NCBI RefSeq assembly: GCF_025264625.1 | Contig: NZ_CP093313.1 | Span: forward strand, 5,084,001 to 5,148,000 | Reading direction: 5' to 3' | From: Occallatibacter riparius | GTDB taxonomy: Bacteria > Acidobacteriota > Terriglobia > Terriglobales > Acidobacteriaceae | Length of the DNA stretch: 64,000 bases | Shown here: positions 1 through 64,000 of the stretch, piece by piece | How the letters are laid out: the number at the start of each line of letters is the position of its first letter | Position numbering within the stretch: position 1 is the first letter of the stretch | Notes under the pieces: generated by a model | The model's database searches: none | Told to the model about the DNA's origin: nothing | The model's input: only the letters and a program-made list of their open reading frames with translations | Position numbers and translations under genes: made by a program

Positions 1-936
1 TTGAAGACGCGCGCTGCGCTGAAGCCACTTAGCGAGTTCGAACTGGATGTGCTGTACGCGCGGGCGAAGACGCGGCTGTGGGAGAAGATGGTGCGGCTGC
101 GCGGCGTTCCGGGGTTGAGCCTGAGCGACTTTGGAACGCGGCGGCGGCACAGCTTCTTGTGGCAGGAGTACGTGGTGCTGGCGATGCGCGACGTGCTGGG
201 GGAAAGCTTCACGGGCAGCTCGAATACGTATCTGGCCTACAAGCATGACCTCGAAGCGATGGGAACAAACGCGCACGAGTTGCCGATGGCCGTGGCAGCG
301 CTGGCGAATACAGATGAGGAGCTGAAACGCGCCCAGTATCGGCTGCTGGAGTTGTGGCAGCAGACGTATGCGGGCGAGTTGCTGATTCTGCTGCCGGACA
401 CGTTCGGCACGACCCAGTTTTTGCGCAACGCTCCGGAGTGGGTGGCGGACTGGACGGGGCAGAGGATCGACAGCAAAGATCCGTTTGTCGCCGGCGATGA
501 GTATATTGCGTGGCTGGAGCAGAGAGGGCGCGATCCGCGGCGGAAGCGATTGATTGCCAGCGATGCGCTGGATGTGGACAAGATCCTGGCGCTGCATGCG
601 CATTTCGCGGGCAGGATTCTGGACGGGACGGACCCGTGGGATTTCCGGACGGCGGCGGACTTCAAGGATGCGCAGAGGTGGACGCCGGAGCGGAGGATCC
701 GGTTCAGCTCGGGGTGGGGGACGTTTCTGACGAACGACTTCAGGAACTGCAATCCGCATGGCGATAAGAGCTTCGATCCGATTAGCCTGGTGTGCAAGTT
801 AGTGGAGGTGGATGGCAGACCGGCGGCCAAGCTCTCGGACAACTACGCCAAGTCGATGGGGCCGGCAGAAGAAGTGGAGCGCTACCGGCGGGTGTTCGGG
901 ACGGAAGGGCAGATCAATGTGCCGGTGGAGGCCTAG
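1..936 (+). CDS. pncB: Nicotinate phosphoribosyltransferase, 5'-truncated by the window edge
   Basis: This is the C-terminal 311 residues of the enzyme that joins nicotinate to PRPP (with ATP) to make nicotinate mononucleotide in NAD salvage. The visible sequence contains FGTRRRHS (residues 45-52), MGTNAHE (87-93, whose His corresponds to the phosphorylated histidine of enteric PncB) and a phosphate-binding stretch around GWGTFLTND. A conserved KLVEVDGRPAAKLSD block follows near the end. Full-length PncB has roughly 400-440 residues, so about 110-130 N-terminal residues lie outside the window. The TTG at base 1 is therefore not the true start. The stop at 934-936 is three bases before the start of mtgA, so the two may be cotranscribed. 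The family assignment is firm. Confidence 0.93.
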   Translation: MKTRAALKPLSEFELDVLYARAKTRLWEKMVRLRGVPGLSLSDFGTRRRHSFLWQEYVVLAMRDVLGESFTGSSNTYLAYKHDLEAMGTNAHELPMAVAALANTDEELKRAQYRLLELWQQTYAGELLILLPDTFGTTQFLRNAPEWVADWTGQRIDSKDPFVAGDEYIAWLEQRGRDPRRKRLIASDALDVDKILALHAHFAGRILDGTDPWDFRTAADFKDAQRWTPERRIRFSSGWGTFLTNDFRNCNPHGDKSFDPISLVCKLVEVDGRPAAKLSDNYAKSMGPAEEVERYRRVFGTEGQINVPVEA

Positions 937-939
937 GAC

Positions 940-1665
940 TTGGCGGTGCGCTGGAGAGTGACTTCGAGTACATCTGCGCCCGTTAAGCCGCGATCACGGA
1001 AGCGTCTGGTTCTGGCTGTGCTGAAGTGGGCCGGGATTGGCGTTGCTTCACTGTGGTTGCTGCTGGTGCTGATGCTGGTGGTTCTGCGGTGGATCGATCC
1101 GCCGACAACCGCGGTGCACATGCAGCGGCGGGTGCAGTCCTGGTTCAGCGACAAGCCGTATCGCGAGCGGTATGAGTTTGTCCCGCTGAAACAGATATCG
1201 CTGAATTTGCAGCATGCTGTGATTGCCGCGGAAGATGCGCGGTTCTACCAGCATCACGGGTTCGACTGGAATCAGATCGAGATTGCTACGGACGAGGCCA
1301 TGGAGGGCGGCCGCAGGCGCGGTGCTTCGACTATTACGCAGCAGCTTGTGAAGAACCTCTTCTTCGGAACCGGGAGGTCGGTGCTTCGCAAGGGCGCGGA
1401 GTTCACGCTGGTTCCGGTGGCGGAACTGGTGTTGGGGAAGCAGCGCATTCTGGAGCTCTATCTCAACGTGGTGGAGTGGGGGCCGGGCGTTTACGGCGCG
1501 GACGCTGCGTGCCGCTCGTGGTATGGGACATGGGCGCGGAACATCGATGCGCAGAGGGCCGCGCGGCTGGCGGCCATTCTGCCGGCGCCGCTGAGGCGGC
1601 ATCCCGAGCGTATGAATAACTACGCGGGGATCATTCTGGAGCGCGAGCGGCAGATGGGCTGGTGA
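940..1665 (+). CDS. mtgA: Monofunctional biosynthetic peptidoglycan transglycosylase
   Basis: This GT51 enzyme polymerises lipid II into glycan strands at the outer face of the inner membrane. Residues about 23-50 form one hydrophobic anchor after a basic N-terminus (RSRKR). The GT51 signatures follow: AAEDARFYQHHGFD, with the catalytic Glu near residue 98, and GASTITQQLVKNLF, then LELYLNVVEWGPGVYG. The length of 241 residues is normal for MtgA, and no transpeptidase domain is attached, which separates it from class A PBPs. The start is TTG at 940, directly after the pncB stop, and no better ATG precedes the membrane anchor. Confidence 0.93.
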   Translation: MAVRWRVTSSTSAPVKPRSRKRLVLAVLKWAGIGVASLWLLLVLMLVVLRWIDPPTTAVHMQRRVQSWFSDKPYRERYEFVPLKQISLNLQHAVIAAEDARFYQHHGFDWNQIEIATDEAMEGGRRRGASTITQQLVKNLFFGTGRSVLRKGAEFTLVPVAELVLGKQRILELYLNVVEWGPGVYGADAACRSWYGTWARNIDAQRAARLAAILPAPLRRHPERMNNYAGIILERERQMGW

Positions 1666-1710
1666 GTGCTCGCTCAACTGAGGGCAAGGGAAGTGCTCTA
1701 AACTGAAGGT

Positions 1711-2577
1711 GTGGCTTCTCCTGCTCAGCGCCGCCTACGTATAGCTGCTATTCGCTTTCTCAATCCCGCCCCACTGATGTGGGACTTCGATCATGCGCCG
1801 CACGCTGAACGACTGGCTGAGCGCTACCAGATCGACTGGATGCTTCCTTCAGAGTGTGCTGACCGCCTGGCTACGGGGGCTGCCGACATTGGCCTTGTGC
1901 CGATTGCGGCACTGGCCGTTACGCCGGGGCTGCGGATTCTGCCGGGCTGCACAATTGCGTCGAAGGATCGCGTGCGGTCGCTGCTGCTGGTGCGGCGCAC
2001 GCGGCAGCCGCTGAGCGCGATTCGCACTGTGGCTGCTGATACGGCGAGCCGTACGACGATTGCCTATTCGCGCATTCTTTTCCAGAAGTGGGGAAATGCG
2101 GGCGCGGAGTTTGTTCCCATGGCTGCGGATCTGGATGCCATGCTCGAGAAAGCCGACGCGGCGATTGTGATCGGCGATCCGGCGCTGCTGGCGCTTGAGG
2201 AAGAGGCCAATCAGCTTGAGCGGTCGGGTGAAGAGCTGGTGTATCACGATTTGGCGCATGAATGGCGAGCGCTGACGGGGCTGCCGTTCGTTTCCGCCGT
2301 GTGGTGTGCGGCGCCGGGAGTTCCGCTGGATGACCGCGTGGCGGAGGATTTCATTCGGTCACGGGATCATGGTCTCGCGAATATCGAAGCTCTGGCGGAG
2401 GAGTGGGCTGGGAAGCTGCCGCTGGATGAGAGCACGATCCGGCACTATCTGAGCGTGAATATTCACTACGTGCTGGATGAGGAGTGCGTGGCGGGGATGG
2501 AAGGGTTCTTTGAGGCTGCGGCGGAGGCGGGCGTGTTGCCGCGGTATGAGCTGGCGGGGATGGCTGGAGCACGCTAA
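1711..2577 (+). CDS. mqnA: Chorismate dehydratase MqnA (futalosine menaquinone pathway)
   Basis: MqnA dehydrates chorismate to 3-[(1-carboxyvinyl)oxy]benzoate, the first committed step of the futalosine route to menaquinone. The 288-residue protein has the periplasmic-binding-like fold of the family. RIAAIRFLNPAPLMW lies near the N-terminus, then the segment GAADIGLVPIAAL and later SILF-like and IGDPALLALEE blocks. GTG at 1711 is the start, with a GAAGG purine run just upstream. No other mqn gene is in the window, so the rest of the pathway must be elsewhere. A general substrate-binding protein is unlikely because there is no signal peptide. Confidence 0.88.
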   Translation: MASPAQRRLRIAAIRFLNPAPLMWDFDHAPHAERLAERYQIDWMLPSECADRLATGAADIGLVPIAALAVTPGLRILPGCTIASKDRVRSLLLVRRTRQPLSAIRTVAADTASRTTIAYSRILFQKWGNAGAEFVPMAADLDAMLEKADAAIVIGDPALLALEEEANQLERSGEELVYHDLAHEWRALTGLPFVSAVWCAAPGVPLDDRVAEDFIRSRDHGLANIEALAEEWAGKLPLDESTIRHYLSVNIHYVLDEECVAGMEGFFEAAAEAGVLPRYELAGMAGAR

Positions 2578-2600
2578 GAAACCTGACGATCTCATGTCTG

Positions 2601-2622
2601 TGATATGCGATGATATATATCA
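2601..2622. promoter_or_regulatory. Probable VapB(C) operator
   Basis: An inverted repeat, TGATAT-N10-ATATCA, sits 14 bases before the vapB start, and a further direct TGATAT copy begins at 2611. It overlaps an AT-rich stretch that could be the -10 region. AbrB-type VapB antitoxins usually autoregulate by binding such palindromes. Binding is inferred from position only. Confidence 0.5.
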
Positions 2623-2635
2623 GGAGACGAGGCCA

Positions 2636-2887
2636 ATGGCAAGCCAGAAAACTTCGGTGTTCATGAATGGACGCAGCCAGGCGGTGCGAATTCCGGCGAA
2701 TCTGCGTCTTCAAGGCAAGCAGGTATACATCCGGCGCGATCCGCATACCGGTGACATTGTTCTGACCGAGCCGAGCCGGAAGCGCAGCCTCAAGGATGTG
2801 CTCGATGCGATTGCTAGTGATCCCTTTCCGGAGGACTTCTTGGCAGAGCGCAATCAGGGAGAGCTCAAAGAGCGTGAATCGCTGTGA
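2636..2887 (+). CDS. vapB: VapB-type antitoxin (AbrB/SpoVT DNA-binding fold)
   Basis: This 83-residue protein is the antitoxin partner of the PIN toxin that follows. Its N-terminal half, with FMNGRSQAVRIPANLR and then YIRRDPHTGDIVLTEP, matches the swapped-hairpin AbrB fold of VapB/MazE antitoxins. The C-terminal half (FPEDFLAERNQGEL) is the acidic tail type that wraps the toxin. ATG at 2636 is chosen because CAGGAG lies nine bases upstream; the longer open frame reaches back into mqnA and is not needed. The stop overlaps the toxin start by four bases (GTGA), implying translational coupling. The pair is a stand-alone two-gene operon 58 bases after mqnA. Confidence 0.85.
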   Translation: MASQKTSVFMNGRSQAVRIPANLRLQGKQVYIRRDPHTGDIVLTEPSRKRSLKDVLDAIASDPFPEDFLAERNQGELKERESL

Positions 2888-3315
2888 GCCAGCGGCTTTA
2901 CATGCTCGATACGAATGTTGTCAGCTACATCCTCAAGCTGAAGTCACGATCCGCTTTTGACCGGCTTGCGAACCTCACCCGGGATGAGAAGGCATGCGTC
3001 TCGTGCGTAACCGAGGCGGAGCTGTGGTATGGACTGCATCGGTCGCATGCGGGCCAAAAGCAACGTCTTCATCTCGAAGAGTTTCTCCTCAACGTGGTTC
3101 CGTTACCATGGCGCAGCCAGGAAGCACACGCGTTCGGGCTGATTCGGGCCCAGCAGGAAGCCGCTGGCCACACGTTGGCGCCATTCGACATGATGATCGC
3201 TGCTCATGCGATCAGTGTCGGAGCCATTCTCGTCAGCAGCGATCGAGCATTCAGGTACGTGACAGGGCTTCCCGGCCTGGAAAACTGGGCTACTGATCTG
3301 ATTGCCGGCGGGTAA
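2884..3315 (+). CDS. vapC: VapC-type PIN-domain ribonuclease toxin
   Basis: VapC toxins are Mg2+-dependent endoribonucleases that cleave specific RNAs, often tRNA or rRNA, when not bound by VapB. The acidic PIN residues are visible: Asp in MLDTNVVSYILK, Glu in VTEAELWYGL, Asp in FDMMIAAHA, and Asp in LVSSDRAF. Length 143 is typical. GTG at 2884 overlaps the vapB stop by four bases. The catalytic residues and the antitoxin frame are intact, so the module looks functional. The RNA target cannot be told from sequence. Confidence 0.88.
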   Translation: MSQRLYMLDTNVVSYILKLKSRSAFDRLANLTRDEKACVSCVTEAELWYGLHRSHAGQKQRLHLEEFLLNVVPLPWRSQEAHAFGLIRAQQEAAGHTLAPFDMMIAAHAISVGAILVSSDRAFRYVTGLPGLENWATDLIAGG

Positions 3316-3372
3316 TCAAGTTCCTGAGCAGCCGCACTCGAAGCCGGTGGGGCCAAGTTTTTGCGACGGCCA

Positions 3373-6189
3373 TCATATCCAGACTTTGGAGTCGAGTGTG
3401 GTGCTTTCTTTGTCGGATGGGTACTCGTGCGGCGGTCCGACGCGGTTCATTCTTGCGTAGTTCGGAATGGCGACCAGTTCTGAGCCGTCGGACCATTTGC
3501 CTTTGATGACCGTGACGCCGCCTAGCAGGTCGGGCTGCCACTCGGTGGTGAGTGGAGCGTCGCCCACTTTGCGTTCGATGTTGTGGTTGTCGGCGGTTTC
3601 GACGTTGTAGACGAGCGGGCCGTACTTGAGGGCGACGGTGTTCACGTCGGCCATGATGCGCGGATCGGCGGTGACGCGCTGCGGGGCCATGGGGAGTTCG
3701 AGCTCGATGCGGTCGCCGGCTTTCCACTCGCGCGTGACTACGGCGTAGCCCTTGCGGATTTCAGGGTTCACTTCCTTGCCGTTTACGGCGAAGCCCTTGA
3801 GGCCGCTGATCGCGGGCGTGTCCTTGTAGAGCTTGCTGGTGGTGCGGTTGGGGATGCGCACGTAGACGCTGAAGGTTTTGGGCTGCTCAGGGTTGACGGT
3901 GAGGGCGACGGAGCCCTTCCAGGGGTAGTCGGTCTTCTGGATGATTTCGACGCCGGTGCCGGCGACTTGGCCGACGTGGATGCGGCTGCCGATGAACATG
4001 TTGACGTAGAGGCCGTTCGCGTCCTTGACATAGGTCCAGGTGGGGACCATCAGCAGCGTGCGCGAGAAGTTGCCCACGCAGCAGGGGCAGGTGTGCCACT
4101 CAGCGCGCTCGGTGTTGACGAGGGGATTGGTGTAACAGTAGCTCTTGCCGTCGAGGGCGACTCCGCCGAGGAGCGCGTTGTACATGGTCTGTTCGTAGAG
4201 GTCGGCGTACTTCGCGTCGTGGTAGGCGAGGTTGAGCTTGTACTGGAAGAAGACCAGGCCGCATGAGGAACAGGTTTCGCAGTAGGCCTCGTTGCGCAGG
4301 GAGTAGTTGGGGCCGAAGCCCTCGGAAGTTTCGCCTGAGCCGATGCCTCCGGTGAGGTAGTACTTCTTGTTCACCATGTTGTCCCAGAGGGAGATGACCG
4401 CGCTCTGGTAGTCGGGGTCGTGGGTTTCGGCGGCGATGTCGGCCATGCCGGAGTAGAAGTAAGTGGCGCGGACGGCGTGACCAACGGCTTCGTACTGCTG
4501 GCCGGGGGGCAGGTGGCTCTGGTCGTACTCGGAGCCGCCGCGGCGGGAGTCGAGGAGGAACTTGGCGAGGGCGATGTAGGCGTCACCGCGATGATTGCCT
4601 TCCTGGTCGTTGACGAAGCGGCCGAAGCGGACGAGAGCCTGCTCCATCTCCTGGTGGCCGTCGAACCAGTCCTTTTTGCCGGGGCCGATGTTGGCAACCC
4701 AGCAGTCGGCGAGCTTTTTGGCGGCGTTGTAGAGGCGGAGGTCTTGGCCGTTGGTCAGCGTGTAGTGATTGATGGCCGACTCGATGAAGTAGCCGGAGAC
4801 GTAGCCCTCGTGATTGCCGCGATGATCGGGCGACCAGCGCTCGGGCCACTCCTTGCGATCGGCGAGGATGTAGGCGGTCTGGAGGTAGCCATCGGGCATC
4901 TGGGCGGCGAGGATGACGGGAATCCAGCGGTCGAGGGTGTCGCGCATCATTTGTTGCGCGGCAAGGATGTCGGGGTCGCCTTGCGCGTCGACCATGAGGG
5001 CGATGCACATGGATTCGACGGTCTGGTGGACCCAGGCGTTGGAGAAGACGAAGCCCTTGTGCTTGCCGTGGGGCTCGCCGCGGTTGGCCTTGGCGGCCTC
5101 AATGAAGTTGTCGATGCCGCCGTCGCCGCGCATGGGCGCGATGTCAGTGCGCTCGCACATCTTGATGCAGTGGGGGATCCAGTCGACAATGAGGGTTTTG
5201 GCGCGGGCGTTCCAGAAGGGGCTTTCAATGGAGTAGCTGCGAGTGTAAACGACGTCGAGGCGGTCTTTGGGCGGCTCCTGCTCGACGTGAACTGCGATGG
5301 AGTGGGTGCGGTCTTCAGTGCCCGAGGCGGCGAGGGTGAGGGTGTAGTCGCCGGGGGCGGAGAACTTGGCCTTGGTTACGCCGGCGGCCGCGTCATCGAA
5401 GCTCACGGAGCCGGGGCCGGAGGCCTTGAGCCAGCGGGAGGAGTTTTTCGGGGTGTCCTGGAGCCAGGTGACCTTGCCGGCGAGATAGGTTTTGGCGCCG
5501 AGCATTACGGAGCGGTCTACGCCTGCGTCGATGACGGGGGGGAGGGAGGGGGTGGGGCCGGCATTGTAGACACGCCACTCGAGAACGCCGGAGGGCTGGC
5601 CTTTTTGGGGCGTGACTTCGAGGCGGAGTTTGGTGGTTTTGACGGGCTCGAAGGAGGTGGAGTTGAAAGTGTCAGGCGAGACGCCGAGGCCCTGCGGCTG
5701 TTTGACGGGGACGAAATCGGTGCCGTTCCAGTAGAGGATGCGGTACGCGTCGGGGACATGCAGGCGGGGCCACTCGGAACCAGGAGCGCCGGCGGGGCGG
5801 GGGCGATCGACGGCCCAGAAGATTTCGACTTTGTCGACGGAGACGGGGGTGGGCCATTCGTACTGGGCCCAAGGCGTCTTGCCCTGGTTGTCCCAGAGGT
5901 TGTGGAGGGCGTAAAGGCCGTGGGAACGGTCGAAGGAATCGGCGGGGACGAAGCCGTCGTTGAGGGCAGAGATCTTGTTTTCGCTGGCCAGGGAGAAGCT
6001 GGTGGGGATGGCAACGCGGGCGATGTTCAGGGGGCCGTCAGCGGACTGTGCGGAGACTGACTTGGGGCCGGAGAGGCCGGCAAGGGCGGCGGTGCCAGCA
6101 AGGCCGGTGAGGAACTCGCGGCGCGTGGACCCCTGATCGCTGGCGACTTGCTGGACTGGCGCTGGTGCGTTGGAAGGATTGGTGTTCAT
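3373..6189 (-). CDS. Tat-exported GH127-type beta-L-arabinofuranosidase (DUF1680)
   Basis: This 938-residue protein belongs to the GH127/DUF1680 group, which removes terminal beta-L-arabinofuranosyl units from plant glycans. A twin-arginine signal, STRREFLTGLAGTAALAGL, starts near residue 22, so export is folded, by Tat. An N-terminal region of roughly 300 residues holds a discoidin/F5-8-like and a PKD-like segment. The GH127 core then begins around LDVVYTRSYSIESPFW. The Zn-thiolate residues expected of the family are present: ETCSSCG near residue 637 and TCPCCVGN near residue 699. It lies on the minus strand downstream of an exported hydrolase, with a gap of 113 bases. The exact sugar specificity is inferred from the family. 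Confidence 0.85.
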   Translation of the reverse strand: MNTNPSNAPAPVQQVASDQGSTRREFLTGLAGTAALAGLSGPKSVSAQSADGPLNIARVAIPTSFSLASENKISALNDGFVPADSFDRSHGLYALHNLWDNQGKTPWAQYEWPTPVSVDKVEIFWAVDRPRPAGAPGSEWPRLHVPDAYRILYWNGTDFVPVKQPQGLGVSPDTFNSTSFEPVKTTKLRLEVTPQKGQPSGVLEWRVYNAGPTPSLPPVIDAGVDRSVMLGAKTYLAGKVTWLQDTPKNSSRWLKASGPGSVSFDDAAAGVTKAKFSAPGDYTLTLAASGTEDRTHSIAVHVEQEPPKDRLDVVYTRSYSIESPFWNARAKTLIVDWIPHCIKMCERTDIAPMRGDGGIDNFIEAAKANRGEPHGKHKGFVFSNAWVHQTVESMCIALMVDAQGDPDILAAQQMMRDTLDRWIPVILAAQMPDGYLQTAYILADRKEWPERWSPDHRGNHEGYVSGYFIESAINHYTLTNGQDLRLYNAAKKLADCWVANIGPGKKDWFDGHQEMEQALVRFGRFVNDQEGNHRGDAYIALAKFLLDSRRGGSEYDQSHLPPGQQYEAVGHAVRATYFYSGMADIAAETHDPDYQSAVISLWDNMVNKKYYLTGGIGSGETSEGFGPNYSLRNEAYCETCSSCGLVFFQYKLNLAYHDAKYADLYEQTMYNALLGGVALDGKSYCYTNPLVNTERAEWHTCPCCVGNFSRTLLMVPTWTYVKDANGLYVNMFIGSRIHVGQVAGTGVEIIQKTDYPWKGSVALTVNPEQPKTFSVYVRIPNRTTSKLYKDTPAISGLKGFAVNGKEVNPEIRKGYAVVTREWKAGDRIELELPMAPQRVTADPRIMADVNTVALKYGPLVYNVETADNHNIERKVGDAPLTTEWQPDLLGGVTVIKGKWSDGSELVAIPNYARMNRVGPPHEYPSDKESTTLDSKVWI

Positions 6190-6302
6190 GGAAGGTGTCC
6201 CCGTTTGTGGTCAGTTGTGCAAGGTCGGTCTCGTACAGTCTAGCTCTTCCGGTAAACGTTTGCTGGGATCCTGGGAGAGCGAGGTTAGGGCTGGGCCTTC
6301 CG

Positions 6303-8015
6303 CTACGTGCCCGCTTGCCGTTTGAATTGGAAGCCCTGGATTCTTCCGGCGTCGAGCACGAATCCGGTTACGCGATGGGCAGAATCGCGCGTAAAGCGAA
6401 GAGTGCCGATCTGGCCGGCGAAGACGTCCTGCACGGTGGGGCGCAGCAGATCGGGCTTGTGTTTCATGCGAAGGAGGGCGAGTTTGCCGTCGCGCACTTC
6501 GAATCTGTACACCGGGTCGATTTCATCGCTCACGTAAGCGCCACCGTACTCGGCGAGCTGCGCGGGAGTTGGGTCAACCGCCTGCACCCACTCGTAGGTG
6601 TCGGGCTTCCCTCCGTCCCAGGACTGCTCCAGCTTTGCCGGCTTGGTACCTGAGGCGGCAACGAAGTGCAGGTCCATGTGCTCGCTCCAGGGAACGCCGT
6701 CGACGCGGAAATGGGATTCGGCCAGCGGTTTCAAGGGGTGATACTCGTCTCCCCCGAAATCGAGCTGGAGCGTGTTGTCCTTCAGAACAATTCTCTGGTA
6801 GTCGTTGTCGTCTTTCTTCCAGTAGGTTCCGGCTACAGCTTTCATCTGCTCGGCTGTGAGAGCGACTGGCCCGGTGGGTTTGGGAGTGGTCGCTGCGGCC
6901 GGAGAGGGAGTGGGTTCCTTGATGTCTTTGGCGAGGACGATTTCGGCGACCTGGCGGGTGAGGGCACCGGGGTTCGCGTCGGCGCGATTGCACAATGCCG
7001 TAGCGGTGAAGTGCTGCTGGGGGAAGCGCACCATGTCGGAGCGATATCCGGCGTCGGCTCCGCCGTGACCGACTGTTGGCAGACCCTTGTAGGTGCCGAT
7101 GGAGAGACCCGAAGCATAGTCCTGCTTTTTGCCGCTGTTCAGGATGCCCGGCTCCAGCATCTGCTTCACGAATTCCGGCCCACCCACGCGCGGGTTATAA
7201 AAGTTCTCGTCCCACAACAGGAGGTCCTGGACCGTGGTGTGCAGGCTGGTGGCGCCGGTGGTGTCGAAGTTGGTCAGGCTCATGCGGTAGGGCTTGCCCT
7301 CGCCGTCCTGCTCGTAGCCGAGAGCGTCATGCTTGATGACCTCTTCGTGATCGTCGCGGAAATGCGTGTTCTTCATACCCAGCGGTTCGAAGATATTCTT
7401 CGTCGTGTATTCGCGCAGGGACACGCCGCTTACGCGCTTCACGACAAGCGCCAGCAGGGTGAATCCCGTGTTGCTGTAGAGGAACTTCTCGCCCGGCTTG
7501 AAGTTCAGCGCCTTCTGATGAACCATCACGGACATGACGTCGTCGTCGGTGATGAGATCCTGCGAGTAGCGCCATCCGGCAAGCCCCAGCAGGGCCCACT
7601 GATCGCGCAGGCCGCTGGTGTGGTGCATGAGATGCCGCAGAGTGATGCGCTCGCCGAAGTCCGGCAGCTCTGGAATGTATTTGTGTATGTCGTCGTCGAG
7701 GGAAAGCTTGCCTTGCTGAGCAAGGAGGATGATGGACGCCGCGGTGAACTGCTTGGACATTGAAGCGACGTGAAATACCGTTGATGGCGTGATGGTTACG
7801 TCATCGTTCAGGTTGGACATTCCATAGCCATGCTCGTAGATGATCTGGCCGTTTTGATAAACGCCGAGGGCGCAGCCGGGCGAGTCTGGCCGGTTCCATT
7901 GATCGAAGAGTTTGTCGATCTTTGCGCCCGTCTCTGGGGGAAGAGCCTGCGCGTGCGACAGGGCTGAAGTGAAGAGGATTCCACTAAGCGCCAAGGCTGA
8001 ACGTGACGTCATCAT
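6303..8015 (-). CDS. Secreted serine hydrolase, beta-lactamase/PBP4* (class C) fold
   Basis: The 570-residue protein starts with a Sec signal ending near SHAQA. The class C beta-lactamase/esterase triad follows: SMSK (Ser85-Lys88), YSN (Tyr180) and HGG in VGHGGADAGYRS. A C-terminal domain of about 170 residues, after a P/T/A-rich linker (around TPSPAAATTPKPTGP), resembles the beta-barrel region often found after this fold in DUF3471-like proteins. Such proteins are usually peptidases or esterases of the cell envelope and seldom give antibiotic resistance. It is divergent from dprA and may be cotranscribed with the downstream GH127 gene. The substrate is unknown. Confidence 0.82.
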   Translation of the reverse strand: MMTSRSALALSGILFTSALSHAQALPPETGAKIDKLFDQWNRPDSPGCALGVYQNGQIIYEHGYGMSNLNDDVTITPSTVFHVASMSKQFTAASIILLAQQGKLSLDDDIHKYIPELPDFGERITLRHLMHHTSGLRDQWALLGLAGWRYSQDLITDDDVMSVMVHQKALNFKPGEKFLYSNTGFTLLALVVKRVSGVSLREYTTKNIFEPLGMKNTHFRDDHEEVIKHDALGYEQDGEGKPYRMSLTNFDTTGATSLHTTVQDLLLWDENFYNPRVGGPEFVKQMLEPGILNSGKKQDYASGLSIGTYKGLPTVGHGGADAGYRSDMVRFPQQHFTATALCNRADANPGALTRQVAEIVLAKDIKEPTPSPAAATTPKPTGPVALTAEQMKAVAGTYWKKDDNDYQRIVLKDNTLQLDFGGDEYHPLKPLAESHFRVDGVPWSEHMDLHFVAASGTKPAKLEQSWDGGKPDTYEWVQAVDPTPAQLAEYGGAYVSDEIDPVYRFEVRDGKLALLRMKHKPDLLRPTVQDVFAGQIGTLRFTRDSAHRVTGFVLDAGRIQGFQFKRQAGT

Positions 8016-8133
8016 GCAGTGTCCCTCCGGAGTACGAGCGCATTATACGGGCTTGCGCGGCGGCCGGAATGGGGTGTGCGGTGTGAGCTACGTCACGCGC
8101 GGGAGGGTTTCAGGTAGTTTATTGTCCGATGAA

Positions 8134-9315
8134 ATGACCACAACTTTGGCGAACCTGGGTGGTGCGGCCGTGCAGCCGCTGGATGAGGACCGGTTGGCGT
8201 GGCTGGCGATGGCTCTAACCCCGGGGCTGGGCCCGCGACGCATTGTGGAAGCGATGCGCAACCTGGAGCCGGCGGGCAGTTTGTTCGAGTTGCCGCTCAC
8301 GGGGCTCGAGGCGTTGCAGCTTCCGGCGCCGGCGGCTCAGTTCATCTTTGATGGAAAGGCGCGAAGAGCGGCTGAACAGGAGTGGGAAACCGCGGCGCAG
8401 GCGAGCGCGGCGATTGTGACGGTGGGATGCGCGGCGTATCCCGAGCGGCTGCGTGAGATCTATGATCCGCCGCCGGTGCTGTGGGCGAGGGGAGATGTGT
8501 CGCTGCTGGCGAGGCCGTCGCTGGCGATCGTGGGGACACGGCATCCGTCGCCTTACGGGTCGGGCGTGGCGGAGATGATTGCGCGCGATCTGAGCGCGCG
8601 ACGACTGCTGATCGTCAGTGGAATGGCACGCGGCATCGACACGAGCGCGCATAAGGGCGCGATAGCAGCGCGCATGCCCACGATTGCGGTGTGGGGAACG
8701 GGCATCGACGTGGTCTATCCCAAGGAGAACAGGAGACTTGCTGAGCAGATTCTGGAACTGGGCGGAGCGATTGTGAGCGAGGTGCCGATGGGGACGTTTC
8801 CGGCTCCGCAGAATTTCCCACGGCGCAACCGGATCATCAGCGGCGTGAGCATTGGCGTGCTGGTAGTTGAGGCTAGCGAGAACTCCGGAACGCGCGTGAC
8901 GGCGCGGTGCGCGGAGGAGCAGAACCGCGACGTGTTTGCGATTCCCGGCAACGTGACCAGCAAGAATTCGTGGACGCCTAACACGCTGATAAAGCAGGGC
9001 GCAAAGCTGGTCGCGAGCTGGGAGGACGTATGGGAGGAACTTCCTTCCGACGTGCGCATCCAATTGGAAGGCGAGAAAGGCGTTGCATCCGAAGCGGCCC
9101 CGGGCGCATCTTTGTTGGCGGACCCGCCGTTGCGGCCCGAAGAGGCCATGGTGATGGAACATCTGCGAGCTGACGAGTCGCTGCAGATCGATGAAATTCT
9201 CTCGCTCCTCGAAACACAACTGACCTCGAGCGAAGTGTTTACCGCTCTGTTCGAACTGGAAATGGCGGGGCGCGTGCGCCAGTTACCGGGGAAGAATTAT
9301 GTGCGGGTGTTGTGA
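8134..9315 (+). CDS. dprA: DNA-processing protein DprA
   Basis: DprA binds incoming single-stranded DNA during natural transformation and loads RecA. The Rossmann core shows GTRHPSPYGSGVAEMIARDL, SGMARGIDTSAHKGAI, GTGIDVVYPKENRRLAEQI and FPRRNRIISG in order. An N-terminal helix-hairpin region (ALTPGLGPRRI) and a C-terminal winged-helix-like domain (about residues 325-393, ending in LPGKNYVRVL) complete a 393-residue protein. ATG at 8134 is chosen because the open frame further upstream runs into the divergent promoter region; no clear Shine-Dalgarno is visible. The topA gene follows after 407 bases, a common dprA-topA neighbourhood. Confidence 0.93.
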   Translation: MTTTLANLGGAAVQPLDEDRLAWLAMALTPGLGPRRIVEAMRNLEPAGSLFELPLTGLEALQLPAPAAQFIFDGKARRAAEQEWETAAQASAAIVTVGCAAYPERLREIYDPPPVLWARGDVSLLARPSLAIVGTRHPSPYGSGVAEMIARDLSARRLLIVSGMARGIDTSAHKGAIAARMPTIAVWGTGIDVVYPKENRRLAEQILELGGAIVSEVPMGTFPAPQNFPRRNRIISGVSIGVLVVEASENSGTRVTARCAEEQNRDVFAIPGNVTSKNSWTPNTLIKQGAKLVASWEDVWEELPSDVRIQLEGEKGVASEAAPGASLLADPPLRPEEAMVMEHLRADESLQIDEILSLLETQLTSSEVFTALFELEMAGRVRQLPGKNYVRVL

Positions 9316-9340
9316 AAGGTGATTCCGGCTCCCTTCCTGT

Positions 9341-9367
9341 TTTCTTTTACGCGAAAGAAATTTTTTA
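9341..9367 (+). terminator. Intrinsic terminator after dprA
   Basis: TTTCTTT (9341-9347) pairs with AAAGAAA (9354-9360) around a 6-base loop, followed directly by a run of six T. The stem is AT-rich and short, but placement 25 bases after the dprA stop fits. Confidence 0.5.
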
Positions 9368-9462
9368 GTCGCCGTGAGAACCGCTTGCAAGCCTCGTGTT
9401 TGCAGCGTGAAGGGGGCATGCAAGTGCAGCGGATTCGCGGCAGAGGGGCGGAAGGAGAGTTG

Positions 9463-9561
9463 ATGAAAGTTTGCAAGACTGCACGAATTACGCGTACTCT
9501 CGCGGGAAGCGAACACGGCAGAATGCGGTGCACAGACTGGAAACGCAAGCGGCTTCCATGA
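9463..9561 (+). CDS. Possible small basic protein or leader peptide upstream of topA
   Basis: A 32-codon frame begins at ATG 9463 with an excellent Shine-Dalgarno (AAGGAG at 9452-9457, six bases before the start). The product would be basic (about ten Lys/Arg) with two cysteines and no recognised domain. It sits in the 407-base gap between dprA and topA, after the dprA terminator. It could be a small protein, a leader peptide, or chance. No homology claim is made. Confidence 0.25.
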   Translation: MKVCKTARITRTLAGSEHGRMRCTDWKRKRLP

Positions 9562-9722
9562 TAGTTTCCAAATTTCACGGCCAACTCAGGAAGTAAAGGC
9601 CAGGGCCCTTGGTTTCGTGCGGCCTTGAAACCTTGAGCCGCCCAGCGTAATCACAAGAGAGACCAAATCCTCACAAACGAGTCAAATGGCCGCGTGGGGT
9701 GGTTGCAGTAATAAGGATGGCA
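9562..9722. other. Leader region of topA, no gene recognised
   Basis: This is the remainder of the dprA-topA gap. It holds no convincing open frame. It presumably carries the topA promoter, but no clear -35/-10 pair was found. The topA Shine-Dalgarno (AAGGA) lies at 9713-9717. Confidence 0.5.
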
Positions 9723-12395
9723 ATGAGCAAATCACTGGTGATCGTCGAGTCGCCTGCTAAAGCGAAGACGATTGGAAAATATCTTGGCAAGGACTTCGAA
9801 GTGCTCGCCAGCGTGGGGCACATCATGGACCTGCCCAAAAACGATCTGGGCGTTGAGCTGAAGAAGCGGACGTTCGAGCCTACGCTGATTGTGTCTCCGG
9901 GCAAGGAGAAGGTCGTGGGCCAGTTGCGCAAAGCTGCGTCGAAGGCCGACCAGATTTTCCTGGCGCCTGACCCTGACCGCGAAGGCGAGGCCATTGCGTA
10001 CCACCTGCTTCTGCAGCTCGGAACCTCGGGCAACGAAAAGAAGAAGATTCACCGCGTCACCTTCAACGAGATCACGAAGAAGGCCGTGCAGGACGCGTTC
10101 CAGCATGCACGCGACGTGGATCAGAACCTTGTAGACGCGCAGCAGACGCGCCGCGTGCTCGATCGCCTGGTGGGCTATCAGATTTCACCGCTGCTGTGGG
10201 ATAAGGTGCGCCGCGGACTTTCCGCAGGGCGCGTGCAGACAGTGGCCGTGCGGCTGATTGTGGAACGCGAGCGCGAGATTGGCGCGTTCAAGCCGGTTGA
10301 GTACTGGACGCTGGATGCATTTTTGCACCCTGAGAAGCAGGCGAACGGCAGCTTCAAGGCGCGGTTTGTCGGCATCAATGGCGAGCCGGCGCGCGTTGCC
10401 AATGGCAAGGACAAGGACGGCAGGGATCAGTTCATCGCGAACGCGTTGCCTGACAAGAAGCAGATGGACGAGGTGGTGGCGGCGCTCGGCGATGCGAAGT
10501 GGTCAGTCGTGTCGGTTGAATCGCAGCAGAAGCAGCGGCGGCCGCTAGCTCCGTTCATCACCAGCCAGTTGCAGCGCGATGCAGCCAGCAAGCTTGGCTA
10601 CAACGTGCGGCGCACGATGGGCGTGGCACAGCGTTTGTATGAAGGCGTGGAGATTGGATCGGAAGGCCCAGTGGGCCTGATCACTTACATGCGTACCGAC
10701 TCGCCGCGCGTAGCGCCGGAAGCCAAGCTGAGCGCGCGGGAATGGATTGCGAAGAACCTGGGCCCGCAGTATCTGCCCGCTACACCGAATGAGTATCGCG
10801 GGAAGAAAGATGCGCAGGACGCGCACGAAGCGATTCGCCCGACGGATGCATCGCGGACGCCGGAGTCGCTGGCGAAGTTTCTGACGGATGAGCAGTTGAA
10901 GCTGTATCGCCTGATCTGGCAGCGCTTTGTTGCGTCGCAGATGACGCCGGCGCAGTTCGATGTGACCACGGCGAAGATTGCGGCGGTATCGCAGAAGAAC
11001 AGCAAGACTTACGACTTCCGCGTGAGCGGATCTGTACTGCGCTTCGATGGCTTCCTCAAGGTCTATGAGGCGTTCGAAGACAAGAACAACGATGACGAGG
11101 ATGAAGCGAAGAACAAGCTGCCGAATCTCGACGGAGTGAAGGCTCTGGCGTTGGAGAAGCTGGAGCCGGAAGACCACTTCACATCGCCGCCTCCGCGCTA
11201 CAACGAAGCGTCGCTGGTGAAGGTTCTGGAAGAGCGAGGCATCGGCAGGCCGTCGACTTATGCGTCGATTATTTCGACCATCCAGGATCGTGAGTACGTG
11301 ACGAAGATTGCAGGGCGGTTCTATCCGACGGAGATCGGCATGGTGGTTTGCGATCTGCTGGTGGAGAGCTTCCCGTACATCTTTGACACGCAGTACACGG
11401 CGCGGCTTGAGGAAGAGCTTGACGACATCGAAGACGGCAAGGAGAAGTGGACGACGCTGCTGAACGGCTTCTACGACCACTTCGAAGACGAGCTGAACCA
11501 CGCCGACAAGAAGATGCGCAACATCAAGCGCATGGAGCAGATGACGGACGAGAAGTGCGATCTTTGCGGATCGCCTCTGCTGTTGAAGTGGGGCAAGTTC
11601 GGCAGCTTCTATGCGTGCTCGGCTTACAACAAGAAGGATCCGACGAGCTGCACGTTCACCAAGGAGAACACGGCCAACAAGCCGGATCTGAATACGCCGG
11701 AGGCCGAAGGCGCAGCCGAGCAGGATGAGTACTGCGAGAACTGCGGCAAGGTGATGGTGTTGCGGCGCGGACCGTTCGGCATGTTCATGGCGTGCCCGGA
11801 CTACAACGCCGATCCGCCGTGCAGGACGTTCCGCAAGCTTACGTCGAAGCAGCAGCAGAAGCAGAGCGCTCCGCAGCCGACGGGTGAAGACTGCCCGCAG
11901 TGCGGCAAGCCGTTGGTGCTGCGCCAGGGCGCGTATGGCGAGTTCGTATCGTGCTCGGGATATCCCAAGTGCAAGTACGTGAAGCAGAACATCATTGAGG
12001 GCATGAAGTGCCCGAAGTGCGGCACCGGCGATATTGCCGAGCGCAAGGCGAAGCGCGGCAACATCTTCTGGGGATGCACGAACTATCCCAAGTGCGACTT
12101 CACGTCGAACTACAAGCCTGTGCCGGAGAAGTGCCCGGAATGCGGCAGTGCTTATCTGCTTGAGAAGACGCTGAAGAGCGGCATCTACCTTGAATGCCCG
12201 AACAAGAAGGCGAGCAAGGAAGAGGCGCCTGCGCCGAAGAAGAAGGGCAAGAAGGCCGCCGCTGAAGTAGAGCAGGGAACTGGCACGTGTCACTTCTCGA
12301 AGCGCATCGGGGATGCGCCGCCACCACCTACGGCCGAGACGCACGGGCCGGTGGTGGATGGCGCAGAGAAGAAGCACGAGCTGCTGCCGGCGTAA
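9723..12395 (+). CDS. topA: DNA topoisomerase I with a multi-zinc-ribbon tail
   Basis: This type IA topoisomerase relaxes negative supercoils. The Toprim domain starts at once (SLVIVESPAKAKTIGKYLG) and includes DPDREGEAIAYHL. The catalytic Tyr is in ITYMRTDSPRV, near residue 322. After the core (about 600 residues) come five Cys-rich ribbons: CDLC, CENC, CPQC, CPKC and CPEC starts, the last degenerate (it lacks a complete second CxxC pair). The total of 890 residues is near the usual length. ATG 9723 is preferred over ATG 9717 because AAGGA ends six bases upstream of 9723 but abuts 9717. A strong terminator follows. Confidence 0.95.
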   Translation: MSKSLVIVESPAKAKTIGKYLGKDFEVLASVGHIMDLPKNDLGVELKKRTFEPTLIVSPGKEKVVGQLRKAASKADQIFLAPDPDREGEAIAYHLLLQLGTSGNEKKKIHRVTFNEITKKAVQDAFQHARDVDQNLVDAQQTRRVLDRLVGYQISPLLWDKVRRGLSAGRVQTVAVRLIVEREREIGAFKPVEYWTLDAFLHPEKQANGSFKARFVGINGEPARVANGKDKDGRDQFIANALPDKKQMDEVVAALGDAKWSVVSVESQQKQRRPLAPFITSQLQRDAASKLGYNVRRTMGVAQRLYEGVEIGSEGPVGLITYMRTDSPRVAPEAKLSAREWIAKNLGPQYLPATPNEYRGKKDAQDAHEAIRPTDASRTPESLAKFLTDEQLKLYRLIWQRFVASQMTPAQFDVTTAKIAAVSQKNSKTYDFRVSGSVLRFDGFLKVYEAFEDKNNDDEDEAKNKLPNLDGVKALALEKLEPEDHFTSPPPRYNEASLVKVLEERGIGRPSTYASIISTIQDREYVTKIAGRFYPTEIGMVVCDLLVESFPYIFDTQYTARLEEELDDIEDGKEKWTTLLNGFYDHFEDELNHADKKMRNIKRMEQMTDEKCDLCGSPLLLKWGKFGSFYACSAYNKKDPTSCTFTKENTANKPDLNTPEAEGAAEQDEYCENCGKVMVLRRGPFGMFMACPDYNADPPCRTFRKLTSKQQQKQSAPQPTGEDCPQCGKPLVLRQGAYGEFVSCSGYPKCKYVKQNIIEGMKCPKCGTGDIAERKAKRGNIFWGCTNYPKCDFTSNYKPVPEKCPECGSAYLLEKTLKSGIYLECPNKKASKEEAPAPKKKGKKAAAEVEQGTGTCHFSKRIGDAPPPPTAETHGPVVDGAEKKHELLPA

Positions 12396-12399
12396 AAAG

Positions 12400-12450
12400 C
12401 AGGGAACAGGATGCGGCAGTAGATCGTGCCTGTTCCCTGATCCTTTTTGC
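12400..12450 (+). terminator. Intrinsic terminator after topA
   Basis: CAGGGAACAGG (12400-12410) pairs perfectly over 11 bp with CCTGTTCCCTG (12429-12439); a CTTTTTG tract follows. An A5 run before the left arm and T5 after the right arm extend the symmetry. Confidence 0.75.
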
Positions 12451-12530
12451 CTGATTGAAGTCAGTCGCGCTCGGCGTTCTAACGCGCGAAGCAGGCTTGA
12501 TCCGTTACCATGGGCAGCGGAGAGTCAGAA

Positions 12531-13022
12531 ATGGAACGGATGCCCATGGAAAGTTCGCTGGCGACGCCGGCTGATGCCGAAATCATTCTCAAGCTCTACG
12601 ATCTGCGGCGCGAAGAGTTGATGCGCAAGGCGCGCGCATGGGTCATCGGCGAGTTCTGGCCTTCTACCGCAGAGGAATATTTCGCCACCGCGATGAATCC
12701 GGCAGATCCTCACAACGCCTATGTGCGCCAGGTGATCGGCTACTGGGAAATGGCCGCGGCGCTGGTGTTGCACGGGACTGTTTCGGCGGAGCTTTTTGTT
12801 GACTGCAACAACGAGGGCTTCCTGCTTCTGGCGAAGTTCGAGCCGATCATCGACGGAATCCGGGAACGGAGCCCGATGTTCATGGCGCGCACAGCGGATC
12901 TGGTCAAGCGCTTTCCATCAGCGGCGGCGCGGATGGAGGTCGTGAGGAAGATGACGGACGGCATGCGGGCGCGCATGAAGGCGGCTGCAGCGTCGCGACA
13001 GGCAGAGGCGTTGAAGGCGTAG
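12531..13022 (+). CDS. Conserved hypothetical protein, alpha-helical
   Basis: The product, 163 residues from ATG 12531, is not recognised. It appears mostly helical, soluble and without a signal peptide. It has a Trp-containing N-terminal half (RAWVIGEFWPSTAEEYF), a central block (VIGYWEMAAALVLHG) and a basic C-terminal tail. ATG 12531 is preferred because GGAGAG lies six bases upstream; ATG 12510 in the same frame is an alternative that would add seven residues. It stands alone after the topA terminator. Its regular codon use and length argue that it is a real gene. Confidence 0.7.
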   Translation: MERMPMESSLATPADAEIILKLYDLRREELMRKARAWVIGEFWPSTAEEYFATAMNPADPHNAYVRQVIGYWEMAAALVLHGTVSAELFVDCNNEGFLLLAKFEPIIDGIRERSPMFMARTADLVKRFPSAAARMEVVRKMTDGMRARMKAAAASRQAEALKA

Positions 13023-13106
13023 GCGCGCGGTCCTTTGCCGGGTCGACAATCGGCGAAGCCCCTTTACCGCGCGGCAATACCGGCTTTTTGGATTGGCTTG
13101 CCTAAA

Positions 13107-13135
13107 TTGACAGGCTGATGGATGATGGTAGCGGT
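13107..13135 (+). promoter_or_regulatory. Possible promoter for the small secreted protein
   Basis: A consensus TTGACA (13107-13112) is followed 16-17 bases later by a weak -10 (TAGCGG/AGCGGT). It lies about 30 bases before the Shine-Dalgarno of the gene starting at 13168. Confidence 0.3.
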
Positions 13136-13167
13136 AAAAGAACTCCCCAATTTACCGGAGGTCGTAA

Positions 13168-13491
13168 ATGAAGCGTATCTTTGCTTTGCTGTTGGCGGCA
13201 GGTGCATTGTCTGCGGTTTCGGCCAGCGCGGCTGACTCAAGCTCGATGAACGGCTGGATTTCGGACTCGATGTGCGGCGCGAAGCATGCCGGCAGCGGCG
13301 CAGCCTGCGTGAAGAAGTGCGTTGAAGGCGGCATGCAGCCCGTGTTCGTCTCCGAAAAGGACAAGTCTGTCCTGACGATCGACAACCCCGACACCGTGAA
13401 GGAGTACTACGGCAGCAAGGTCACCGTTAAGGGCACGGTGGGGGGAGACGGCAAGAGCGTTCACATCGACTCGGTAACTGCAGCCAAGTAG
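13168..13491 (+). CDS. Small secreted protein of unknown function (DUF5818-like)
   Basis: A 107-residue protein with a clear Sec signal (MKRIFALLLAAGALSAVSASAA). The mature part begins with a WISDSMCGAKHAG block containing Cys and His, then has two further Cys (AACVKKC) and an OB-like beta-rich tail (VTVKGTVGGDGKSVHIDSV). The pattern resembles small secreted acidobacterial proteins of the DUF5818 kind, but that label is from memory and tentative. A strong Shine-Dalgarno (CGGAGG) is eight bases before ATG. It may bind metal or a small ligand in the periplasm; this is conjecture from the conserved Cys/His. Confidence 0.7.
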   Translation: MKRIFALLLAAGALSAVSASAADSSSMNGWISDSMCGAKHAGSGAACVKKCVEGGMQPVFVSEKDKSVLTIDNPDTVKEYYGSKVTVKGTVGGDGKSVHIDSVTAAK

Positions 13492-13657
13492 GTACTCTCC
13501 GGATTCGGATCGAACTCCCGGACGTCGCGCTCCGAGCCGATTTCTGCTACTGTCATATGGATTGTGGCGACCCGCGGCCGAACACAGCCGCGGGGGCTGC
13601 ACATCGTCGGGCCGGTCTAGCCGGCGCGACGAAAAACTGTGCGAAGTGGAAACTTCA

Positions 13658-13942
13658 ATGGCTCGAGCAACTTGGAACGGCAAGGTGATTGCCGAAAGCG
13701 ATCAGACCGAGGAAGTGGAAGGGAACGTTTACTTTCCTGAATCGAGTCTCAAGCGGGAGTACTTCCGCCCCAGCTCCACCACCTCAACCTGCCCGTGGAA
13801 GGGGCAGGCCCGTTACATGAGCCTGCTGATCGACGGGCAGGACAATCCCGACGCAGCCTGGTACTATCCTGATCCCAAGCCCGCAGCGCGCAAGATCAAA
13901 GGCCATGTGGCCTTCTGGCGCGGCGTCGAAATTGAGAAATAG
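13658..13942 (+). CDS. DUF427 family protein
   Basis: The 94-residue product matches the DUF427 family: ARATWNGKVIAES, then EGNVYFPESSL, CPWKGQARY and a terminal HVAFWRGVEI. The function of the family is unknown; the fold is a small beta-barrel. ATG 13658 is chosen because the open frame upstream is arginine-rich and unlike the family, which starts near this Met. Its 3' end overlaps the next gene, so the two are probably translated together. Confidence 0.85.
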   Translation: MARATWNGKVIAESDQTEEVEGNVYFPESSLKREYFRPSSTTSTCPWKGQARYMSLLIDGQDNPDAAWYYPDPKPAARKIKGHVAFWRGVEIEK

Positions 13943-14411
13943 CGCGGCGCTGCTTGCGGCAGCTCTTGCCGGGGTCTTGGCGATCGGTGCGAGCGGCTGC
14001 GGGCATCGCGACCCGGTACCACCGCCATCTTCGGCTACCGCGCCTACCCTTCAGGGCGATGCAGTCCACCCGGGGCAGACCAGCGGCTGGGTGGATACCA
14101 AGCTATATTTCGGCTTGGGGCCAGCGGATCATCCGGAGCAGGGAATCAGCGAAGCGAAATGGCGGGAGTTCCTGGACCGCGAGGTCACGCCGCGCTTTCC
14201 TGATGGGCTAAGTGTGCTGGACGTCTATGGCCAGTGGCTCAGCAAAGGCCAGACCGTGCCGGAGCGGCTGCATACCAAGATGCTGGTGATCTACTACGCC
14301 GATTCAGCCGAGAATCGCGGCAAAATCGATGGGATTCGCGCGGCGTGGAAGAAGATGACGGGGGATCAGTCCGTGCTGCGAGTGACCGAGCCGGCGGACG
14401 TGTCGTTCTAA
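13905..14411 (+). CDS. DUF3574 family lipoprotein
   Basis: A lipoprotein signal is clear: a hydrophobic run followed by a lipobox ending in IGASGC. The mature domain matches DUF3574, with LYFGLG, then WREFLDREVTPRFPDGLSV and VYGQW. The family function is unknown. ATG 13905 lies inside the upstream DUF427 gene. TTG 13932 in the same frame would give a more compact signal peptide (MRNSAALL...) and is a serious alternative. Overlap with the preceding gene suggests coupling. The stop (14409-14411) is just before a heptamer repeat array. Confidence 0.8.
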   Translation: MWPSGAASKLRNSAALLAAALAGVLAIGASGCGHRDPVPPPSSATAPTLQGDAVHPGQTSGWVDTKLYFGLGPADHPEQGISEAKWREFLDREVTPRFPDGLSVLDVYGQWLSKGQTVPERLHTKMLVIYYADSAENRGKIDGIRAAWKKMTGDQSVLRVTEPADVSF

Positions 14412-14414
14412 AAA

Positions 14415-14446
14415 CAGTGGTCAGTCAGTCATCAGTGATCAGCTGT
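14415..14446. repeat. Heptamer CAGT-type tandem array
   Basis: Four 7-base units plus one 4-base unit, each beginning CAG(T/C), lie in phase between two convergent genes. The array supplies the stop codon (14439-14441) of the minus-strand gene. It is one of five related arrays in this window (see findings). Confidence 0.7.
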
Positions 14447-15197
14447 GAGGGATGGGGCGGAATGACGCGACCAGGGCGTTGATGTCGGCCTGCGTGACTT
14501 TGCGGGAGTCCGGCGGCGAGGTTATCGTCAGCTCGTAACGCCGGCCGTTCACGTCGAATAACTCCAAGGTGACCTGGAACGGAGCGATGGCGTGATCGCT
14601 GAACTGAAAGCCACGCAGTTCCTCATTCTCTATCTTGTATGTGACGGATCCGCGCTGTAGGTTCAGCTCTTTCATGGCCAACAGATAGCCCAGTCGCGCT
14701 GAACCCGAGCGGTCCCACCAGTGGATCTGCTCCGGCGTCGCATTGAGTTCGGCGGCCAATGAGTTATACCCATGATTTACAAAGATGAGTCCGAGGTCGT
14801 GGACACTGACACGCTTTGGGTCGATGGTTTGCGCTGAGTCGGACTTGCTCACCGGCTCGAATGCGGTGAGTATCGGGCCATCGTTCCACAGGAAAATGGT
14901 GGCGTGTTTCAGGTCTTTGCGCGTGTCCACCTTACCCCAGGGAGATTGAAAGGAATACTCGAATGCTCGCAGCCGCTCCGGATCGACAGGGGAGCGATCC
15001 GTGTCGTGTAGACGTGCCGGTTCGACATGCAGGGCGAGCATGTGGCTTCCGATTTGTCGCGCGGAGTACCAAGGCTGCAGATACCAAGCCAACAAAACTG
15101 GAAAGGGAACGATCACGCACAGGGCTGTGAACACCCGCGTCCACCGGAGTTTCCACCATGAGTGGTGCGGATCGGCCGGCGTGATCGGGTCTGTCAT
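14439..15197 (-). CDS. Membrane-anchored hypothetical protein
   Basis: A 252-residue protein with one N-terminal transmembrane segment (about residues 20-42, FTALCVIVPFPVLLAWYL) and a large extracytoplasmic domain. No family is recognised. The C-terminal end, VTQADINALVASFRPI, and the phrase KELNLQRGSVTYKIENEE suggest a lipid- or cofactor-carrying beta domain, but this is weak. The start overlaps the stop of the upstream isomerase-like gene by four bases (ATGA), so it is translationally coupled to that gene. Confidence 0.65.
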   Translation of the reverse strand: MTDPITPADPHHSWWKLRWTRVFTALCVIVPFPVLLAWYLQPWYSARQIGSHMLALHVEPARLHDTDRSPVDPERLRAFEYSFQSPWGKVDTRKDLKHATIFLWNDGPILTAFEPVSKSDSAQTIDPKRVSVHDLGLIFVNHGYNSLAAELNATPEQIHWWDRSGSARLGYLLAMKELNLQRGSVTYKIENEELRGFQFSDHAIAPFQVTLELFDVNGRRYELTITSPPDSRKVTQADINALVASFRPIPHS

Positions 15198-16057
15198 GCG
15201 CTCGTGGTGTAGCCGAGGCCGGTGAGCACTCCGCGCTGGTAGGCGATGCTCTCGATGACGCCGGGCATGGGGTCATCGGCTTTGATTTCGTATTCGAGGT
15301 CGACGAAGCCCTTGTAGCCGGTGATGATGAGTGCCTGAAAGATTTCGCGCACGGGCATCTTGCCTGCGCCCACGGAGACCTGGCTCTCTTTGTCGGTGAA
15401 GCTGGCCAGATCCTTCATGTGCATGTTGAAGAGGCGCGGGCCGACGGCGCGGATGGCTTCGACAACATCAGTGCCGGCGCGGACGGTGTGGCCTACGTCG
15501 ATGCAGCAGCCAATGCGCTGGTCGAGGCCCTTGATGTCCTTGAGGATGTCGAGCGGGCTGGGCCAGAGCTTGTCCTCAGGGCCGTGGTTGTGGATGGCGA
15601 TGCGGATGTCGTATTCCTTCGCGAAGGACTCGATTTTGGGCAGGGTCTCGGGGGTTGGGTCGCCGGCCACGATGACGGGAATGCCTGCGCGCTTTACATA
15701 TTCGAACTGGGCGCGGACGTCAGCCTCTTCGTTCTTGCGGAAGTAAATGGCGCCGGCGGCGTGCAGGTGGATGCCATTGGCCTTGTAGTCGTCGACGGCG
15801 GCCTGCTCCTGGGTTGGGTCGGTGGGCAGATGATCCTTCACGTCCTTGGCGTTCAGCTCTGAGATGTGGAGCTGCTTGAGGAAGGGGATCATCTGGGCGC
15901 GCGTAAAGTTGCGAAAGGTGTAGCTGCAGAGGCCGAGGCGAATGGGTGATGGCTTGCCGGTTTCGGCCTTGGGCTCGGCGAAGGAGGGCAGCGCGGTGGC
16001 TGCGGCGGCGAGTGCGGAGGACTGGAGGAGCTTGCGGCGAGAGAGGGTCGGTGTCAT
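15194..16057 (-). CDS. Exported sugar-phosphate isomerase/epimerase-like TIM-barrel protein
   Basis: The 287-residue product has an N-terminal twin-arginine-like signal (SRRKLLQSSALAAAATAL) and an AP-endonuclease-2-type TIM barrel. Metal-site style motifs are visible: AIHNHGPEDK, CIDVGHTVRAG, FNMHMKDL and FVDLEYE. Such proteins commonly act on sugars or inositols together with Gfo/Idh/MocA oxidoreductases, one of which lies 158 bases upstream on the same strand. The sugar is unknown. Confidence 0.82.
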   Translation of the reverse strand: MTPTLSRRKLLQSSALAAAATALPSFAEPKAETGKPSPIRLGLCSYTFRNFTRAQMIPFLKQLHISELNAKDVKDHLPTDPTQEQAAVDDYKANGIHLHAAGAIYFRKNEEADVRAQFEYVKRAGIPVIVAGDPTPETLPKIESFAKEYDIRIAIHNHGPEDKLWPSPLDILKDIKGLDQRIGCCIDVGHTVRAGTDVVEAIRAVGPRLFNMHMKDLASFTDKESQVSVGAGKMPVREIFQALIITGYKGFVDLEYEIKADDPMPGVIESIAYQRGVLTGLGYTTSA

Positions 16058-16140
16058 GAGTGTTTACTCTTATGGTTCGGTAGTTCTGGGTGTTTTAGCC
16101 GAAAGCCTGCCGGTGCTCTGGATTGCTTTCGCGGAATGCA

Positions 16141-16180
16141 GGTCCTTTGATTGCGCGCTTCGCGCCCCGTTCAGGATGGC
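16141..16180. repeat. Dispersed GGTCCTTtGA...TCAGGATG repeat copy
   Basis: The segment reads GGTCCTTTGA at the left and TTCAGGATGG at the right, around a short GCGCG-CTT-CGCGC hairpin (16153-16165). It matches, in inverse orientation, the TGTCATCC...GTCGAAGGACC-type intergenic repeats found at 32.6 and 54.9 kb. It lies between the two minus-strand sugar-metabolism genes. Confidence 0.55.
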
Positions 16181-16215
16181 AAATCCGGAATGGAGCGCGG
16201 TGGCGGCTTGGAGGT

Positions 16216-17571
16216 TCAAACGGTCGGTGCCCAGCCTTTCTCGTAGGTGCGGCCCCAGTGCTTCATTGCTTCGGCATCATTCTTGATTTTTGCGTCTGCG
16301 GTGTCGAGCGAGAGGACGCGGTTCGTTTCCCAGGCCACGTTCGAGAGCTGCAGCATTGTTACCGCGACGTTGCCGATCTCGATGGGGGCGTGAAGCTTCT
16401 CGCCGGACTTGACCGCAGCGATGAAGTTGGCGAAGTGGCGGTCGGTCATGGAGTCGCGGCCGGTGAGGTCGGCTGATGAGGTCTGTTCCTTCTGTGCTCT
16501 CACCTCGCCGGTCTTCTTGCCTTTCCAGTCGTAGGTCTCGTAGCCGTCGCGGTCGACGATCACGGAGCCTTCGGTACCGAGGATCACGGAACCGCGGTCG
16601 CGATTGTAGGTGCGCATTCCCTGGCAGCTATTGCCTTCCCAGGTGATCATCTTGCCGCCGGTCGCGCCGACCGCAGGGTAGTTGAAGTTGGTGATCAGGG
16701 TGTCGTAGAACTGCCAGTCGTCCTTGTATTGATAGCGGCCGCCCTGTGCGCTCACGGTCTCGGGGTAATCCACGCCGAGTGCCCAGCGGCAGACATCGAC
16801 TTCATGGGTGCCGTTGTTGAGCGTTTCGCCTGTGCCCCAGACGCGGAACCAGTGCCAGTTGTATGGCTGCACGTTGTCCTTGTATTCCTGGCGCGGCGCG
16901 GGCCCCTGCCAGAGGTCCCAGTCGAGCTGTGCCGGTACAGGCGCCGGCTTGCCCACACCAATGGACTTGCGGGTGTTCGCGTACCAGGCCTTGGCGAGGT
17001 AGGGCGTGCCGATTGCGCCGGAGTGAATCTTGTCGATGATCTCGATGGTGTGCGGCGAGGAGCGCTGCTGCGTGCCCATCTGCACCTTCTTGCCGTATTT
17101 GCGCACGGCCTGAAGCAGCATCGCGCCTTCAGCGGGATTGTGGCTGCAGGGCTTTTCGAGATACACATGCTTGCCCGCCTTGAGGCCGAGGATCGCCAGA
17201 GGCGTGTGCCAGTGATCGGGCGTTGCGATGGTGATGGCGTCGACGTCTTTCTTCGCGAGAATGTTGCGGAAGTCGCGCTCTGCGGCTGCGGGTTCGCCCA
17301 TCTCCTGCTGTGTGGCGTCGGCGAACTTTTTCAGTGTCTCCGAATCCACGTCGCACACGTAGGTGATGCGCGCGGAGCTTTTATTGGCTTTGAGCGACGA
17401 GAGATGTGCGTAGGCGCGGCTGCGCACGCCAATGACGGCGAAGTTGAGCCGATCGTTGGCGCCCATGATCTGTCCGTAGGATTTTGCAGTTGAGCTGATA
17501 GCAAGTCCGGCAGTGCCGATTGCGAGCGTGTCGAGGAATTCACGCCGAGTAACCAAGGTGTTGCCTCCCAT
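16216..17571 (-). CDS. Tat-exported Gfo/Idh/MocA-family oxidoreductase
   Basis: A 451-residue NAD(P)-dependent oxidoreductase with a twin-arginine signal (VTRREFLDTLAIGTAGLA). The Rossmann start is LNFAVIGVRSRAYAHLSSL, where one Gly of the usual GxGxxG is replaced. The catalytic region contains EKPCSHNPAEG, matching the family EKP motif. The C-terminal alpha/beta domain has a Trp-rich region (DWDLWQGPAP, YNWHWFRVWGTGE), typical of secreted acidobacterial and planctomycete members with tightly bound cofactor. With the downstream isomerase-like gene it probably forms a carbohydrate-processing pair. Confidence 0.88.
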   Translation of the reverse strand: MGGNTLVTRREFLDTLAIGTAGLAISSTAKSYGQIMGANDRLNFAVIGVRSRAYAHLSSLKANKSSARITYVCDVDSETLKKFADATQQEMGEPAAAERDFRNILAKKDVDAITIATPDHWHTPLAILGLKAGKHVYLEKPCSHNPAEGAMLLQAVRKYGKKVQMGTQQRSSPHTIEIIDKIHSGAIGTPYLAKAWYANTRKSIGVGKPAPVPAQLDWDLWQGPAPRQEYKDNVQPYNWHWFRVWGTGETLNNGTHEVDVCRWALGVDYPETVSAQGGRYQYKDDWQFYDTLITNFNYPAVGATGGKMITWEGNSCQGMRTYNRDRGSVILGTEGSVIVDRDGYETYDWKGKKTGEVRAQKEQTSSADLTGRDSMTDRHFANFIAAVKSGEKLHAPIEIGNVAVTMLQLSNVAWETNRVLSLDTADAKIKNDAEAMKHWGRTYEKGWAPTV

Positions 17572-17670
17572 GGGAATCTAGAGTTGAAGCGAAGAAAAGC
17601 GCGGTTGAAGAGCGGTTGCGCAGCGCATTTTCCGACCAGAGAATCTTACTCTGTCGAGGCGCGGGAGGGT

Positions 17671-17712
17671 GGCGATCAGGAGATCGCCACGACAGCCGGT
17701 CAGGAGACCGGC
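17671..17712. repeat. Tandem pair of AGGA-loop hairpins
   Basis: Two perfect 7-bp hairpins follow one another: GGCGATC-AGGA-GATCGCC (17671-17688) and GCCGGTC-AGGA-GACCGGC (17695-17712), separated by ACGACA. The stems differ in sequence but both loops are AGGA and both stems close with TC/GA. They sit between the start of the Gfo/Idh/MocA gene and the secA terminator. See findings. Confidence 0.75.
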
Positions 17713-17728
17713 GCTACAAATTCATCGA

Positions 17729-17771
17729 CACAAAACAGAAAGAGCATCCGGGACTGCGATCCGGATGCTCT
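17729..17771 (-). terminator. Intrinsic terminator of secA
   Basis: An 11-bp perfect stem (17741-17751 with 17761-17771) and a 9-base loop lie 23 bases past the secA stop. In the direction of secA transcription the stem is followed by a T-rich tract (TTTCTGTTTTG). Confidence 0.8.
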
Positions 17772-17793
17772 CTTGTTTTAAGTGCTATTGTGC

Positions 17794-20784
<2,991 letters not shown>

Positions 20785-20876
20785 AGAATTCTCCGTTTAC
20801 CAGTGTAAATGCCGTGTGTTCTGCACCGACGGACGAACGAGCCGTCCGTGGGTTCCGGTTTTTGCGCCAGGCTCGC

Positions 20877-21227
20877 TCATTCCAGCTTCCAGATGAGGCG
20901 GTCGACGGGCTCGCCCCGGCGAATGCTCCGCAATTGGCGAAGGAAGCGACGGATTGGCGATTCGGGTTCGCCGCTGTCGTCTTCGTCCTGCTGCTCCTGC
21001 TGTTGAGTTTGTGCCGTTGCGGCCAGTTCCAGCCGGGGGTGGTAGAACATTGAAAAATAAAGGAATGTCGCTCCGAGAGCGTAAGCGGCGCCGGTGCGGC
21101 GGACACTCTTTCGGGCGCGAGCTTTGGGGTCGAAGTGCAGACGCAGGCCTTGCAGAAAAGCAAGCAGCACCAGCGCAACGATGCACACGAGCGGGGCAGA
21201 CAGGAACAGGGTTCCAAGCCATTGCAT
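20877..21227 (-). CDS. Small membrane protein, unknown
   Basis: The 116-residue product has a hydrophobic N-terminus (about residues 3-27), a second hydrophobic stretch (AAYALGATFLYFSMFY) and a hydrophilic tail containing a Q/E/D run (QTQQQEQQDEDDSGE) and a basic end. No family is recognised. It lies 92 bases upstream of secA on the same strand and may share its transcript. A longer overlapping frame on the same strand is rejected because it lacks membrane pattern and has biased Arg/Pro/Ser composition. Confidence 0.6.
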   Translation of the reverse strand: MQWLGTLFLSAPLVCIVALVLLAFLQGLRLHFDPKARARKSVRRTGAAYALGATFLYFSMFYHPRLELAATAQTQQQEQQDEDDSGEPESPIRRFLRQLRSIRRGEPVDRLIWKLE

Positions 21228-21320
21228 TAGAGTTCACTCCTCTGAGTAGAAGGGTTCGCGACAGGTCTGATTTACAGCAGGGCAAACCGGCCCATGAACT
21301 GCGATCAGAAGGCGAAGCGA

Positions 21321-21704
21321 CTAGAGGAGTTGTGCTGGAGGAGGCCGCTGGAAGAGCGCGGGGATCGCCGGCGCCGCAAACTGCCGGCCAAGAGAAAGGG
21401 AACTGAGCGGTGACAGAAGACCGAAGGGCAGAAGCAGGCCGACAAACAGAATCGGCAGCAGTTCCAGCCACATGCCGGAGTTCGTGCTTGTAGAGGAAAG
21501 AGCCCGGGCCGCCGCGACCGATCCCTTGTGAATCTGTGCGGTTTCTGCGGCTTGCGCCTGGTGGTCCGTCGCCAGATACACCAGCACCGGATTGGCATAG
21601 ACTCGCGCCAGCTCGAAGCCGGACTCGGCGCGTGCCACGGTCGCAAGCGCGATCGCGGTGATCGCGACCCAGATCCATGCGTTCCTGTGGCGGTTCGGTG
21701 TCAT
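21321..21704 (-). CDS. Small exported or membrane protein, unknown
   Basis: A 127-residue product with an N-terminal signal or anchor (WIWVAITAIALATVARA), a hydrophilic middle and a second hydrophobic segment (WLELLPILFVGLLLPFGLL). The predicted topology is two membrane segments, or a cleaved signal plus one anchor. No family is recognised. It lies 93 bases upstream of the preceding small membrane protein on the same strand, so the two genes and secA may form a unit. Confidence 0.5.
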   Translation of the reverse strand: MTPNRHRNAWIWVAITAIALATVARAESGFELARVYANPVLVYLATDHQAQAAETAQIHKGSVAAARALSSTSTNSGMWLELLPILFVGLLLPFGLLSPLSSLSLGRQFAAPAIPALFQRPPPAQLL

Positions 21705-21851
21705 CTATGCTTCCGTCTCATATTGTGCCATAAGTGCTGCGCTTCCGCTGCGCAACAAAGCCGCCGCGCTAGTTCTTGGGCTTTGTCGGTTAGACTCAGA
21801 AACACTTCGTTCGTTCCTTTCAGCCTTCCGACGGTTCCCCTGGAGAGTTAG

Positions 21852-22868
21852 ATGCGACTCAAATGCTGGTTTGCGGCAAGTCTACTCCCGACTGCGGCAT
21901 TGATTGCGCAGAGTGCTACCGTCACTCTCCCTGCGTCGCCGTCTACGGTGGTCTGGGGATACTACTCGGCGAAGGCGAAGCCCGTGATGACGGTCCACAC
22001 CGGCGAGACCGTGCGCATCCAGACGCTTTCCACGTGCGGCCCGACCGAACGCATGGTTGCGGAAGGAGTCGCCACCGCTGACATCCCCGCCTACAACGCC
22101 GAAATCTACTCCCAGGTGAAGGACCGCGGTCCTGGCGGACACATTCTGACCGGGCCACTGGAGATCGCCGAGGCAGAACCCGGCGATGTGCTCGAAGTGC
22201 AGATTGTGAAGATCGACATCGATGTGCCTTTCGCGTGCAATGGATTCGGCGTGGGGCGCGGATTCCTGCCGAACGATTTCCCGTACAGCCGCCGCAAGAT
22301 CATCCCGCTCGACCGCGAAAAGATGGTCGCGAAGTTCGCACCCGGCATCGAAATCCCGCTGCACCCGTTCTTCGGCAGCATGGGCGTGGCGCCGCCTGAT
22401 TCCGCCGCCCGCTATGACAGCGCACCGCCATGGATGCACGGCGGCAACATGGATAACAAGGAACTGGTCGCGGGAATCACGCTTTACCTGCCGGTGCATG
22501 CCAAGGGGGCGCTCTTTGAAGTGGGCGACGGCCACGCGGGGCAGGGAAATGGCGAGGTCGATATCACCGCACTGGAGACATTCCTCTCCGGTACTTTTCG
22601 CTTCGTCGTCCACAAAGACAGGCACTTGCTGTGGCCGCGCGCTGAAACGCCGACCAGCTACATCAGCATGGGGTTCAGTCCTGATCTCAAGGAAGCTACT
22701 ACGCTCGCGGTTCGCGACATGATCAACTTCCTGGTTGACGAAAAGCACCTCTCGCGCGACGAAGCCTACATGCTAACCAGCGTTGCAGTCGACGTCGACA
22801 TCACGCAGCTTGTGGATGGCAACGTCGGCGTGCACGCGATGTGTCCGAAGTCGATCTTCAAGCAGTGA
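21852..22868 (+). CDS. Secreted acetamidase/formamidase family protein
   Basis: The FmdA/AmdA family hydrolyses short amides to carboxylates and ammonia. This 338-residue member carries a Sec signal (to about LIAQS). The family landmarks are VHTGETVRIQTLSTCG, GHILTGPLEIAEAEPGDVLEV, PLHPFFGSMGVAP, and DGHAGQGNGEVDITALE, which corresponds to the metal/active-site block. Export is unusual compared with cytoplasmic formamidases but common in acidobacterial relatives. The substrate is not known. Confidence 0.88.
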   Translation: MRLKCWFAASLLPTAALIAQSATVTLPASPSTVVWGYYSAKAKPVMTVHTGETVRIQTLSTCGPTERMVAEGVATADIPAYNAEIYSQVKDRGPGGHILTGPLEIAEAEPGDVLEVQIVKIDIDVPFACNGFGVGRGFLPNDFPYSRRKIIPLDREKMVAKFAPGIEIPLHPFFGSMGVAPPDSAARYDSAPPWMHGGNMDNKELVAGITLYLPVHAKGALFEVGDGHAGQGNGEVDITALETFLSGTFRFVVHKDRHLLWPRAETPTSYISMGFSPDLKEATTLAVRDMINFLVDEKHLSRDEAYMLTSVAVDVDITQLVDGNVGVHAMCPKSIFKQ

Positions 22869-22890
22869 GCTGACTGCGATCAATCCGGGG

Positions 22891-22910
22891 CGGCGCACGC
22901 AGATGCGCCG
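22891..22910. terminator. Hairpin after the amidase gene, weak terminator
   Basis: CGGCGCA (22891-22897) pairs with TGCGCCG (22904-22910) around six bases. There is no good T-tract, so termination is uncertain. Confidence 0.3.
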
Positions 22911-23016
22911 TAGTATCCTTCAAAGCAATCACCGGACATCCGGTTTGCAGCCGTGTTCCGCAAGGGCCTTCTTCGCGCCTGTACGCCCTGGGAACCGCGC
23001 GCTCAAGGGAGCTCTC

Positions 23017-26000
23017 ATGCTGATTCGCCCTATCCTGCGCCGTGCAGCCATTCTTGCCTCGTTCTCACTCGCAGCTTTCCCGCTCCTTGCGGCCACACCC
23101 GATACGAACGGAGCCGAGAACACCCACCGCGGCTACTACCGCAATCCGGCCGTGCATGGCGACACAATCGTCTTCACCTCTGAGGGCGATCTGTGGACCG
23201 TGAGTTTGAAGGGCGGAACCGCGGAGCGTCTCACCACCGCGCCCGGCACTGAGACGACCCCCGTGATCTCGCCTGACGGCAAGACCGTCGCCTTTCTCGC
23301 GGATTACGAAGGTCCGAACGAGGTGTACACGATGCGGATCAGCGGTGGGCTTCCGCAGCGCCGCACGTGGGAGGGCGCTGCTGCGCCCGCTGGCTGGTCA
23401 CCCGATGGGCGGCTGATGATCGCGACATCGCGCTACTCCACGCTGCCGGGCGACAGGCTGGTGCTGGTGGACGCGCAGGGCAAGCGCGAGATTGTGCCTC
23501 TGGCGGAAGCCGCGGAAGGCGCCTGGTCCGCCGATGGTCACACGCTTTTCTTCACGCGCTGGACGAGGCAATGGAGCGAAACAAAGCGCTACAAGGGCGG
23601 ATGGGCCGAGAACCTGTGGCGCTTCGACGGGACGAATGAAGCTGTGCCGCTCACGGCCGATTACGACGGCGCTTCCGCACATCCGATGGTTGCCAGCGGC
23701 CGCGTCTACTTCCTCAGTGACCGCGACGGCGTGATGAATGTCTGGTCGATGAATGCGGACGGCAAGGATGTGAAGCAGGAGAGTCATCAGAAGATCTTTG
23801 ACGTGCAGTCGGCGTCGCTTTCGGATGGCCACATCGTCTACGCCGCGGGCGCTGATTTGTGGAACCTGGATCTGGCGAACGGACATGACGAGGTCATTCC
23901 CGTCACGCTCCAGTCGGATTTCGACCAGTTGCGCGAACACTGGGTGAAGAAGCCGGCGGATTATCTAACCGCCGTGCACATTGCTCCCGACGGTTCCAAG
24001 GCCGTCTTCACGGCACGCGGTGAAGTGTTCACCATCCCGGCGCAGAACGGGCGCACGGTGCGCGTGGCTGCTGACTCCGGCGTGCGATTCCGCGAAGCGA
24101 TGTTCTCGCCTGACGGCAAGTCGATCGTCGCTCTCTCCACGCAGACAGGCGAGGCGGAATTCTGGAGCTTCCCCGCGAATGGCGTGGGCAAGCCCGAGCA
24201 GTGGACGAAGGAGGCGAAGGTGCTGCGCAATGGTGGCGTGATTTCGCCTGACGGCAAGTGGCTGGCGCACACCAACAAAGACCAGGAGCTCTGGCTGTTC
24301 GATATCAAGGCGAAGACGGACAAGCGCATCGCGCAGTCGATGAACGGCGACTTCACCGACCTGACCTGGTCACCGGATTCGAAGTGGCTGGCCTATAGCG
24401 AGAGCGCGGATAACCAGTTCCAGCAGGTGAAGATCCTCAGCACTGATTCGGGCAAGATTGAGACGATTACATCGAACCGGTTTAACTCCGGGAGTCCGGC
24501 GTGGTCGAGCGATGGCAAGTGGCTCTACTTTCTCTCGGACCGCGAGTTGAAGACGACGGTGCCTTCACCCTGGGGGCCGCGTGAACCCGAGCCGCACTAC
24601 GACCGGCCGGTAAAGGTCTACCAGCTTGCTCTGACTGCCGGGCTGCGCTCGCCCTTCCTACAGCCGGATGAACTGCATCCGGACAAGAAGGACGACGAGA
24701 AGAAAGAAGAAAAGAAGGAAGAGAAGAAGGACGACAAGTCGGCAGATAAGAAGTCCACGGACAAGGCCGCCGCCGACAAGAAGGACGAGAAGAAGCCGGA
24801 GGAGAAGAAAGAAGACAAAAAGGAAGAGAAGAAGGTCGAGGTCAAGATCGACTTCGATGATCTGGCTTCGCGATTGTCCGAAGTGCCCGCGCCTTCCGGC
24901 AACTACTTTGGCCTCCAGGCCACGGAGAAGCGTCTGTGCTGGGGCAATGCTGCCGACGAGCGCGGCGAACACATCGCGCTGCAGTGTCTCGACATTGCCA
25001 ATAAGGGCGATGAAGTGGATACGGTGATGAGCGATGTGAAGGGCTTTGAGATCTCCGCCGACCGCAAAAAGATGCTGATCGCCAAAGGCGACAACTTCTA
25101 CATCTACGACTCGGATGTGAAAAGTACGAGCGACGCGAAGGCGCAGGCTAAGGCCGCTGTAAATCTCTCGCGCTGGCAAATCAACGTGAATCCGCGTGAA
25201 GAGTTCCGCGGCATCTTTCTCGATGCGTGGCGGCTGCAGCGCGATTACTTCTACGACAAGAACATGCATGGCGTGAACTGGTCGGCGATGCGGGACCGCT
25301 ATCTGCCGCTGGTGGATCGCGTGGCCGATCGCGACGAACTAAATGACGTTATCGCGCAGATGGTCGGTGAGCTTTCGGCGCTGCACACATTCGTACAAGG
25401 CGGTGATGCGCGGAAGACCGCCGACCACGTTGATGTCGCTACGCTCGGAGCACAGTTGAAGCGCGACGAAAAGGCCGGCGGTTACGTGGTGGAGCACATC
25501 TACGCGCACGATCCTGACCTACCCAACCTCGCACCTCCGTTCGCCAGGCCGGATTCGCTGGTGAAGGAAGGCGAGGTCATCACCTCCATCGATGGCACAG
25601 ACACGCTCAGCGTCCCGGACGAAGGCGCTCTGCTGCGCAACAAATCCGGCGCGCAGGTTCTGCTGCACGTGAAGGACGCAAAGGGTGATGCTAGAGACGT
25701 TCTGGTCACGCCGGTCTCGGCGCGAGACGACTCGCAGCTTCGCTACAACGAATGGGAGTACACGCGGCGCCTGGCTGTGGAGAAGGAATCGAACAACAGC
25801 ATTGGGTATGTGCATCTGCGCGCCATGGGGCCCAATGATATGGATCAGTGGGCGCGCGACTTTTATCCCGTCTTCGATCGCCAGGGGCTGATCATCGACG
25901 TGCGCCACAACCACGGCGGCAACATCGATTCATGGCTGCTGAGCAAGCTGCTGCGCCAGGCCTGGTTCTACTTTGCGCCGCGCGTGGGCAATCCAAGCTG

Positions 26001-26409
26001 GAACATGCAGTATGCCTTCCGCGGGCACATCGTTGTGCTCTGCGATCACGAGACCGCTTCAGACGGCGAGGCCTTCAGCGAGGGTTTCAGACGGCTCAAG
26101 CTGGGCAAGGTGATCGGCATGCGTACCTGGGGCGGCGAGATCTGGCTCAGCTTCGACAACCGGCAGGCCGACAACGGCATTGCCTCGGCCGCCGAGACCG
26201 GCGTCTACGCGGACGGCAAGTGGCTGATTGAAGGGCACGGCGTCGATCCAGACATGGTTGTCGATAACCTCCCGCATGCAAGCTACAGCGGTAACGACGC
26301 GCAGCTTGAAGCGGCAATCAAGGAGCTGCAGGCCGAGATCAAAGCCGATCCGCGCCCGGTGCCGGCGATCCCGGGGCGGCCGGACAAATCGTTCAAGGGC
26401 AGTCAATAG
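23017..26409 (+). CDS. Tricorn-type S41 protease, periplasmic
   Basis: A 1130-residue secreted protease resembling archaeal tricorn. A Sec signal (to about LLAAT) precedes a WD40/TolB-like beta-propeller region (residues about 40-540). A Lys/Glu/Asp-rich low-complexity linker follows (about 557-611), then a second propeller remnant. A helical S41 N-domain, a PDZ domain (about 810-880) and the S41 catalytic core complete it. The nucleophile Ser is near 1015 in ETASDGEAFSEG. ATG 23017 is chosen because it immediately precedes the signal peptide; the open frame extends further 5' into the amidase gene. Role: digestion of oligopeptides in the periplasm (inferred). Confidence 0.9.
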   Translation: MLIRPILRRAAILASFSLAAFPLLAATPDTNGAENTHRGYYRNPAVHGDTIVFTSEGDLWTVSLKGGTAERLTTAPGTETTPVISPDGKTVAFLADYEGPNEVYTMRISGGLPQRRTWEGAAAPAGWSPDGRLMIATSRYSTLPGDRLVLVDAQGKREIVPLAEAAEGAWSADGHTLFFTRWTRQWSETKRYKGGWAENLWRFDGTNEAVPLTADYDGASAHPMVASGRVYFLSDRDGVMNVWSMNADGKDVKQESHQKIFDVQSASLSDGHIVYAAGADLWNLDLANGHDEVIPVTLQSDFDQLREHWVKKPADYLTAVHIAPDGSKAVFTARGEVFTIPAQNGRTVRVAADSGVRFREAMFSPDGKSIVALSTQTGEAEFWSFPANGVGKPEQWTKEAKVLRNGGVISPDGKWLAHTNKDQELWLFDIKAKTDKRIAQSMNGDFTDLTWSPDSKWLAYSESADNQFQQVKILSTDSGKIETITSNRFNSGSPAWSSDGKWLYFLSDRELKTTVPSPWGPREPEPHYDRPVKVYQLALTAGLRSPFLQPDELHPDKKDDEKKEEKKEEKKDDKSADKKSTDKAAADKKDEKKPEEKKEDKKEEKKVEVKIDFDDLASRLSEVPAPSGNYFGLQATEKRLCWGNAADERGEHIALQCLDIANKGDEVDTVMSDVKGFEISADRKKMLIAKGDNFYIYDSDVKSTSDAKAQAKAAVNLSRWQINVNPREEFRGIFLDAWRLQRDYFYDKNMHGVNWSAMRDRYLPLVDRVADRDELNDVIAQMVGELSALHTFVQGGDARKTADHVDVATLGAQLKRDEKAGGYVVEHIYAHDPDLPNLAPPFARPDSLVKEGEVITSIDGTDTLSVPDEGALLRNKSGAQVLLHVKDAKGDARDVLVTPVSARDDSQLRYNEWEYTRRLAVEKESNNSIGYVHLRAMGPNDMDQWARDFYPVFDRQGLIIDVRHNHGGNIDSWLLSKLLRQAWFYFAPRVGNPSWNMQYAFRGHIVVLCDHETASDGEAFSEGFRRLKLGKVIGMRTWGGEIWLSFDNRQADNGIASAAETGVYADGKWLIEGHGVDPDMVVDNLPHASYSGNDAQLEAAIKELQAEIKADPRPVPAIPGRPDKSFKGSQ

Positions 26410-26432
26410 GAAAGCAGGAAATACTGAAAAGA

Positions 26433-26459
26433 GGGGGCCGACCGGCCCCCTTTTGTTTT
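26433..26459 (+). terminator. Intrinsic terminator after the tricorn-type gene
   Basis: GGGGGCC (26433-26439) pairs with GGCCCCC (26444-26450) around GACC, followed by TTTTGTTTT. Confidence 0.85.
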
Positions 26460-26516
26460 AGAGCATCCTTTTGGCATGCCTGCGAATCTTCTCAACGGAA
26501 CCAACTGAGGAGACCC

Positions 26517-26999
26517 ATGCCCGAGACAGCCGTCCTGCGCAAACAGCTCATTGAGAACCTCAACGGCAGCAACGCTCACGCTGACTTCGCACAATCGATC
26601 AGGGATTTTCCCGCGGAGCTTCGCGGCAAGCGGCCCAAGGGCTCGCCGCACAGCCCCTGGGAGGTTCTGGAGCACATGCGCATTGCACAATGGGACATCC
26701 TCGAGTTCTCGCGGAACGGTAAGCATGAGTCGCCGAAGTGGCCGGAGGGCTACTGGCCGCCGAAGCCTGAGCCGCCCGATGAAAAGGCCTGGGACCGCAG
26801 CGTCCACCAGTACTGCCAGGACAACGACGCGCTATGCAAGCTGATTCAAGATGAGTCCAACGACTTGTTCGCGAAGATTCCGCACGGGGACGGTCAGACT
26901 CTCATGCGCGAGGCGCTGCTCGCTGCGGATCACAATGCATACCATCTGGGCCAGCTTGTGCTGCTGCGGCGCATCTTGGGTGGGTGGAGCGGTGAATAG
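26517..26999 (+). CDS. DinB-like four-helix protein
   Basis: A 160-residue cytoplasmic protein of the DinB/YfiT-like superfamily, whose members use a His triad to bind Zn or Ni, often in thiol transfer. The His positions fit: HSPWEVLEHMRIAQWD near residues 44-59 and DHNAYHLGQLVLLRR near the C-terminus. The substrate is unknown. ATG 26517 follows GAGGAG-like purines closely. The stop is one base from the convergent tmk stop, so the two genes have essentially no intergenic DNA between them. Confidence 0.78.
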   Translation: MPETAVLRKQLIENLNGSNAHADFAQSIRDFPAELRGKRPKGSPHSPWEVLEHMRIAQWDILEFSRNGKHESPKWPEGYWPPKPEPPDEKAWDRSVHQYCQDNDALCKLIQDESNDLFAKIPHGDGQTLMREALLAADHNAYHLGQLVLLRRILGGWSGE

Positions 27000-27000
27000 C

Positions 27001-27666
27001 TTAGTGGCTGTGCGCAATCACCAGACGCTCTGACACGGCTTCGACGATTTGCTCATGCACGTCATCAATGCTGAGATCGCCTTCGATCGCGACCACTCTG
27101 TCTGAGTCGCGGTGCGCGATCTCGCGATACTTCTCCCACACGCGGCGGAAGAACGCATCCTGCTCGCCTTCGAAGCGGCTCTCGTCGGGGCCGTTCTTTT
27201 CGGCGGTGCGATCGTTACGGCGCCGCGCGCGGTCGAGGCTCTTGTCGAGCGAGGGGAGCAAGAGTAGCGTGAGATCCGGCTGAAGATTGCCGCAGATGAG
27301 CCGGTGCATCTCGAGCACGACTTCCGAGCCTAGCTCGCGGCCACCGCCCTGGTAGGCCTCTGTCGAATCTGTAAAGCGGTCGCAGAGCACGGTTTTGCCT
27401 GAGGCCAGCGCCGGCTCAATTACCTCTGCAATGGCCTGTGCGCGATCGGCGAACATCATGGCCATTTCTGTCATCGGAGACAGATGTACCGAGCGCGAAT
27501 CAAGCAGCAGTTCACGGATGCGGTCCCCTGTGGCGGTTCCGCCGGGCTGCCGCGTGATGACTGGCGATACTCCGCGTTTCTGCATCCAATTCGAAAGCCG
27601 TTTCAGCTGCGTTGTCTTTCCCGAACCATCGAGGCCCTCGAGCGTGATGAACAGACCGCGTGACAT
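27001..27666 (-). CDS. tmk: Thymidylate kinase
   Basis: Tmk phosphorylates dTMP to dTDP. The P-loop FITLEGLDGSGKTTQ starts at residue 6; the DR(Y/F) motif is present as LCDRFTDSTEAYQGGGR; the LID region (RRRNDRTAEKNG) carries arginines. Length 221 is typical. It converges with the DinB-like gene. Confidence 0.95.
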   Translation of the reverse strand: MSRGLFITLEGLDGSGKTTQLKRLSNWMQKRGVSPVITRQPGGTATGDRIRELLLDSRSVHLSPMTEMAMMFADRAQAIAEVIEPALASGKTVLCDRFTDSTEAYQGGGRELGSEVVLEMHRLICGNLQPDLTLLLLPSLDKSLDRARRRNDRTAEKNGPDESRFEGEQDAFFRRVWEKYREIAHRDSDRVVAIEGDLSIDDVHEQIVEAVSERLVIAHSH

Positions 27667-27772
27667 GGCGAGAGTCTACCATTGAGCGCCCCAAGACGAT
27701 CCTTACCTGCTTGTGATAAAAGACTGGTTTGTTCCAGACCTGCGTAATTCCCCAATCGGAGGTCACGGTTCT

Positions 27773-28726
27773 ATGAGCAGATCCATCCCGGGCGCACTGC
27801 TGCGTCTAGGCTTGTTCCTTCTTCTGGCCGGTTCGGTCCTTCCGGCGCAGCATCTCACGCTTGAAGGCCAGACCGGCGGATTCATTACGCCCACTGCTTA
27901 CGTGGTTCCATCGAAGGACAAACACATCTTCTCCTTCCCCGCCGTTGGCTACCATTTCGTCAACGTTGACCAGGTGATTGGAAACGTTCAGACCTTCAAC
28001 ATCACAGAGGGATTTGCCAACCGCGCTGAAATTGGTTACACGCGCGAGGTTCATTCATTGGGCAATGATCCGCTATTCAGCAAGCTCTGGCACTTTGCGG
28101 GCATGAACATCGTGCACGGAAAGGTGGTGTTGCTGAAGGATGGTCAGTTCAAGACGCCTGTTCCCGGCGTGGCGGTGGGTTTCGTCACGCGCTGGGACGA
28201 TAAGTTCGTTACCGGCGCGCTGGACGAGGCTTTCACCGGCACCTTGAAGAGCTACACGAACGGGGACGTCTACGCCGCGGCAACCAAGACGTGGTTGCAC
28301 AAGCCGCTGCCATTCCTGGCGAATTTCGGACTGAAATTCACGAATGCGTCAATCTATGGAATAGGCGGCCAGGCGACGCGATTTGGCGGACGTCTTTTCG
28401 GCGGGCTCGGTTTCCCGTTGCCAGGACCACTGCATACCGCCATCGTTCCAGCCGCCGGATTCTCGCAGCAGCCGCCTACATCCAAGAACCTGGACGCCAT
28501 CATGTATCCACCGGGGTCGCGCGCCCATCTGCCAACGACGCTTGATTATGCGGTTCGCATTACCCAGCGCGAAAATCCGCATTTTGCATTCGACGTAGGG
28601 ATCGGGCAGGTCGCGGGCATGATCGGACAAACGGCGGTGATCGGCCCGGGAGGCACACCCATCGTCATCCCGGTTAACCTGCACGCGCGCAGCGTCTTCG
28701 GACTCGGCCTCAGCCTTCGCTATTGA
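27773..28726 (+). CDS. DUF3034 family outer-membrane-like protein
   Basis: The 317-residue protein has a Sec signal (to about LPAQH) and a beta-rich body, beginning LEGQTGGFITPTAYVV, that matches DUF3034. Alternating polar and hydrophobic strands, the C-terminal SVFGLGLSLRY ending in an aromatic residue, and the signal peptide suggest an outer-membrane beta-barrel. The function is unknown. ATG 27773 follows GGAGGT with good spacing; the frame extends upstream but without a signal-like start. A weak terminator follows at 28747. Confidence 0.82.
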   Translation: MSRSIPGALLRLGLFLLLAGSVLPAQHLTLEGQTGGFITPTAYVVPSKDKHIFSFPAVGYHFVNVDQVIGNVQTFNITEGFANRAEIGYTREVHSLGNDPLFSKLWHFAGMNIVHGKVVLLKDGQFKTPVPGVAVGFVTRWDDKFVTGALDEAFTGTLKSYTNGDVYAAATKTWLHKPLPFLANFGLKFTNASIYGIGGQATRFGGRLFGGLGFPLPGPLHTAIVPAAGFSQQPPTSKNLDAIMYPPGSRAHLPTTLDYAVRITQRENPHFAFDVGIGQVAGMIGQTAVIGPGGTPIVIPVNLHARSVFGLGLSLRY

Positions 28727-28746
28727 TCCCCGTATCTGCGGGACTG

Positions 28747-28773
28747 AAAACCCTACAGCGCGCAAGGTTTTTT
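28747..28773 (+). terminator. Weak intrinsic terminator after the DUF3034 gene
   Basis: AAAACC (28747-28752) pairs with GGTTTT (28766-28771), with a short T run (six T in total) at the right arm. Confidence 0.5.
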
Positions 28774-28818
28774 CCGAATTTGACAACTTTCATCAGCAAA
28801 CCGCGTTCAAACTAAGTA

Positions 28819-28848
28819 GCTCGGGCAGGCCCTCCGGCCTGCCCGAGC
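28819..28848. repeat. Perfect 13-bp hairpin without T-tract
   Basis: GCTCGGGCAGGCC (28819-28831) and its exact complement (28836-28848) flank a CTCC loop. No T-run follows on either side, so it is not a standard terminator. It lies in a 281-base gap. Confidence 0.6.
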
Positions 28849-29007
28849 GCTAAATGGGTTCCGCGGCTCTTCTCGTTTTAACAAACGCAATGCCGACGTC
28901 GACTCGGCTGGGCCGCTGACACAAATCGAATCGAATGGGCCACTCAATCAGGTGCCCCGTAGAATCTGGCAATCAAAGAAGGGCACAACCGACTCAGGAG
29001 GGTTTTT

Positions 29008-30153
29008 ATGCGTCTGTTTCGATCCGCACGCTGGCTGATGCTGGCGCTGCTTCTTTCCCTCACTATTTCGCAGGCTCGCGCAGGGGTATTTGTCAGCGTG
29101 AATATCGCACCCCCCGTCCTGCCAGTTTATGAGCAACCCCCTTGCCCTGAGCCCGGCCTGATGTGGTCGCCCGGCTACTGGGCTTACGACTACGACGCGG
29201 CCGGCTACTACTGGGTGCCCGGCGCATGGGTGCCGGCTCCTTATGAGGGCGCGCTTTGGACACCGCCCTACTGGGGCTTTGAGAACGGCGTCTACCTATT
29301 CCACGCCGGATACTGGGGCCCGCACGTGGGCTACTACGGCGGCGTGAACTATGGATACGGCTACATGGGTGTTGGCTTCGCAGGCGGCGAATGGCGCGGC
29401 CACGAGTTCGCCTACAACACGGCTGTTGTTCATGTGAATGAGACAGTCATTCACAACACGTACATCAATAAGACCGTAGTGGTGCAGAACACAGTTGTGA
29501 ACAACAACCGCGTTGCTTATTCAGGCGGGCCTGGCGGCATCCGCCACGAGCCTACTCCGCAAGAGCAGGTGGCGATGCACGAGCAGCACCAGGCTCCCAC
29601 TCAGTATCAGCAGCAGCATATTCAGACTGCGCGTACTGACAAGGGCAACTTCTACAACAACAATCACGGCCGCCCGCAGCAGGTAGCGCTGGCCAAGCCT
29701 CTACCGGCCGCACACTACAATCCGCCGCCGGCGGCCGCCAACGCTCATGGGAATGTGAACGCCCGCCCTGGCGAAGTAAATGGCAATGCCAACGCGCGTC
29801 CCGGTGCGGTGACTGCAAACCCGAACAACCGCCCCGAGTATCGCCAGGCTCAGCCGAACCAGCCCGGCAATCATCCCGAAGCACGTCCTGAGACGCGTCC
29901 CACTCCGCAGGGCCAGCCGCAGCCGCGGCCCGAAATGCGTCCGGCTCCGCAGCCGCAGGCACGGCCAGAATCGCGTCCAATCCCGCAGCCTCAACCGCGT
30001 CCGGACTCCCGCCCGGCACCGATGCCTCAGTCGCATCCGCAATCGCGTCCTGAACCGCGTCCGGAGCCGCATGCCGCACCGCAACCGCGGCAGGAATCAC
30101 ACCCTGCTCCGCAACCGCATCCCAACTCGCATCCTCGGGAGCCGCAGCGCTAA
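29008..30153 (+). CDS. Secreted aromatic-rich protein with Pro/Arg/Gln repeat tail
   Basis: The 381-residue product has a Sec signal (to about SQARA). A domain of about 110 residues follows with repeated GYW/PYW motifs (WSPGYWAYD, YYWVPGAWV, WTPPYWGF, AGYWGPHVGYYGG), resembling the YXWGXW repeat family of outer-envelope proteins. A V/N/T-rich middle follows (INKTVVVQNTVVNNN). The C-terminal third is built from degenerate PQPRPE/SRPxPQP repeats. Extracellular or envelope structural roles are likely, but no function is known. The repetitive tail is likely to vary in length between strains. Confidence 0.75.
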   Translation: MRLFRSARWLMLALLLSLTISQARAGVFVSVNIAPPVLPVYEQPPCPEPGLMWSPGYWAYDYDAAGYYWVPGAWVPAPYEGALWTPPYWGFENGVYLFHAGYWGPHVGYYGGVNYGYGYMGVGFAGGEWRGHEFAYNTAVVHVNETVIHNTYINKTVVVQNTVVNNNRVAYSGGPGGIRHEPTPQEQVAMHEQHQAPTQYQQQHIQTARTDKGNFYNNNHGRPQQVALAKPLPAAHYNPPPAAANAHGNVNARPGEVNGNANARPGAVTANPNNRPEYRQAQPNQPGNHPEARPETRPTPQGQPQPRPEMRPAPQPQARPESRPIPQPQPRPDSRPAPMPQSHPQSRPEPRPEPHAAPQPRQESHPAPQPHPNSHPREPQR

Positions 30154-30176
30154 TGCGGATTCCACAGACACGCACG

Positions 30177-30211
30177 AAGGCCCACGGTTAACCGTGGGCC
30201 TTGTCGTTTCG
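30177..30211. terminator. Bidirectional terminator between convergent genes
   Basis: A perfect 26-base palindrome (30177-30202, arms AAGGCCCACGGTT and complement) separates the aromatic-rich protein gene from recJ. Tails are T-containing but short on both sides. Confidence 0.6.
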
Positions 30212-30222
30212 TGAAGAATGAA

Positions 30223-32019
30223 TCAGGCTTCCGCGGGGCGAATCCCCACGGCTTCGATTTCTACGCCGCCATATTGCGGATGATCGTTCTCGCGAATTCG
30301 GTACGCCACGTCTACCTGACTGCCGGCGACCAACTGCATTTGCAGGCAGCGCTCTGCCCAGTCCCAGCCCACGCAGCGCGTAGTGCGGCCGCCCGCGCCC
30401 ATGCTGTCCTGCTGCAGATCGAGCCGGATATGACGATCTTTCATAATGCGCGGAGCCGAGGCAATCCGCGCCCCGCGTGCCATGAAGATCGGCTCCGGGT
30501 TGCCGTGGCCAAGAGGCTCCAGCTTTTTGAGCCATCCGGCGAGCACGGAGGTGATGCGGTCCAGCGGAAGCTCTGCGTGAATCCGCAACAGATGCTCTGG
30601 CTCTTTCGCGCCCAGCCGCTCTTCCGCGTGGATGTTCAGCCGCCGCCGCAGTTCCGGCAGCGCCTCCGCCGGCATGGCAAAGCCCACGGCAAAGGCGTGG
30701 CCTCCAAATCGCGTGAACAGGTCGCCGCAGGTCTCTATCGCCTCGAGAAGAGGGAAGCCGTCCACGGACCGTCCCGACCCATGAGCGATGTTGTCTTCCA
30801 CGCTGACCACGATGGCCGGTTTGGCGGTGCGCTCCACCACGCGCGAGGCGAGGATGCCGATGACGCCTCGATGCCACCCCTCGCCGTCGACAACAAGCAA
30901 GCGACTCGCCGCGAACTCCGCGTCGTCGGCCAGCCGTGAGTCGATGGTGGTCAGTGCGGCGGCTTCGGCTTCGCGGCGCTGGCGATTGAGGGATTCGAGA
31001 TTCGTCGCCAGTTCCTGAGCGCGCGCGCCGTCGCGTGTGCAGAACAGCTCGATTACCTGCGACGCCACATCCATGCGTCCCGCCGCATTGATTCGCGGTG
31101 CGAGCCGGAACGCTACATCGAACCCCGTCAGCGCCTTCGCCGCTGGATCAAGCTGCGCCGCCGAGAACAGCGCACGCAATCCCGCGCCTACCGGGTGCCG
31201 CAACTCGCGCAGCCCCAGCGCGGCGATGGTCCGGTTCTCTCCGTGCAGCGGAACTGCATCAGCGATGGTGGCAATCGCCGCCATCTTCAGAAAGCTCGGC
31301 AGGGTTTTCTCGCGCGTCCGCGCCGGATCGCGCCGCTCCAGCAGCGCCTGCGCCAGTTTGAGCGCGACTGCCGCTCCGCACAGCGACTTCTCCGGATAAC
31401 CGCAACCTACCTGATTGGGATTGAGAATCGCGAGCGCATCGGGTGGAGCCTCGGTTGCACTAGGCAAGTGATGGTCCGTGACGATCAGGTCCAACCCGAG
31501 TCGTCGAGCAGTATCGGCTTCAGCAAACGCGCGCATGCCCGTGTCCACTGTGATCACCAGCCGCACGCCTTCTGCGTAGGCCTGCTCCAGCACACTCGAT
31601 TGCAGCCCGTAGCCCTCGCGGATCCGATGCGGTACATGAAAACGCACGCTTCCACCGAGCATCTCGATGGCAGTCTTGAGCAGGACCACAGCCGTGGTGC
31701 CGTCCACGTCGTAATCGCCATAGAGCAGGATGGTCTCGTCTGCCGCGATGGCTCGCTCGACGCGCCCCACCGCCTCCGCCATGCCCAGCATGAGCAGCGG
31801 ATCGTGCAAGTGCCCTACATCAGGATTGAGGAATCGATGCGCCTGGTGGGCGTCAGTGACGCCACGAGCCACCAGCAGCTCCGAAAGCACTGCGGGCAGA
31901 TTGGCGGCTTTGGCCAGGGCTTCTGCCTGTTCGGTGTGAGGAGGTGCGATTACCCAACGCTGTCGCGGGAACGTCCTTGTTGCCCTGCCTGGAGCCGCCG
32001 CGCCTGCTGTTGTTCCCAC
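30223..32019 (-). CDS. recJ: Single-stranded-DNA-specific 5'-3' exonuclease RecJ
   Basis: RecJ degrades 5' single strands in RecF-type recombination and base-excision or mismatch repair. The DHH phosphoesterase motifs are present: LLYGDYDVDGTTA, VTVDTG-like ITVDTGMRAF and IVTDHHLPS. The DHHA1 part has the GGHAFAVGFAMP motif. The 598-residue form starts at GTG 32019. The longer frame would start inside the upstream gene with a run of arginines and is rejected. Only five bases separate this start from the upstream stop, implying one operon. Confidence 0.92.
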   Translation of the reverse strand: MGTTAGAAAPGRATRTFPRQRWVIAPPHTEQAEALAKAANLPAVLSELLVARGVTDAHQAHRFLNPDVGHLHDPLLMLGMAEAVGRVERAIAADETILLYGDYDVDGTTAVVLLKTAIEMLGGSVRFHVPHRIREGYGLQSSVLEQAYAEGVRLVITVDTGMRAFAEADTARRLGLDLIVTDHHLPSATEAPPDALAILNPNQVGCGYPEKSLCGAAVALKLAQALLERRDPARTREKTLPSFLKMAAIATIADAVPLHGENRTIAALGLRELRHPVGAGLRALFSAAQLDPAAKALTGFDVAFRLAPRINAAGRMDVASQVIELFCTRDGARAQELATNLESLNRQRREAEAAALTTIDSRLADDAEFAASRLLVVDGEGWHRGVIGILASRVVERTAKPAIVVSVEDNIAHGSGRSVDGFPLLEAIETCGDLFTRFGGHAFAVGFAMPAEALPELRRRLNIHAEERLGAKEPEHLLRIHAELPLDRITSVLAGWLKKLEPLGHGNPEPIFMARGARIASAPRIMKDRHIRLDLQQDSMGAGGRTTRCVGWDWAERCLQMQLVAGSQVDVAYRIRENDHPQYGGVEIEAVGIRPAEA

Positions 32020-32024
32020 CGGGA

Positions 32025-32504
32025 TTACTCGTCCTCTTCGTCGCCTTCGTGCGCGTCGTCGATCACGATGTCGTGGAAGCTCTCTACGTCTTCGAGCAGC
32101 GACTGGTAGCGCTCGTACCACTCCGTCGTGGTTTCATGCAGAAACACGATCCCTTGGTAGACAAATCCGAGCTGGATGTATCCCAGCATGCCCGCGTACT
32201 TGCGCAGCCACTGCGCCTCAACGAGCTCGGTCGCTTCCTCGTCGGGGAAGTTCATTTCGCCGGCTTCGTCAATCAGCGCGTCCAGCTCTTCGCGCTCCAG
32301 CGTCACTTCGCTGAACGTGATGAACGGTGATCCAACATGCTTCGCCATCTCGACGAAGTCTTTCCATGCTTCAGGATTCCCTTTGCCGTCCCACAGTACA
32401 GAGGAAATGTCTTCAGTTACGAACCCGGGCAAACGCTGCATGCCATGGCCCTCGATGAAGGCCACCATGTCGTCTTTCAGCGCAAGAAGATTGTCTTTGC
32501 TCAT
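32025..32504 (-). CDS. Conserved hypothetical acidic protein
   Basis: A 159-residue soluble protein starting MSKDNLLALKDDMVAF, with many acidic residues and an Asp/Glu C-terminal tail (DDAHEGDEEDE). No domain is recognised. ATG 32504 is preferred to a start 78 bases further up because the extension is unlike a protein N-terminus and crosses a Cys/His-rich stretch. It is immediately upstream of recJ, so co-expression is likely, but a DNA-repair role is only a guess from position. Confidence 0.7.
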   Translation of the reverse strand: MSKDNLLALKDDMVAFIEGHGMQRLPGFVTEDISSVLWDGKGNPEAWKDFVEMAKHVGSPFITFSEVTLEREELDALIDEAGEMNFPDEEATELVEAQWLRKYAGMLGYIQLGFVYQGIVFLHETTTEWYERYQSLLEDVESFHDIVIDDAHEGDEEDE

Positions 32505-32598
32505 GGTCAACGCCTTATTTTCGCAGATGGACCCCACCCCACGCGTCCACCTGTGGAAACTTGGACATTTGTCTTCGCCCATGTCCCTCTGTCCCGAA

Positions 32599-32630
32599 GC
32601 CTGGCCTGAGCGAAGTCGAAGGGTCCAGGC
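32599..32630. repeat. Dispersed CCTGAGCGAAGTCGAAGG repeat copy
   Basis: A CCTGAGCGAAGTCGAAGG core is flanked by the inverted hexamers GCCTGG and CCAGGC. It is a member of a repeat family common between genes in several bacterial phyla and matches the copies at 16.1 and 54.9 kb in this window. Confidence 0.6.
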
Positions 32631-32668
32631 GTTTCTGTCCCCTGTAATCTAAGAGGAGGAGATCACCA

Positions 32669-33016
32669 TTGTCCCTTTACGACCACCACGTCTTTGTCTG
32701 TCATAACGTACGCCCCGAGGGCGCTCCCCGCCCCTCCTGCACAGCCGATGGCAAGAGCGAAGTGTTCACGCAACTGCAGCAGGCCACCAAGGCCGCTGGC
32801 CTTACCAATGTGCGCATCAACAAGTCCCTCTGTCTCGATCAGTGCGAGCACGGCCCCACCATCGTCGTCTACCCTGAGGCGGTCTGGTACGGCTTCGTGA
32901 AACCGGAAGACGCGGCCGAGATCGTCGAAGAGCACCTGGTGAATGGCCGCCCGGTCGAGCGCCTGCGCATCGCGGACTCCTGCATCAATTCCAAGGCCTG
33001 TCCGCATCGCGGTTAA
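32669..33016 (+). CDS. Thioredoxin-like [2Fe-2S] ferredoxin
   Basis: A 115-residue protein with four cysteines in the thioredoxin-like ferredoxin arrangement: Cys11 (FVCHN), Cys24 (RPSCTADG), Cys55 and Cys59 (SLCLDQCEHGP). These bind a 2Fe-2S cluster. The family includes the NuoE-like C-terminal domain and stand-alone electron carriers. TTG at 32669 is the start, preceded by a GAGGAGGAG Shine-Dalgarno. The partner is not evident from the context; the next gene is a Crp/Fnr regulator. Confidence 0.9.
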   Translation: MSLYDHHVFVCHNVRPEGAPRPSCTADGKSEVFTQLQQATKAAGLTNVRINKSLCLDQCEHGPTIVVYPEAVWYGFVKPEDAAEIVEEHLVNGRPVERLRIADSCINSKACPHRG

Positions 33017-33027
33017 GACTGCTAAGA

Positions 33028-33063
33028 CTTGCAGGTGTCAGTTCACGAAATACCTGATACAAG
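33028..33063. promoter_or_regulatory. Possible operator before the Crp/Fnr gene
   Basis: CTTGCAGGT (33028-33036) is mirrored by ACCTG (33052-33056) and CAAG (33060-33063), with an inner GTG-N6-CAC-like pair. The site is within 10-45 bases of the regulator start and could be autoregulatory. Confidence 0.25.
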
Positions 33064-33069
33064 GTCCTC

Positions 33070-33822
33070 GTGAACTGCAACTGCAAGCTGTCGCTAAGCC
33101 GTAGAGTGGAAGGTCTGCCAGATGGTCTGAGCCCGCGCATTTTCGCCGGCCTGGGCCGCAGCGCTCTGGCCGAGATCCTGGCCAGGGCCAGACACCAGCG
33201 ATTCACTGGTGCTTCCGTCGTGATCAACGAAGGCGATGCCGCCGAGCACCTCTATCTGCTCACCAGCGGACAGGGCGCGCATTCGGTCATAACCCGGGAT
33301 GGCCGCAAGATCCTGGTCTACTGGCTCACAGCCGGGCAGGTATTCGGAGGCATGGCAATGCTCTCTTCTCCCAGTCCCTACGTGGCCAGCACAGAAATGC
33401 ATACACCTGGTTGCGGGCTGGTGTGGAACCGGCAGACGATCCGCGAGTTCGCAATGCGCTATCCGATCATTCTTGACAATGCGCTTTCTATCGCAGCCAC
33501 GGAGCATTGCGCCTGGCAATTGTCTGCGCGGATCTCGATCGGGACCGAAGAGGCTTCTGTTCGGGTCGCGCGCTTGCTGGTGTCGCTCGCCTGCGGCATC
33601 GGCAAGAGCGTGCCCGGCGGCGTCGAGATTCTGGTAGCCAACGAAGACCTTGCGGGAGCCACCGCGGTCACACCCTACACCGTCAGCCGACTGACAGCGG
33701 AGTGGCAGCGAGCCGGGATCATCATCAAAAAGAGGGGACGCATTATTTTGCGCCGGCCGGAGCAGCTTGGAGTAGGCAATGAAGCGAAAGAAGCCACGGA
33801 TATGAGGCGCTCCGTAGCTTGA
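33070..33822 (+). CDS. Crp/Fnr-family transcriptional regulator
   Basis: The 250-residue protein has an N-terminal cyclic-nucleotide-binding beta-roll (RFTGASVVINEGDAAEHLYLL...GQGAHSV...GQVFGGMAML) and a C-terminal winged helix (EDLAGATAVTPYTVSRLTAEWQ, then a wing ending in IILRRPEQL). The start is GTG 33070, giving MNCNCKLS; the two N-terminal Cys could bind a cofactor but are not the FNR four-Cys set. The canonical cAMP residues are not clearly present. It follows the ferredoxin gene, so redox sensing is possible but unproven. Confidence 0.88.
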   Translation: MNCNCKLSLSRRVEGLPDGLSPRIFAGLGRSALAEILARARHQRFTGASVVINEGDAAEHLYLLTSGQGAHSVITRDGRKILVYWLTAGQVFGGMAMLSSPSPYVASTEMHTPGCGLVWNRQTIREFAMRYPIILDNALSIAATEHCAWQLSARISIGTEEASVRVARLLVSLACGIGKSVPGGVEILVANEDLAGATAVTPYTVSRLTAEWQRAGIIIKKRGRIILRRPEQLGVGNEAKEATDMRRSVA

Positions 33823-33851
33823 TTGCCCCAGCGCAACGACACCCATTCTTC

Positions 33852-34128
33852 TTGATGACAAACTCGAAAGAGTGGTAAAGATGCCCGGGCCCAGTCAATG
33901 GCGGTCTTCTGCTGTATCTCCGGCGGTTCTCAAGGGCCGAGTCAGGGGATGTGGAGAACGCTAGTTACTCGCTTCTCATAGCGTGCAGTCTGGACCTGAG
34001 CTGTTGTACCTGCTGCACTTCAGGCAGCGCAGTTCACCTTGAGATGCCGGGTGCAGCTTTAGTCCTTCCGCTTAAAGGGTCTCTCGTTTTCGGACTTCGC
34101 CGGTCGAACGAGAGACCCTTTTTTTCTG
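33852..34128 (+). ncRNA. Candidate structured small RNA ending in a strong terminator
   Basis: A 430-base gap after the Crp/Fnr gene has no convincing open frame. It contains a possible promoter (TTGATG 33852-33857, GTAAAG/TAAAGA about 17 bases later). Nested hairpins follow: GTTCTC/GAGAAC (33926-33931/33954-33959), ACGCTA/TAGCGT (33958-33963/33979-33984) and GCTGCAC/GTGCAGC (34012-34018/34051-34057). The region ends in a 15-bp terminator stem. It does not match tmRNA, RNase P RNA, SRP RNA or a known riboswitch. It could also be a long 3' UTR of the regulator gene. Confidence 0.4.
34074..34128 (+). terminator. Strong intrinsic terminator with no gene directly in front
   Basis: AAAGGGTCTCTCGTT (34074-34088) pairs perfectly over 15 bp with 34107-34121; the loop can form its own CGG/CCG mini-stem; the right arm runs into seven T in total. 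The T-tract favours the plus strand. Confidence 0.85.
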
Positions 34129-34176
34129 ATCGACATTCTGGAATCACACTGCGCGCAGCTGGCGCTAGAAACAGCA

Positions 34177-34220
34177 ATCCCTCCGGCCCGGCTGCGCAAG
34201 GCGCACCAGACCGAAGGGAT
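34177..34220 (-). terminator. Terminator-like hairpin after the bacilliredoxin gene
   Basis: ATCCCTCCGG (34177-34186) pairs with CCGAAGGGAT (34211-34220) with one mismatch, and an inner TGCGC/GCGCA stem lies in the loop. On the minus strand a TTGCTGTTTCT tract follows. Confidence 0.45.
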
Positions 34221-34253
34221 CGACTAACGACTACTACCCACTGACAACAGAAT

Positions 34254-34682
34254 CTAAACGGTAGCCTTGGTGCACAGCTCGTCAAACGCACGCACCAGTT
34301 CGCCCGCTATTTGCTGTGCGGTGGCCTGCTCGATGACAAACCGCTGCATCAGGTAGACCAGCTTGCCGTCGCGCATGATGGCGATGGCCGGCGACGTGGG
34401 CGGATTTCCGTCAAAGTAGCTGCGCGCCCGCTCCGTGGCCTCGCGGTCCTGTCCGGCAAATACAGTGATCTTGCGGTCCGGCAGATTGGCCGAGTTGGCC
34501 AGCGCCATGCGCACGCCGGGACGCATCTTGCCCGCCGCGCAGCCGCAGATCGAGTTCACCACTACGAGCGTTGTGCCGGGCTGGTTGACTGCCGCGTCCA
34601 CTTCGTCCGCGGTCTTCGTTTCCTGGATTCCGGCGCGGGTCAGCTCCTCGCGCATCGGGATGACCATAATCTCTGGATACAT
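34254..34682 (-). CDS. Bacilliredoxin, BrxA/BrxB (YphP/YqiW) family
   Basis: BrxA/BrxB proteins remove bacillithiol mixed disulfides from proteins after oxidative stress. The signature CGC is at Cys46-Gly47-Cys48 in NSICGCAAGKMRPG, and the family segment VFAGQDREATERARSYF follows. Length 142 is typical. The substrate thiol is inferred from the family: bacillithiol or a similar low-molecular-weight thiol. It lies divergent from murB with a short shared promoter gap. Confidence 0.9.
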   Translation of the reverse strand: MYPEIMVIPMREELTRAGIQETKTADEVDAAVNQPGTTLVVVNSICGCAAGKMRPGVRMALANSANLPDRKITVFAGQDREATERARSYFDGNPPTSPAIAIMRDGKLVYLMQRFVIEQATAQQIAGELVRAFDELCTKATV

Positions 34683-34753
34683 TGAAAAACCTCCGGCAGG
34701 GAATGCCTGTCCTTAATTCTACGGGAAACTGCGTGATGTAGCCTTGTTTCAAG

Positions 34754-35791
34754 ATGCGTATAGAAGAAAGTAAGATTCTTGCGCCCTTTACAACGTTCGG
34801 CATTGGCGGCCCCGCCCGCTGGTTTGTCGAGGCCCAATCGGAAGCCGACATCCTCGAAGCAACCGCTTGGGCGGACGAGCGAAAGGTCCCTCTTTTCGTT
34901 CTCGGCGGGGGTAGCAACGTCCTCATCGCCGACGCCGGATTCAACGGCCTGGTTATTCATATCGCCATCAAGGGAATCGAGGAGCAGGACGTCCGCGACG
35001 ACCGTGTCCTTGTCCGCGCCGCCGCGGGCGAAGAGTGGTCTGAACTCGTTCAGCGCGCCGTGGAAGAGGATTGCGCCGGGATCGAGTGTCTCGCCGGTAT
35101 CCCCGGCACGGCGGGCGGTACTCCGGTGCAGAATGTGGGCGCCTACGGGCAGGAGGTGTCCTCGGTTATCACCCGCGTGCGGACCCTCGATCTAAAAGAA
35201 CGCCGGATGTGCGAGTTCGATGCCGAACAGTGCGGTTTTTCCTACAGGCGGAGCCGGTTCAACACGACAGATGCGGGACGATTTGTGGTTACCCGGGTCG
35301 ACTACCAGCTTGTCCGGGACGGCGCGCCAACCCTCAAATATCCTGATCTTCAGCATGCCTTTCCGGCCGGTTCAGCACCCTCACTGGTTGAGGTTGCGAA
35401 GGAGGTTTGCCGCATCCGCGCGTCCAAAGCGATGGTACTGGCGGACTGCGAACCGGATTGCTGCAGTGCTGGAAGTTTCTTCAAGAACCCCATCATTTCA
35501 GAGGATTTAGCGAACCGCATCGAGTTCAAGACCCGCACTGCGCCGCCCCGTTTTGTGGCGGGCGCTGGAAGGGTGAAGATTCCGGCGGCGTGGCTCATCG
35601 AGCAGGCCGGATTTCAGCGCGGCTTCTCCATCGGCAACGCCGGCATATCGACGAAGCACACACTCGCCCTGGTCAACCGCGGCGGTGCCACGGCCAGCGA
35701 AATTCTTGCTCTTGCCGCGGAAATCCGCTCCACTGTCGAGAAGAAATTCGGCGTGGTCCTTCAGCCCGAGCCGGTGTTTGTGGGGTTCTAA
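34754..35791 (+). CDS. murB: UDP-N-acetylenolpyruvoylglucosamine reductase
   Basis: MurB reduces the enolpyruvyl group to give UDP-N-acetylmuramate, using FAD and NADPH. The FAD-binding part has LGGGSNVLIAD and the family GIPGTAGGTPVQNVGAYGQE. The catalytic Ser is in CCSAGSFFKNP, and the C-terminal domain ends in VLQPEPVFVGF. Length 345 is normal for the E. coli-like type with the extra loop. It stands apart from a dcw cluster, divergent from the bacilliredoxin gene. Confidence 0.95.
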   Translation: MRIEESKILAPFTTFGIGGPARWFVEAQSEADILEATAWADERKVPLFVLGGGSNVLIADAGFNGLVIHIAIKGIEEQDVRDDRVLVRAAAGEEWSELVQRAVEEDCAGIECLAGIPGTAGGTPVQNVGAYGQEVSSVITRVRTLDLKERRMCEFDAEQCGFSYRRSRFNTTDAGRFVVTRVDYQLVRDGAPTLKYPDLQHAFPAGSAPSLVEVAKEVCRIRASKAMVLADCEPDCCSAGSFFKNPIISEDLANRIEFKTRTAPPRFVAGAGRVKIPAAWLIEQAGFQRGFSIGNAGISTKHTLALVNRGGATASEILALAAEIRSTVEKKFGVVLQPEPVFVGF

Positions 35792-35878
35792 CCGAGCCAC
35801 ACGCCTTTGTACTGAGTGATCGGAATTGGGTGTAAGATTCCTCTGTTTCCCCGGTGAGGTCGAGTAGAGAGCGCCGCC

Positions 35879-37066
35879 ATGCGGATCACTCGCACTTCGC
35901 TCATCGCTTTCCTCAAGACTCAAGCGGTATACATCGCGTTTTCTATCGTCGTAGCCGGCATCTTCTGGGCCATCGGCGAAGACATCAATCCGCTTACGAT
36001 CCTCGTTTATTCGCTTACGCTCGGAAACCTGACGATGCTTCCAATGGGTAAGGCGTCAACCCTCTACCTTGGCCGCCGCTTTCCCTACAACTGGCTCGTC
36101 TTTCTGTCGCTGCTTTCGGTGCTCCTGCTTCCGGTCTATCTGATCTCATCCACGCTGGTGTGGCTGATCGCCCCGCCGAGTCCGCAGAGCCTGGGCCATT
36201 ATGTGCAAACGGGCTGGAAGTTCCCCATCCTGATCACCACCGTATTCAGCATCGGATTCTTCGTTTACGAGACAAGCCGGAAGCGATTCGAGGAGCGCAA
36301 CCGCGAATTAGAGCAGTCTGTGGAGCGGGAATCCGCCAAGGTAGAGTCGCAGAAGGAAGAGCTGCGGCGCGCCCGTGAGATACAGGAGTCGCTGCTGCCA
36401 AAGGAGATTCCAAAGGTCGATGGCTTCGACCTTGCGGCGGCGTGGCGCCCAGCGCGGGAGGTGAGCGGCGACTACTTTGATGTCTTCCGGCTCGGCGAAA
36501 GCCTCATCGCATTCTGTGTGGCCGACGTGGTAGGGAAGGGCGTCTCGGCGGCGCTGCTCATGGCCAACGTACAGGCTGCAGTCCGGGCCTTTGCCAGCGA
36601 ACACATCAGTCCGGCCGAGTTGTGCGGAAAGGTCAATCGGCTGCTATGCGAGAACGTGGCGACGGGCAAGTTTGTGACGTTTCTGTTCGGGATTCTCGAC
36701 TGCGGCGCGCGCCGGCTCGTCTACTGCAACGCCGGTCATCCTGATCCGATTCTCGTTACACAGGGGAAGGCTGCCGCGCTCAACGACAGCGGCGCCGTGC
36801 TGGGCGTATTTCCGGCGTGGCAGTACAAGGACGAAGTAGTCGAGCTGGCCGAAGGAGACCGCTTCCTGGTGTTTACCGACGGATTGACCGAGGCCGAAGC
36901 GCCTGACGAAGTGGAGTTCGGAGAAGAGCGGATCGCTGATTTCGCCGCGCGCCACAGCAGCCAGTCCGCGATGGAGTTGAGCACATCGCTCCTGGATCGT
37001 GTAGACGCGTATTGCCGGTCGCAGTTTCAGGATGACGCCACGCTGGTGGTTGTCGCTGCGAAGTAG
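35879..37066 (+). CDS. Membrane SpoIIE-type PP2C serine/threonine phosphatase
   Basis: The 395-residue protein begins with about four hydrophobic segments (residues 10-140). A coiled-coil linker follows (residues about 140-165, RKRFEERNRELEQSVERESA), then a SpoIIE/RsbU-type phosphatase domain. The PP2C metal ligands are visible: SGDYFDVF, CVADVVGKGVSAALLM, NAGHPDPIL, and FTDGLTEAEAPDEVEFGEER. Such enzymes dephosphorylate anti-anti-sigma factors in partner-switching systems. No partner is nearby. Sensing by the membrane part is inferred. Confidence 0.9.
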   Translation: MRITRTSLIAFLKTQAVYIAFSIVVAGIFWAIGEDINPLTILVYSLTLGNLTMLPMGKASTLYLGRRFPYNWLVFLSLLSVLLLPVYLISSTLVWLIAPPSPQSLGHYVQTGWKFPILITTVFSIGFFVYETSRKRFEERNRELEQSVERESAKVESQKEELRRAREIQESLLPKEIPKVDGFDLAAAWRPAREVSGDYFDVFRLGESLIAFCVADVVGKGVSAALLMANVQAAVRAFASEHISPAELCGKVNRLLCENVATGKFVTFLFGILDCGARRLVYCNAGHPDPILVTQGKAAALNDSGAVLGVFPAWQYKDEVVELAEGDRFLVFTDGLTEAEAPDEVEFGEERIADFAARHSSQSAMELSTSLLDRVDAYCRSQFQDDATLVVVAAK

Positions 37067-37073
37067 TTGCGCC

Positions 37074-37817
37074 TCACTTTAGACGAACGGCACGATTGCT
37101 GAGCCGCGAAGTAATCCGTTCGCGCTCCTGCGCCAGCACCTCTTGCGGCGGGCCCAGCGCGGCGAGACGTCCGTCCTGAAGCAGCGCGACCTCGGCTCCG
37201 AGAGCGAATGCATCGGCAGCTTCGTGTGTGGCCATTACGGTCTGCACGCCGTTGTTGCGCAGCCAGACTTGGAGCCGATCGAGCAGGGCATCGGCCGCCG
37301 GCCCGTCGAGCGCCGAAAAAGGCTCGTCCAGCAGAAGCAGCTTTGGCCGCACGGCGATGGCACGGGCCACCGCGACCCGTTGTGCTTCGCCGCCGGATAA
37401 ATCGCGGGGATACCTGTCGTGAAGATCGGACGCCCCCACCAACGCGAGTGCCTCATCGACGCGCCCCATCCATTCGCGCAGATTGTTTCGCGGGCGCACT
37501 CCGTAGACGACGTTGCTGCGCACGTTCATGTGAGGGAAGAGCGCCGGCTGCTGGGTTACGAACGCGCAGCCTCGCCGGCCAGGGGCCATGAAGAGCCGAG
37601 CGGCGATGTCAGTCAAAATGGTGCCGCCGAACGCAATGCGGCCGTTGTCGGGCCGGTCCAGTCCTGCGAGTAAGCGCAGGAGAGTGCTCTTACCGGCGCC
37701 GGAATGGCCGAAGATCACGGTCCATTCGGCCGTGAGCCGGCAGGAGATTTCGAGGTGGAATGCGCCGCGGCGGGCGTCGAGCGCGAACTCAAGCACGGCG
37801 ACTTCTCCGGAAATCAC
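37074..37817 (-). CDS. modC: Molybdate ABC transporter ATP-binding protein, short form
   Basis: The 247-residue ATPase has Walker A GHSGAGKSTLLRLLAG, signature LSGGEAQRVAVARA and Walker B LLLLDEPFSALD, followed by the H-loop (ATHEAADAFAL). Full-length ModC is near 350 residues because of a C-terminal Mop/TOBE domain; that domain is absent here. Substrate is assigned from the neighbours ModB and ModA. It overlaps modB by 29 bases and is the last gene of modABC. Confidence 0.88.
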   Translation of the reverse strand: MISGEVAVLEFALDARRGAFHLEISCRLTAEWTVIFGHSGAGKSTLLRLLAGLDRPDNGRIAFGGTILTDIAARLFMAPGRRGCAFVTQQPALFPHMNVRSNVVYGVRPRNNLREWMGRVDEALALVGASDLHDRYPRDLSGGEAQRVAVARAIAVRPKLLLLDEPFSALDGPAADALLDRLQVWLRNNGVQTVMATHEAADAFALGAEVALLQDGRLAALGPPQEVLAQERERITSRLSNRAVRLK

Positions 37818-38469
37818 CGCGCGGGTTGGCCGTCGTATAAATGGCGATCAGAGCCAGCACGCTCAATCCGAGCAGCAGCGCCGCGGTGCGATAAGCGGCT
37901 GCGTAGTCGAAGTTCTCGACCTGGTTATAGAGCACGATCGACAGCGTGCGCGTCGCGCCCGGAATGTCGCCGCCCAGCATCAGCACCACGCCGAACTCGC
38001 CCACTGTATGCAAAAAGGTGAGTACCGCGGCAGCGATGATCGATCGCTTGGCGAGCGGAACCAGCAGCGTCCGGACCAGCCGCTCCGGGCCGGCCCCGAG
38101 CAGACGCGCGGCATCCACCAGGTTGGGTTCGACTGCCGAGAATCCCGCTACGATGGGCTGCACCGCAAAGGGCAGGCTGTAGATCACCGATCCCACCACT
38201 AATCCCGAGAACGAGAATGCCAGCGGGTGGCCGAGGACTGCGATGATGCCGCGCCCGAATGCCGTGCGCGGTCCGAGCATGACGAGGAGGAAGAATCCGA
38301 GCACGGTTGGCGGCAGTACCAGAGGCAAAGCGGCCAGCGCTTCCACGACCGCCAGCCAGCGCGAGCGCCCTAGGACCAGCAGTGCGCTGAGCGGGATCGC
38401 GATGACGAGCAGGATGGCTGTCGTCAGCCCTGCGAGCCGCAGCGTCAGGAAGAAGGCCTGCCAATCCAT
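37789..38469 (-). CDS. modB: Molybdate ABC transporter permease
   Basis: A 226-residue inner-membrane protein with about five to six hydrophobic helices. The EAA-type loop is seen in the segment TFLHTVGEFGVVLMLGGDIPG, typical of ModB. It forms the channel with ModC and receives molybdate from ModA. The end overlaps modC by 29 bases. A heptamer repeat array lies between its start and the modA stop. Confidence 0.92.
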   Translation of the reverse strand: MDWQAFFLTLRLAGLTTAILLVIAIPLSALLVLGRSRWLAVVEALAALPLVLPPTVLGFFLLVMLGPRTAFGRGIIAVLGHPLAFSFSGLVVGSVIYSLPFAVQPIVAGFSAVEPNLVDAARLLGAGPERLVRTLLVPLAKRSIIAAAVLTFLHTVGEFGVVLMLGGDIPGATRTLSIVLYNQVENFDYAAAYRTAALLLGLSVLALIAIYTTANPRGDFRRSRRA

Positions 38470-38499
38470 AGGTTCCTGAACAGGATAAAGCGTGGAAGG

Positions 38500-38534
38500 C
38501 AGTTGCCAGTTCTCAGTTGTCGGTTGTCAGTCGG
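38500..38534. repeat. Heptamer CAGTTGT-type tandem array (5 units)
   Basis: Exactly five 7-base units, mostly CAGTTxx (for example CAGTTGC and CAGTTCT), fill the modB-modA gap. Confidence 0.75.
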
Positions 38535-38543
38535 CCTGTGCGT

Positions 38544-39323
38544 CTAAGGCACCCGGCGCCCGGGCGTAAGGCCGTACCTGCGCAACTGCTCCTGCACCGG
38601 CGCGGACATGAGGAAGACCAGAAACTTTTTCGCCGCGACCCGTTGCTGCGTTCTCGAGACGAGAACCGCGCCCTGCTCGATCGGCGGATACGAATCCGCG
38701 GGAATCTCAAAGTATCGCCCATCTGCCGTGAGCCGCGCCGTCTTAGCCGAAGTCAGCGAGATGAGGCCCGCGTCCGCATTCCCCGAATCCACGAACTGGG
38801 CGGCCTGCGAGATGTTCTCCGCGATGACGAACTTCGGCTTGAGCGCCTCATACAATCCGAGTTTTTGCAGCGCCGCTATTGCTGCTTTGCCATAAGGCGC
38901 ACGGTCCGGGTTGGCGATCGCCAGCCGCTTCAACGCTCGGTTCCGTAATAGTTCGACCGACGGCGTCAGGGACCCGTCCTTCCGCGTCCACAGCACCAGG
39001 GCGCCCTTGGCATAGACGATCGGCGAACCCGCCGTTCCATCGCCTAAGCCCTCGGCCAGCCCCGCTGCAATCAGCTTCCGCGGATAATCGAGATTCGCCG
39101 ACAGGAACAAATCGAAAGGCGCGCCGTTCTGGATCTGCGTAGTGAGCGCAGCCGAGGCCTGATACGTGACCTGCGCATTGATCCCCGTCGCCTGCTTGAA
39201 CTGCTCGACAATCGGCGGCAGCACAGGCTCCAGATCAGCCGCCGCCGCAATGCGAATCTGTTGCGCGGGGAAGGCGGGTGCCGCAAGGATCGCGCATGCA
39301 ACCAGGATGAGATGACGCATCAT
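38544..39323 (-). CDS. modA: Molybdate-binding periplasmic protein
   Basis: A 259-residue substrate-binding protein with a Sec signal (to about APAFPAQ). The mature part starts IRIAAAADLEPVLPPIVEQF, with the family motif AAAADL that contributes to the oxyanion site. The rest includes NAQVTYQASAALTTQI and a final hinge region ending LMSAPVQEQLRRYGL. Tungstate or molybdate binding is inferred from ModBC linkage. Heptamer repeat arrays lie on both sides of the gene. Confidence 0.92.
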   Translation of the reverse strand: MMRHLILVACAILAAPAFPAQQIRIAAAADLEPVLPPIVEQFKQATGINAQVTYQASAALTTQIQNGAPFDLFLSANLDYPRKLIAAGLAEGLGDGTAGSPIVYAKGALVLWTRKDGSLTPSVELLRNRALKRLAIANPDRAPYGKAAIAALQKLGLYEALKPKFVIAENISQAAQFVDSGNADAGLISLTSAKTARLTADGRYFEIPADSYPPIEQGAVLVSRTQQRVAAKKFLVFLMSAPVQEQLRRYGLTPGRRVP

Positions 39324-39332
39324 GAAAGCTCC

Positions 39333-39374
39333 CAGCTACAGGCTACCGGCTGACGCCTGATAGCTGACGGCTGT
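39333..39374. repeat. Heptamer xGGCTGA-type tandem array (6 units)
   Basis: Six consecutive 7-base units with a GCT or CCT core (for example CAGCTAC and TAGCTGA) begin ten bases upstream of the modA start codon, so the array forms part of its leader. Confidence 0.7.
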
Positions 39375-39400
39375 CCTTCGCTGCTAGGCTATCAACAGGC

Positions 39401-40756
39401 ATGAACGACAATCTGCATACATTACGCTGTTTCGGCTGCAGTGCGCGCATTTCCGGCCCTGAGGCCCAGCCGGACTTCCGTTGCGCCGACTGCGGCGATC
39501 TTTTTGAGGTGGATTATCCGGGGTGGGCGCACCGCCAGGCCCAGACCCGTCCCAACCCCGGCGCGCTGAAGTGGCTGTGGCGCGAGCGGCGCTGCTCCAG
39601 CGAGCTGCTGGACCGCTCCGGCGTATGGCGTTTTCGCGAACTGCTCCCGATTCTGGACAACTTCGGCAACGCGATCACTCTTCAGGAGGGCAACACGCCG
39701 CTCTATCAGCTGTCGCGCGCCGGCAAGGCGCTCGGCCTCGATCAGCTTTATGCCAAGCACCAGGGCATGAACCCCTCCGGCTCGTTCAAAGACACCGGCA
39801 TGACCGCGGCGCTGAGCGTCGCGCGGGAGCGCGGCTTCCAATGGGTGGCGTGCGCTTCTACTGGAAACACCTCGGCAGCGATGGCGGCCTATGCGGCACG
39901 CGCGGGAATGCGTAGCCTCGTGCTGATTCCCGAGGGCAAGATCGCATGGGGCAAGCTCTCGCAGGCCATGGACTACGGCGCGGTGACCTGCCAGCTCAAG
40001 ACCGACTTCGACGGCTGCCTGCGCGTTCTGCTGGAGATCGTGCGCGAGGCGCCGATTTACCTCCTGAACTCGATGAACCCCTATCGTCTGGAAGGGCAGA
40101 AGACTCCGGCGCTGGAGATTGCGGAAGCGTTCGACTGGAACGTGCCCGACCACCTCATCGTCCCAGGCGGCAACCTTGCCAACTCGTCGGCGCTCGGCAA
40201 GGGCTTCAAAGAGATGAAGGAGCTGGGCCTGGTCGCGCGCGTTCCAAAGATTTCCGTCATCCAGGCGGCGGGCGCGAATCCGCTGGTGCAGTACCTCGGT
40301 GCGGGCGTAGGGGCTGAATTCAAGTCGGTCGAAGCGCACACGCGCGCAACAGCCATCCGCATCGGCAACCCGGCTTCGTGGAAAAAGGCGGCGCGCGTAG
40401 TGGAAGAAACCGGCGGCTGGTGCCTCGACGTTACAGAAGCTGAGATCGCCATCGCCAAGGCCGAGATCGGCCTGGAAGGCATTGGCTGCGAGCCGGCTTC
40501 GGCCGTCACTCTCGCTGGCCTCAAAAAGCTGCGCGCGCAGGGATCGGTGGCCAACGGCGACTCGGTCGTGCTTCTGCTCACCGGGCACACGCTGAAGGAT
40601 GCCGATTACACCATCGACTTCCATCGCGGAACGCTCCTGCGGCCCGAAGAGGCTGCAGGGCACGAAGCTGTGATTGACGGCTTGCGGCGCAACGCGCGCG
40701 TGGTGGATGCGACCCCGAGCGCAGTGCTGGCCGCCATGAAGGACGTGCCGGCATGA
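39401..40756 (+). CDS. thrC: Threonine synthase with N-terminal zinc ribbon
   Basis: ThrC converts O-phosphohomoserine to threonine with pyridoxal phosphate. An N-terminal zinc ribbon is formed by Cys10, Cys13, Cys28 and Cys31. The PLP lysine is in NPSGSFKDTGM; the phosphate-binding loop is in ACASTGNTSAAMAAY. The 451 residues exceed the usual 350-430 of this class mainly through the ribbon and a C-terminal tail. The stop overlaps thrB by four bases (ATGA). Confidence 0.95.
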   Translation: MNDNLHTLRCFGCSARISGPEAQPDFRCADCGDLFEVDYPGWAHRQAQTRPNPGALKWLWRERRCSSELLDRSGVWRFRELLPILDNFGNAITLQEGNTPLYQLSRAGKALGLDQLYAKHQGMNPSGSFKDTGMTAALSVARERGFQWVACASTGNTSAAMAAYAARAGMRSLVLIPEGKIAWGKLSQAMDYGAVTCQLKTDFDGCLRVLLEIVREAPIYLLNSMNPYRLEGQKTPALEIAEAFDWNVPDHLIVPGGNLANSSALGKGFKEMKELGLVARVPKISVIQAAGANPLVQYLGAGVGAEFKSVEAHTRATAIRIGNPASWKKAARVVEETGGWCLDVTEAEIAIAKAEIGLEGIGCEPASAVTLAGLKKLRAQGSVANGDSVVLLLTGHTLKDADYTIDFHRGTLLRPEEAAGHEAVIDGLRRNARVVDATPSAVLAAMKDVPA

Positions 40757-41679
40757 GCCAGACCGCCGACAGGATCCGGGTACGGCTGCCGGCGACCTCG
40801 GCGAATCTAGGGCCGGGGTTCGACACGGCCGCGGTGGCGCTGGACTTTCACCTGACGGTGGAGGCAGAGCCTGCGGCGGCGTTCTCGATCGCCGCCACGG
40901 GCCGCGATGCGGAACGCTGCGGGGCGCTCGAGGACAACCTAGTCATCGAACTCTATCGCACCCTGTTGGAGCGCGAGGGCAGGCCAGCGACGCCCCTGGC
41001 CATCCGAATGGAAAACGAGATCCCGCTCGGCATGGGCTGCGGCTCTTCGGCAGCCGGGCGCCTCGCCGCGATTGTGCTGGCGAATCACTTCGGTAGCCTG
41101 GGCTGGTCCAGTGACCGCGTTCTGGCTGAGGCGTCCGAGCTCGAGGGCCATCCTGACAATGCCGCTGCCTGCTGGCTGGGCGGATTCGTCGCTTCGGGCA
41201 CGCAGGGCGGGGAAGTTCACGTTGCTCGGGTGACTCCGCCGGAGGACTGGCGCGCGATAGTAGTGTTGCCCACTGAGCCACTGGCCACCAGCAAGGCGCG
41301 TGCGGTGCTTCCGGCCATCTATGCGCGCACCGACGTGGTGATCAATCTGCAGGGTGTGGCCATGCTCGGCCTCGCCTTTGCGCAGGGCAGGGGAGAGCTG
41401 CTGAAAGCCGCAATGACGGACCGGGTGCATCAGCCGTACCGCTCTGCGATCTGCCCGCAGTTACCAAAGTTGCTGCCTTTGGCCGGGCAGGAAGGCATTC
41501 TGGGAGTTGCGCTGAGCGGCGCCGGGCCGGCAGTACTGGCCATCGTGAATGGCGAGCGCAGTGTCGCAGGGGCTTTCCGCGTCATCTTCGATGCTATGCA
41601 GGAGATTCAGCGGCCTGAATTGCTTTTGTGCAGGTTTGAATCTCAGGGAACGGTGGTCGAGACCGGCGTACATGCTTGA
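40753..41679 (+). CDS. thrB: Homoserine kinase
   Basis: ThrB phosphorylates homoserine for ThrC. The 308-residue GHMP kinase shows an N-terminal PATSANLGPGFDTA, the ATP-binding IPLGMGCGSSAAGR and the C-terminal GVALSGAGPAVLAI motifs. ATG 40753 overlaps the thrC stop, so the pair is translationally coupled. Confidence 0.95.
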   Translation: MSQTADRIRVRLPATSANLGPGFDTAAVALDFHLTVEAEPAAAFSIAATGRDAERCGALEDNLVIELYRTLLEREGRPATPLAIRMENEIPLGMGCGSSAAGRLAAIVLANHFGSLGWSSDRVLAEASELEGHPDNAAACWLGGFVASGTQGGEVHVARVTPPEDWRAIVVLPTEPLATSKARAVLPAIYARTDVVINLQGVAMLGLAFAQGRGELLKAAMTDRVHQPYRSAICPQLPKLLPLAGQEGILGVALSGAGPAVLAIVNGERSVAGAFRVIFDAMQEIQRPELLLCRFESQGTVVETGVHA

Positions 41680-41781
41680 GTTTTCAGCCCCGAAGCATCG
41701 CGGCTCTGAGCAACTTCGCTGGCGGATTGCTGTATGAAGTTCGGTTAAAGAGCGCGGATTCAGTAGTATCCAAAATGCAAA

Positions 41782-41925
41782 TACCCCATAGGTGATTACT
41801 CAAAAGATTACCTAAGATTGCTTGTTTTTCTAGTTCAGAAAACTTAAAGTCTCGTTCGTGGGCAGTTCTGGGGGAGGGCTGCTCTAGCGCCCGTGATTCC
41901 TGATGGAATCCGGGCGCTTTAATTT
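41782..41925 (+). ncRNA. Candidate small RNA between thrB and trxA
   Basis: The 365-base gap contains no gene-like frame. From left to right it has TACCCC (41782) and TACT (41797), a palindrome TAGGTGAT-N10-ATTACCTA (41789-41814), possible -35/-10 hexamers (TTGCTT 41819-41824, AACTTA about 17 bases later), and a short hairpin region whose loop holds a GGGGGAGG stretch. A clean intrinsic terminator ends it at 41886-41925. If the promoter is real the RNA would be about 75-80 bases. It could also be the end of a long thrB 3' UTR. Confidence 0.4.
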
Positions 41926-41926
41926 T
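41886..41926 (+). terminator. Intrinsic terminator 207 bases after thrB
   Basis: AGCGCCCG (41886-41893) pairs with CGGGCGCT (41911-41918), with an inner ATTCC-TGAT-GGAAT stem, followed by TTAATTTT. Confidence 0.75.
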
Positions 41927-42044
41927 GGAACCTGGCAGTGTCCACGCTCCGCCACGCCGGTGCGACTTTCCAACAGGCTGCGGCATCCCATAAGAGCAGG
42001 CTGCAGGGTTACACTGAACCGGTGCAGTATCAGCAAGGAGGAGC

Positions 42045-42377
42045 ATGGCTGGAGTGGGCGTTTTGGAAGTGACGGATGCGAGCTTTGATCAGGAAGTGTT
42101 GAAGAGCGAGCAGCCGGTTCTGGTGGATTTCTGGGCGGGCTGGTGCGGGCCCTGCAAGATGATTGCGCCCGCCGTCGACAAGGTGGCGGAGACCTACGCG
42201 GGCAAGCTGAAGGTGACCAAGGTGAACGTGGACCAGAACGGCGCCACGCCTTCGCGATACGGCATTCGCGGCATCCCCGCGCTGCTGTTCTTCAAGGGCG
42301 GCAAGGTCGCCGACCAGATCGTGGGCTACGTTGGACAGGACGTGATCGAAGAGAAGGTCCAGAAGATCATCGGATAA
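42045..42377 (+). CDS. trxA: Thioredoxin
   Basis: The 110-residue protein has the redox motif WAGWCGPCKM (Cys34, Cys37), the buried Asp (VLVDFW) and the cis-proline (IRGIPALLFFKGG). It reduces protein disulfides in the cytoplasm. ATG 42045 has an AAGGAGGAG Shine-Dalgarno. A terminator follows at 42413. Confidence 0.96.
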   Translation: MAGVGVLEVTDASFDQEVLKSEQPVLVDFWAGWCGPCKMIAPAVDKVAETYAGKLKVTKVNVDQNGATPSRYGIRGIPALLFFKGGKVADQIVGYVGQDVIEEKVQKIIG

Positions 42378-42412
42378 GCCCCGTCGGATAAGTCTGAATC
42401 CAGGCGAAGCGT

Positions 42413-42436
42413 AAAGCCCGGCCGCTGCCGGGCTTT
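42413..42436. terminator. Terminator hairpin between trxA and the cupin gene
   Basis: AAAGCCCGGC (42413-42422) pairs with GCCGGGCTTT (42427-42436) around CGCT. It lies between convergent genes and probably serves trxA; a T-tract beyond the stem is lacking. Confidence 0.6.
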
Positions 42437-42471
42437 GCTGCGTCTAGGCTCTGATGGGTGTCAGGCGGGCC

Positions 42472-42870
42472 TTAGGCGGGCTCGTACTGCTCGTCGGTTA
42501 CGTGCTCCAGCCAGTCGACCATTTTGCCATCGAGCTTCTCTTGAATAGCGATGTGGGTCACGGAGGTGGTGGGAGCGGCACCGTGCCAGTGCTTCTCGCC
42601 GGGCGCGAACCAGACGACGTCGCCAGGATGGATCTCCTGGATGGGTTCGCCCCATTTCTGCGCGTGGCCGCAGCCGGCGGTGACGATGAGTGTCTGGCCG
42701 AGTGGATGCGTGTGCCACGCCGTGCGCGCGCCGGGCTCAAAGGTGACGCTGGCGCCAGCCGCACGCGCTGGCTCAGGTGCCGTGAAGAGCGGATCGATCC
42801 GGACCGTGCCGGTGAACCAGTCGGCTGGCCCTTTGCCGGAGGGCTGCGTGCCTGCGGGTTTGATCTCCAT
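42472..42870 (-). CDS. Cupin-domain protein
   Basis: A 132-residue single cupin. The metal-binding His cluster is [15 protein letters not shown] and then GEKHWHGA. It resembles small cupins found with aldo/keto reductases and alcohol dehydrogenases, often annotated as carboxymuconolactone- or quinol-related, but the true substrate is unknown. It is the last gene of a minus-strand cluster with an aldo/keto reductase and an alcohol dehydrogenase. Confidence 0.85.
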
Positions 42871-42905
42871 GGATCGTCTCCTATGCGGTTCGTGGCGGCC
42901 GTCTT

Positions 42906-43964
<1,059 letters not shown>

Positions 43965-45023
43965 TTATTCCGCTTTGAGCGATGCCATATCGATCGAGAA
44001 GCGGTACTTCACGTCGGACTTCACGACGCGATCGTACGCCTCATTGATCTTCTGGATCGGAATCACTTCCACATCGGAGGTGATGTTGTTCTTGCCGCAG
44101 AAATCGAGCATCTCCTGCGTTTCGGCGATGCCTCCGATCAGCGAGCCGGAGAAGCTGCGGCGGCGGAAGAGCAGGCCGAACACGCCGACCGGAAGCGGCT
44201 TGTCGGGCGCGCCGACCATGGTGATGTTGCCGTCGCGCCGGAGCATGTTGATGTAGGCGTTGATGTCGTGCTGGGCGGCGACAGCGTCGAGAATGAAGTC
44301 GAAGCTGCCCGCGTGCTTCGCCATTTCGTTCGCGTCCTTCGAGATCACCACCTCATCCGCGCCAAGGCGCTTCGCGTCTTCTACCTTACTGGGTGACGTC
44401 GTGAACACAACGGTGTGCGCGCCCAGAGCGTGCGCGAACTTCACGCCCATATGGCCGAGTCCGCCGAGTCCGACAACTCCAACCTTCTTGCCCTCGGTCA
44501 CGCACCAGTGCTTCATGGGGGAGTAGGTGGTGATGCCCGCGCAGAGCAGCGGCGCGGCTCCGGCCAGGTCGAGGTTCGACGGCACATTCAGCACGAAGTG
44601 CTCATCCACAACGATGCTGTCTGAATATCCGCCGTATGTGACCTTACCGGTGTGCTTGTCGGGGAAGTTGTAGGTGAATTCCATGTTGTTGCAGAACTGC
44701 TCGAGCCCGGCCTTGCACTCGGGACAGGTCCGGTCGGAATCAACCATGCAGCCCACGGCGGCAATGTCGCCTACCTTGAACTTTGTGACTGCGGAGCCCA
44801 CTTTGGTGACGCGGCCCACGATTTCATGGCCGGGCACGCAGGGATAGACGGTGGGCATCACTTCCTTCCACTCATCGCGTGCGGTGTGCACGTCAGAGTG
44901 GCAGACGCCGCAGAAAAGAATTTCGATTTGCACGTCTTTGTCGGTTGGATCGCGCCGCACGATCGTGGTGGGAGCAAACGGCGATGTCGCACTGGGAGTA
45001 GCGTAAGCTTTCGCGTTGTACAT
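43965..45023 (-). CDS. Zinc-dependent alcohol/aldehyde reductase, YahK/CAD type
   Basis: A 352-residue medium-chain dehydrogenase. Catalytic zinc ligands are in GVCHSDVHTARDEW and PGHEIVG; structural zinc Cys are in RTCPECKAGLEQFC; the NADP-binding motif is GLGGLGHMGVKFA. It resembles E. coli YahK-like broad aldehyde reductases. It lies divergent from an AraC regulator and upstream of the aldo/keto reductase and cupin genes. Confidence 0.92.
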   Translation of the reverse strand: MYNAKAYATPSATSPFAPTTIVRRDPTDKDVQIEILFCGVCHSDVHTARDEWKEVMPTVYPCVPGHEIVGRVTKVGSAVTKFKVGDIAAVGCMVDSDRTCPECKAGLEQFCNNMEFTYNFPDKHTGKVTYGGYSDSIVVDEHFVLNVPSNLDLAGAAPLLCAGITTYSPMKHWCVTEGKKVGVVGLGGLGHMGVKFAHALGAHTVVFTTSPSKVEDAKRLGADEVVISKDANEMAKHAGSFDFILDAVAAQHDINAYINMLRRDGNITMVGAPDKPLPVGVFGLLFRRRSFSGSLIGGIAETQEMLDFCGKNNITSDVEVIPIQKINEAYDRVVKSDVKYRFSIDMASLKAE

Positions 45024-45268
45024 GAATCAACCTCGGCCTGTTCGACGCGTTGTTGTTGAGATGCTTCGGGGATTGAACTGATGCGCCGAATCTTGACCCA
45101 TCAGGAATCCTAATTCCCCTGCGTTCCCGTTGAATGAAGACTAAGGAAAAGGCGCAGAGGAGCGGTATCCTGATCCTGCCGATCTCTTGCCTGATTCTCT
45201 TGCTGGCCGCAGATTCTTGCATAGCGGCTCGAATTCAGCGGTATCGTCATAGAAAGAAGGGGGCCGTG

Positions 45269-46216
45269 ATGCGGACGCAGACCAGAGTGGACTCTAAGAT
45301 CAAGCAGAACGCACGCGTTGAGCAGATTCGCGCTGATCTGGTGCGGAAGATCATGGCGCATTGCAAAGGGGAGGGCATTGCCGGCACTCCGATTCCTGGG
45401 CTGATGCTCTACCGGCGCAGCGAGCCAACGGCGTGCACTTCGGCGGCCTACAAGCCTAGCCTGATCGTCTACGTACAGGGAAAGAAGCGGATCAACGTGG
45501 GCCAGTCCACGCTGGTGTGCGATGAGACGACTTTTCTTCTCACTTCGATCGATCTGCCGGTAGTGAGCCAGGTCATCGGCGCCACGCGTGAGAAGCCAAT
45601 CCTCTGCCTCACGCTCGATCTTGAAACGCCCGAAGTGCGGCGCATTCTCAGCGAGCATGAACTGCCGGATTCAGGACAGCCCGCCAGCGCCCGCGGCATG
45701 TCCGTGGGCGAAACAACGGCGGAGTTGCTCGATGCCTGTTCGCGCCTTGTGGACCTGCTGGATGCGCCGCAGGACATCCCCTTCCTCGCCGCGCACATCG
45801 AGCGCGAAGTCATCTACCGGCTTCTCCGCAGCCCGCAGGGCGCGCATCTGCGCGCCATCGCAACGCTCGGAGAACAGAGCAATCGCACAGCGAAGGCCGT
45901 GTCGTGGCTCAAGGAGAACTACGCCAAACCGCTGCGCGTGGAAGAACTGGCCGGCGTCGCGCAGATGGGCGTCTCCACCCTGCACCATCATTTCCGCTCA
46001 TTGACTGCGATGAGCCCGCTGCAGTATCAGAAGCAGCTCCGCCTTCATGTAGCGCGCGAGCGCATGTTGAACGGCCTGGATGCAGCCAGCGCGGCATTCG
46101 AGGTTGGCTACGAAAGCGCCAGCCAGTTCAGTCGCGAGTACAGCCGCTTCTTCGGCCAGCCGCCCATGCGCGACGTGAAGAGCCAGCGCCTTCCCGGCGC
46201 CGAACCGCGCGAGTAA
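45269..46216 (+). CDS. AraC-family regulator of the adjacent oxidoreductase cluster
   Basis: The 315-residue protein has an N-terminal AraC_N (cupin-like) domain (SLIVYVQGKKRINVG...) and a C-terminal pair of helix-turn-helix motifs (YAKPLRVEELAGVAQMGVSTLHHHF and ASAAFEVGYESASQFSREYSRFFG). ATG 45269 follows AGAAGGGGG; the frame extends 45 codons upstream with a hydrophobic run that is not typical of the family. It is divergent from the alcohol dehydrogenase gene, so autoregulated control of that cluster is likely, as in YqhC/yqhD-dkgA. Confidence 0.9.
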   Translation: MRTQTRVDSKIKQNARVEQIRADLVRKIMAHCKGEGIAGTPIPGLMLYRRSEPTACTSAAYKPSLIVYVQGKKRINVGQSTLVCDETTFLLTSIDLPVVSQVIGATREKPILCLTLDLETPEVRRILSEHELPDSGQPASARGMSVGETTAELLDACSRLVDLLDAPQDIPFLAAHIEREVIYRLLRSPQGAHLRAIATLGEQSNRTAKAVSWLKENYAKPLRVEELAGVAQMGVSTLHHHFRSLTAMSPLQYQKQLRLHVARERMLNGLDAASAAFEVGYESASQFSREYSRFFGQPPMRDVKSQRLPGAEPRE

Positions 46217-46247
46217 CAGTACGCTCCCAGGCACGGGAGAAACAGCA

Positions 46248-46276
46248 AAGGCCGGATTGCTCCGGCCTTCGTTTCA
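46248..46276. terminator. Terminator between the AraC gene and the M16 gene
   Basis: AAGGCCGGA (46248-46256) pairs with TCCGGCCTT (46261-46269) around TTGC; a CGTTTC tract follows. It lies between convergent genes. Confidence 0.65.
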
Positions 46277-46293
46277 GCTGAGGTTGTAATCGA

Positions 46294-47568
46294 CTAGCAG
46301 ACCAGCCGCTGCCGGTTGAGCTTGATCCCATCCAGCCGGCCCAGCAGCGTGACCGCGATCTTCTCCGGGTCAAAGAGCCGCTGCGCCATTGCCTGCACCT
46401 GCTCCGGCGTCACTGCTTCCACCTTCGCGATGATCTCGTCGGCCGAGAAGAACTGGCCGAAGTAGATCTCCTGACGCGCCAGGTTGGCCATGCGCGAGTT
46501 CGAGCTCTCCAGCCCCATCAGGATGTTGCCCTTGAGCTGGTCCTTGGCGCGGGTCAGTTCCTCGTCGCTTAAAGGCTCTTCCTTCAGCTTGCGGAATTCA
46601 GTCATGACCAGGTCGATGCACTCCAGCGCCTTGGCCGCCGAAGTGCCGGCGTAGACGCACAGCGTCCCCGTATCGCGGTAGGGGCTCAGGTCGCTGAAGA
46701 CCGAGTAAGCCATGCCGCGCTCTTCGCGGATGGTTTGGAAGAGGCGCGAGCTCATGCCGCCGCCCAGAACCGTGTTCAAGATCAGCGTGGCGTAGCGGTT
46801 CTCGTCGGTGATAGCCGGGGAAGGAACCCCAAGGCAGATCTGCACCTGTTCCAAAGCCTTCTTGTTCTTCAGCAGAATGCGCGCGCTCGATACAGGCGCC
46901 GCCAGTTCGGTCAGCGGCTGTCCGCTGTGGAGAGGAGCGAACTGCTTCGCTACCGCCTCGACGAACTCGTCGTGCGCGAGATTGCCTGCTGCCGAAAAGA
47001 CCATATTCCCTGCGTGGAAACGCCCGGAATGGTAGTCGAGCAGCTTGGGCTGGTCGAGGCGGTTCACTGTCTGCGTAGTGCCCAGGATCGGCTTCCCGAG
47101 TGGGTGGTCCTTCCAGAAACTCTGGGTAAAGAGCTCGTGGACGAGCACGTCGGGGTTATCCTCATCGATCTTGATTTCCTCAAGGATTACTCCACGTTCT
47201 CGCTCTATATCGCTGGAAGCAAAGACAGGATTGAGGACCAGATCTGATAGCACGTCGAGGGCGATGGGCACGTGGTCGGCCAGCGACTTCACGTTGAAGC
47301 AGATGGTTTCCTTGCCGGTGAAGGCATCCAGATTGCCACCGATGGAGTCCATCTCGCGGGCTATGTGCTGGGCAGTGCGGTTGCGGGTGCCCTTAAACAC
47401 CATGTGTTCAACAAAATGGGAAATGCCGTTGGTTTCGGCGGCCTCGCCGCGGGAACCCGATTTGATCCAAACGCCCATGGCCACGGAACGGAGATGTTCC
47501 ATGCGCTCGGTCAGTACGATCAGACCGTTGGGCAGCACGGTGCGGCGAAGATTACGCTCGATAGTCAT
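46294..47568 (-). CDS. M16-family zinc metalloprotease (processing-peptidase like)
   Basis: The 424-residue protein has the inverted zinc motif HFVEH (His51, Glu54, His55) within GISHFVEHMVFKGT. The distal Glu lies in ERERGVILEEIKID. The C-terminal half is an inactive M16 repeat with the R/Y motif segment YSVFSDLSPYRDTG. It resembles mitochondrial processing peptidase beta and bacterial PqqL/YmxG proteins. The location is cytoplasmic because no signal peptide is seen. It is divergent from rlmN. Confidence 0.92.
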   Translation of the reverse strand: MTIERNLRRTVLPNGLIVLTERMEHLRSVAMGVWIKSGSRGEAAETNGISHFVEHMVFKGTRNRTAQHIAREMDSIGGNLDAFTGKETICFNVKSLADHVPIALDVLSDLVLNPVFASSDIERERGVILEEIKIDEDNPDVLVHELFTQSFWKDHPLGKPILGTTQTVNRLDQPKLLDYHSGRFHAGNMVFSAAGNLAHDEFVEAVAKQFAPLHSGQPLTELAAPVSSARILLKNKKALEQVQICLGVPSPAITDENRYATLILNTVLGGGMSSRLFQTIREERGMAYSVFSDLSPYRDTGTLCVYAGTSAAKALECIDLVMTEFRKLKEEPLSDEELTRAKDQLKGNILMGLESSNSRMANLARQEIYFGQFFSADEIIAKVEAVTPEQVQAMAQRLFDPEKIAVTLLGRLDGIKLNRQRLVC

Positions 47569-47735
47569 CGTCTACCCCTGTTACAGATTCAATTTTAGGC
47601 CAGATGGTGCAAGGGGAATGCTGGGAAGCATGGGGGCTGGTGTCCGGGAGCGGCACCGCCGACTGCAGTCTTGGATGGCAAATATCTGGGAACAGGCTGC
47701 ATCGCCATCGTGAATGCACTAGTCTGGAGTTTGGC

Positions 47736-48911
47736 GTGAATCCCGAAAAATCACAACTCGTTTCGCTGGGTGAGACGAACGTTTCACCGCGTAAATTCCT
47801 CTTTGGAATGGGCCGCGCCGAACTGGCCGCACTGATGAAGGAGATGGGCGAGCCCGCATTCCGAGGCGCGCAGCTGGCCGAAGCCCTGTACCGCCAGCGA
47901 GTTGCGGACATCAGCGACATTACGACCCTCCCCAAATCGCTGCGCGAACGCCTCGCAGCCGGGAACTGGACCGTCGGCCGGCCGCGGATCGCTCAGGTCT
48001 TCCGCAGCGTCGATGGCACCGAGCGGTACCTCGTCGAGGGGCAATCCGGAACCGACACTGTTGAGACGGTCTGGATGCCGGAAGGTGACGAGGGCGAGTC
48101 CGGGGACGGAAGCGATGCGGGGGACGAGGAACTTTCTCCCGCCGGGCGGACTTCGCACAGAACGCGCGCTACCATCTGCATTTCAAGCCAGGTGGGCTGC
48201 GCCGTCAACTGTCAGTTCTGCCTGACCGCCCGCCTTGGCCTCCAGCGGAACCTGTCGGCCGCCGAAATTGCCGGCCAGGTGATCGCCGTTCTCGACCGCC
48301 ATGCCGTGGAGATCGGGCGTGACCGGCTCAATCTGGTCTTCATGGGAATGGGCGAGCCGTTCCTGAATTACGAGAGCTTTATGGCGGCGGTCCGGATGCT
48401 TGTGGAAGAAGCTGACCTCAGCCCTCAGCGGATGACGGTTTCGACTTCAGGGATCGTGCCGGGCATCCAGAAGTTTGCGCTCGAACCGCCGGAACTTCGC
48501 CCCAAGCTGGCCATCAGTCTCAATGCGCCGAATGACGATGTCCGCAGCCAAATCATGCCGATCAACCGCAAGTGGCCAATCGAGACCGTGGTCGATGCAG
48601 TCCGCGGCATACGGCTCCGTCCTCGCGAGCGGGTCACCTTCGAGTACGTTCTGCTGGGCGGCGTCACTGATCGACCCGAGCACGCGCGCGAGGTTGCCCG
48701 GCTCGTCCGTCGCACGGGACTGCCTGCGAAGGTGAACCTGATCGCGTGGAATCCTGGCCCAGGAGTGCCCTACAGCACGCCCGATCCGAACGCGGCAGAC
48801 AACTTCAAGCGCAGCCTGGCGGGTGAGGGAATTGCCGCCTATCTTCGCCGTCCGCGCGGGCGGGATATTTATGCGGCGTGCGGGCAGTTGAAGCGCACCG
48901 TGGAGCAATAG
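47736..48911 (+). CDS. rlmN: 23S rRNA (A2503-C2)/tRNA methyltransferase RlmN with acidic insertion
   Basis: RlmN is a radical-SAM enzyme that methylates C2 of A2503 of 23S rRNA and A37 of some tRNAs. The cluster motif CX3CX2C is at Cys155, Cys159 and Cys162 in SSQVGCAVNCQFC, and the conserved C-terminal Cys is in YAACGQL. GTG 47736 is preferred; the longer frame to 47604 adds residues unlike the family. A stretch of about 24 acidic/Gly/Ser residues (about 117-140) is inserted just before the radical-SAM core. The total is 391 residues. Confidence 0.93.
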   Translation: MNPEKSQLVSLGETNVSPRKFLFGMGRAELAALMKEMGEPAFRGAQLAEALYRQRVADISDITTLPKSLRERLAAGNWTVGRPRIAQVFRSVDGTERYLVEGQSGTDTVETVWMPEGDEGESGDGSDAGDEELSPAGRTSHRTRATICISSQVGCAVNCQFCLTARLGLQRNLSAAEIAGQVIAVLDRHAVEIGRDRLNLVFMGMGEPFLNYESFMAAVRMLVEEADLSPQRMTVSTSGIVPGIQKFALEPPELRPKLAISLNAPNDDVRSQIMPINRKWPIETVVDAVRGIRLRPRERVTFEYVLLGGVTDRPEHAREVARLVRRTGLPAKVNLIAWNPGPGVPYSTPDPNAADNFKRSLAGEGIAAYLRRPRGRDIYAACGQLKRTVEQ

Positions 48912-48931
48912 CAGCAGGTGACGCTCGCGGC

Positions 48932-49252
48932 TTAGGCGGCTCGGTCAACGATCTTCATCACGACGCCTTCGCGCTTTTGCAGATAGGAGACGAGCTCAAA
49001 GAGGTTTCGTGCCTGCGGATTTCCCGATGCGCTCAGCATTCGCATCAGAACCTTCGGCGAACGGCCAAGATCGGCTCCAAGTTGCACGAATCCGACTGTC
49101 GCATTGACGTATTTGCGCAATACAGACTTTCCTGTTTCCAGATCTCCGTCGATCATGCACTGAATTGCTTCTTTGAGAAGCGCGCGACGAAAGGCGCCAC
49201 TCTTCTGAAGCTTCTCCTTTACAGTTTCGTTGAAATCTTTAGTCAGGACCAT
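48932..49252 (-). CDS. HigA-like antitoxin (helix-turn-helix)
   Basis: A 106-residue protein beginning VLTKDFNETVKEKLQKSGAF. A helix-turn-helix region (TVGFVQLGADLGRSPKVLMRMLS) fits antitoxins of the HigA/addiction-module type that partner RelE/HigB toxins. It starts 14 bases inside the upstream toxin frame, the toxin-first order of HigBA. The toxin frame is broken (next entry), so this gene may persist as an orphan antitoxin or autorepressor. Confidence 0.8.
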   Translation of the reverse strand: MVLTKDFNETVKEKLQKSGAFRRALLKEAIQCMIDGDLETGKSVLRKYVNATVGFVQLGADLGRSPKVLMRMLSASGNPQARNLFELVSYLQKREGVVMKIVDRAA

Positions 49253-49576
49253 CTCGCCTCCCCTTCCGCTCCTTGTATTCCTGCCAGAGTCGTTTTGCCA
49301 CTGCGATTTCCGCGTCTTGCCGCCTCTTGGTGCCGCCCACGAGGAGAATTACGAGCGAGTCGCCGTCGCGGCCGAAGTAGACGCGGTAGCCTGGCCCAAA
49401 ATCGAGGCGCAATTCCAACACACCTCCTCCCACGCTTTTTGCTGGAGGTGCGCTGCTTCTTTCCAGCGATCGAGAGCAATCGTTATCCGGGCGCGCGCGG
49501 TCTCTGCCAGATCGTTAAACCATTTTTCGAAACGATTGCGGCCCTGCCGGTCGACGTACTGCCGGAGTTGGAGCAT
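49239..49576 (-). pseudogene. HigB/RelE-type toxin, frameshifted
   Basis: Two frames together make one toxin of about 112 residues. The first (from ATG 49576) gives LRQYVDRQGRNRFEKWFNDL, then continues to an A-run. The second gives VLELRLDFGPGYRVYFGRDG and ends KRLWQEYKERKG, the typical RelE/HigB C-terminus. They are joined by a shift at five consecutive A on the coding strand (plus strand T-run, 49436-49440). One extra A would restore a continuous frame. It is either a true null allele or a homopolymer sequencing error; the sequence does not fit a standard -1 slippery heptamer. Confidence 0.75.
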
Positions 49577-49581
49577 CTGGT

Positions 49582-49607
49582 TGATGGTAGCACAAAAGAT
49601 ACCATCA
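49582..49607. promoter_or_regulatory. Probable operator of the HigBA-like module
   Basis: A perfect inverted repeat, TGATGGTA-N10-TACCATCA, lies six bases upstream of the toxin start. Its position fits autorepression by the HigA-like antitoxin. Confidence 0.6.
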
Positions 49608-49682
49608 TAAGACCTGGAATACCATGCTGATCAACCGATCAATTAAACTCAACTCACCTGAATCTTGCCCACGGGACCATCC

Positions 49683-50360
49683 ATGCCACAGCGCCTGCAG
49701 GAGTTCGCGACATTTTTCGGTCTTGCGCTCAGCGCCCTTCTGCCGTTGGTGAATCCACTCGGCAGCGCGCTGATGTTCGTGGGCCTGGTGGGAGACGCGC
49801 CTCCTGTCGTGTATCGCACGCTGGCGCGTCGAATCGCGATCAACACCACTCTGTTCTTCCTCGCCATCCAGGTGGTTGGCACGGCTGTGCTCAAGTTTTT
49901 CGGTATCTCATTGCCGGTGGTGCAGGTGGCGGGCGGCCTGGCGATCGCGTCGATGGGCTGGGGACTGCTGACCGGAAACGAGGCGCCGGGAAAGCAGAAC
50001 GTCAAAGAGTTTGACGACCACGCCTTCGAATCCCTGAAGAAGAAGAGCTTCTACCCCTTCACGTTTCCGCTCACAGCGGGACCTGGAAGCCTGGTGGTGA
50101 CGATCACGCTGAGCGCGCATACTCCCGCCAAGGGCTTCTTCATCGACTTCGCCGCTCACGCCGGCATCATGGCCGCGGCGGTCCTGTTGAGCGTGGCCGT
50201 TTACTTCTGCTACGGATACGCGCCCAGACTCACTGCGCGCATTTCAAAGCAGACTGCCGAGGGCATCACGCGGGTGATTGCATTTGTGCTGCTATGCATC
50301 GGCGTGCAGATTATGTGGAACGGTGTCGAGCTCCTGCTCAAAGCCGTACTGCGCTCATGA
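49683..50360 (+). CDS. MarC-family integral membrane protein
   Basis: A 225-residue protein of the MarC/UPF0056 family with about six hydrophobic helices. Family marks include LALSALLPLVNPLGSALMF near the N-terminus, FPLTAGPGS in the middle and FVLLCIGVQIMWNGV at the end. Once thought to confer multidrug resistance, the family function is unclear; it may transport small molecules. ATG 49683 is used, and the TTG at 49665 is unlikely. Confidence 0.9.
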   Translation: MPQRLQEFATFFGLALSALLPLVNPLGSALMFVGLVGDAPPVVYRTLARRIAINTTLFFLAIQVVGTAVLKFFGISLPVVQVAGGLAIASMGWGLLTGNEAPGKQNVKEFDDHAFESLKKKSFYPFTFPLTAGPGSLVVTITLSAHTPAKGFFIDFAAHAGIMAAAVLLSVAVYFCYGYAPRLTARISKQTAEGITRVIAFVLLCIGVQIMWNGVELLLKAVLRS

Positions 50361-50368
50361 CGGCAGTC

Positions 50369-50782
50369 TTAGGCCCTGCTCCTCGCAGCATGACCCAAAT
50401 ACGCATCTCTTCCGTTCGGTTTCGCGCGGAGATCGAACCCAAGCACGTCGGCGCACTCTCTCAGTAACTGAAGCGGGCCGCCTTTCAATGCCATGCACCG
50501 GCCTATGTGGCGCTCATGGTCTTTTGTGCCTGGTCCCAGCAGCGACAACAGCGTGGGCTTAGGCTTCTGGTGTTCCACCATGCCGGCCACTTGCTGGCAC
50601 TCGGCATCAGTCAGGGTGTCGCACAAGACGATCAGATCGAACTCGCGCTTGGAGAGAATGGAACCGGCTTCAGATATCCGGCCTGCTGCCTCTACTTCAA
50701 AATAAGTTCCTAAGATAAGCCGGTGAGTCTGCAGCAGCATCTGATCCCGGCCTACAACGAGAATCTGCGAATGATGGTTCAT
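50369..50782 (-). CDS. Degenerate receiver (CheY-like) domain protein
   Basis: The 137-residue protein resembles a response-regulator receiver domain: ILVVGRDQMLLQTHRLIL at the N-terminus and FDLIVLCDTLTDAECQQVAG at the phosphorylation strand. The usual acidic pair near the N-terminus is reduced to one Asp. At the phosphoacceptor position a Cys precedes the Asp (VLCD), so phosphorylation is doubtful. No DNA-binding domain is present. Its 359-base upstream region carries two striking palindromes (51000-51017 and 51054-51074). Confidence 0.7.
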   Translation of the reverse strand: MNHHSQILVVGRDQMLLQTHRLILGTYFEVEAAGRISEAGSILSKREFDLIVLCDTLTDAECQQVAGMVEHQKPKPTLLSLLGPGTKDHERHIGRCMALKGGPLQLLRECADVLGFDLRAKPNGRDAYLGHAARSRA

Positions 50783-50999
50783 AGCCCTCTCTCAAACATG
50801 TGTCGATAGAGCAGAGCATGCAAATCATGCCGAAGGCACAGTCTCAAAGCGAGGCCCAGGCATGAGAAGGAACATCCGCTGCGACCGACCTTTTTTTGAA
50901 CTGCTAAGCGGGTCGCTTCATCATGCTTACGTCTTGGTCGTGCGCCTTTGTGTATGCGCATCAACATTGTCAGAGTAGAGATTTTCGTGGGTGCTTTGA

Positions 51000-51034
51000 A
51001 CTAGGATCATCCCTAGTAAAACCATCGGGGGTAT
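51000..51034 (-). promoter_or_regulatory. Palindrome plus TACCCC/TACT element upstream of the receiver gene
   Basis: On the plus strand ACTAGG-N6-CCTAGT (51000-51017) is perfect. On the minus strand TACCCC begins at 51033 and TACT begins at 51018, 15 bases apart, the same spacing as in the thrB-trxA gap (41782 and 41797). The region is 220-250 bases upstream of the receiver gene. Confidence 0.45.
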
Positions 51035-51053
51035 GACTTTTTGTTCATTTGAT

Positions 51054-51074
51054 AAATATCGTGACGCGATATTT
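51054..51074. promoter_or_regulatory. Palindromic operator-like site
   Basis: AAATATCG (51054-51061) and CGATATTT (51067-51074) form a perfect 8-bp inverted repeat with a 5-base spacer in an otherwise AT-rich stretch between yvcK and the receiver gene. Confidence 0.45.
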
Positions 51075-51141
51075 GATGATATCGAAATGTTTAGCTGCTT
51101 CCATAGAGCAAGGCGCGCTTCAGGAGTGGGGAAACATTTGT

Positions 51142-52185
51142 CTATCGCCTGGATGAGACATGCGCCCGGCCAAGCGCCAGCAGGGCGCCGGTGACGCGGC
51201 TCGCGGCATGCCGAACCACTTCGCCTTCGCTGGCAAAGTTGCCCGCGACGCAACGCACGCCCATCGCTTCAACGCGTTCAATGTCAGCGCTGATGGGCGA
51301 TGCGTTTTCGGCCGCGTAGCGCGCAAGCGTGTCGTCAGAAAACTCCGCGGTATTCACGAGCGCGTAATCGAAGATGGGCGCGCCCGCGTGCTCGTAGATC
51401 TTTTCAATATGCTCGGACGCCGTGAGCCCCAGGCTCTCATTGGCCTCGGTCATCAGGTTGCAGACAAAGACGCGCAGCCCGCGCGCCTTAGCCAGAGCTT
51501 CGGGAATCCCCTGCACAAGCAGGTTGGTGATGATCGACGTGTAGAGCGATCCTGGCCCGATGGTGATCAAGTCCGCCTGCTCAATCGCGGCCAGGGTTTC
51601 CGGCAGGGCCGCTGCGTCGGGCGGTTCAATCATCAGCTCCTCAATGCGCTGCTGGCTCGCGTTGATGTTGGTCTCGCCGCTCACCAGGGAGCCGTCGTCC
51701 ATGCGAGCCACCAGCGTTGCATTTGCAGTGGTCACCGGATAAATGCTGCCTCGCGTTGCGAGAATCTTTGACGAGAGCTGCACCGCGTGCGCGAAGTCGC
51801 CGGTGATCTCCGTGAGTGCCGCGACGAACAGATTGCCGAAGCTGTGCCCCTCCAGTGCGTCGCCACCTCGAAAGCGATGCGCGAAGAGCTTGGCCAGCAG
51901 ATCGCCTTCCTCGCTGAGCGCGACCATGCAGTTGCGCAGGTCTCCCGGAGGCAGCATGTTGAAGTCGCGACGCAAGCGGCCGGAGGAGCCGCCATCATCG
52001 GTTACGCACACCACCGCTGCAAGATCCGAGATCGTTCCCATGGCCGGCGAGTGCGTCCCCGGAGTGGTCACGTGACGGCACAACCCGCGCAGCAAGGTAG
52101 ACAAACCCGTGCCGCCGCCCATCGCAACCACGCGCAGCGGAGTCACCTCGGTGCCCAATGCCTCTTCGACAGAAGTAGCTATCAA
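51142..52185 (-). CDS. yvcK: Gluconeogenesis factor YvcK/CofD-like protein
   Basis: YvcK-family proteins bind UDP-sugars and are needed for growth on gluconeogenic carbon and for cell-wall homeostasis in several phyla. The 347-residue protein shows VVAMGGGTGLSTLLRGL, VTDDGGSSGRLRRDF and the CofD-like GPGSLYTSIITNLLV. Length is normal. The neighbourhood lacks the whiA/rapZ genes that often accompany it in Firmicutes and Actinobacteria. Confidence 0.92.
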   Translation of the reverse strand: MIATSVEEALGTEVTPLRVVAMGGGTGLSTLLRGLCRHVTTPGTHSPAMGTISDLAAVVCVTDDGGSSGRLRRDFNMLPPGDLRNCMVALSEEGDLLAKLFAHRFRGGDALEGHSFGNLFVAALTEITGDFAHAVQLSSKILATRGSIYPVTTANATLVARMDDGSLVSGETNINASQQRIEELMIEPPDAAALPETLAAIEQADLITIGPGSLYTSIITNLLVQGIPEALAKARGLRVFVCNLMTEANESLGLTASEHIEKIYEHAGAPIFDYALVNTAEFSDDTLARYAAENASPISADIERVEAMGVRCVAGNFASEGEVVRHAASRVTGALLALGRAHVSSRR

Positions 52186-52227
52186 GTCGTTCTCCGAGGT
52201 TTGGACGTTCGCGGGCCCGTTTAGGCC

Positions 52228-52797
52228 TCAGGGAAGCTCAGGGTAGAGCAGCTCCGTGAATCGCGGATCGTCCGCCATATTCTGGAAGTCGCCGTCTGAG
52301 CGCGCCTGTAGCCGGTTCTTCTGGTTCAGCTCGATGGCGCGGCCCAGGTTTGCCAGGCACTCCTGCGGGCGTCCGGTCATGCTGTCCAGCACCGCCAGCC
52401 CATAGAAGGCGTAGTCCGCATTCGGAGAGTCTTTCGCCACCGCGCTGAGCTGTTCCCGAGCCTCTTCATAAAGGCCCTGGTTCAACTGCGAGATGGCGTA
52501 GTCGTACCGCTCTTCCGGCGTGCGGAACTGCAGGCTCGACTTCTCCAACTGCCGCTGGCAGGTGGCAATGTACATGCGGCAGCGCTCGGCTAACTCCGGC
52601 GGCGCGGCGGGCAGAAACTTTTCCAGAGCCGCAATCGCCTTGTCGTACTTGCCCTGCTGCACCAGCTGCACAGCCGATTGGTAGTGCTGATAGGCCGCCG
52701 TGTTGGACTGGCCCTGAGACTTCGTTGCCGCTTGCGGTTTCTTGCGGCTCGCAGCCGCGGTCTTGGCCTCTTGCATCATTAGTTTACCGGGAGCCAT
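52228..52797 (-). CDS. Tetratricopeptide-repeat protein
   Basis: A 189-residue soluble protein. After a basic, low-complexity N-terminus (KKPQAATKSQGQ) come TPR-like helices: AYQHYQSAVQLVQQGKYDKAIAALEK, then YDYAISQLNQGLYEEAREQL, and YAFYGLAVLDSMTGRPQECLANLGRAIELN. It ends DDPRFTELLYPELP. The role is probably protein-protein interaction. It lies 42 bases upstream of yvcK on the same strand. Confidence 0.8.
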   Translation of the reverse strand: MAPGKLMMQEAKTAAASRKKPQAATKSQGQSNTAAYQHYQSAVQLVQQGKYDKAIAALEKFLPAAPPELAERCRMYIATCQRQLEKSSLQFRTPEERYDYAISQLNQGLYEEAREQLSAVAKDSPNADYAFYGLAVLDSMTGRPQECLANLGRAIELNQKNRLQARSDGDFQNMADDPRFTELLYPELP

Positions 52798-52919
52798 TTT
52801 CCTCCAAGGCTGTTCGCTGCATGTGTTTGCAGGTGTGCCAGGGTGTTTATGCGCTCAGGCCATACTTATACGCAGAACCCCTCGCTGCGTCAATGGCACA
52901 GACGTCTGAGTGCGGCTGT

Positions 52920-53519
52920 TCACTTCTCCTGCCGCCGGTAAATCGCCGGATTCAGAGCCGGGTCGTTGTACATCTTCAACTGCCTGTAGACCTTGAAGTA
53001 GCGCGTCCCAGCCATTACCTCCGCCCACAAATCGTCCAGGCACTGCCGCAGGTCGGCATGCTGCATCTCCAGCACGTCCAGCCGGTGCCGGTTCCGCTCG
53101 CTGTGGCCCGCCGGAGCGTCGGTGCGGCGCATTTCCTCGCGCGTATGGTAGATCTTCAGCTCCAGGATCGAGAGCCTGTCGATGATCATCCCCGGCGTTT
53201 CCGAGTGCTGCTTCTCCAGCGAGTTCGGCAGATTGTAGGGCTCCAGGTAGGCAAGAAGCGCTTCATCCAGCTTCTCGACAAGGTCATTGCGCACCTGATT
53301 CGTCTTGTCGATGCCGCGCTTGGTGTCGGCAATCTGTGCGTCACTGGCGCCGGCCTCGCGAGCCTTATCCTCCAGATGCCACAGGTCGCAATTGGCATAG
53401 TGATGCTGCGAGATGAGCTTCTCCCAGTCGCTGAGCGCGTAGGGAGTCGTGTCCGGTTCCTCGTGCCAGTGCTTGGTGCAGCGGTCGTGGAGGTACTTGA
53501 TTGAGTTCGCCGAGAGCAT
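52920..53519 (-). CDS. DUF4254 family protein
   Basis: The 199-residue product matches DUF4254, with LSDWEKLISQHHYANCDLWHLEDKAR at residues about 30-55 and TPGMIIDRLSILELKIYHTREE in the middle. The family is often next to glycosyltransferase or lipopolysaccharide genes, and its function is unknown. It is divergent from the ATP-grasp gene, with a heptamer array between them. Confidence 0.85.
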   Translation of the reverse strand: MLSANSIKYLHDRCTKHWHEEPDTTPYALSDWEKLISQHHYANCDLWHLEDKAREAGASDAQIADTKRGIDKTNQVRNDLVEKLDEALLAYLEPYNLPNSLEKQHSETPGMIIDRLSILELKIYHTREEMRRTDAPAGHSERNRHRLDVLEMQHADLRQCLDDLWAEVMAGTRYFKVYRQLKMYNDPALNPAIYRRQEK

Positions 53520-53572
53520 CTTTTGTGTTGTCCGTATTCAGTTGTTGGCGGCTAGGTGCTTGATCATCTGAC

Positions 53573-53600
53573 CACTGTTCACTGATCACTGTTCACTGCC
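53573..53600. repeat. Heptamer CACTGAT-type tandem array (4 units)
   Basis: Four 7-base units (CACTGTT and CACTGAT alternating, then CACTGCC) lie in the divergent gap between the DUF4254 and ATP-grasp genes. In reverse complement the units read AxCAGTG, matching the other CAGT arrays. Confidence 0.75.
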
Positions 53601-53654
53601 TATGGTAGAACTATCCCTATTCAGTGGTCCAAGTTCACTCCGGCGAGGAGCTCC

Positions 53655-54860
53655 ATGGGCGACACGACGCAGCGAATTCTCTGCATCTCCACCTACGAAA
53701 AAGGGCAGGACTTCCTCCGCCAGTGCGCCGAGATGGGCGTGCGCCCCACGCTCCTTACGGTGGAAAAGCTCCGCAGCGCCGACTGGCCGCGCGACGTGCT
53801 CGAAGACATCGCGTTCATGCCCGACAACCTTACGACTGAGCAGGTGCTGAACACGGTCAGTTGGATGGCCCGCGGTCGCCGCTTCGACCGCGTAGTGGCT
53901 CTCGACGAGTTCGACCAGGAGACCGCTGCCGCCGTCCGCGAGCACTGGTGCATCCGAGGCATGGGCCTCACCACAACAGCGTTCTATCGTGACAAGCTGG
54001 CCATGCGTACCGGAGCACGCGAGGCCGGCTTCAACGTCCCCGATTTCACCCGGGTGCTCAACTACGACGAGCTGCGCGACTACATGGCGCAGGTGCCCGC
54101 GCCGTGGCTGCTCAAGCCGCGGACGTCGGCCTCGGCTCTGGGCATTCGCAAAATTCACCAGCCGGAAGACCTGTGGCGCGCCCTCGAGGAACTGGGCGAC
54201 CGCCAGACGCACTTCCTCCTCGAGCGTTTCGTGCCCGGCGACATCTACCACGTCGACTCCATCATCAGCGGCGGCAAGGTCGTCTTCTCCGTTGTGCACA
54301 AATACGGCAAGCCGCCCATGCAGGTCATGCATGAAGGCGGCGTCTTCACCACCCGCACCGTCGACCGCGACAGCAATGACTGGAAGGAACTCACCAAGTT
54401 CAACGCCTCTCTGGCGCCTGCACTCGGCATGACCCGCGGCGTTACGCATGCGGAATACATCCGCGCCCACGCCGATGACCGCCTCTACTTCCTTGAGATT
54501 GCCGCACGCGTCGGCGGAGCCTTCATAGTCGACCTCGTCGAGGCCGCAACAGGAATTAACCTCTGGCGTGAGTGGGCGCGCATCGAAGTCATGGATCTCC
54601 TCGGCGTTCCGTACGAGCTCCCCCAAGCGCGCGCCGACTATGCCGGCAGCGTTCTCTGCCTCGCGCAGACCGCCGAGCCAGACACTTCCGCGTTCACGGC
54701 ACCGGAGATCGTCTTCCGCATGAAGAAGCACCACCATGCCGGTCTCATCGTCCGCTCCCCGCAATCAGAGCGGGTGAGGGAACTCCTCGACGACTACGCG
54801 CAGCAATTCGCCAGCCGCTATCTAGCCAGCATGCCGCCGCCTGAAAAGCCAACAGCCTGA
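53655..54860 (+). CDS. ATP-grasp domain enzyme
   Basis: A 401-residue ATP-grasp ligase-like protein. The core includes WLLKPRTSASALGIRKI (ATP-binding Lys and small-residue loop), FLLERFVPGDIYHVDSII and the metal site YFLEIAARVGGAFIVDLVEAATG. The family forms amide or thioester bonds through acyl-phosphates; the substrate is unknown. ATG 53655 follows GAGGAG closely. An equally long minus-strand frame over the same DNA is a shadow. Confidence 0.88.
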   Translation: MGDTTQRILCISTYEKGQDFLRQCAEMGVRPTLLTVEKLRSADWPRDVLEDIAFMPDNLTTEQVLNTVSWMARGRRFDRVVALDEFDQETAAAVREHWCIRGMGLTTTAFYRDKLAMRTGAREAGFNVPDFTRVLNYDELRDYMAQVPAPWLLKPRTSASALGIRKIHQPEDLWRALEELGDRQTHFLLERFVPGDIYHVDSIISGGKVVFSVVHKYGKPPMQVMHEGGVFTTRTVDRDSNDWKELTKFNASLAPALGMTRGVTHAEYIRAHADDRLYFLEIAARVGGAFIVDLVEAATGINLWREWARIEVMDLLGVPYELPQARADYAGSVLCLAQTAEPDTSAFTAPEIVFRMKKHHHAGLIVRSPQSERVRELLDDYAQQFASRYLASMPPPEKPTA

Positions 54861-54873
54861 CCCTTCAATGCGC

Positions 54874-54984
54874 TGTCATCCCGACCGGAGCGCAGCGTCG
54901 AGGACAGATCTGCCCTCAGACTTGCCTTTTCTCTGAAGTGTCATCCCGAGAGTCCGCGCGCTTTCTTCAGCGGACCGAGGGACC
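54874..54984. repeat. Two copies of the TGTCATCCCGA intergenic repeat
   Basis: TGTCATCCCGA begins at 54874 and again at 54939. Each copy ends in a GAGGAC or GAGGGACC-like motif (54905 and 54984). Both match the dispersed family also seen at 16.1 and 32.6 kb. They lie immediately before a 5'-truncated gene. Confidence 0.65.
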
Positions 54985-55073
54985 CGCAGTTGCCCTTCGG
55001 GTGTTGAACCGAGAAGCATGATCGAAAAGGAGCCTCCGGCACTTTCCAGGCCCCTCGGAATTCCGTCATCTCG

Positions 55074-55859
55074 TTGAGCTCGGGCCAGAACATGGCGGCC
55101 TCTCCGCTGGTTGCTGCCGACTTCAACCACGATGGCCATCTCGACCTCGTCATCGTTGGATCGAACAGCACCAACACCACAGTCTACGTTCTGCCTGGCA
55201 ACGGCACCGGATCGTTCGGCGCGGTCCAGCCAGTCTTCACCACCTCCACCGCGGGCAGCGTTTGGGGTTCCGCGGTTCACAACATGGTCATAGGCGACTT
55301 CGACGGAGATGCCAATGCCGACATCGCCCTCACCGCCGGCTCATCCACGCCAACGGTGAATTTCAATGCGACGGCGCACTCCTGGGGTCAGCTCCGCAAG
55401 ATGGAGCTCTGGGTCGACGGCAAGAAGCTGGCGGAGCAATTCCACGCGTGGGAGGGCAACGCCTACTTCAACTACGCTTCGACGCTCGCATCCGGCACGC
55501 ACAAGGGAACGATCTACGCCGCGGACGTCGACAACAGTCTCAAGCGCTTCGACTTCAACTTCACAGTAGGCGCTCCGAGTTGCTCTGCGCCCTCTTCCTA
55601 CGGGGTCCATATCTGCGCGCCCGCCAACGGCTCCACAACTTCATACAATCCCGTGCTGGTCTCGGCAACATCCAAGATCTCCGGCACGCTGGCTCGCATG
55701 GAGGTCTGGGTTGATGGAGCAAAGAAGTACACGGAGACGAACTCAACCTCGCTGGCCGCCTCCCTCAACCTGAACGCTGGCAGCCACCAGTTCACCGTCT
55801 ATGCCGTGAACACCAGCGGCACAGCATGGAAGTCCACCGTGACCGCAACCGTTCCATAA
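55074..55859 (+). pseudogene. 5'-truncated FG-GAP/VCBS plus Ig-like protein fragment
   Basis: The 261-codon frame starts inside a FG-GAP/VCBS repeat (LVAADFNHDGHLDLVIVG and MVIGDFDGDANADIALTAG). It continues into two copies of a beta-sandwich module, each with the phrase KMELWVDGKK or RMEVWVDGAKKY. It has no signal peptide, although all such proteins are secreted and usually much longer. The dispersed repeats at 54874-54984 lie just upstream and may mark the break. It is probably a remnant, although a leaderless protein cannot be excluded. Confidence 0.6.
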
Positions 55860-55971
55860 ACATGACGCAATTCCGAACAGGGGCGATCGGTAGCCGCGAA
55901 ATATTCGCGGACCCGAGCGTCCCCATCCGGCAATCCCTCTGATGGGTCAGTCTTTGGAGTTAGGCGCGCGG

Positions 55972-55977
55972 TATAAT
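55972..55977 (+). promoter_or_regulatory. Candidate -10 box of the SPFH gene
   Basis: A consensus TATAAT lies 37 bases before the SPFH start codon; the -35 at the expected distance is weak (AGTCTT). Confidence 0.4.
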
Positions 55978-56014
55978 TCGCCATCATCCAAAACTGGGCA
56001 TTTGGGGGCGGTAA

Positions 56015-56923
56015 ATGGATATCGTGTTCGTTGTCCTTCTTGCGGTCGTTGCGATCGTTCTGTTGACCTTCGTTCTTGGCAGCTTTTTCACGGTGAGCAC
56101 CGCCGAAGTGGCCGTCGTCACGCGCTTCGGCAAATTCCTTCGCGTCGCCGAGCCCGGCCTCAACTGGAAGGTGCCGTACATCGACACCGTCGCCGGCATC
56201 GTGAGCCTGCGCGTCAACCAGATCAACCTGACCATGGAAACGAAGACCAAGGACAACGTCTTCGTCACCATTCCGCTCTCTGTGCAGAATCGCGTCCGTC
56301 CTGAAAAGGTCGTCGATGCCTTCTACAAGCTCTCCAGTCCCGCGCAGCAAATTCAGTCGTATGTCGAGCAGGTCATCCTCGGCCACGTGCCCGGCATGAC
56401 GCTCGACGAGGTCTTTGCATCGCAGTCGAGCATTGCGCTCGCCGTGAAGAAGGAACTGGACGCCGACATGGCGGAGTTCGGCTACGAGATCGTGAACGTG
56501 CTTGTCACCGACATCGTGCCCGACGCCAAGGTCAAATCGGCGATGAACGACATCAACGCCGCGCAGCGTGAGCAGGTCGCAGCCAACGCGCGCGGCGAAG
56601 CCGAAAAGATTCTCGTAGTGAAGAAGGCCGAAGCCGAGGCAGAGAGCAAGGCGCTCCAGGGGCAGGGCATTGCCAACCAGCGGAAGGCGATCATTGAAGG
56701 CCTGCAGACTTCGGTCGAGCAATTCCAAAAGGCCGTAGAAGGCGCGACCGCGAAGGAAGTCATGCAGCTTGTTCTCGTCACGCAATACTTCGATACGCTG
56801 AAGTCCATCGGCGAGAGCGACAAGACCAACACGCTGTTCCTCTCCCACTCGCCCGGCGCGGTGAAGGAGGTTTCGGACCAGATCCTCGAATCGATGCTGG
56901 TTGCGGAGCGCTCGAAGTACTAA
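56015..56923 (+). CDS. SPFH/Band 7 membrane protein (stomatin/HflC-like)
   Basis: A 302-residue protein with one N-terminal membrane anchor (about residues 2-26), an SPFH domain (EVAVVTRFGKFLRVAEPGLNW through the KVVDAFYKLSSP region) and a helical, Ala/Glu-rich C-terminal part (EAEAESKALQGQGIANQRKA). It resembles plant hypersensitive-induced-response-type and stomatin-type proteins. These form large membrane rings that organise membrane microdomains or proteases. No NfeD or protease partner is adjacent. Confidence 0.9.
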   Translation: MDIVFVVLLAVVAIVLLTFVLGSFFTVSTAEVAVVTRFGKFLRVAEPGLNWKVPYIDTVAGIVSLRVNQINLTMETKTKDNVFVTIPLSVQNRVRPEKVVDAFYKLSSPAQQIQSYVEQVILGHVPGMTLDEVFASQSSIALAVKKELDADMAEFGYEIVNVLVTDIVPDAKVKSAMNDINAAQREQVAANARGEAEKILVVKKAEAEAESKALQGQGIANQRKAIIEGLQTSVEQFQKAVEGATAKEVMQLVLVTQYFDTLKSIGESDKTNTLFLSHSPGAVKEVSDQILESMLVAERSKY

Positions 56924-56969
56924 GCTTTTTCATGCAGCGTGAGACCGGCCCCTTCCGGTCTCCACTGCC

Positions 56970-57407
56970 ATGTCCCCTGGGAGGTCCTTCGTGTCCACTG
57001 TTTCGCAGCCGCACGCACCATCTTCATCCGCGCCCTCAAAAGCCGCTCTCTGGACCGGCCGCGTTCTCAGCGCACTGACAATTCTCTTCATGCTCTTCGA
57101 CGCGTTCGGCAAATTCGCCAAGCCGGTGCAGGTCACCGACGCGTTCACAAAACTGGGCCTGCCAATCTCCACCAGCGTCACCATCGGCGTGCTGATCACG
57201 ATCTGCACCGTGCTCTATGCCATCCCCCGAACCGCCGTGTTAGGCGCCGTGCTGCTCACGGGCTTTTTGGGCGGCGCGGTAGCCATCCAGCTCCGCGCCG
57301 GCAGTCCAACGTTCGAAACGTGGTTCCCGGTGATTTTTGCCGCCATCGCTTGGCTCGGCACTTATCTGCGTTATCCGGCACTCAAGGTCGTCCTGCCACT
57401 CTGTTAA
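56970..57407 (+). CDS. DoxX-like membrane protein
   Basis: A 145-residue protein with about four transmembrane helices after a Ser/Pro-rich cytoplasmic N-terminus. It matches the DoxX-like family: LSALTILFMLFDAFGKFAKP, then ITICTVLYAIPRTAVLGAVLL and a final IAWLGTYLRYPALKVVLPL. Family members are linked to redox or quinone chemistry, but no specific function is known. ATG 56970 is used; there is no strong Shine-Dalgarno. Confidence 0.8.
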   Translation: MSPGRSFVSTVSQPHAPSSSAPSKAALWTGRVLSALTILFMLFDAFGKFAKPVQVTDAFTKLGLPISTSVTIGVLITICTVLYAIPRTAVLGAVLLTGFLGGAVAIQLRAGSPTFETWFPVIFAAIAWLGTYLRYPALKVVLPLC

Positions 57408-57453
57408 GCGCGAGCCTCAACACCCACAACTCGTGATGTAAGCTGGCACCCGT

Positions 57454-58395
57454 ATGAGAATTGAACGCAGAGACTTCCTGAAAGTCTCCGCCGCGGCTGC
57501 GGCCGGACTCGTGTACTCGAAGCGCATGCACGCTGCGGCCAGCACCGCAGCCATACGCCTCGGCGGCCCCATCTTCATCAACTCCACAGACCCCGCGGAG
57601 CTCGCCCGCGAGCATCGCCGCCTGGGTTACGCCGCGGCGTACTGTCCCGACATCGCCACCCTCAGCGACACGCAGCTTCTACAAAAGATCGAGCAAGCCT
57701 ACGCATCCCAGAACGTCGTCATCGCCGAGGTAGGCGCCTGGAAGAACATGCTCGACCCGGACGCCGAGAAGCGCCGCGCCAACCTCGACTACGTGACCCA
57801 GCGGTGCGCCCTCGCCGACGCCCTGGGAGCGCTCAACTGCGTCGACATCGCCGGCTCCTACAACCCTGACGTCTGGTACGGACCCAATCCGAAAAACCTT
57901 TCGCGCGAGTTCTTCGACGCCACGATCGAGAACGTCCGCCACATCCTCGACCACGTCAAGCCCACACGCACAAAGTTCACCGTTGAGATGATGGGCTGGA
58001 ACCTGCCCGACGGCCCCGACGGTTACGTCGAACTCATCCGCGCCGTCGACCGCAAGGCTTTCGGTGTTCACCTTGACGTCTGCAACGGCATCAACTCACC
58101 GCAGCGCTACTATCACAACGCCGACTTCATCCGCGAGTGCTTCAGCAAACTTGGGCCTTGGATCGTCTCCTGCCACGCCAAAGACCTTCGCTGGGATGTC
58201 GAGATGAACGTGCATTTCGAAGAGGTCGTACCCGGCCGCGGCCAGGTGGACTACACGACCTACCTCACCGAGCTCTCCAAACTCGGCAGGGAAGTCCCAC
58301 TCATGCTCGAGCACCTCAAGACAGCCGAGGAGTATGACGAGGGCCGGCACTATATTCAGACGGTGGGCTCGGCCGCCGGCCTGAAATTTGCCTGA
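57454..58395 (+). CDS. Exported sugar-phosphate isomerase/epimerase-like protein
   Basis: A 313-residue TIM-barrel protein. The N-terminus, MRIERRDFLKVSAAAAAGLVYS, is a twin-arginine signal. The barrel includes FTVEMMGWNLPDGPDGY, GVHLDVCNGINSPQRYY, WIVSCHAKDLRWD and LMLEHLKTAEEYDEG, metal-binding positions of the AP-endonuclease-2 fold. It is a second member of this class in the window but is not paired with a Gfo/Idh/MocA gene. The substrate is unknown. Confidence 0.82.
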   Translation: MRIERRDFLKVSAAAAAGLVYSKRMHAAASTAAIRLGGPIFINSTDPAELAREHRRLGYAAAYCPDIATLSDTQLLQKIEQAYASQNVVIAEVGAWKNMLDPDAEKRRANLDYVTQRCALADALGALNCVDIAGSYNPDVWYGPNPKNLSREFFDATIENVRHILDHVKPTRTKFTVEMMGWNLPDGPDGYVELIRAVDRKAFGVHLDVCNGINSPQRYYHNADFIRECFSKLGPWIVSCHAKDLRWDVEMNVHFEEVVPGRGQVDYTTYLTELSKLGREVPLMLEHLKTAEEYDEGRHYIQTVGSAAGLKFA

Positions 58396-58416
58396 ATACC
58401 GCCCGGCCTCGCCGGC

Positions 58417-58444
58417 AACTGAAAACTGAGAACTGAAAACTGAT
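58417..58444. repeat. Heptamer AACTGAx tandem array (4 units) before a start codon
   Basis: Four perfect-length units (AACTGAA or AACTGAG/AACTGAT) end exactly one base before the ATG of the DinB-like gene, replacing any Shine-Dalgarno. The reverse complement reads TTCAGTT, matching the other arrays. Confidence 0.8.
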
Positions 58445-58984
58445 ATGGAACACCGCCTCGATCACACCATCGCCCTGCTCGAACGCACTCCCGGTGCGCT
58501 CGATGAGCTCCTGCGCGGCCTGCCCGCTGAATGGACTGACGCTAATGAAGGCGGCGACTCCTGGGGTCCGCGCGAAATCGTTGCACACCTGGCTCACGCC
58601 GACCGCACTGACTGGATGGTGCGCATCCGCCACCTGCTCGACGTCGGCGAGACGCAGCCCTTTCCGCCGTTCGACCGCCTCGGCCAGCGCGAGGCCATGC
58701 AAGGCAAGTCGCTGCCCGAGGTCCTGGAGGATTTCACCGCGGCGCGTGCAGCCAGTCTGGACGATCTGCGAGCACTGAACCTCAGCCTGGCCGACCTTCA
58801 ACGCCGCGGCACCCACCCCACGTTCGGCTCGGTCACACTGAGCCAGCTGCTCGCCACCTGGGCCGCGCACGACCTGACGCACCTGCACCAGATCTCGCGC
58901 GTGATGGCGCACCAGTATCGCGAAGCCGTCGGCCCATGGACCCAGTTTCTCGGCGTGATGCAATGCGGAGGACACGGTGGCTAA
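58445..58984 (+). CDS. DinB-superfamily protein
   Basis: A 179-residue four-helix protein of the DinB superfamily. His residues in GPREIVAHLAHADRTDWMVR and in LATWAAHDLTHLHQISRVM form the predicted metal-binding triad. The ATG is directly preceded by a heptamer array, with no Shine-Dalgarno visible, so translation may be weak or leaderless. It is one of two DinB-like proteins in the window. The stop overlaps the convergent rhomboid gene by four bases. Confidence 0.85.
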   Translation: MEHRLDHTIALLERTPGALDELLRGLPAEWTDANEGGDSWGPREIVAHLAHADRTDWMVRIRHLLDVGETQPFPPFDRLGQREAMQGKSLPEVLEDFTAARAASLDDLRALNLSLADLQRRGTHPTFGSVTLSQLLATWAAHDLTHLHQISRVMAHQYREAVGPWTQFLGVMQCGGHGG

Positions 58985-59934
58985 GGCAGATCCGGCGGTT
59001 CCGGTCTGTCTGCGGAGTCGAGCTTCTGCTGCAGGAACTGCCCGATGGGACTATCCGGCTTCATCGCCTGAGCCGTCCGCAGTTCCGCGGCGGCCAGATC
59101 CATCTTTCCGTTCTGAATCGCCCGGGCGGCGGCGTCGAGATGCACCAGATAGAGGTTGTGCTGCCGAAACTCGAATGCGCCGGCCGCGAGCATGGCGGCC
59201 GCGGCGCCGAAGGTCACCAGCTGGACCAGTCGCTTCCGTCGAGATCCCAGCGAAAGAACGCACCCAAGAATCGCCCCCGCTGTGAGGCCGCCGATGTGGC
59301 ACGCGTTATCAACACGCAGATCTGCGAAGCCCGGCCAGAAGGACGTCCAGATATAAATTCCGAGCGCAACCAGCCGGATGCGCCGTTTCCTCGACAACGT
59401 GCGCACCCGAAGCAGGTAGAAAACGAACAGCCCGGCGCACACGCCGAACACGGCGCCCGACGCACCGCATGCAACCTGCTCCGGGGCCGCAATCAGCGAA
59501 ACGACGCTGCCCGTTATGCCGCATGTCAGGTAAAACGCAAGAAACACACAATGTCCAAGATTCCGTTCCAGCCGGCCGCCCAGGAATCCCAGCGGAATCA
59601 TGTTCCACACGAAATGCCCCAGCGAGTTGTGGACAAAGAAGGCAGTCACCAGCCGCCACCACTCGCCACCGGCGATGCCCGGGCCGAATTTCGCCCCCAG
59701 CGGAAACTGCTCGCGGCTGAAGCCCAGCCCCACCGCGCTCGCAACCGCCGTCACCACAACCAGCGTCCAGGTCACCCAGGGTCCCGGCGCTTCGGCCGCC
59801 ACCGGGGCCGGCTCACACTTCTCGCAGAGAGGGCCGGCTTCCTCCGCCATGAGGCGGCCGCATTGCGGGCAGACAGGAATCTCCACAGCGGGCTCCGAAC
59901 CGATGAAACAGGGTTGATTCCCAAGATTATGCAC
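58981..59934 (-). CDS. Rhomboid-family intramembrane serine protease with zinc-ribbon N-terminus
   Basis: The 317-residue protein begins with a putative zinc ribbon (CPQCGRLMAEEAGPLCEKC, residues about 22-40). Six or so transmembrane helices follow. The nucleophile Ser is in GASGAVFGV and the His in CHIGGLTAGAILG; the HxxxN motif appears in FFVHNSLGHFVWNMIPLGFLGG. A soluble C-terminal tail of about 60 residues follows the last helix. Rhomboids cleave transmembrane substrates; the ribbon suggests an extra cytosolic interaction. Confidence 0.9.
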   Translation of the reverse strand: MHNLGNQPCFIGSEPAVEIPVCPQCGRLMAEEAGPLCEKCEPAPVAAEAPGPWVTWTLVVVTAVASAVGLGFSREQFPLGAKFGPGIAGGEWWRLVTAFFVHNSLGHFVWNMIPLGFLGGRLERNLGHCVFLAFYLTCGITGSVVSLIAAPEQVACGASGAVFGVCAGLFVFYLLRVRTLSRKRRIRLVALGIYIWTSFWPGFADLRVDNACHIGGLTAGAILGCVLSLGSRRKRLVQLVTFGAAAAMLAAGAFEFRQHNLYLVHLDAAARAIQNGKMDLAAAELRTAQAMKPDSPIGQFLQQKLDSADRPEPPDLP

Positions 59935-60018
59935 CCGATACAGTGCGGACGCATACCAGGCCCGGCCCTGGTCCGGAAAGGGCGTTCAATGTGCTACTTT
60001 TGAACTAGCGGCTTGAAC

Positions 60019-60094
60019 GAGCTCGTAGCTCAGGTGGTAGAGCAACGCACTTTTAATGCGTGGGTCCTGGGTTCGAATCCCAGCGAGCTCACCA
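60019..60094 (+). tRNA. tRNA-Lys (UUU anticodon), CCA encoded
   Basis: A complete 76-base cloverleaf. The acceptor stem is GAGCTCG (60019-60025) with CGAGCTC (60084-60090), then A and CCA (60092-60094). The anticodon stem ACGCA/TGCGT (60045-60049/60057-60061) encloses CTTTTAA, with TTT at 60052-60054. The T-loop GTTCGAATC is present. Confidence 0.97.
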
Positions 60095-60518
60095 GCACTC
60101 CTTCCGGCCGCATCCTTTCCCAACCCATCAGTCCAAGGCGAGCCGCCACGCCCTATCCAAACAGAAGTTTTTGTTAACCAGGAAGATACCCCTTTCTGGC
60201 CTTCCGCCTTGCGCATTGCCGCCTTCATCTTCCACGCATGCCGCGTTCCATTACCTGCGTGTTACCTTTTCGCGGACGCAAAGGTGCCGTTTGCGGAATC
60301 CCTCGTGTTTACAGCGGTTTCCGAGAAAGGTACATCCTGAAAACATGACCCAAAAGTGGTAGGAACGAAGCGTTCTGAGTGGTATTGTTCAGGAGACAAG
60401 TAAAACCATACGATCAGTGTGCGAGACCATCTCCGGCGAGCCTGCGTGCCAACGTTTCCCCTGGGCTATAGGGACGGGCGCGTCAAGCATCTTCAGCCGC
60501 CAGGGAACGAGGGTGCAA
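60095..60518. other. Long leader region before bcsQ
   Basis: A 424-base region with no gene-like frame except an in-frame N-terminal extension of bcsQ (from GTG 60417) that is unlike the family. It holds a GAACG-AAG-CGTTC hairpin (60363-60375). I looked for a c-di-GMP-I riboswitch, as expected before a cellulose operon, and found no convincing match. Confidence 0.5.
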
Positions 60519-62048
60519 ATGACTGACCACAGAGCGTTCACCGACTCGAATGAGACCCCGGAAGACGTAGCCACACTGTATTCGTGGGCCAACCTCCACG
60601 GCGCAAAGTATCGGGATTTCTCCGCCTCGCGTGCCCAGACTCGCGAAAAGGCCAGACAGCGCGTGCAGGAAGCCATCGAAACCGAGCGTCAGCGTCAGCG
60701 CGACGAAGCCGATATGATGCAGCGCGCCGAGATCGATCGTGCCGCGGAAGCCGACCGGCAGGTCGAGTATGAAGCCCGTCAGCGCGCTGAGCAGCAGGCC
60801 GCCGCCGAGCGCGCCGCCCAGATGCACGCCGCGCAGCAGCGCCCCTATGTGCCCCAGCCGCCCCAGTACGCAGTTCCGCAGTATCAGCCCGTTTCCGTGC
60901 CTTATCCTGAGGCTGCTCCCGCCTATGCACCCCCGGCGCCACCTGCTTATCCGATCGCTGCTCCCTATTACCCGCCGCAGCCGGCTCCCCAGCCCCCTGC
61001 ATATCCTCCATACGCGCAGCCGCAGCAGCAATATGTGCCGCCTGCTCCTCCGCGCGAAGAGCGGATTGCTCCCGGCCGGCCCTGGACTCCGCCGGCAGAG
61101 CCTCAGGAAAACGTAACCCGCCCGGCGTGGCTTGCGGCGAATCGCAGTGACTATTCCCCGGCCCAGACTCCGAACCCCATGGAAGACACCCTTCAGGGAT
61201 CGCGCGACCGCATCACTTCGCGCTGGTTCGCTCTGAAGGGAGTCTTCTCGGGCGGTGCACCCGCCCAGGCCGAGCCTGCTCCTGCTCCGGCGGCTACGCG
61301 TGCGCCGGTGCTCGCAGTGTTCTCGCTTGCCGGCGGTGTCGGCAAAACCAGCCTCGTTGCGACTCTCGGGCGCGCTCTCTCCGCTCGCGGCGAACGCATC
61401 ATGCTCGTCGATACCGCGTCCTACGGCCTGCTGCCATTCTTCTTCGGCGCCCGCGATCAGCGCCCCGGCGTGCTTCGCACCTTTACTGCGCCCGGCAACG
61501 GCGCAGACGCACCCGTTCAGCTCCTCACCATCGATTGCGAAAACCTCGGCCCGGAGTCAGCGCCGCAGGAGCAGCTTTCTACCGAGATCGCGCGCAATGG
61601 CCACGCCGCCAGCCGCATCCTGGTCGATCTCGCCACCGCCTCCGGCGCCATCACCCGCCGCGTTCTGCGTATGCGCCCCACTGTGCTCGTGCCGGTAATC
61701 CCTGATATGAGCTCGGTGGTCAGCGTTGCCTCCATCGATACCTTCTTTCAACGCGTGAGCAGTGGACAAGTGCTCCCGTACTACGTGCTGAATCAGTACG
61801 ATCCTTCTCTCCCCCTTCATCTGGATGTACGGGAGGTTCTGCGTGAACAGCTCGGCGATCGCCTGCTGCCGTTCTCGCTGCGCCGCACGCCCGCCGTCAG
61901 TGAGGCCCTGGCGGAAGGGATGACGGTCGTGGATTACTCTCCCAACTCGGCGGTCGCTGAAGACTTCGGCGCGCTGGCAGGGTGGGTCAAGAGCCTCGCT
62001 GCACCTGCTTCGGCTGGTTTCCGCGGGGTGCGGTGGAGTGAGAGATGA
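60519..62048 (+). CDS. bcsQ: Cellulose biosynthesis protein BcsQ (ParA/MinD-like ATPase) with Pro-rich and BcsR-like N-terminus
   Basis: BcsQ-type ATPases help assemble and localise the cellulose synthase complex. The C-terminal 250 residues form a MinD/ParA-like domain with deviant P-loop SLAGGVGKTSLVATL (Lys276 in the P-loop; the second, signature Lys of MinD is replaced by Ala) and ILVDLATASGAITRR. Residues 1-60 include YSWANLHGAKYRDFSASR, which resembles the BcsR/YhjR domain. A coiled-coil (residues about 40-95) and a Pro/Tyr/Gln/Ala-rich linker (about 95-220) join them. ATG 60519 is chosen because the upstream extension lacks similarity. The stop overlaps bcsA by four bases. Confidence 0.82.
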   Translation: MTDHRAFTDSNETPEDVATLYSWANLHGAKYRDFSASRAQTREKARQRVQEAIETERQRQRDEADMMQRAEIDRAAEADRQVEYEARQRAEQQAAAERAAQMHAAQQRPYVPQPPQYAVPQYQPVSVPYPEAAPAYAPPAPPAYPIAAPYYPPQPAPQPPAYPPYAQPQQQYVPPAPPREERIAPGRPWTPPAEPQENVTRPAWLAANRSDYSPAQTPNPMEDTLQGSRDRITSRWFALKGVFSGGAPAQAEPAPAPAATRAPVLAVFSLAGGVGKTSLVATLGRALSARGERIMLVDTASYGLLPFFFGARDQRPGVLRTFTAPGNGADAPVQLLTIDCENLGPESAPQEQLSTEIARNGHAASRILVDLATASGAITRRVLRMRPTVLVPVIPDMSSVVSVASIDTFFQRVSSGQVLPYYVLNQYDPSLPLHLDVREVLREQLGDRLLPFSLRRTPAVSEALAEGMTVVDYSPNSAVAEDFGALAGWVKSLAAPASAGFRGVRWSER

Positions 62049-64000
62049 CCCCAACCGGTTTATGGCAGGACATAGGAGCGGGTGAAAACCTGCTCATGCG
62101 CCTGCTGCGGTTTGTGTTCCTGGGAGCCGCAGCCGTCGCGTTCTATTTCCTGGCTGTCCTGCCTCTGACCTGGCCGCAGCAGGCTGTTTGCGGACTGCTG
62201 ACCCTGCTGATGGCCATGGCCCTTTCGCGCAGCTCAGACTCCTACCTGATCACTCTCACCCTGATGATCATGTCGATGTTCTGCACCTTCCGTTACGGAT
62301 ATTGGCGCATATCATCGACCGTGCAGTTTTTTGAGGACCCCGCCAACCACCCCGGCATGCTCGACGGGTTCTTCATCCTCAGCCTGGTGTTGGCTGAGGT
62401 ATACGCATTTATCATTCTCTTCCTCGGATACTTCCAGACGATCTGGCCCCTGCGTCGCGCGCCCGTGGCCCTCCCAGACGATGAAGACGAGTGGCCGCAC
62501 ATCGACGTCCTCATTCCGACCTATAACGAGCCGCTCGATGTTGTGCGTTACACCGCTCTCGGCGCGCTCAACATGGATTGGCCGGCCGACAAAATGCACG
62601 TCTATATTCTCGACGACGGTCGCCGTAAGGAGTTCGAGCAGTTCGCGTTTGAGGCAGGCATCGGATACAAGACCCGCACCGATAACAAGCACGCCAAGGC
62701 CGGCAACATCAACACGGCGCTTAAGGCACTGAGCTCTCCTTACGTCGCCATCTTCGACTGCGATCACGTGCCAACGCGCAGCTTCCTGCAGATGACCATG
62801 GGCTGGTTCATGCGCGATTCCAAGCTGGCCATGCTGCAGACGCCGCACCATTTCTATTCGCCCGATCCGTTCGAGCGCAACCTGCAGCAGTTCCGTATCA
62901 TTCCCAACGAAGGCGAGCTGTTCTACGGAATCGTGCAGGACGGCAACGACTTCTGGAACGCCACATTCTTCTGCGGCTCCTGCGCGGTGCTTCGCCGCGA
63001 GGCGCTCGATGAAATCGGCGGCATCGCTGTCGAGACCGTCACGGAAGACGCGCACACCTCTCTGCGCATGCAGATGAACGGGTGGGGCACTGCCTACATC
63101 AACATTCCTCAGGCTGCCGGGCTCGCAACCGAGCGCCTTTCCGCGCACGTCGGCCAGCGAATTCGCTGGGCTCGCGGCATGATCCAGATTCTGCGCACCG
63201 ACAATCCTCTCTTCGCACCGGGGCTGAAATTTCCGCAGCGTCTTTGCTACTTCAACGCAATGATGCACTTCATGTATGCGATTCCGCGCCTGATCTTCCT
63301 CACCGCGCCGCTGATCTACCTGATCCTGTCGCACACCAATGTGCCGGGCTACTGGGCCGCGATTCTCGCGTACGCATTGCCGCACTTGATTCTCTCCAAC
63401 GTCACCAACTCGCGCATTCAGGGTGAGCACCGCCATTCGTTCTGGAACGAGATCTACGAGACCGTGCTCTCGCCTTACATCCTGCTGCCCACCGTGATGG
63501 CGCTGATCAACCCCAAGCTGGGTAAGTTCAACGTCACGGCCAAGGGTGGCGTGGTCAGGCAGACGTTCTTCGACACCAAGATCGCACAGCCGTTCCTGAT
63601 CCTGCTACTCTTCAACGTCGCAGGGCTGTTGGTTGCCATTCCGCGCTACTTCATCTGGGACCGCGATCGTCCGGGCACGGTGTTGATGAACGTCTTGTGG
63701 TCGGTCTTCAACATCATCATTCTCGGTGTCACCACAGCCGTAGCGCGCGAAATGCGCCAGCTTCGCACCACCGTCCGCATCTCGATCGTCACGCCGGTCA
63801 TGGCGCGCATGCCCGATGGCTCCCTGATTGAGGGCGAGACCGTCGACATGTCTTCGGGCGGCACCGCCATTCGGTTCAACCAGACAGTGGAACTGGCGCC
63901 TCAGACAGAGGTGATGCTCGCCTTCCCAATGCCGAACGGAACGCAACAGCTCCATGCCAAGGTCGTTGGAGGCGACGGAGCGACGCTGCGGGTGAAGTTC
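62045..64000 (+). CDS. bcsA: Cellulose synthase catalytic subunit BcsA, 3'-truncated by the window edge
   Basis: BcsA polymerises UDP-glucose into cellulose and translocates the chain. The 652 residues seen have about four N-terminal membrane helices and the GT2 core: LDDG (about residue 189), DCDHVP (about 238), TED in VTEDAHTSLRM (about 333) and QRIRW (about 371). Further helices are followed by a PilZ domain start with RQLRTTVRIS and DMSSGGTAI, which binds c-di-GMP in homologues. ATG 62045 overlaps the bcsQ stop (ATGA). The C-terminus lies outside the window. Confidence 0.96.
   Translation, partial: MTPTGLWQDIGAGENLLMRLLRFVFLGAAAVAFYFLAVLPLTWPQQAVCGLLTLLMAMALSRSSDSYLITLTLMIMSMFCTFRYGYWRISSTVQFFEDPANHPGMLDGFFILSLVLAEVYAFIILFLGYFQTIWPLRRAPVALPDDEDEWPHIDVLIPTYNEPLDVVRYTALGALNMDWPADKMHVYILDDGRRKEFEQFAFEAGIGYKTRTDNKHAKAGNINTALKALSSPYVAIFDCDHVPTRSFLQMTMGWFMRDSKLAMLQTPHHFYSPDPFERNLQQFRIIPNEGELFYGIVQDGNDFWNATFFCGSCAVLRREALDEIGGIAVETVTEDAHTSLRMQMNGWGTAYINIPQAAGLATERLSAHVGQRIRWARGMIQILRTDNPLFAPGLKFPQRLCYFNAMMHFMYAIPRLIFLTAPLIYLILSHTNVPGYWAAILAYALPHLILSNVTNSRIQGEHRHSFWNEIYETVLSPYILLPTVMALINPKLGKFNVTAKGGVVRQTFFDTKIAQPFLILLLFNVAGLLVAIPRYFIWDRDRPGTVLMNVLWSVFNIIILGVTTAVAREMRQLRTTVRISIVTPVMARMPDGSLIEGETVDMSSGGTAIRFNQTVELAPQTEVMLAFPMPNGTQQLHAKVVGGDGATLRVKF

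Follow-up and report, generated by a model that had tools for sequence, protein, structure and literature searches.

A head-to-tail GTAG-type double hairpin beside secA in Occallatibacter riparius is very probably one copy of a dispersed REP-type element of Acidobacteriota

What are two tandem perfect hairpins with identical AGGA loops doing between two genes of Occallatibacter riparius? A sequence-only reading of the 64-kb stretch that contains them (here called the window; contig NZ_CP093313.1) had proposed a sponge for proteins of the CsrA/RsmA type and had named a REP-like dispersed element as an alternative. The results presented here argue strongly for the alternative. Together the hairpins very probably make up one copy of a non-autonomous REP-type element dispersed in Acidobacteriota. 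This element is 50 nt in length, is composed of two GTAG-type hairpins arranged head to tail about 24 nt apart, and is most likely moved in trans by a RAYT, which was not found in this genome.

Structure and setting of the 50-nt element

The hairpins are flanked by ORFs at positions 16216 to 17571 and 17794 to 20784, both on the minus strand, for which we agree, by eye, with the names Gfo/Idh/MocA and SecA given by the sequence-only reading. Both AGGA-loop hairpins were found where that reading had put them, and its placement relative to the flanking ORFs and to a terminator-like hairpin was correct (Table 1). It had described two 7-bp stems six bases apart; the stem at 17695 to 17712 does have 7 bp, whereas the stem at 17669 to 17690 has 9 bp and the spacer comprises four bases (GACA). 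Apart from these two, the plus strand of the window contains no perfect hairpin with an AGGA loop and a stem of 7 bp or longer, and no such hairpin with a TCCT loop was present.

Both hairpins together with a conserved tail form one unit on the minus strand. The tail, GCTACA on the plus strand, is common to other copies and extends the feature 6 nt past the end that had first been assigned. In minus-strand orientation the element reads TGTAGC GCCGGTC TCCT GACCGGC TGTC GTGGCGATC TCCT GATCGCCAC, and each half comprises a perfect hairpin with the loop TCCN (NGGA on the plus strand) preceded by a foot, which is GTAG in the first half and GTCG in the second. Folding of a 66-nt stretch gave −31.8 kcal/mol for the minus strand (z = −5.8) and −31.1 kcal/mol for the plus strand (z = −5.2), and the fold energy was equalled by none of 200 shuffles. 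In the accessible text of PMC6006769, the defining mark of a GTAG-type REP is GTAG or GTGG, located 0 to 2 nt on the 5' side of a hairpin whose stem is fully paired over at least 7 bp and whose loop measures 2 to 5 nt. The first hairpin of the window copy, with GTAG, a 1-nt gap, a 7-bp stem, and a 4-nt loop, falls within this definition.

Table 1. Coordinates of the element, its parts and the adjacent terminator-like hairpin (window positions)
Feature	Position	Strand	Remark
Whole element, GTAG-tagged head-to-tail double hairpin	17669..17718	-	R1 covariance model 75 bits, E 1.2e-13; the window copy is 1 of the 9 sequences used to build R1
First foot, TGTAGC (GTAG tag separated from the stem by 1 nt)	17713..17718	-	GTAG exact in 6/9 own-genome copies
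First hairpin GCCGGTC-TCCT-GACCGGC, 7 bp	17695..17712	-	loop is AGGA on plus
Second foot, TGTC (GTCG, a GTAG variant, when the following G is included)	17691..17694	-	9 copies: GTCG 5, GTAG 3, ATGG 1
Second hairpin GTGGCGATC-TCCT-GATCGCCAC, 9 bp	17669..17690	-	loop is AGGA on plus
Terminator-like hairpin separating the element from the 996-aa ORF (secA)	17741..17771	listed on plus only	other side T-rich too, by eye

The element is repeated, and its pairing is kept while its sequence varies

Pattern searches of the genome and of relatives returned further copies, in keeping with the REP-like alternative. The pattern GRTCAGGAGAYC matched the genome 10 times (two of these being the window hairpins) versus 1 match for the reversed control; six of the 10 matches lie at family members, and four (L084, L085, L086, and L091) are not members by context. 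A second pattern, of 16 nt, did not outperform its control when up to 3 mismatches were allowed (243 versus 356), and only its few-mismatch hits were useful; at these, the 50-nt layout recurred elsewhere in the genome. Nine own-genome copies aligned without gaps, in part by construction, since they had been cut to 50 nt by a pattern, and these were used to build a covariance model, R1. With 150 of 1,970 candidates scored, so that the counts are lower bounds, R1 detected in the 6.79-Mb genome at least 10 full copies at E below 1e-8 (the 9 training copies and 1 found independently) and at least 14 matches at E ≤ 0.01, weaker and partial ones included. By a crude ORF call, seven of the 10 copies lie outside ORFs and three lie over ORF 3' ends; they stand beside different ORFs, and their orientation to these is not constant. 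The genome also holds a different REP form, a single double-foot hairpin (TGTAGCGGGGATC-TCCT-GATCCCCGCTACA) at G000:C1:4979299-4979339 (L087, L156).

A general hairpin scan of 400 kb of this genome (20 stretches of 20 kb) showed no excess: NGGA hairpins of at least 6 bp numbered 5 versus 7 in the reversed sequence, and thus the repeat does not stand out in its own genome without its foot and partner. The sample contains one full copy by coordinates (C1:3852430), which the scan missed because its stems are mismatched.

From the two differing stems, the sequence-only reading had concluded that pairing is kept while sequence is not, suggesting selection on structure. In the nine own-genome copies, changes on both sides occurred in 5 of 16 pairs, a count that 64 of 500 shuffles also reached; no shuffle attained the observed covariation score or number of changed cells. 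Among 42 matches from relatives (40 distinct), in an alignment made with the model itself but nearly ungapped, 10 of 16 pairs had changed on both sides, 99.4% of cells were paired, and covariation reached 0.382, compared to 0.136 for shuffled alignments and at most 0.039 for slid controls. For the second hairpin alone, both-side changes affected 5 of 9 pairs in the own-genome copies and 7 of 9 in relatives. Compensatory changes are present in both sets, and the structural conclusion was therefore right.

In the genus, R1 matches at E ≤ 0.01 were detected in 31 of 59 genomes, two of which had at least 101 matches each; at most 101 candidates were scored per genome, so these counts are lower bounds. 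The exact first-hairpin pattern had copies in 28 of the 59 genomes, with as many as 152 (G019) and 151 (G042); the reversed pattern had none in any of the 59. Spread within the genus is patchy, with 28 of 59 genomes lacking an R1 match at E ≤ 0.01 and two carrying about 150 pattern copies. Across 396 genomes of the phylum, with 15 candidates scored per genome and the result again a lower bound, matches at E ≤ 0.001 occurred in at least 26 genomes and at least 11 of 210 genera. In most of the inspected examples from other families, GTAGCGCCGG or GTGCGCCGG, a loop containing TC, and CCGGCTG are retained ahead of the second hairpin. In the text covered by a literature search on REPs, no account of this element was recognised, which weighs little, as figures and most subscription papers fell outside the search.

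Copies differ between relatives at the same sites. At the secA locus itself, R1 (E ≤ 0.1) matched nothing but the window copy when run on the window plus 80 secA loci from several phyla (764 kb in total); these 80 loci do not represent a true empty site, because the sequence after secA differs in the 22 that were inspected. Relatives were also compared over a 19.5-kb stretch of G042 (L240) that contains eight copies. G019 has the element at or very near the places of the copies at L240:10644 and L240:14985. At the former, about 91 nt are absent from G022 and G018, and G013 has other sequence there and no clean empty site; at the latter, the element is absent from G013. Among the 21 compared regions, R1 matches were confined to G042 and G019. 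The flanks of the copies yielded no readable target duplication or fixed target site, and no exact ends.

The hairpins occur in twos. Across 177 kb of G042 and G019 sequence, pairs about 24 nt apart accounted for 62 tagged hairpins, and none was the middle of three. The same sequence held 16 lone tagged hairpins, of which about half, by eye, have unrelated stems; the remaining ones have a decayed partner or none. The usual REP organisation is single, head to head, or tail to tail, head to tail being rare; this organisation, which is not a defining trait, was not observed for the 50-mer, which forms head-to-tail pairs. Whole 50-nt units also occur in inverted, REPIN-like pairs 26 to 69 nt apart (L236:5716-5843, L240:11612-11737, and L227:111-279). 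A larger palindrome around the 50-mer was rejected as a general feature (mean score of 13.6 versus 12.2 for shuffled flanks, with one clear case in 48). In several copies from G042, G019, and G011, the shared sequence extends about 25 bases past the second hairpin (like TYGTCCAGGAATCATTACCAAATCA), and another group has a different tail ending in GGCGGTTGAAAATGG (tail examples L240:4598, L232:1414, L293:5212, and L240:18933). These tail groups may represent subfamilies or insertion into other repeats.

Association with a RAYT-type transposase

Genes matching Y1_Tnp are present in 58 of the 59 genus genomes, and bare presence is therefore uninformative. A particular class, A3 (a RAYT; HuH/tyrosine transposase of about 230 aa), was detected at E ≤ 1e-20 in 8 of the 59 genomes at 11 loci (12 match rows, two of which are pieces of one locus). 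Inverted 50-mers flank the A3-class gene on both sides at nine of these loci, forming units of 756 to 901 bp, and on one side at two: G019:C185 begins at a contig start, and at G052:C119 the gene is broken by a two-N joint, past which the sequence is not that of the RAYT gene. Beside other Y1_Tnp genes, the 50-mer was found at 0 of 30 loci (the best-scoring locus from each of 30 genomes, 1.8 to 3.4 kb). Dispersed copies and RAYT flanking thus bear out the REP-like alternative.

The three A3 proteins that were scanned all scored 84 to 86 bits with NF047646, the NCBI model for REP-associated tyrosine transposases (cut-off of 80). A3 proteins also match Pfam Y1_Tnp and remained far below the cut-off of 55 for the IS200/IS605 transposase model NF033573 (21.3 to 29.5 bits). 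The best PDB match of an A3-class protein was 4er8, TnpAREP, and an alignment of five proteins displayed the features of the RAYT/TnpAREP family: NHVH (HuH), WQ, and YVxxNP. By motif table, the nearest RAYT subclass is 2.7 or 2.4. The C-terminal residues of the five aligned A3 proteins come from the 3' copy of the element. The reading frame runs through the 3' element in L225, L226, L227, L229, and L231, ending like AGxDARTTAGLETGAT, with 24 nt equal to 8 codons; in the window's genome, copies L145, L146, and L152 overlap 3' parts of ORFs by the crude ORF call. The repeat may therefore lengthen proteins.

Five of the 11 RAYT loci share flanks between genomes (G017 with G052; G019:C275 with G023 and G038), and therefore at least part of the RAYT loci look inherited in place. 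For the other loci, the 0 to 3 kb compared on each side yielded no long match, and multiple RAYT loci are present in both G019 and G036. Excluding RAYT-flanking copies, the median copy number was 25 in RAYT-positive and 0 in RAYT-negative genomes (Mann-Whitney p 0.0002, kinship ignored). By hand count, the first stem is GCCGGCC in all 23 listed copies of G036, 3 of which flank its RAYT genes, and mixed in G038 (15 GGTC, 7 GGCG, and 1 GGCC); the first stem of dispersed copies follows, in part, that of the RAYT lineage.

Copies also occur in 23 of the 51 RAYT-negative genomes, with the largest number in G042. In that genome (about 150 copies; assembly 84% complete), no A3-class match was obtained among 48 of 191 candidates scored, and its one Y1_Tnp gene is not flanked by the element. 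Copies without an A3-class gene could reflect gene loss, incomplete assemblies, unscored candidates, or another RAYT. A plasmid search for the A3-class RAYT gave matches in 2 of 72,556 records, with only 31 and 36% identity. The window's own genome has two Y1_Tnp genes (C1:4802200 and C1:1722618). Neither was an A3-class match at E ≤ 1e-20, and no 50-mer was found in the 20-kb stretches holding them; a cognate RAYT at either gene was therefore rejected. Because no A3-class gene was found in this genome, its copies are probably relics, the window copy included, and a RAYT would presumably have been present in the past.

How REP sequences spread is described as still open in the accessible text of PMC8266576, which also reports that TnpAREP recognises a GTAG foot plus hairpin in single strands. 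By analogy with TnpAREP of E. coli, the A3-class RAYT would most likely recognise foot and hairpin in single-stranded DNA and move or copy the 50-mer in trans; in some relatives its gene (about 230 aa) lies between two inverted copies, with further copies scattered over the genome. A same-strand hairpin pair with near-fixed spacing and a candidate cognate RAYT in the genus would provide a simple substrate for a two-end, single-strand model of REP spread.

Other explanations and comparison with known systems

The proposed CsrA/RsmA sponge or target, in which AGGA loops would sequester a CsrA-type protein, agrees with the two tandem GGA-loop hairpins and with the plus-strand loops of the nine own-genome copies (NGGA in 9 of 9 first and 8 of 9 second loops). 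No CsrA gene was found in any of the 59 genus genomes, the window's included, with a control positive in 3 of 14 well-known genomes, and absence of csrA is what the sequence-only reading had itself named as refuting the idea. Moreover, GGA lies only on the strand opposite both neighbouring ORFs: the GTAG foot shares the minus strand with both ORFs, so that UCCU and not AGGA would appear in read-through RNA. No sigma-70-like promoter was found in 17500 to 17850, and up to about 150 dispersed copies per genome with a transposase association count further against a sponge, leaving it next to no probability. Tandem GGA-loop hairpins thus need not imply CsrA. A single sRNA gene is ruled out by the same copy numbers. 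Rfam gave no family at gathering score in 17000 to 18400; RF02844 (25.7 of 49 bits) and RF02558 (15.9 of 300) were far below their thresholds, and neither lies over the hairpins. Equally implausible is an intrinsic terminator or intergenic spacer without a link to mobility. GC-rich hairpins between genes would fit, but the terminator scan placed one next to the element and none at it, the sequence, foot, and spacing are common to unrelated loci, and dispersal and RAYT flanking contradict it. A role at the RNA level after insertion, with hairpins in the 3' ends or 5' leaders of mRNAs affecting stability or attenuation and RNA selection keeping the pairing, is improbable but deserves more weight. 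High stability on either strand and a position between the terminator-like hairpin and the next ORF start speak for it, and such roles are reported for REPs in the accessible text of PMC6006769. Against it, the upstream transcript should end ahead of the 50-mer, the 10 own-genome copies, by the crude ORF call, have different ORFs as neighbours and no constant orientation to them, and copies are absent at the same sites in relatives. Any effect of the window element on neighbouring genes is probably incidental.

A further rival is a terminal inverted repeat of the TIRtron type (Di Nocera et al. 2013, PMC3733652), in which the 50-mer would be a transposon end with deleted derivatives scattered. 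The RAYT gene between two inverted 50-mers, in units of under 1 kb, has this architecture, and the accessible text of PMC3733652 describes TIRYTs that include a sharp Acidobacteria group and mentions "double palindromic" TIRs. Since TIR-flanked Acidobacteria tyrosine transposases are described there, part of the 50-mer family may already be drawn in that paper. The 50-mer may even be identical with a Koribacter or Terriglobus TIR of its Figures 8 and 9. Several observations favor a REP nonetheless. The repeat consists of two GTAG-type hairpins, so that its first half falls within the REP definition; of the 37 model matches in the stretches from G042 and G019, 29 lack an inverted neighbour within 100 nt (hand count); and RAYT loci are few, with at least 5 of 11 sharing flanks between genomes. 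The motif GGGGWSAS, shared by some TIRs of the main type, is absent, the 50-nt window element having neither GGGG nor CCCC. We therefore regard a TIRtron end as possible but on balance unlikely, and retain the REP-type element as the preferred reading.

A more specific proposal, to which we give a slightly lower and still tentative standing, would make the 50-mer a minimal single-strand transposon: its two same-strand foot-plus-hairpin modules would be left and right ends like those of IS200/IS605 with nothing between, and one RAYT dimer would bind, excise, and reinsert the unit. If true, this would account for the head-to-tail pair, the near-constant spacing, and pairs without threes, as well as for the spread of the 50-mer in contrast to the RAYT gene, which hardly spreads. 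A further consequence would be a phylum-wide REP type of Acidobacteriota with its own RAYT lineage. IS608 has left and right end hairpins in this layout. The 50-mer resembles such ends in having two foot-plus-hairpin modules on the same strand; unlike them, its modules are only 24 nt apart with nothing between, and the transposase is of the RAYT and not the IS200 family.

Among systems with doubled stem-loops, the 50-mer shares with TIRYT/TIRtrons and with the double inverted repeats of P. putida ORF 607 and P. fluorescens ORF 4255 (PMC3733652, accessible text) a tyrosine transposase gene between long inverted repeats of two adjacent stem-loops, with hundreds of copies. In the two Pseudomonas cases a degenerate GTAG-1 half is joined to an unrelated stem-loop, whereas both halves of the 50-mer are of the GTAG type. 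The double-foot REPs of TnpAREP subclass 2.4, as outlined in PMC6006769, likewise have REP hairpins and insertions that keep reading frames open; unlike these, the hairpins of the window element each have a one-sided foot.

The closest resemblance is to GTAG REPs and REPtrons such as E. coli REP/TnpAREP, which the accessible text of PMC3733652 divides into families GTAG-1 to GTAG-24 with stems of 6 to 13 bp. As in those systems, a GTAG foot adjoins a short stem with a short loop, copies are dispersed in high number with compensatory stem variants, and a RAYT gene is flanked by repeats. The copies here are dispersed (10 full copies in the window's genome and about 150 each in G019 and G042) and mostly intergenic, judged by the own-genome copies; a cognate RAYT flanked by the repeat was found in relatives and not in the window's genome. 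The 50-mer thereby suggests Acidobacteriota as an addition to the hosts of GTAG REPs. What is unusual compared to the GTAG REPs of PMC3733652, so far as that text describes them, is the head-to-tail double form, a unit that is itself a pair with near-fixed spacing and no threes seen.
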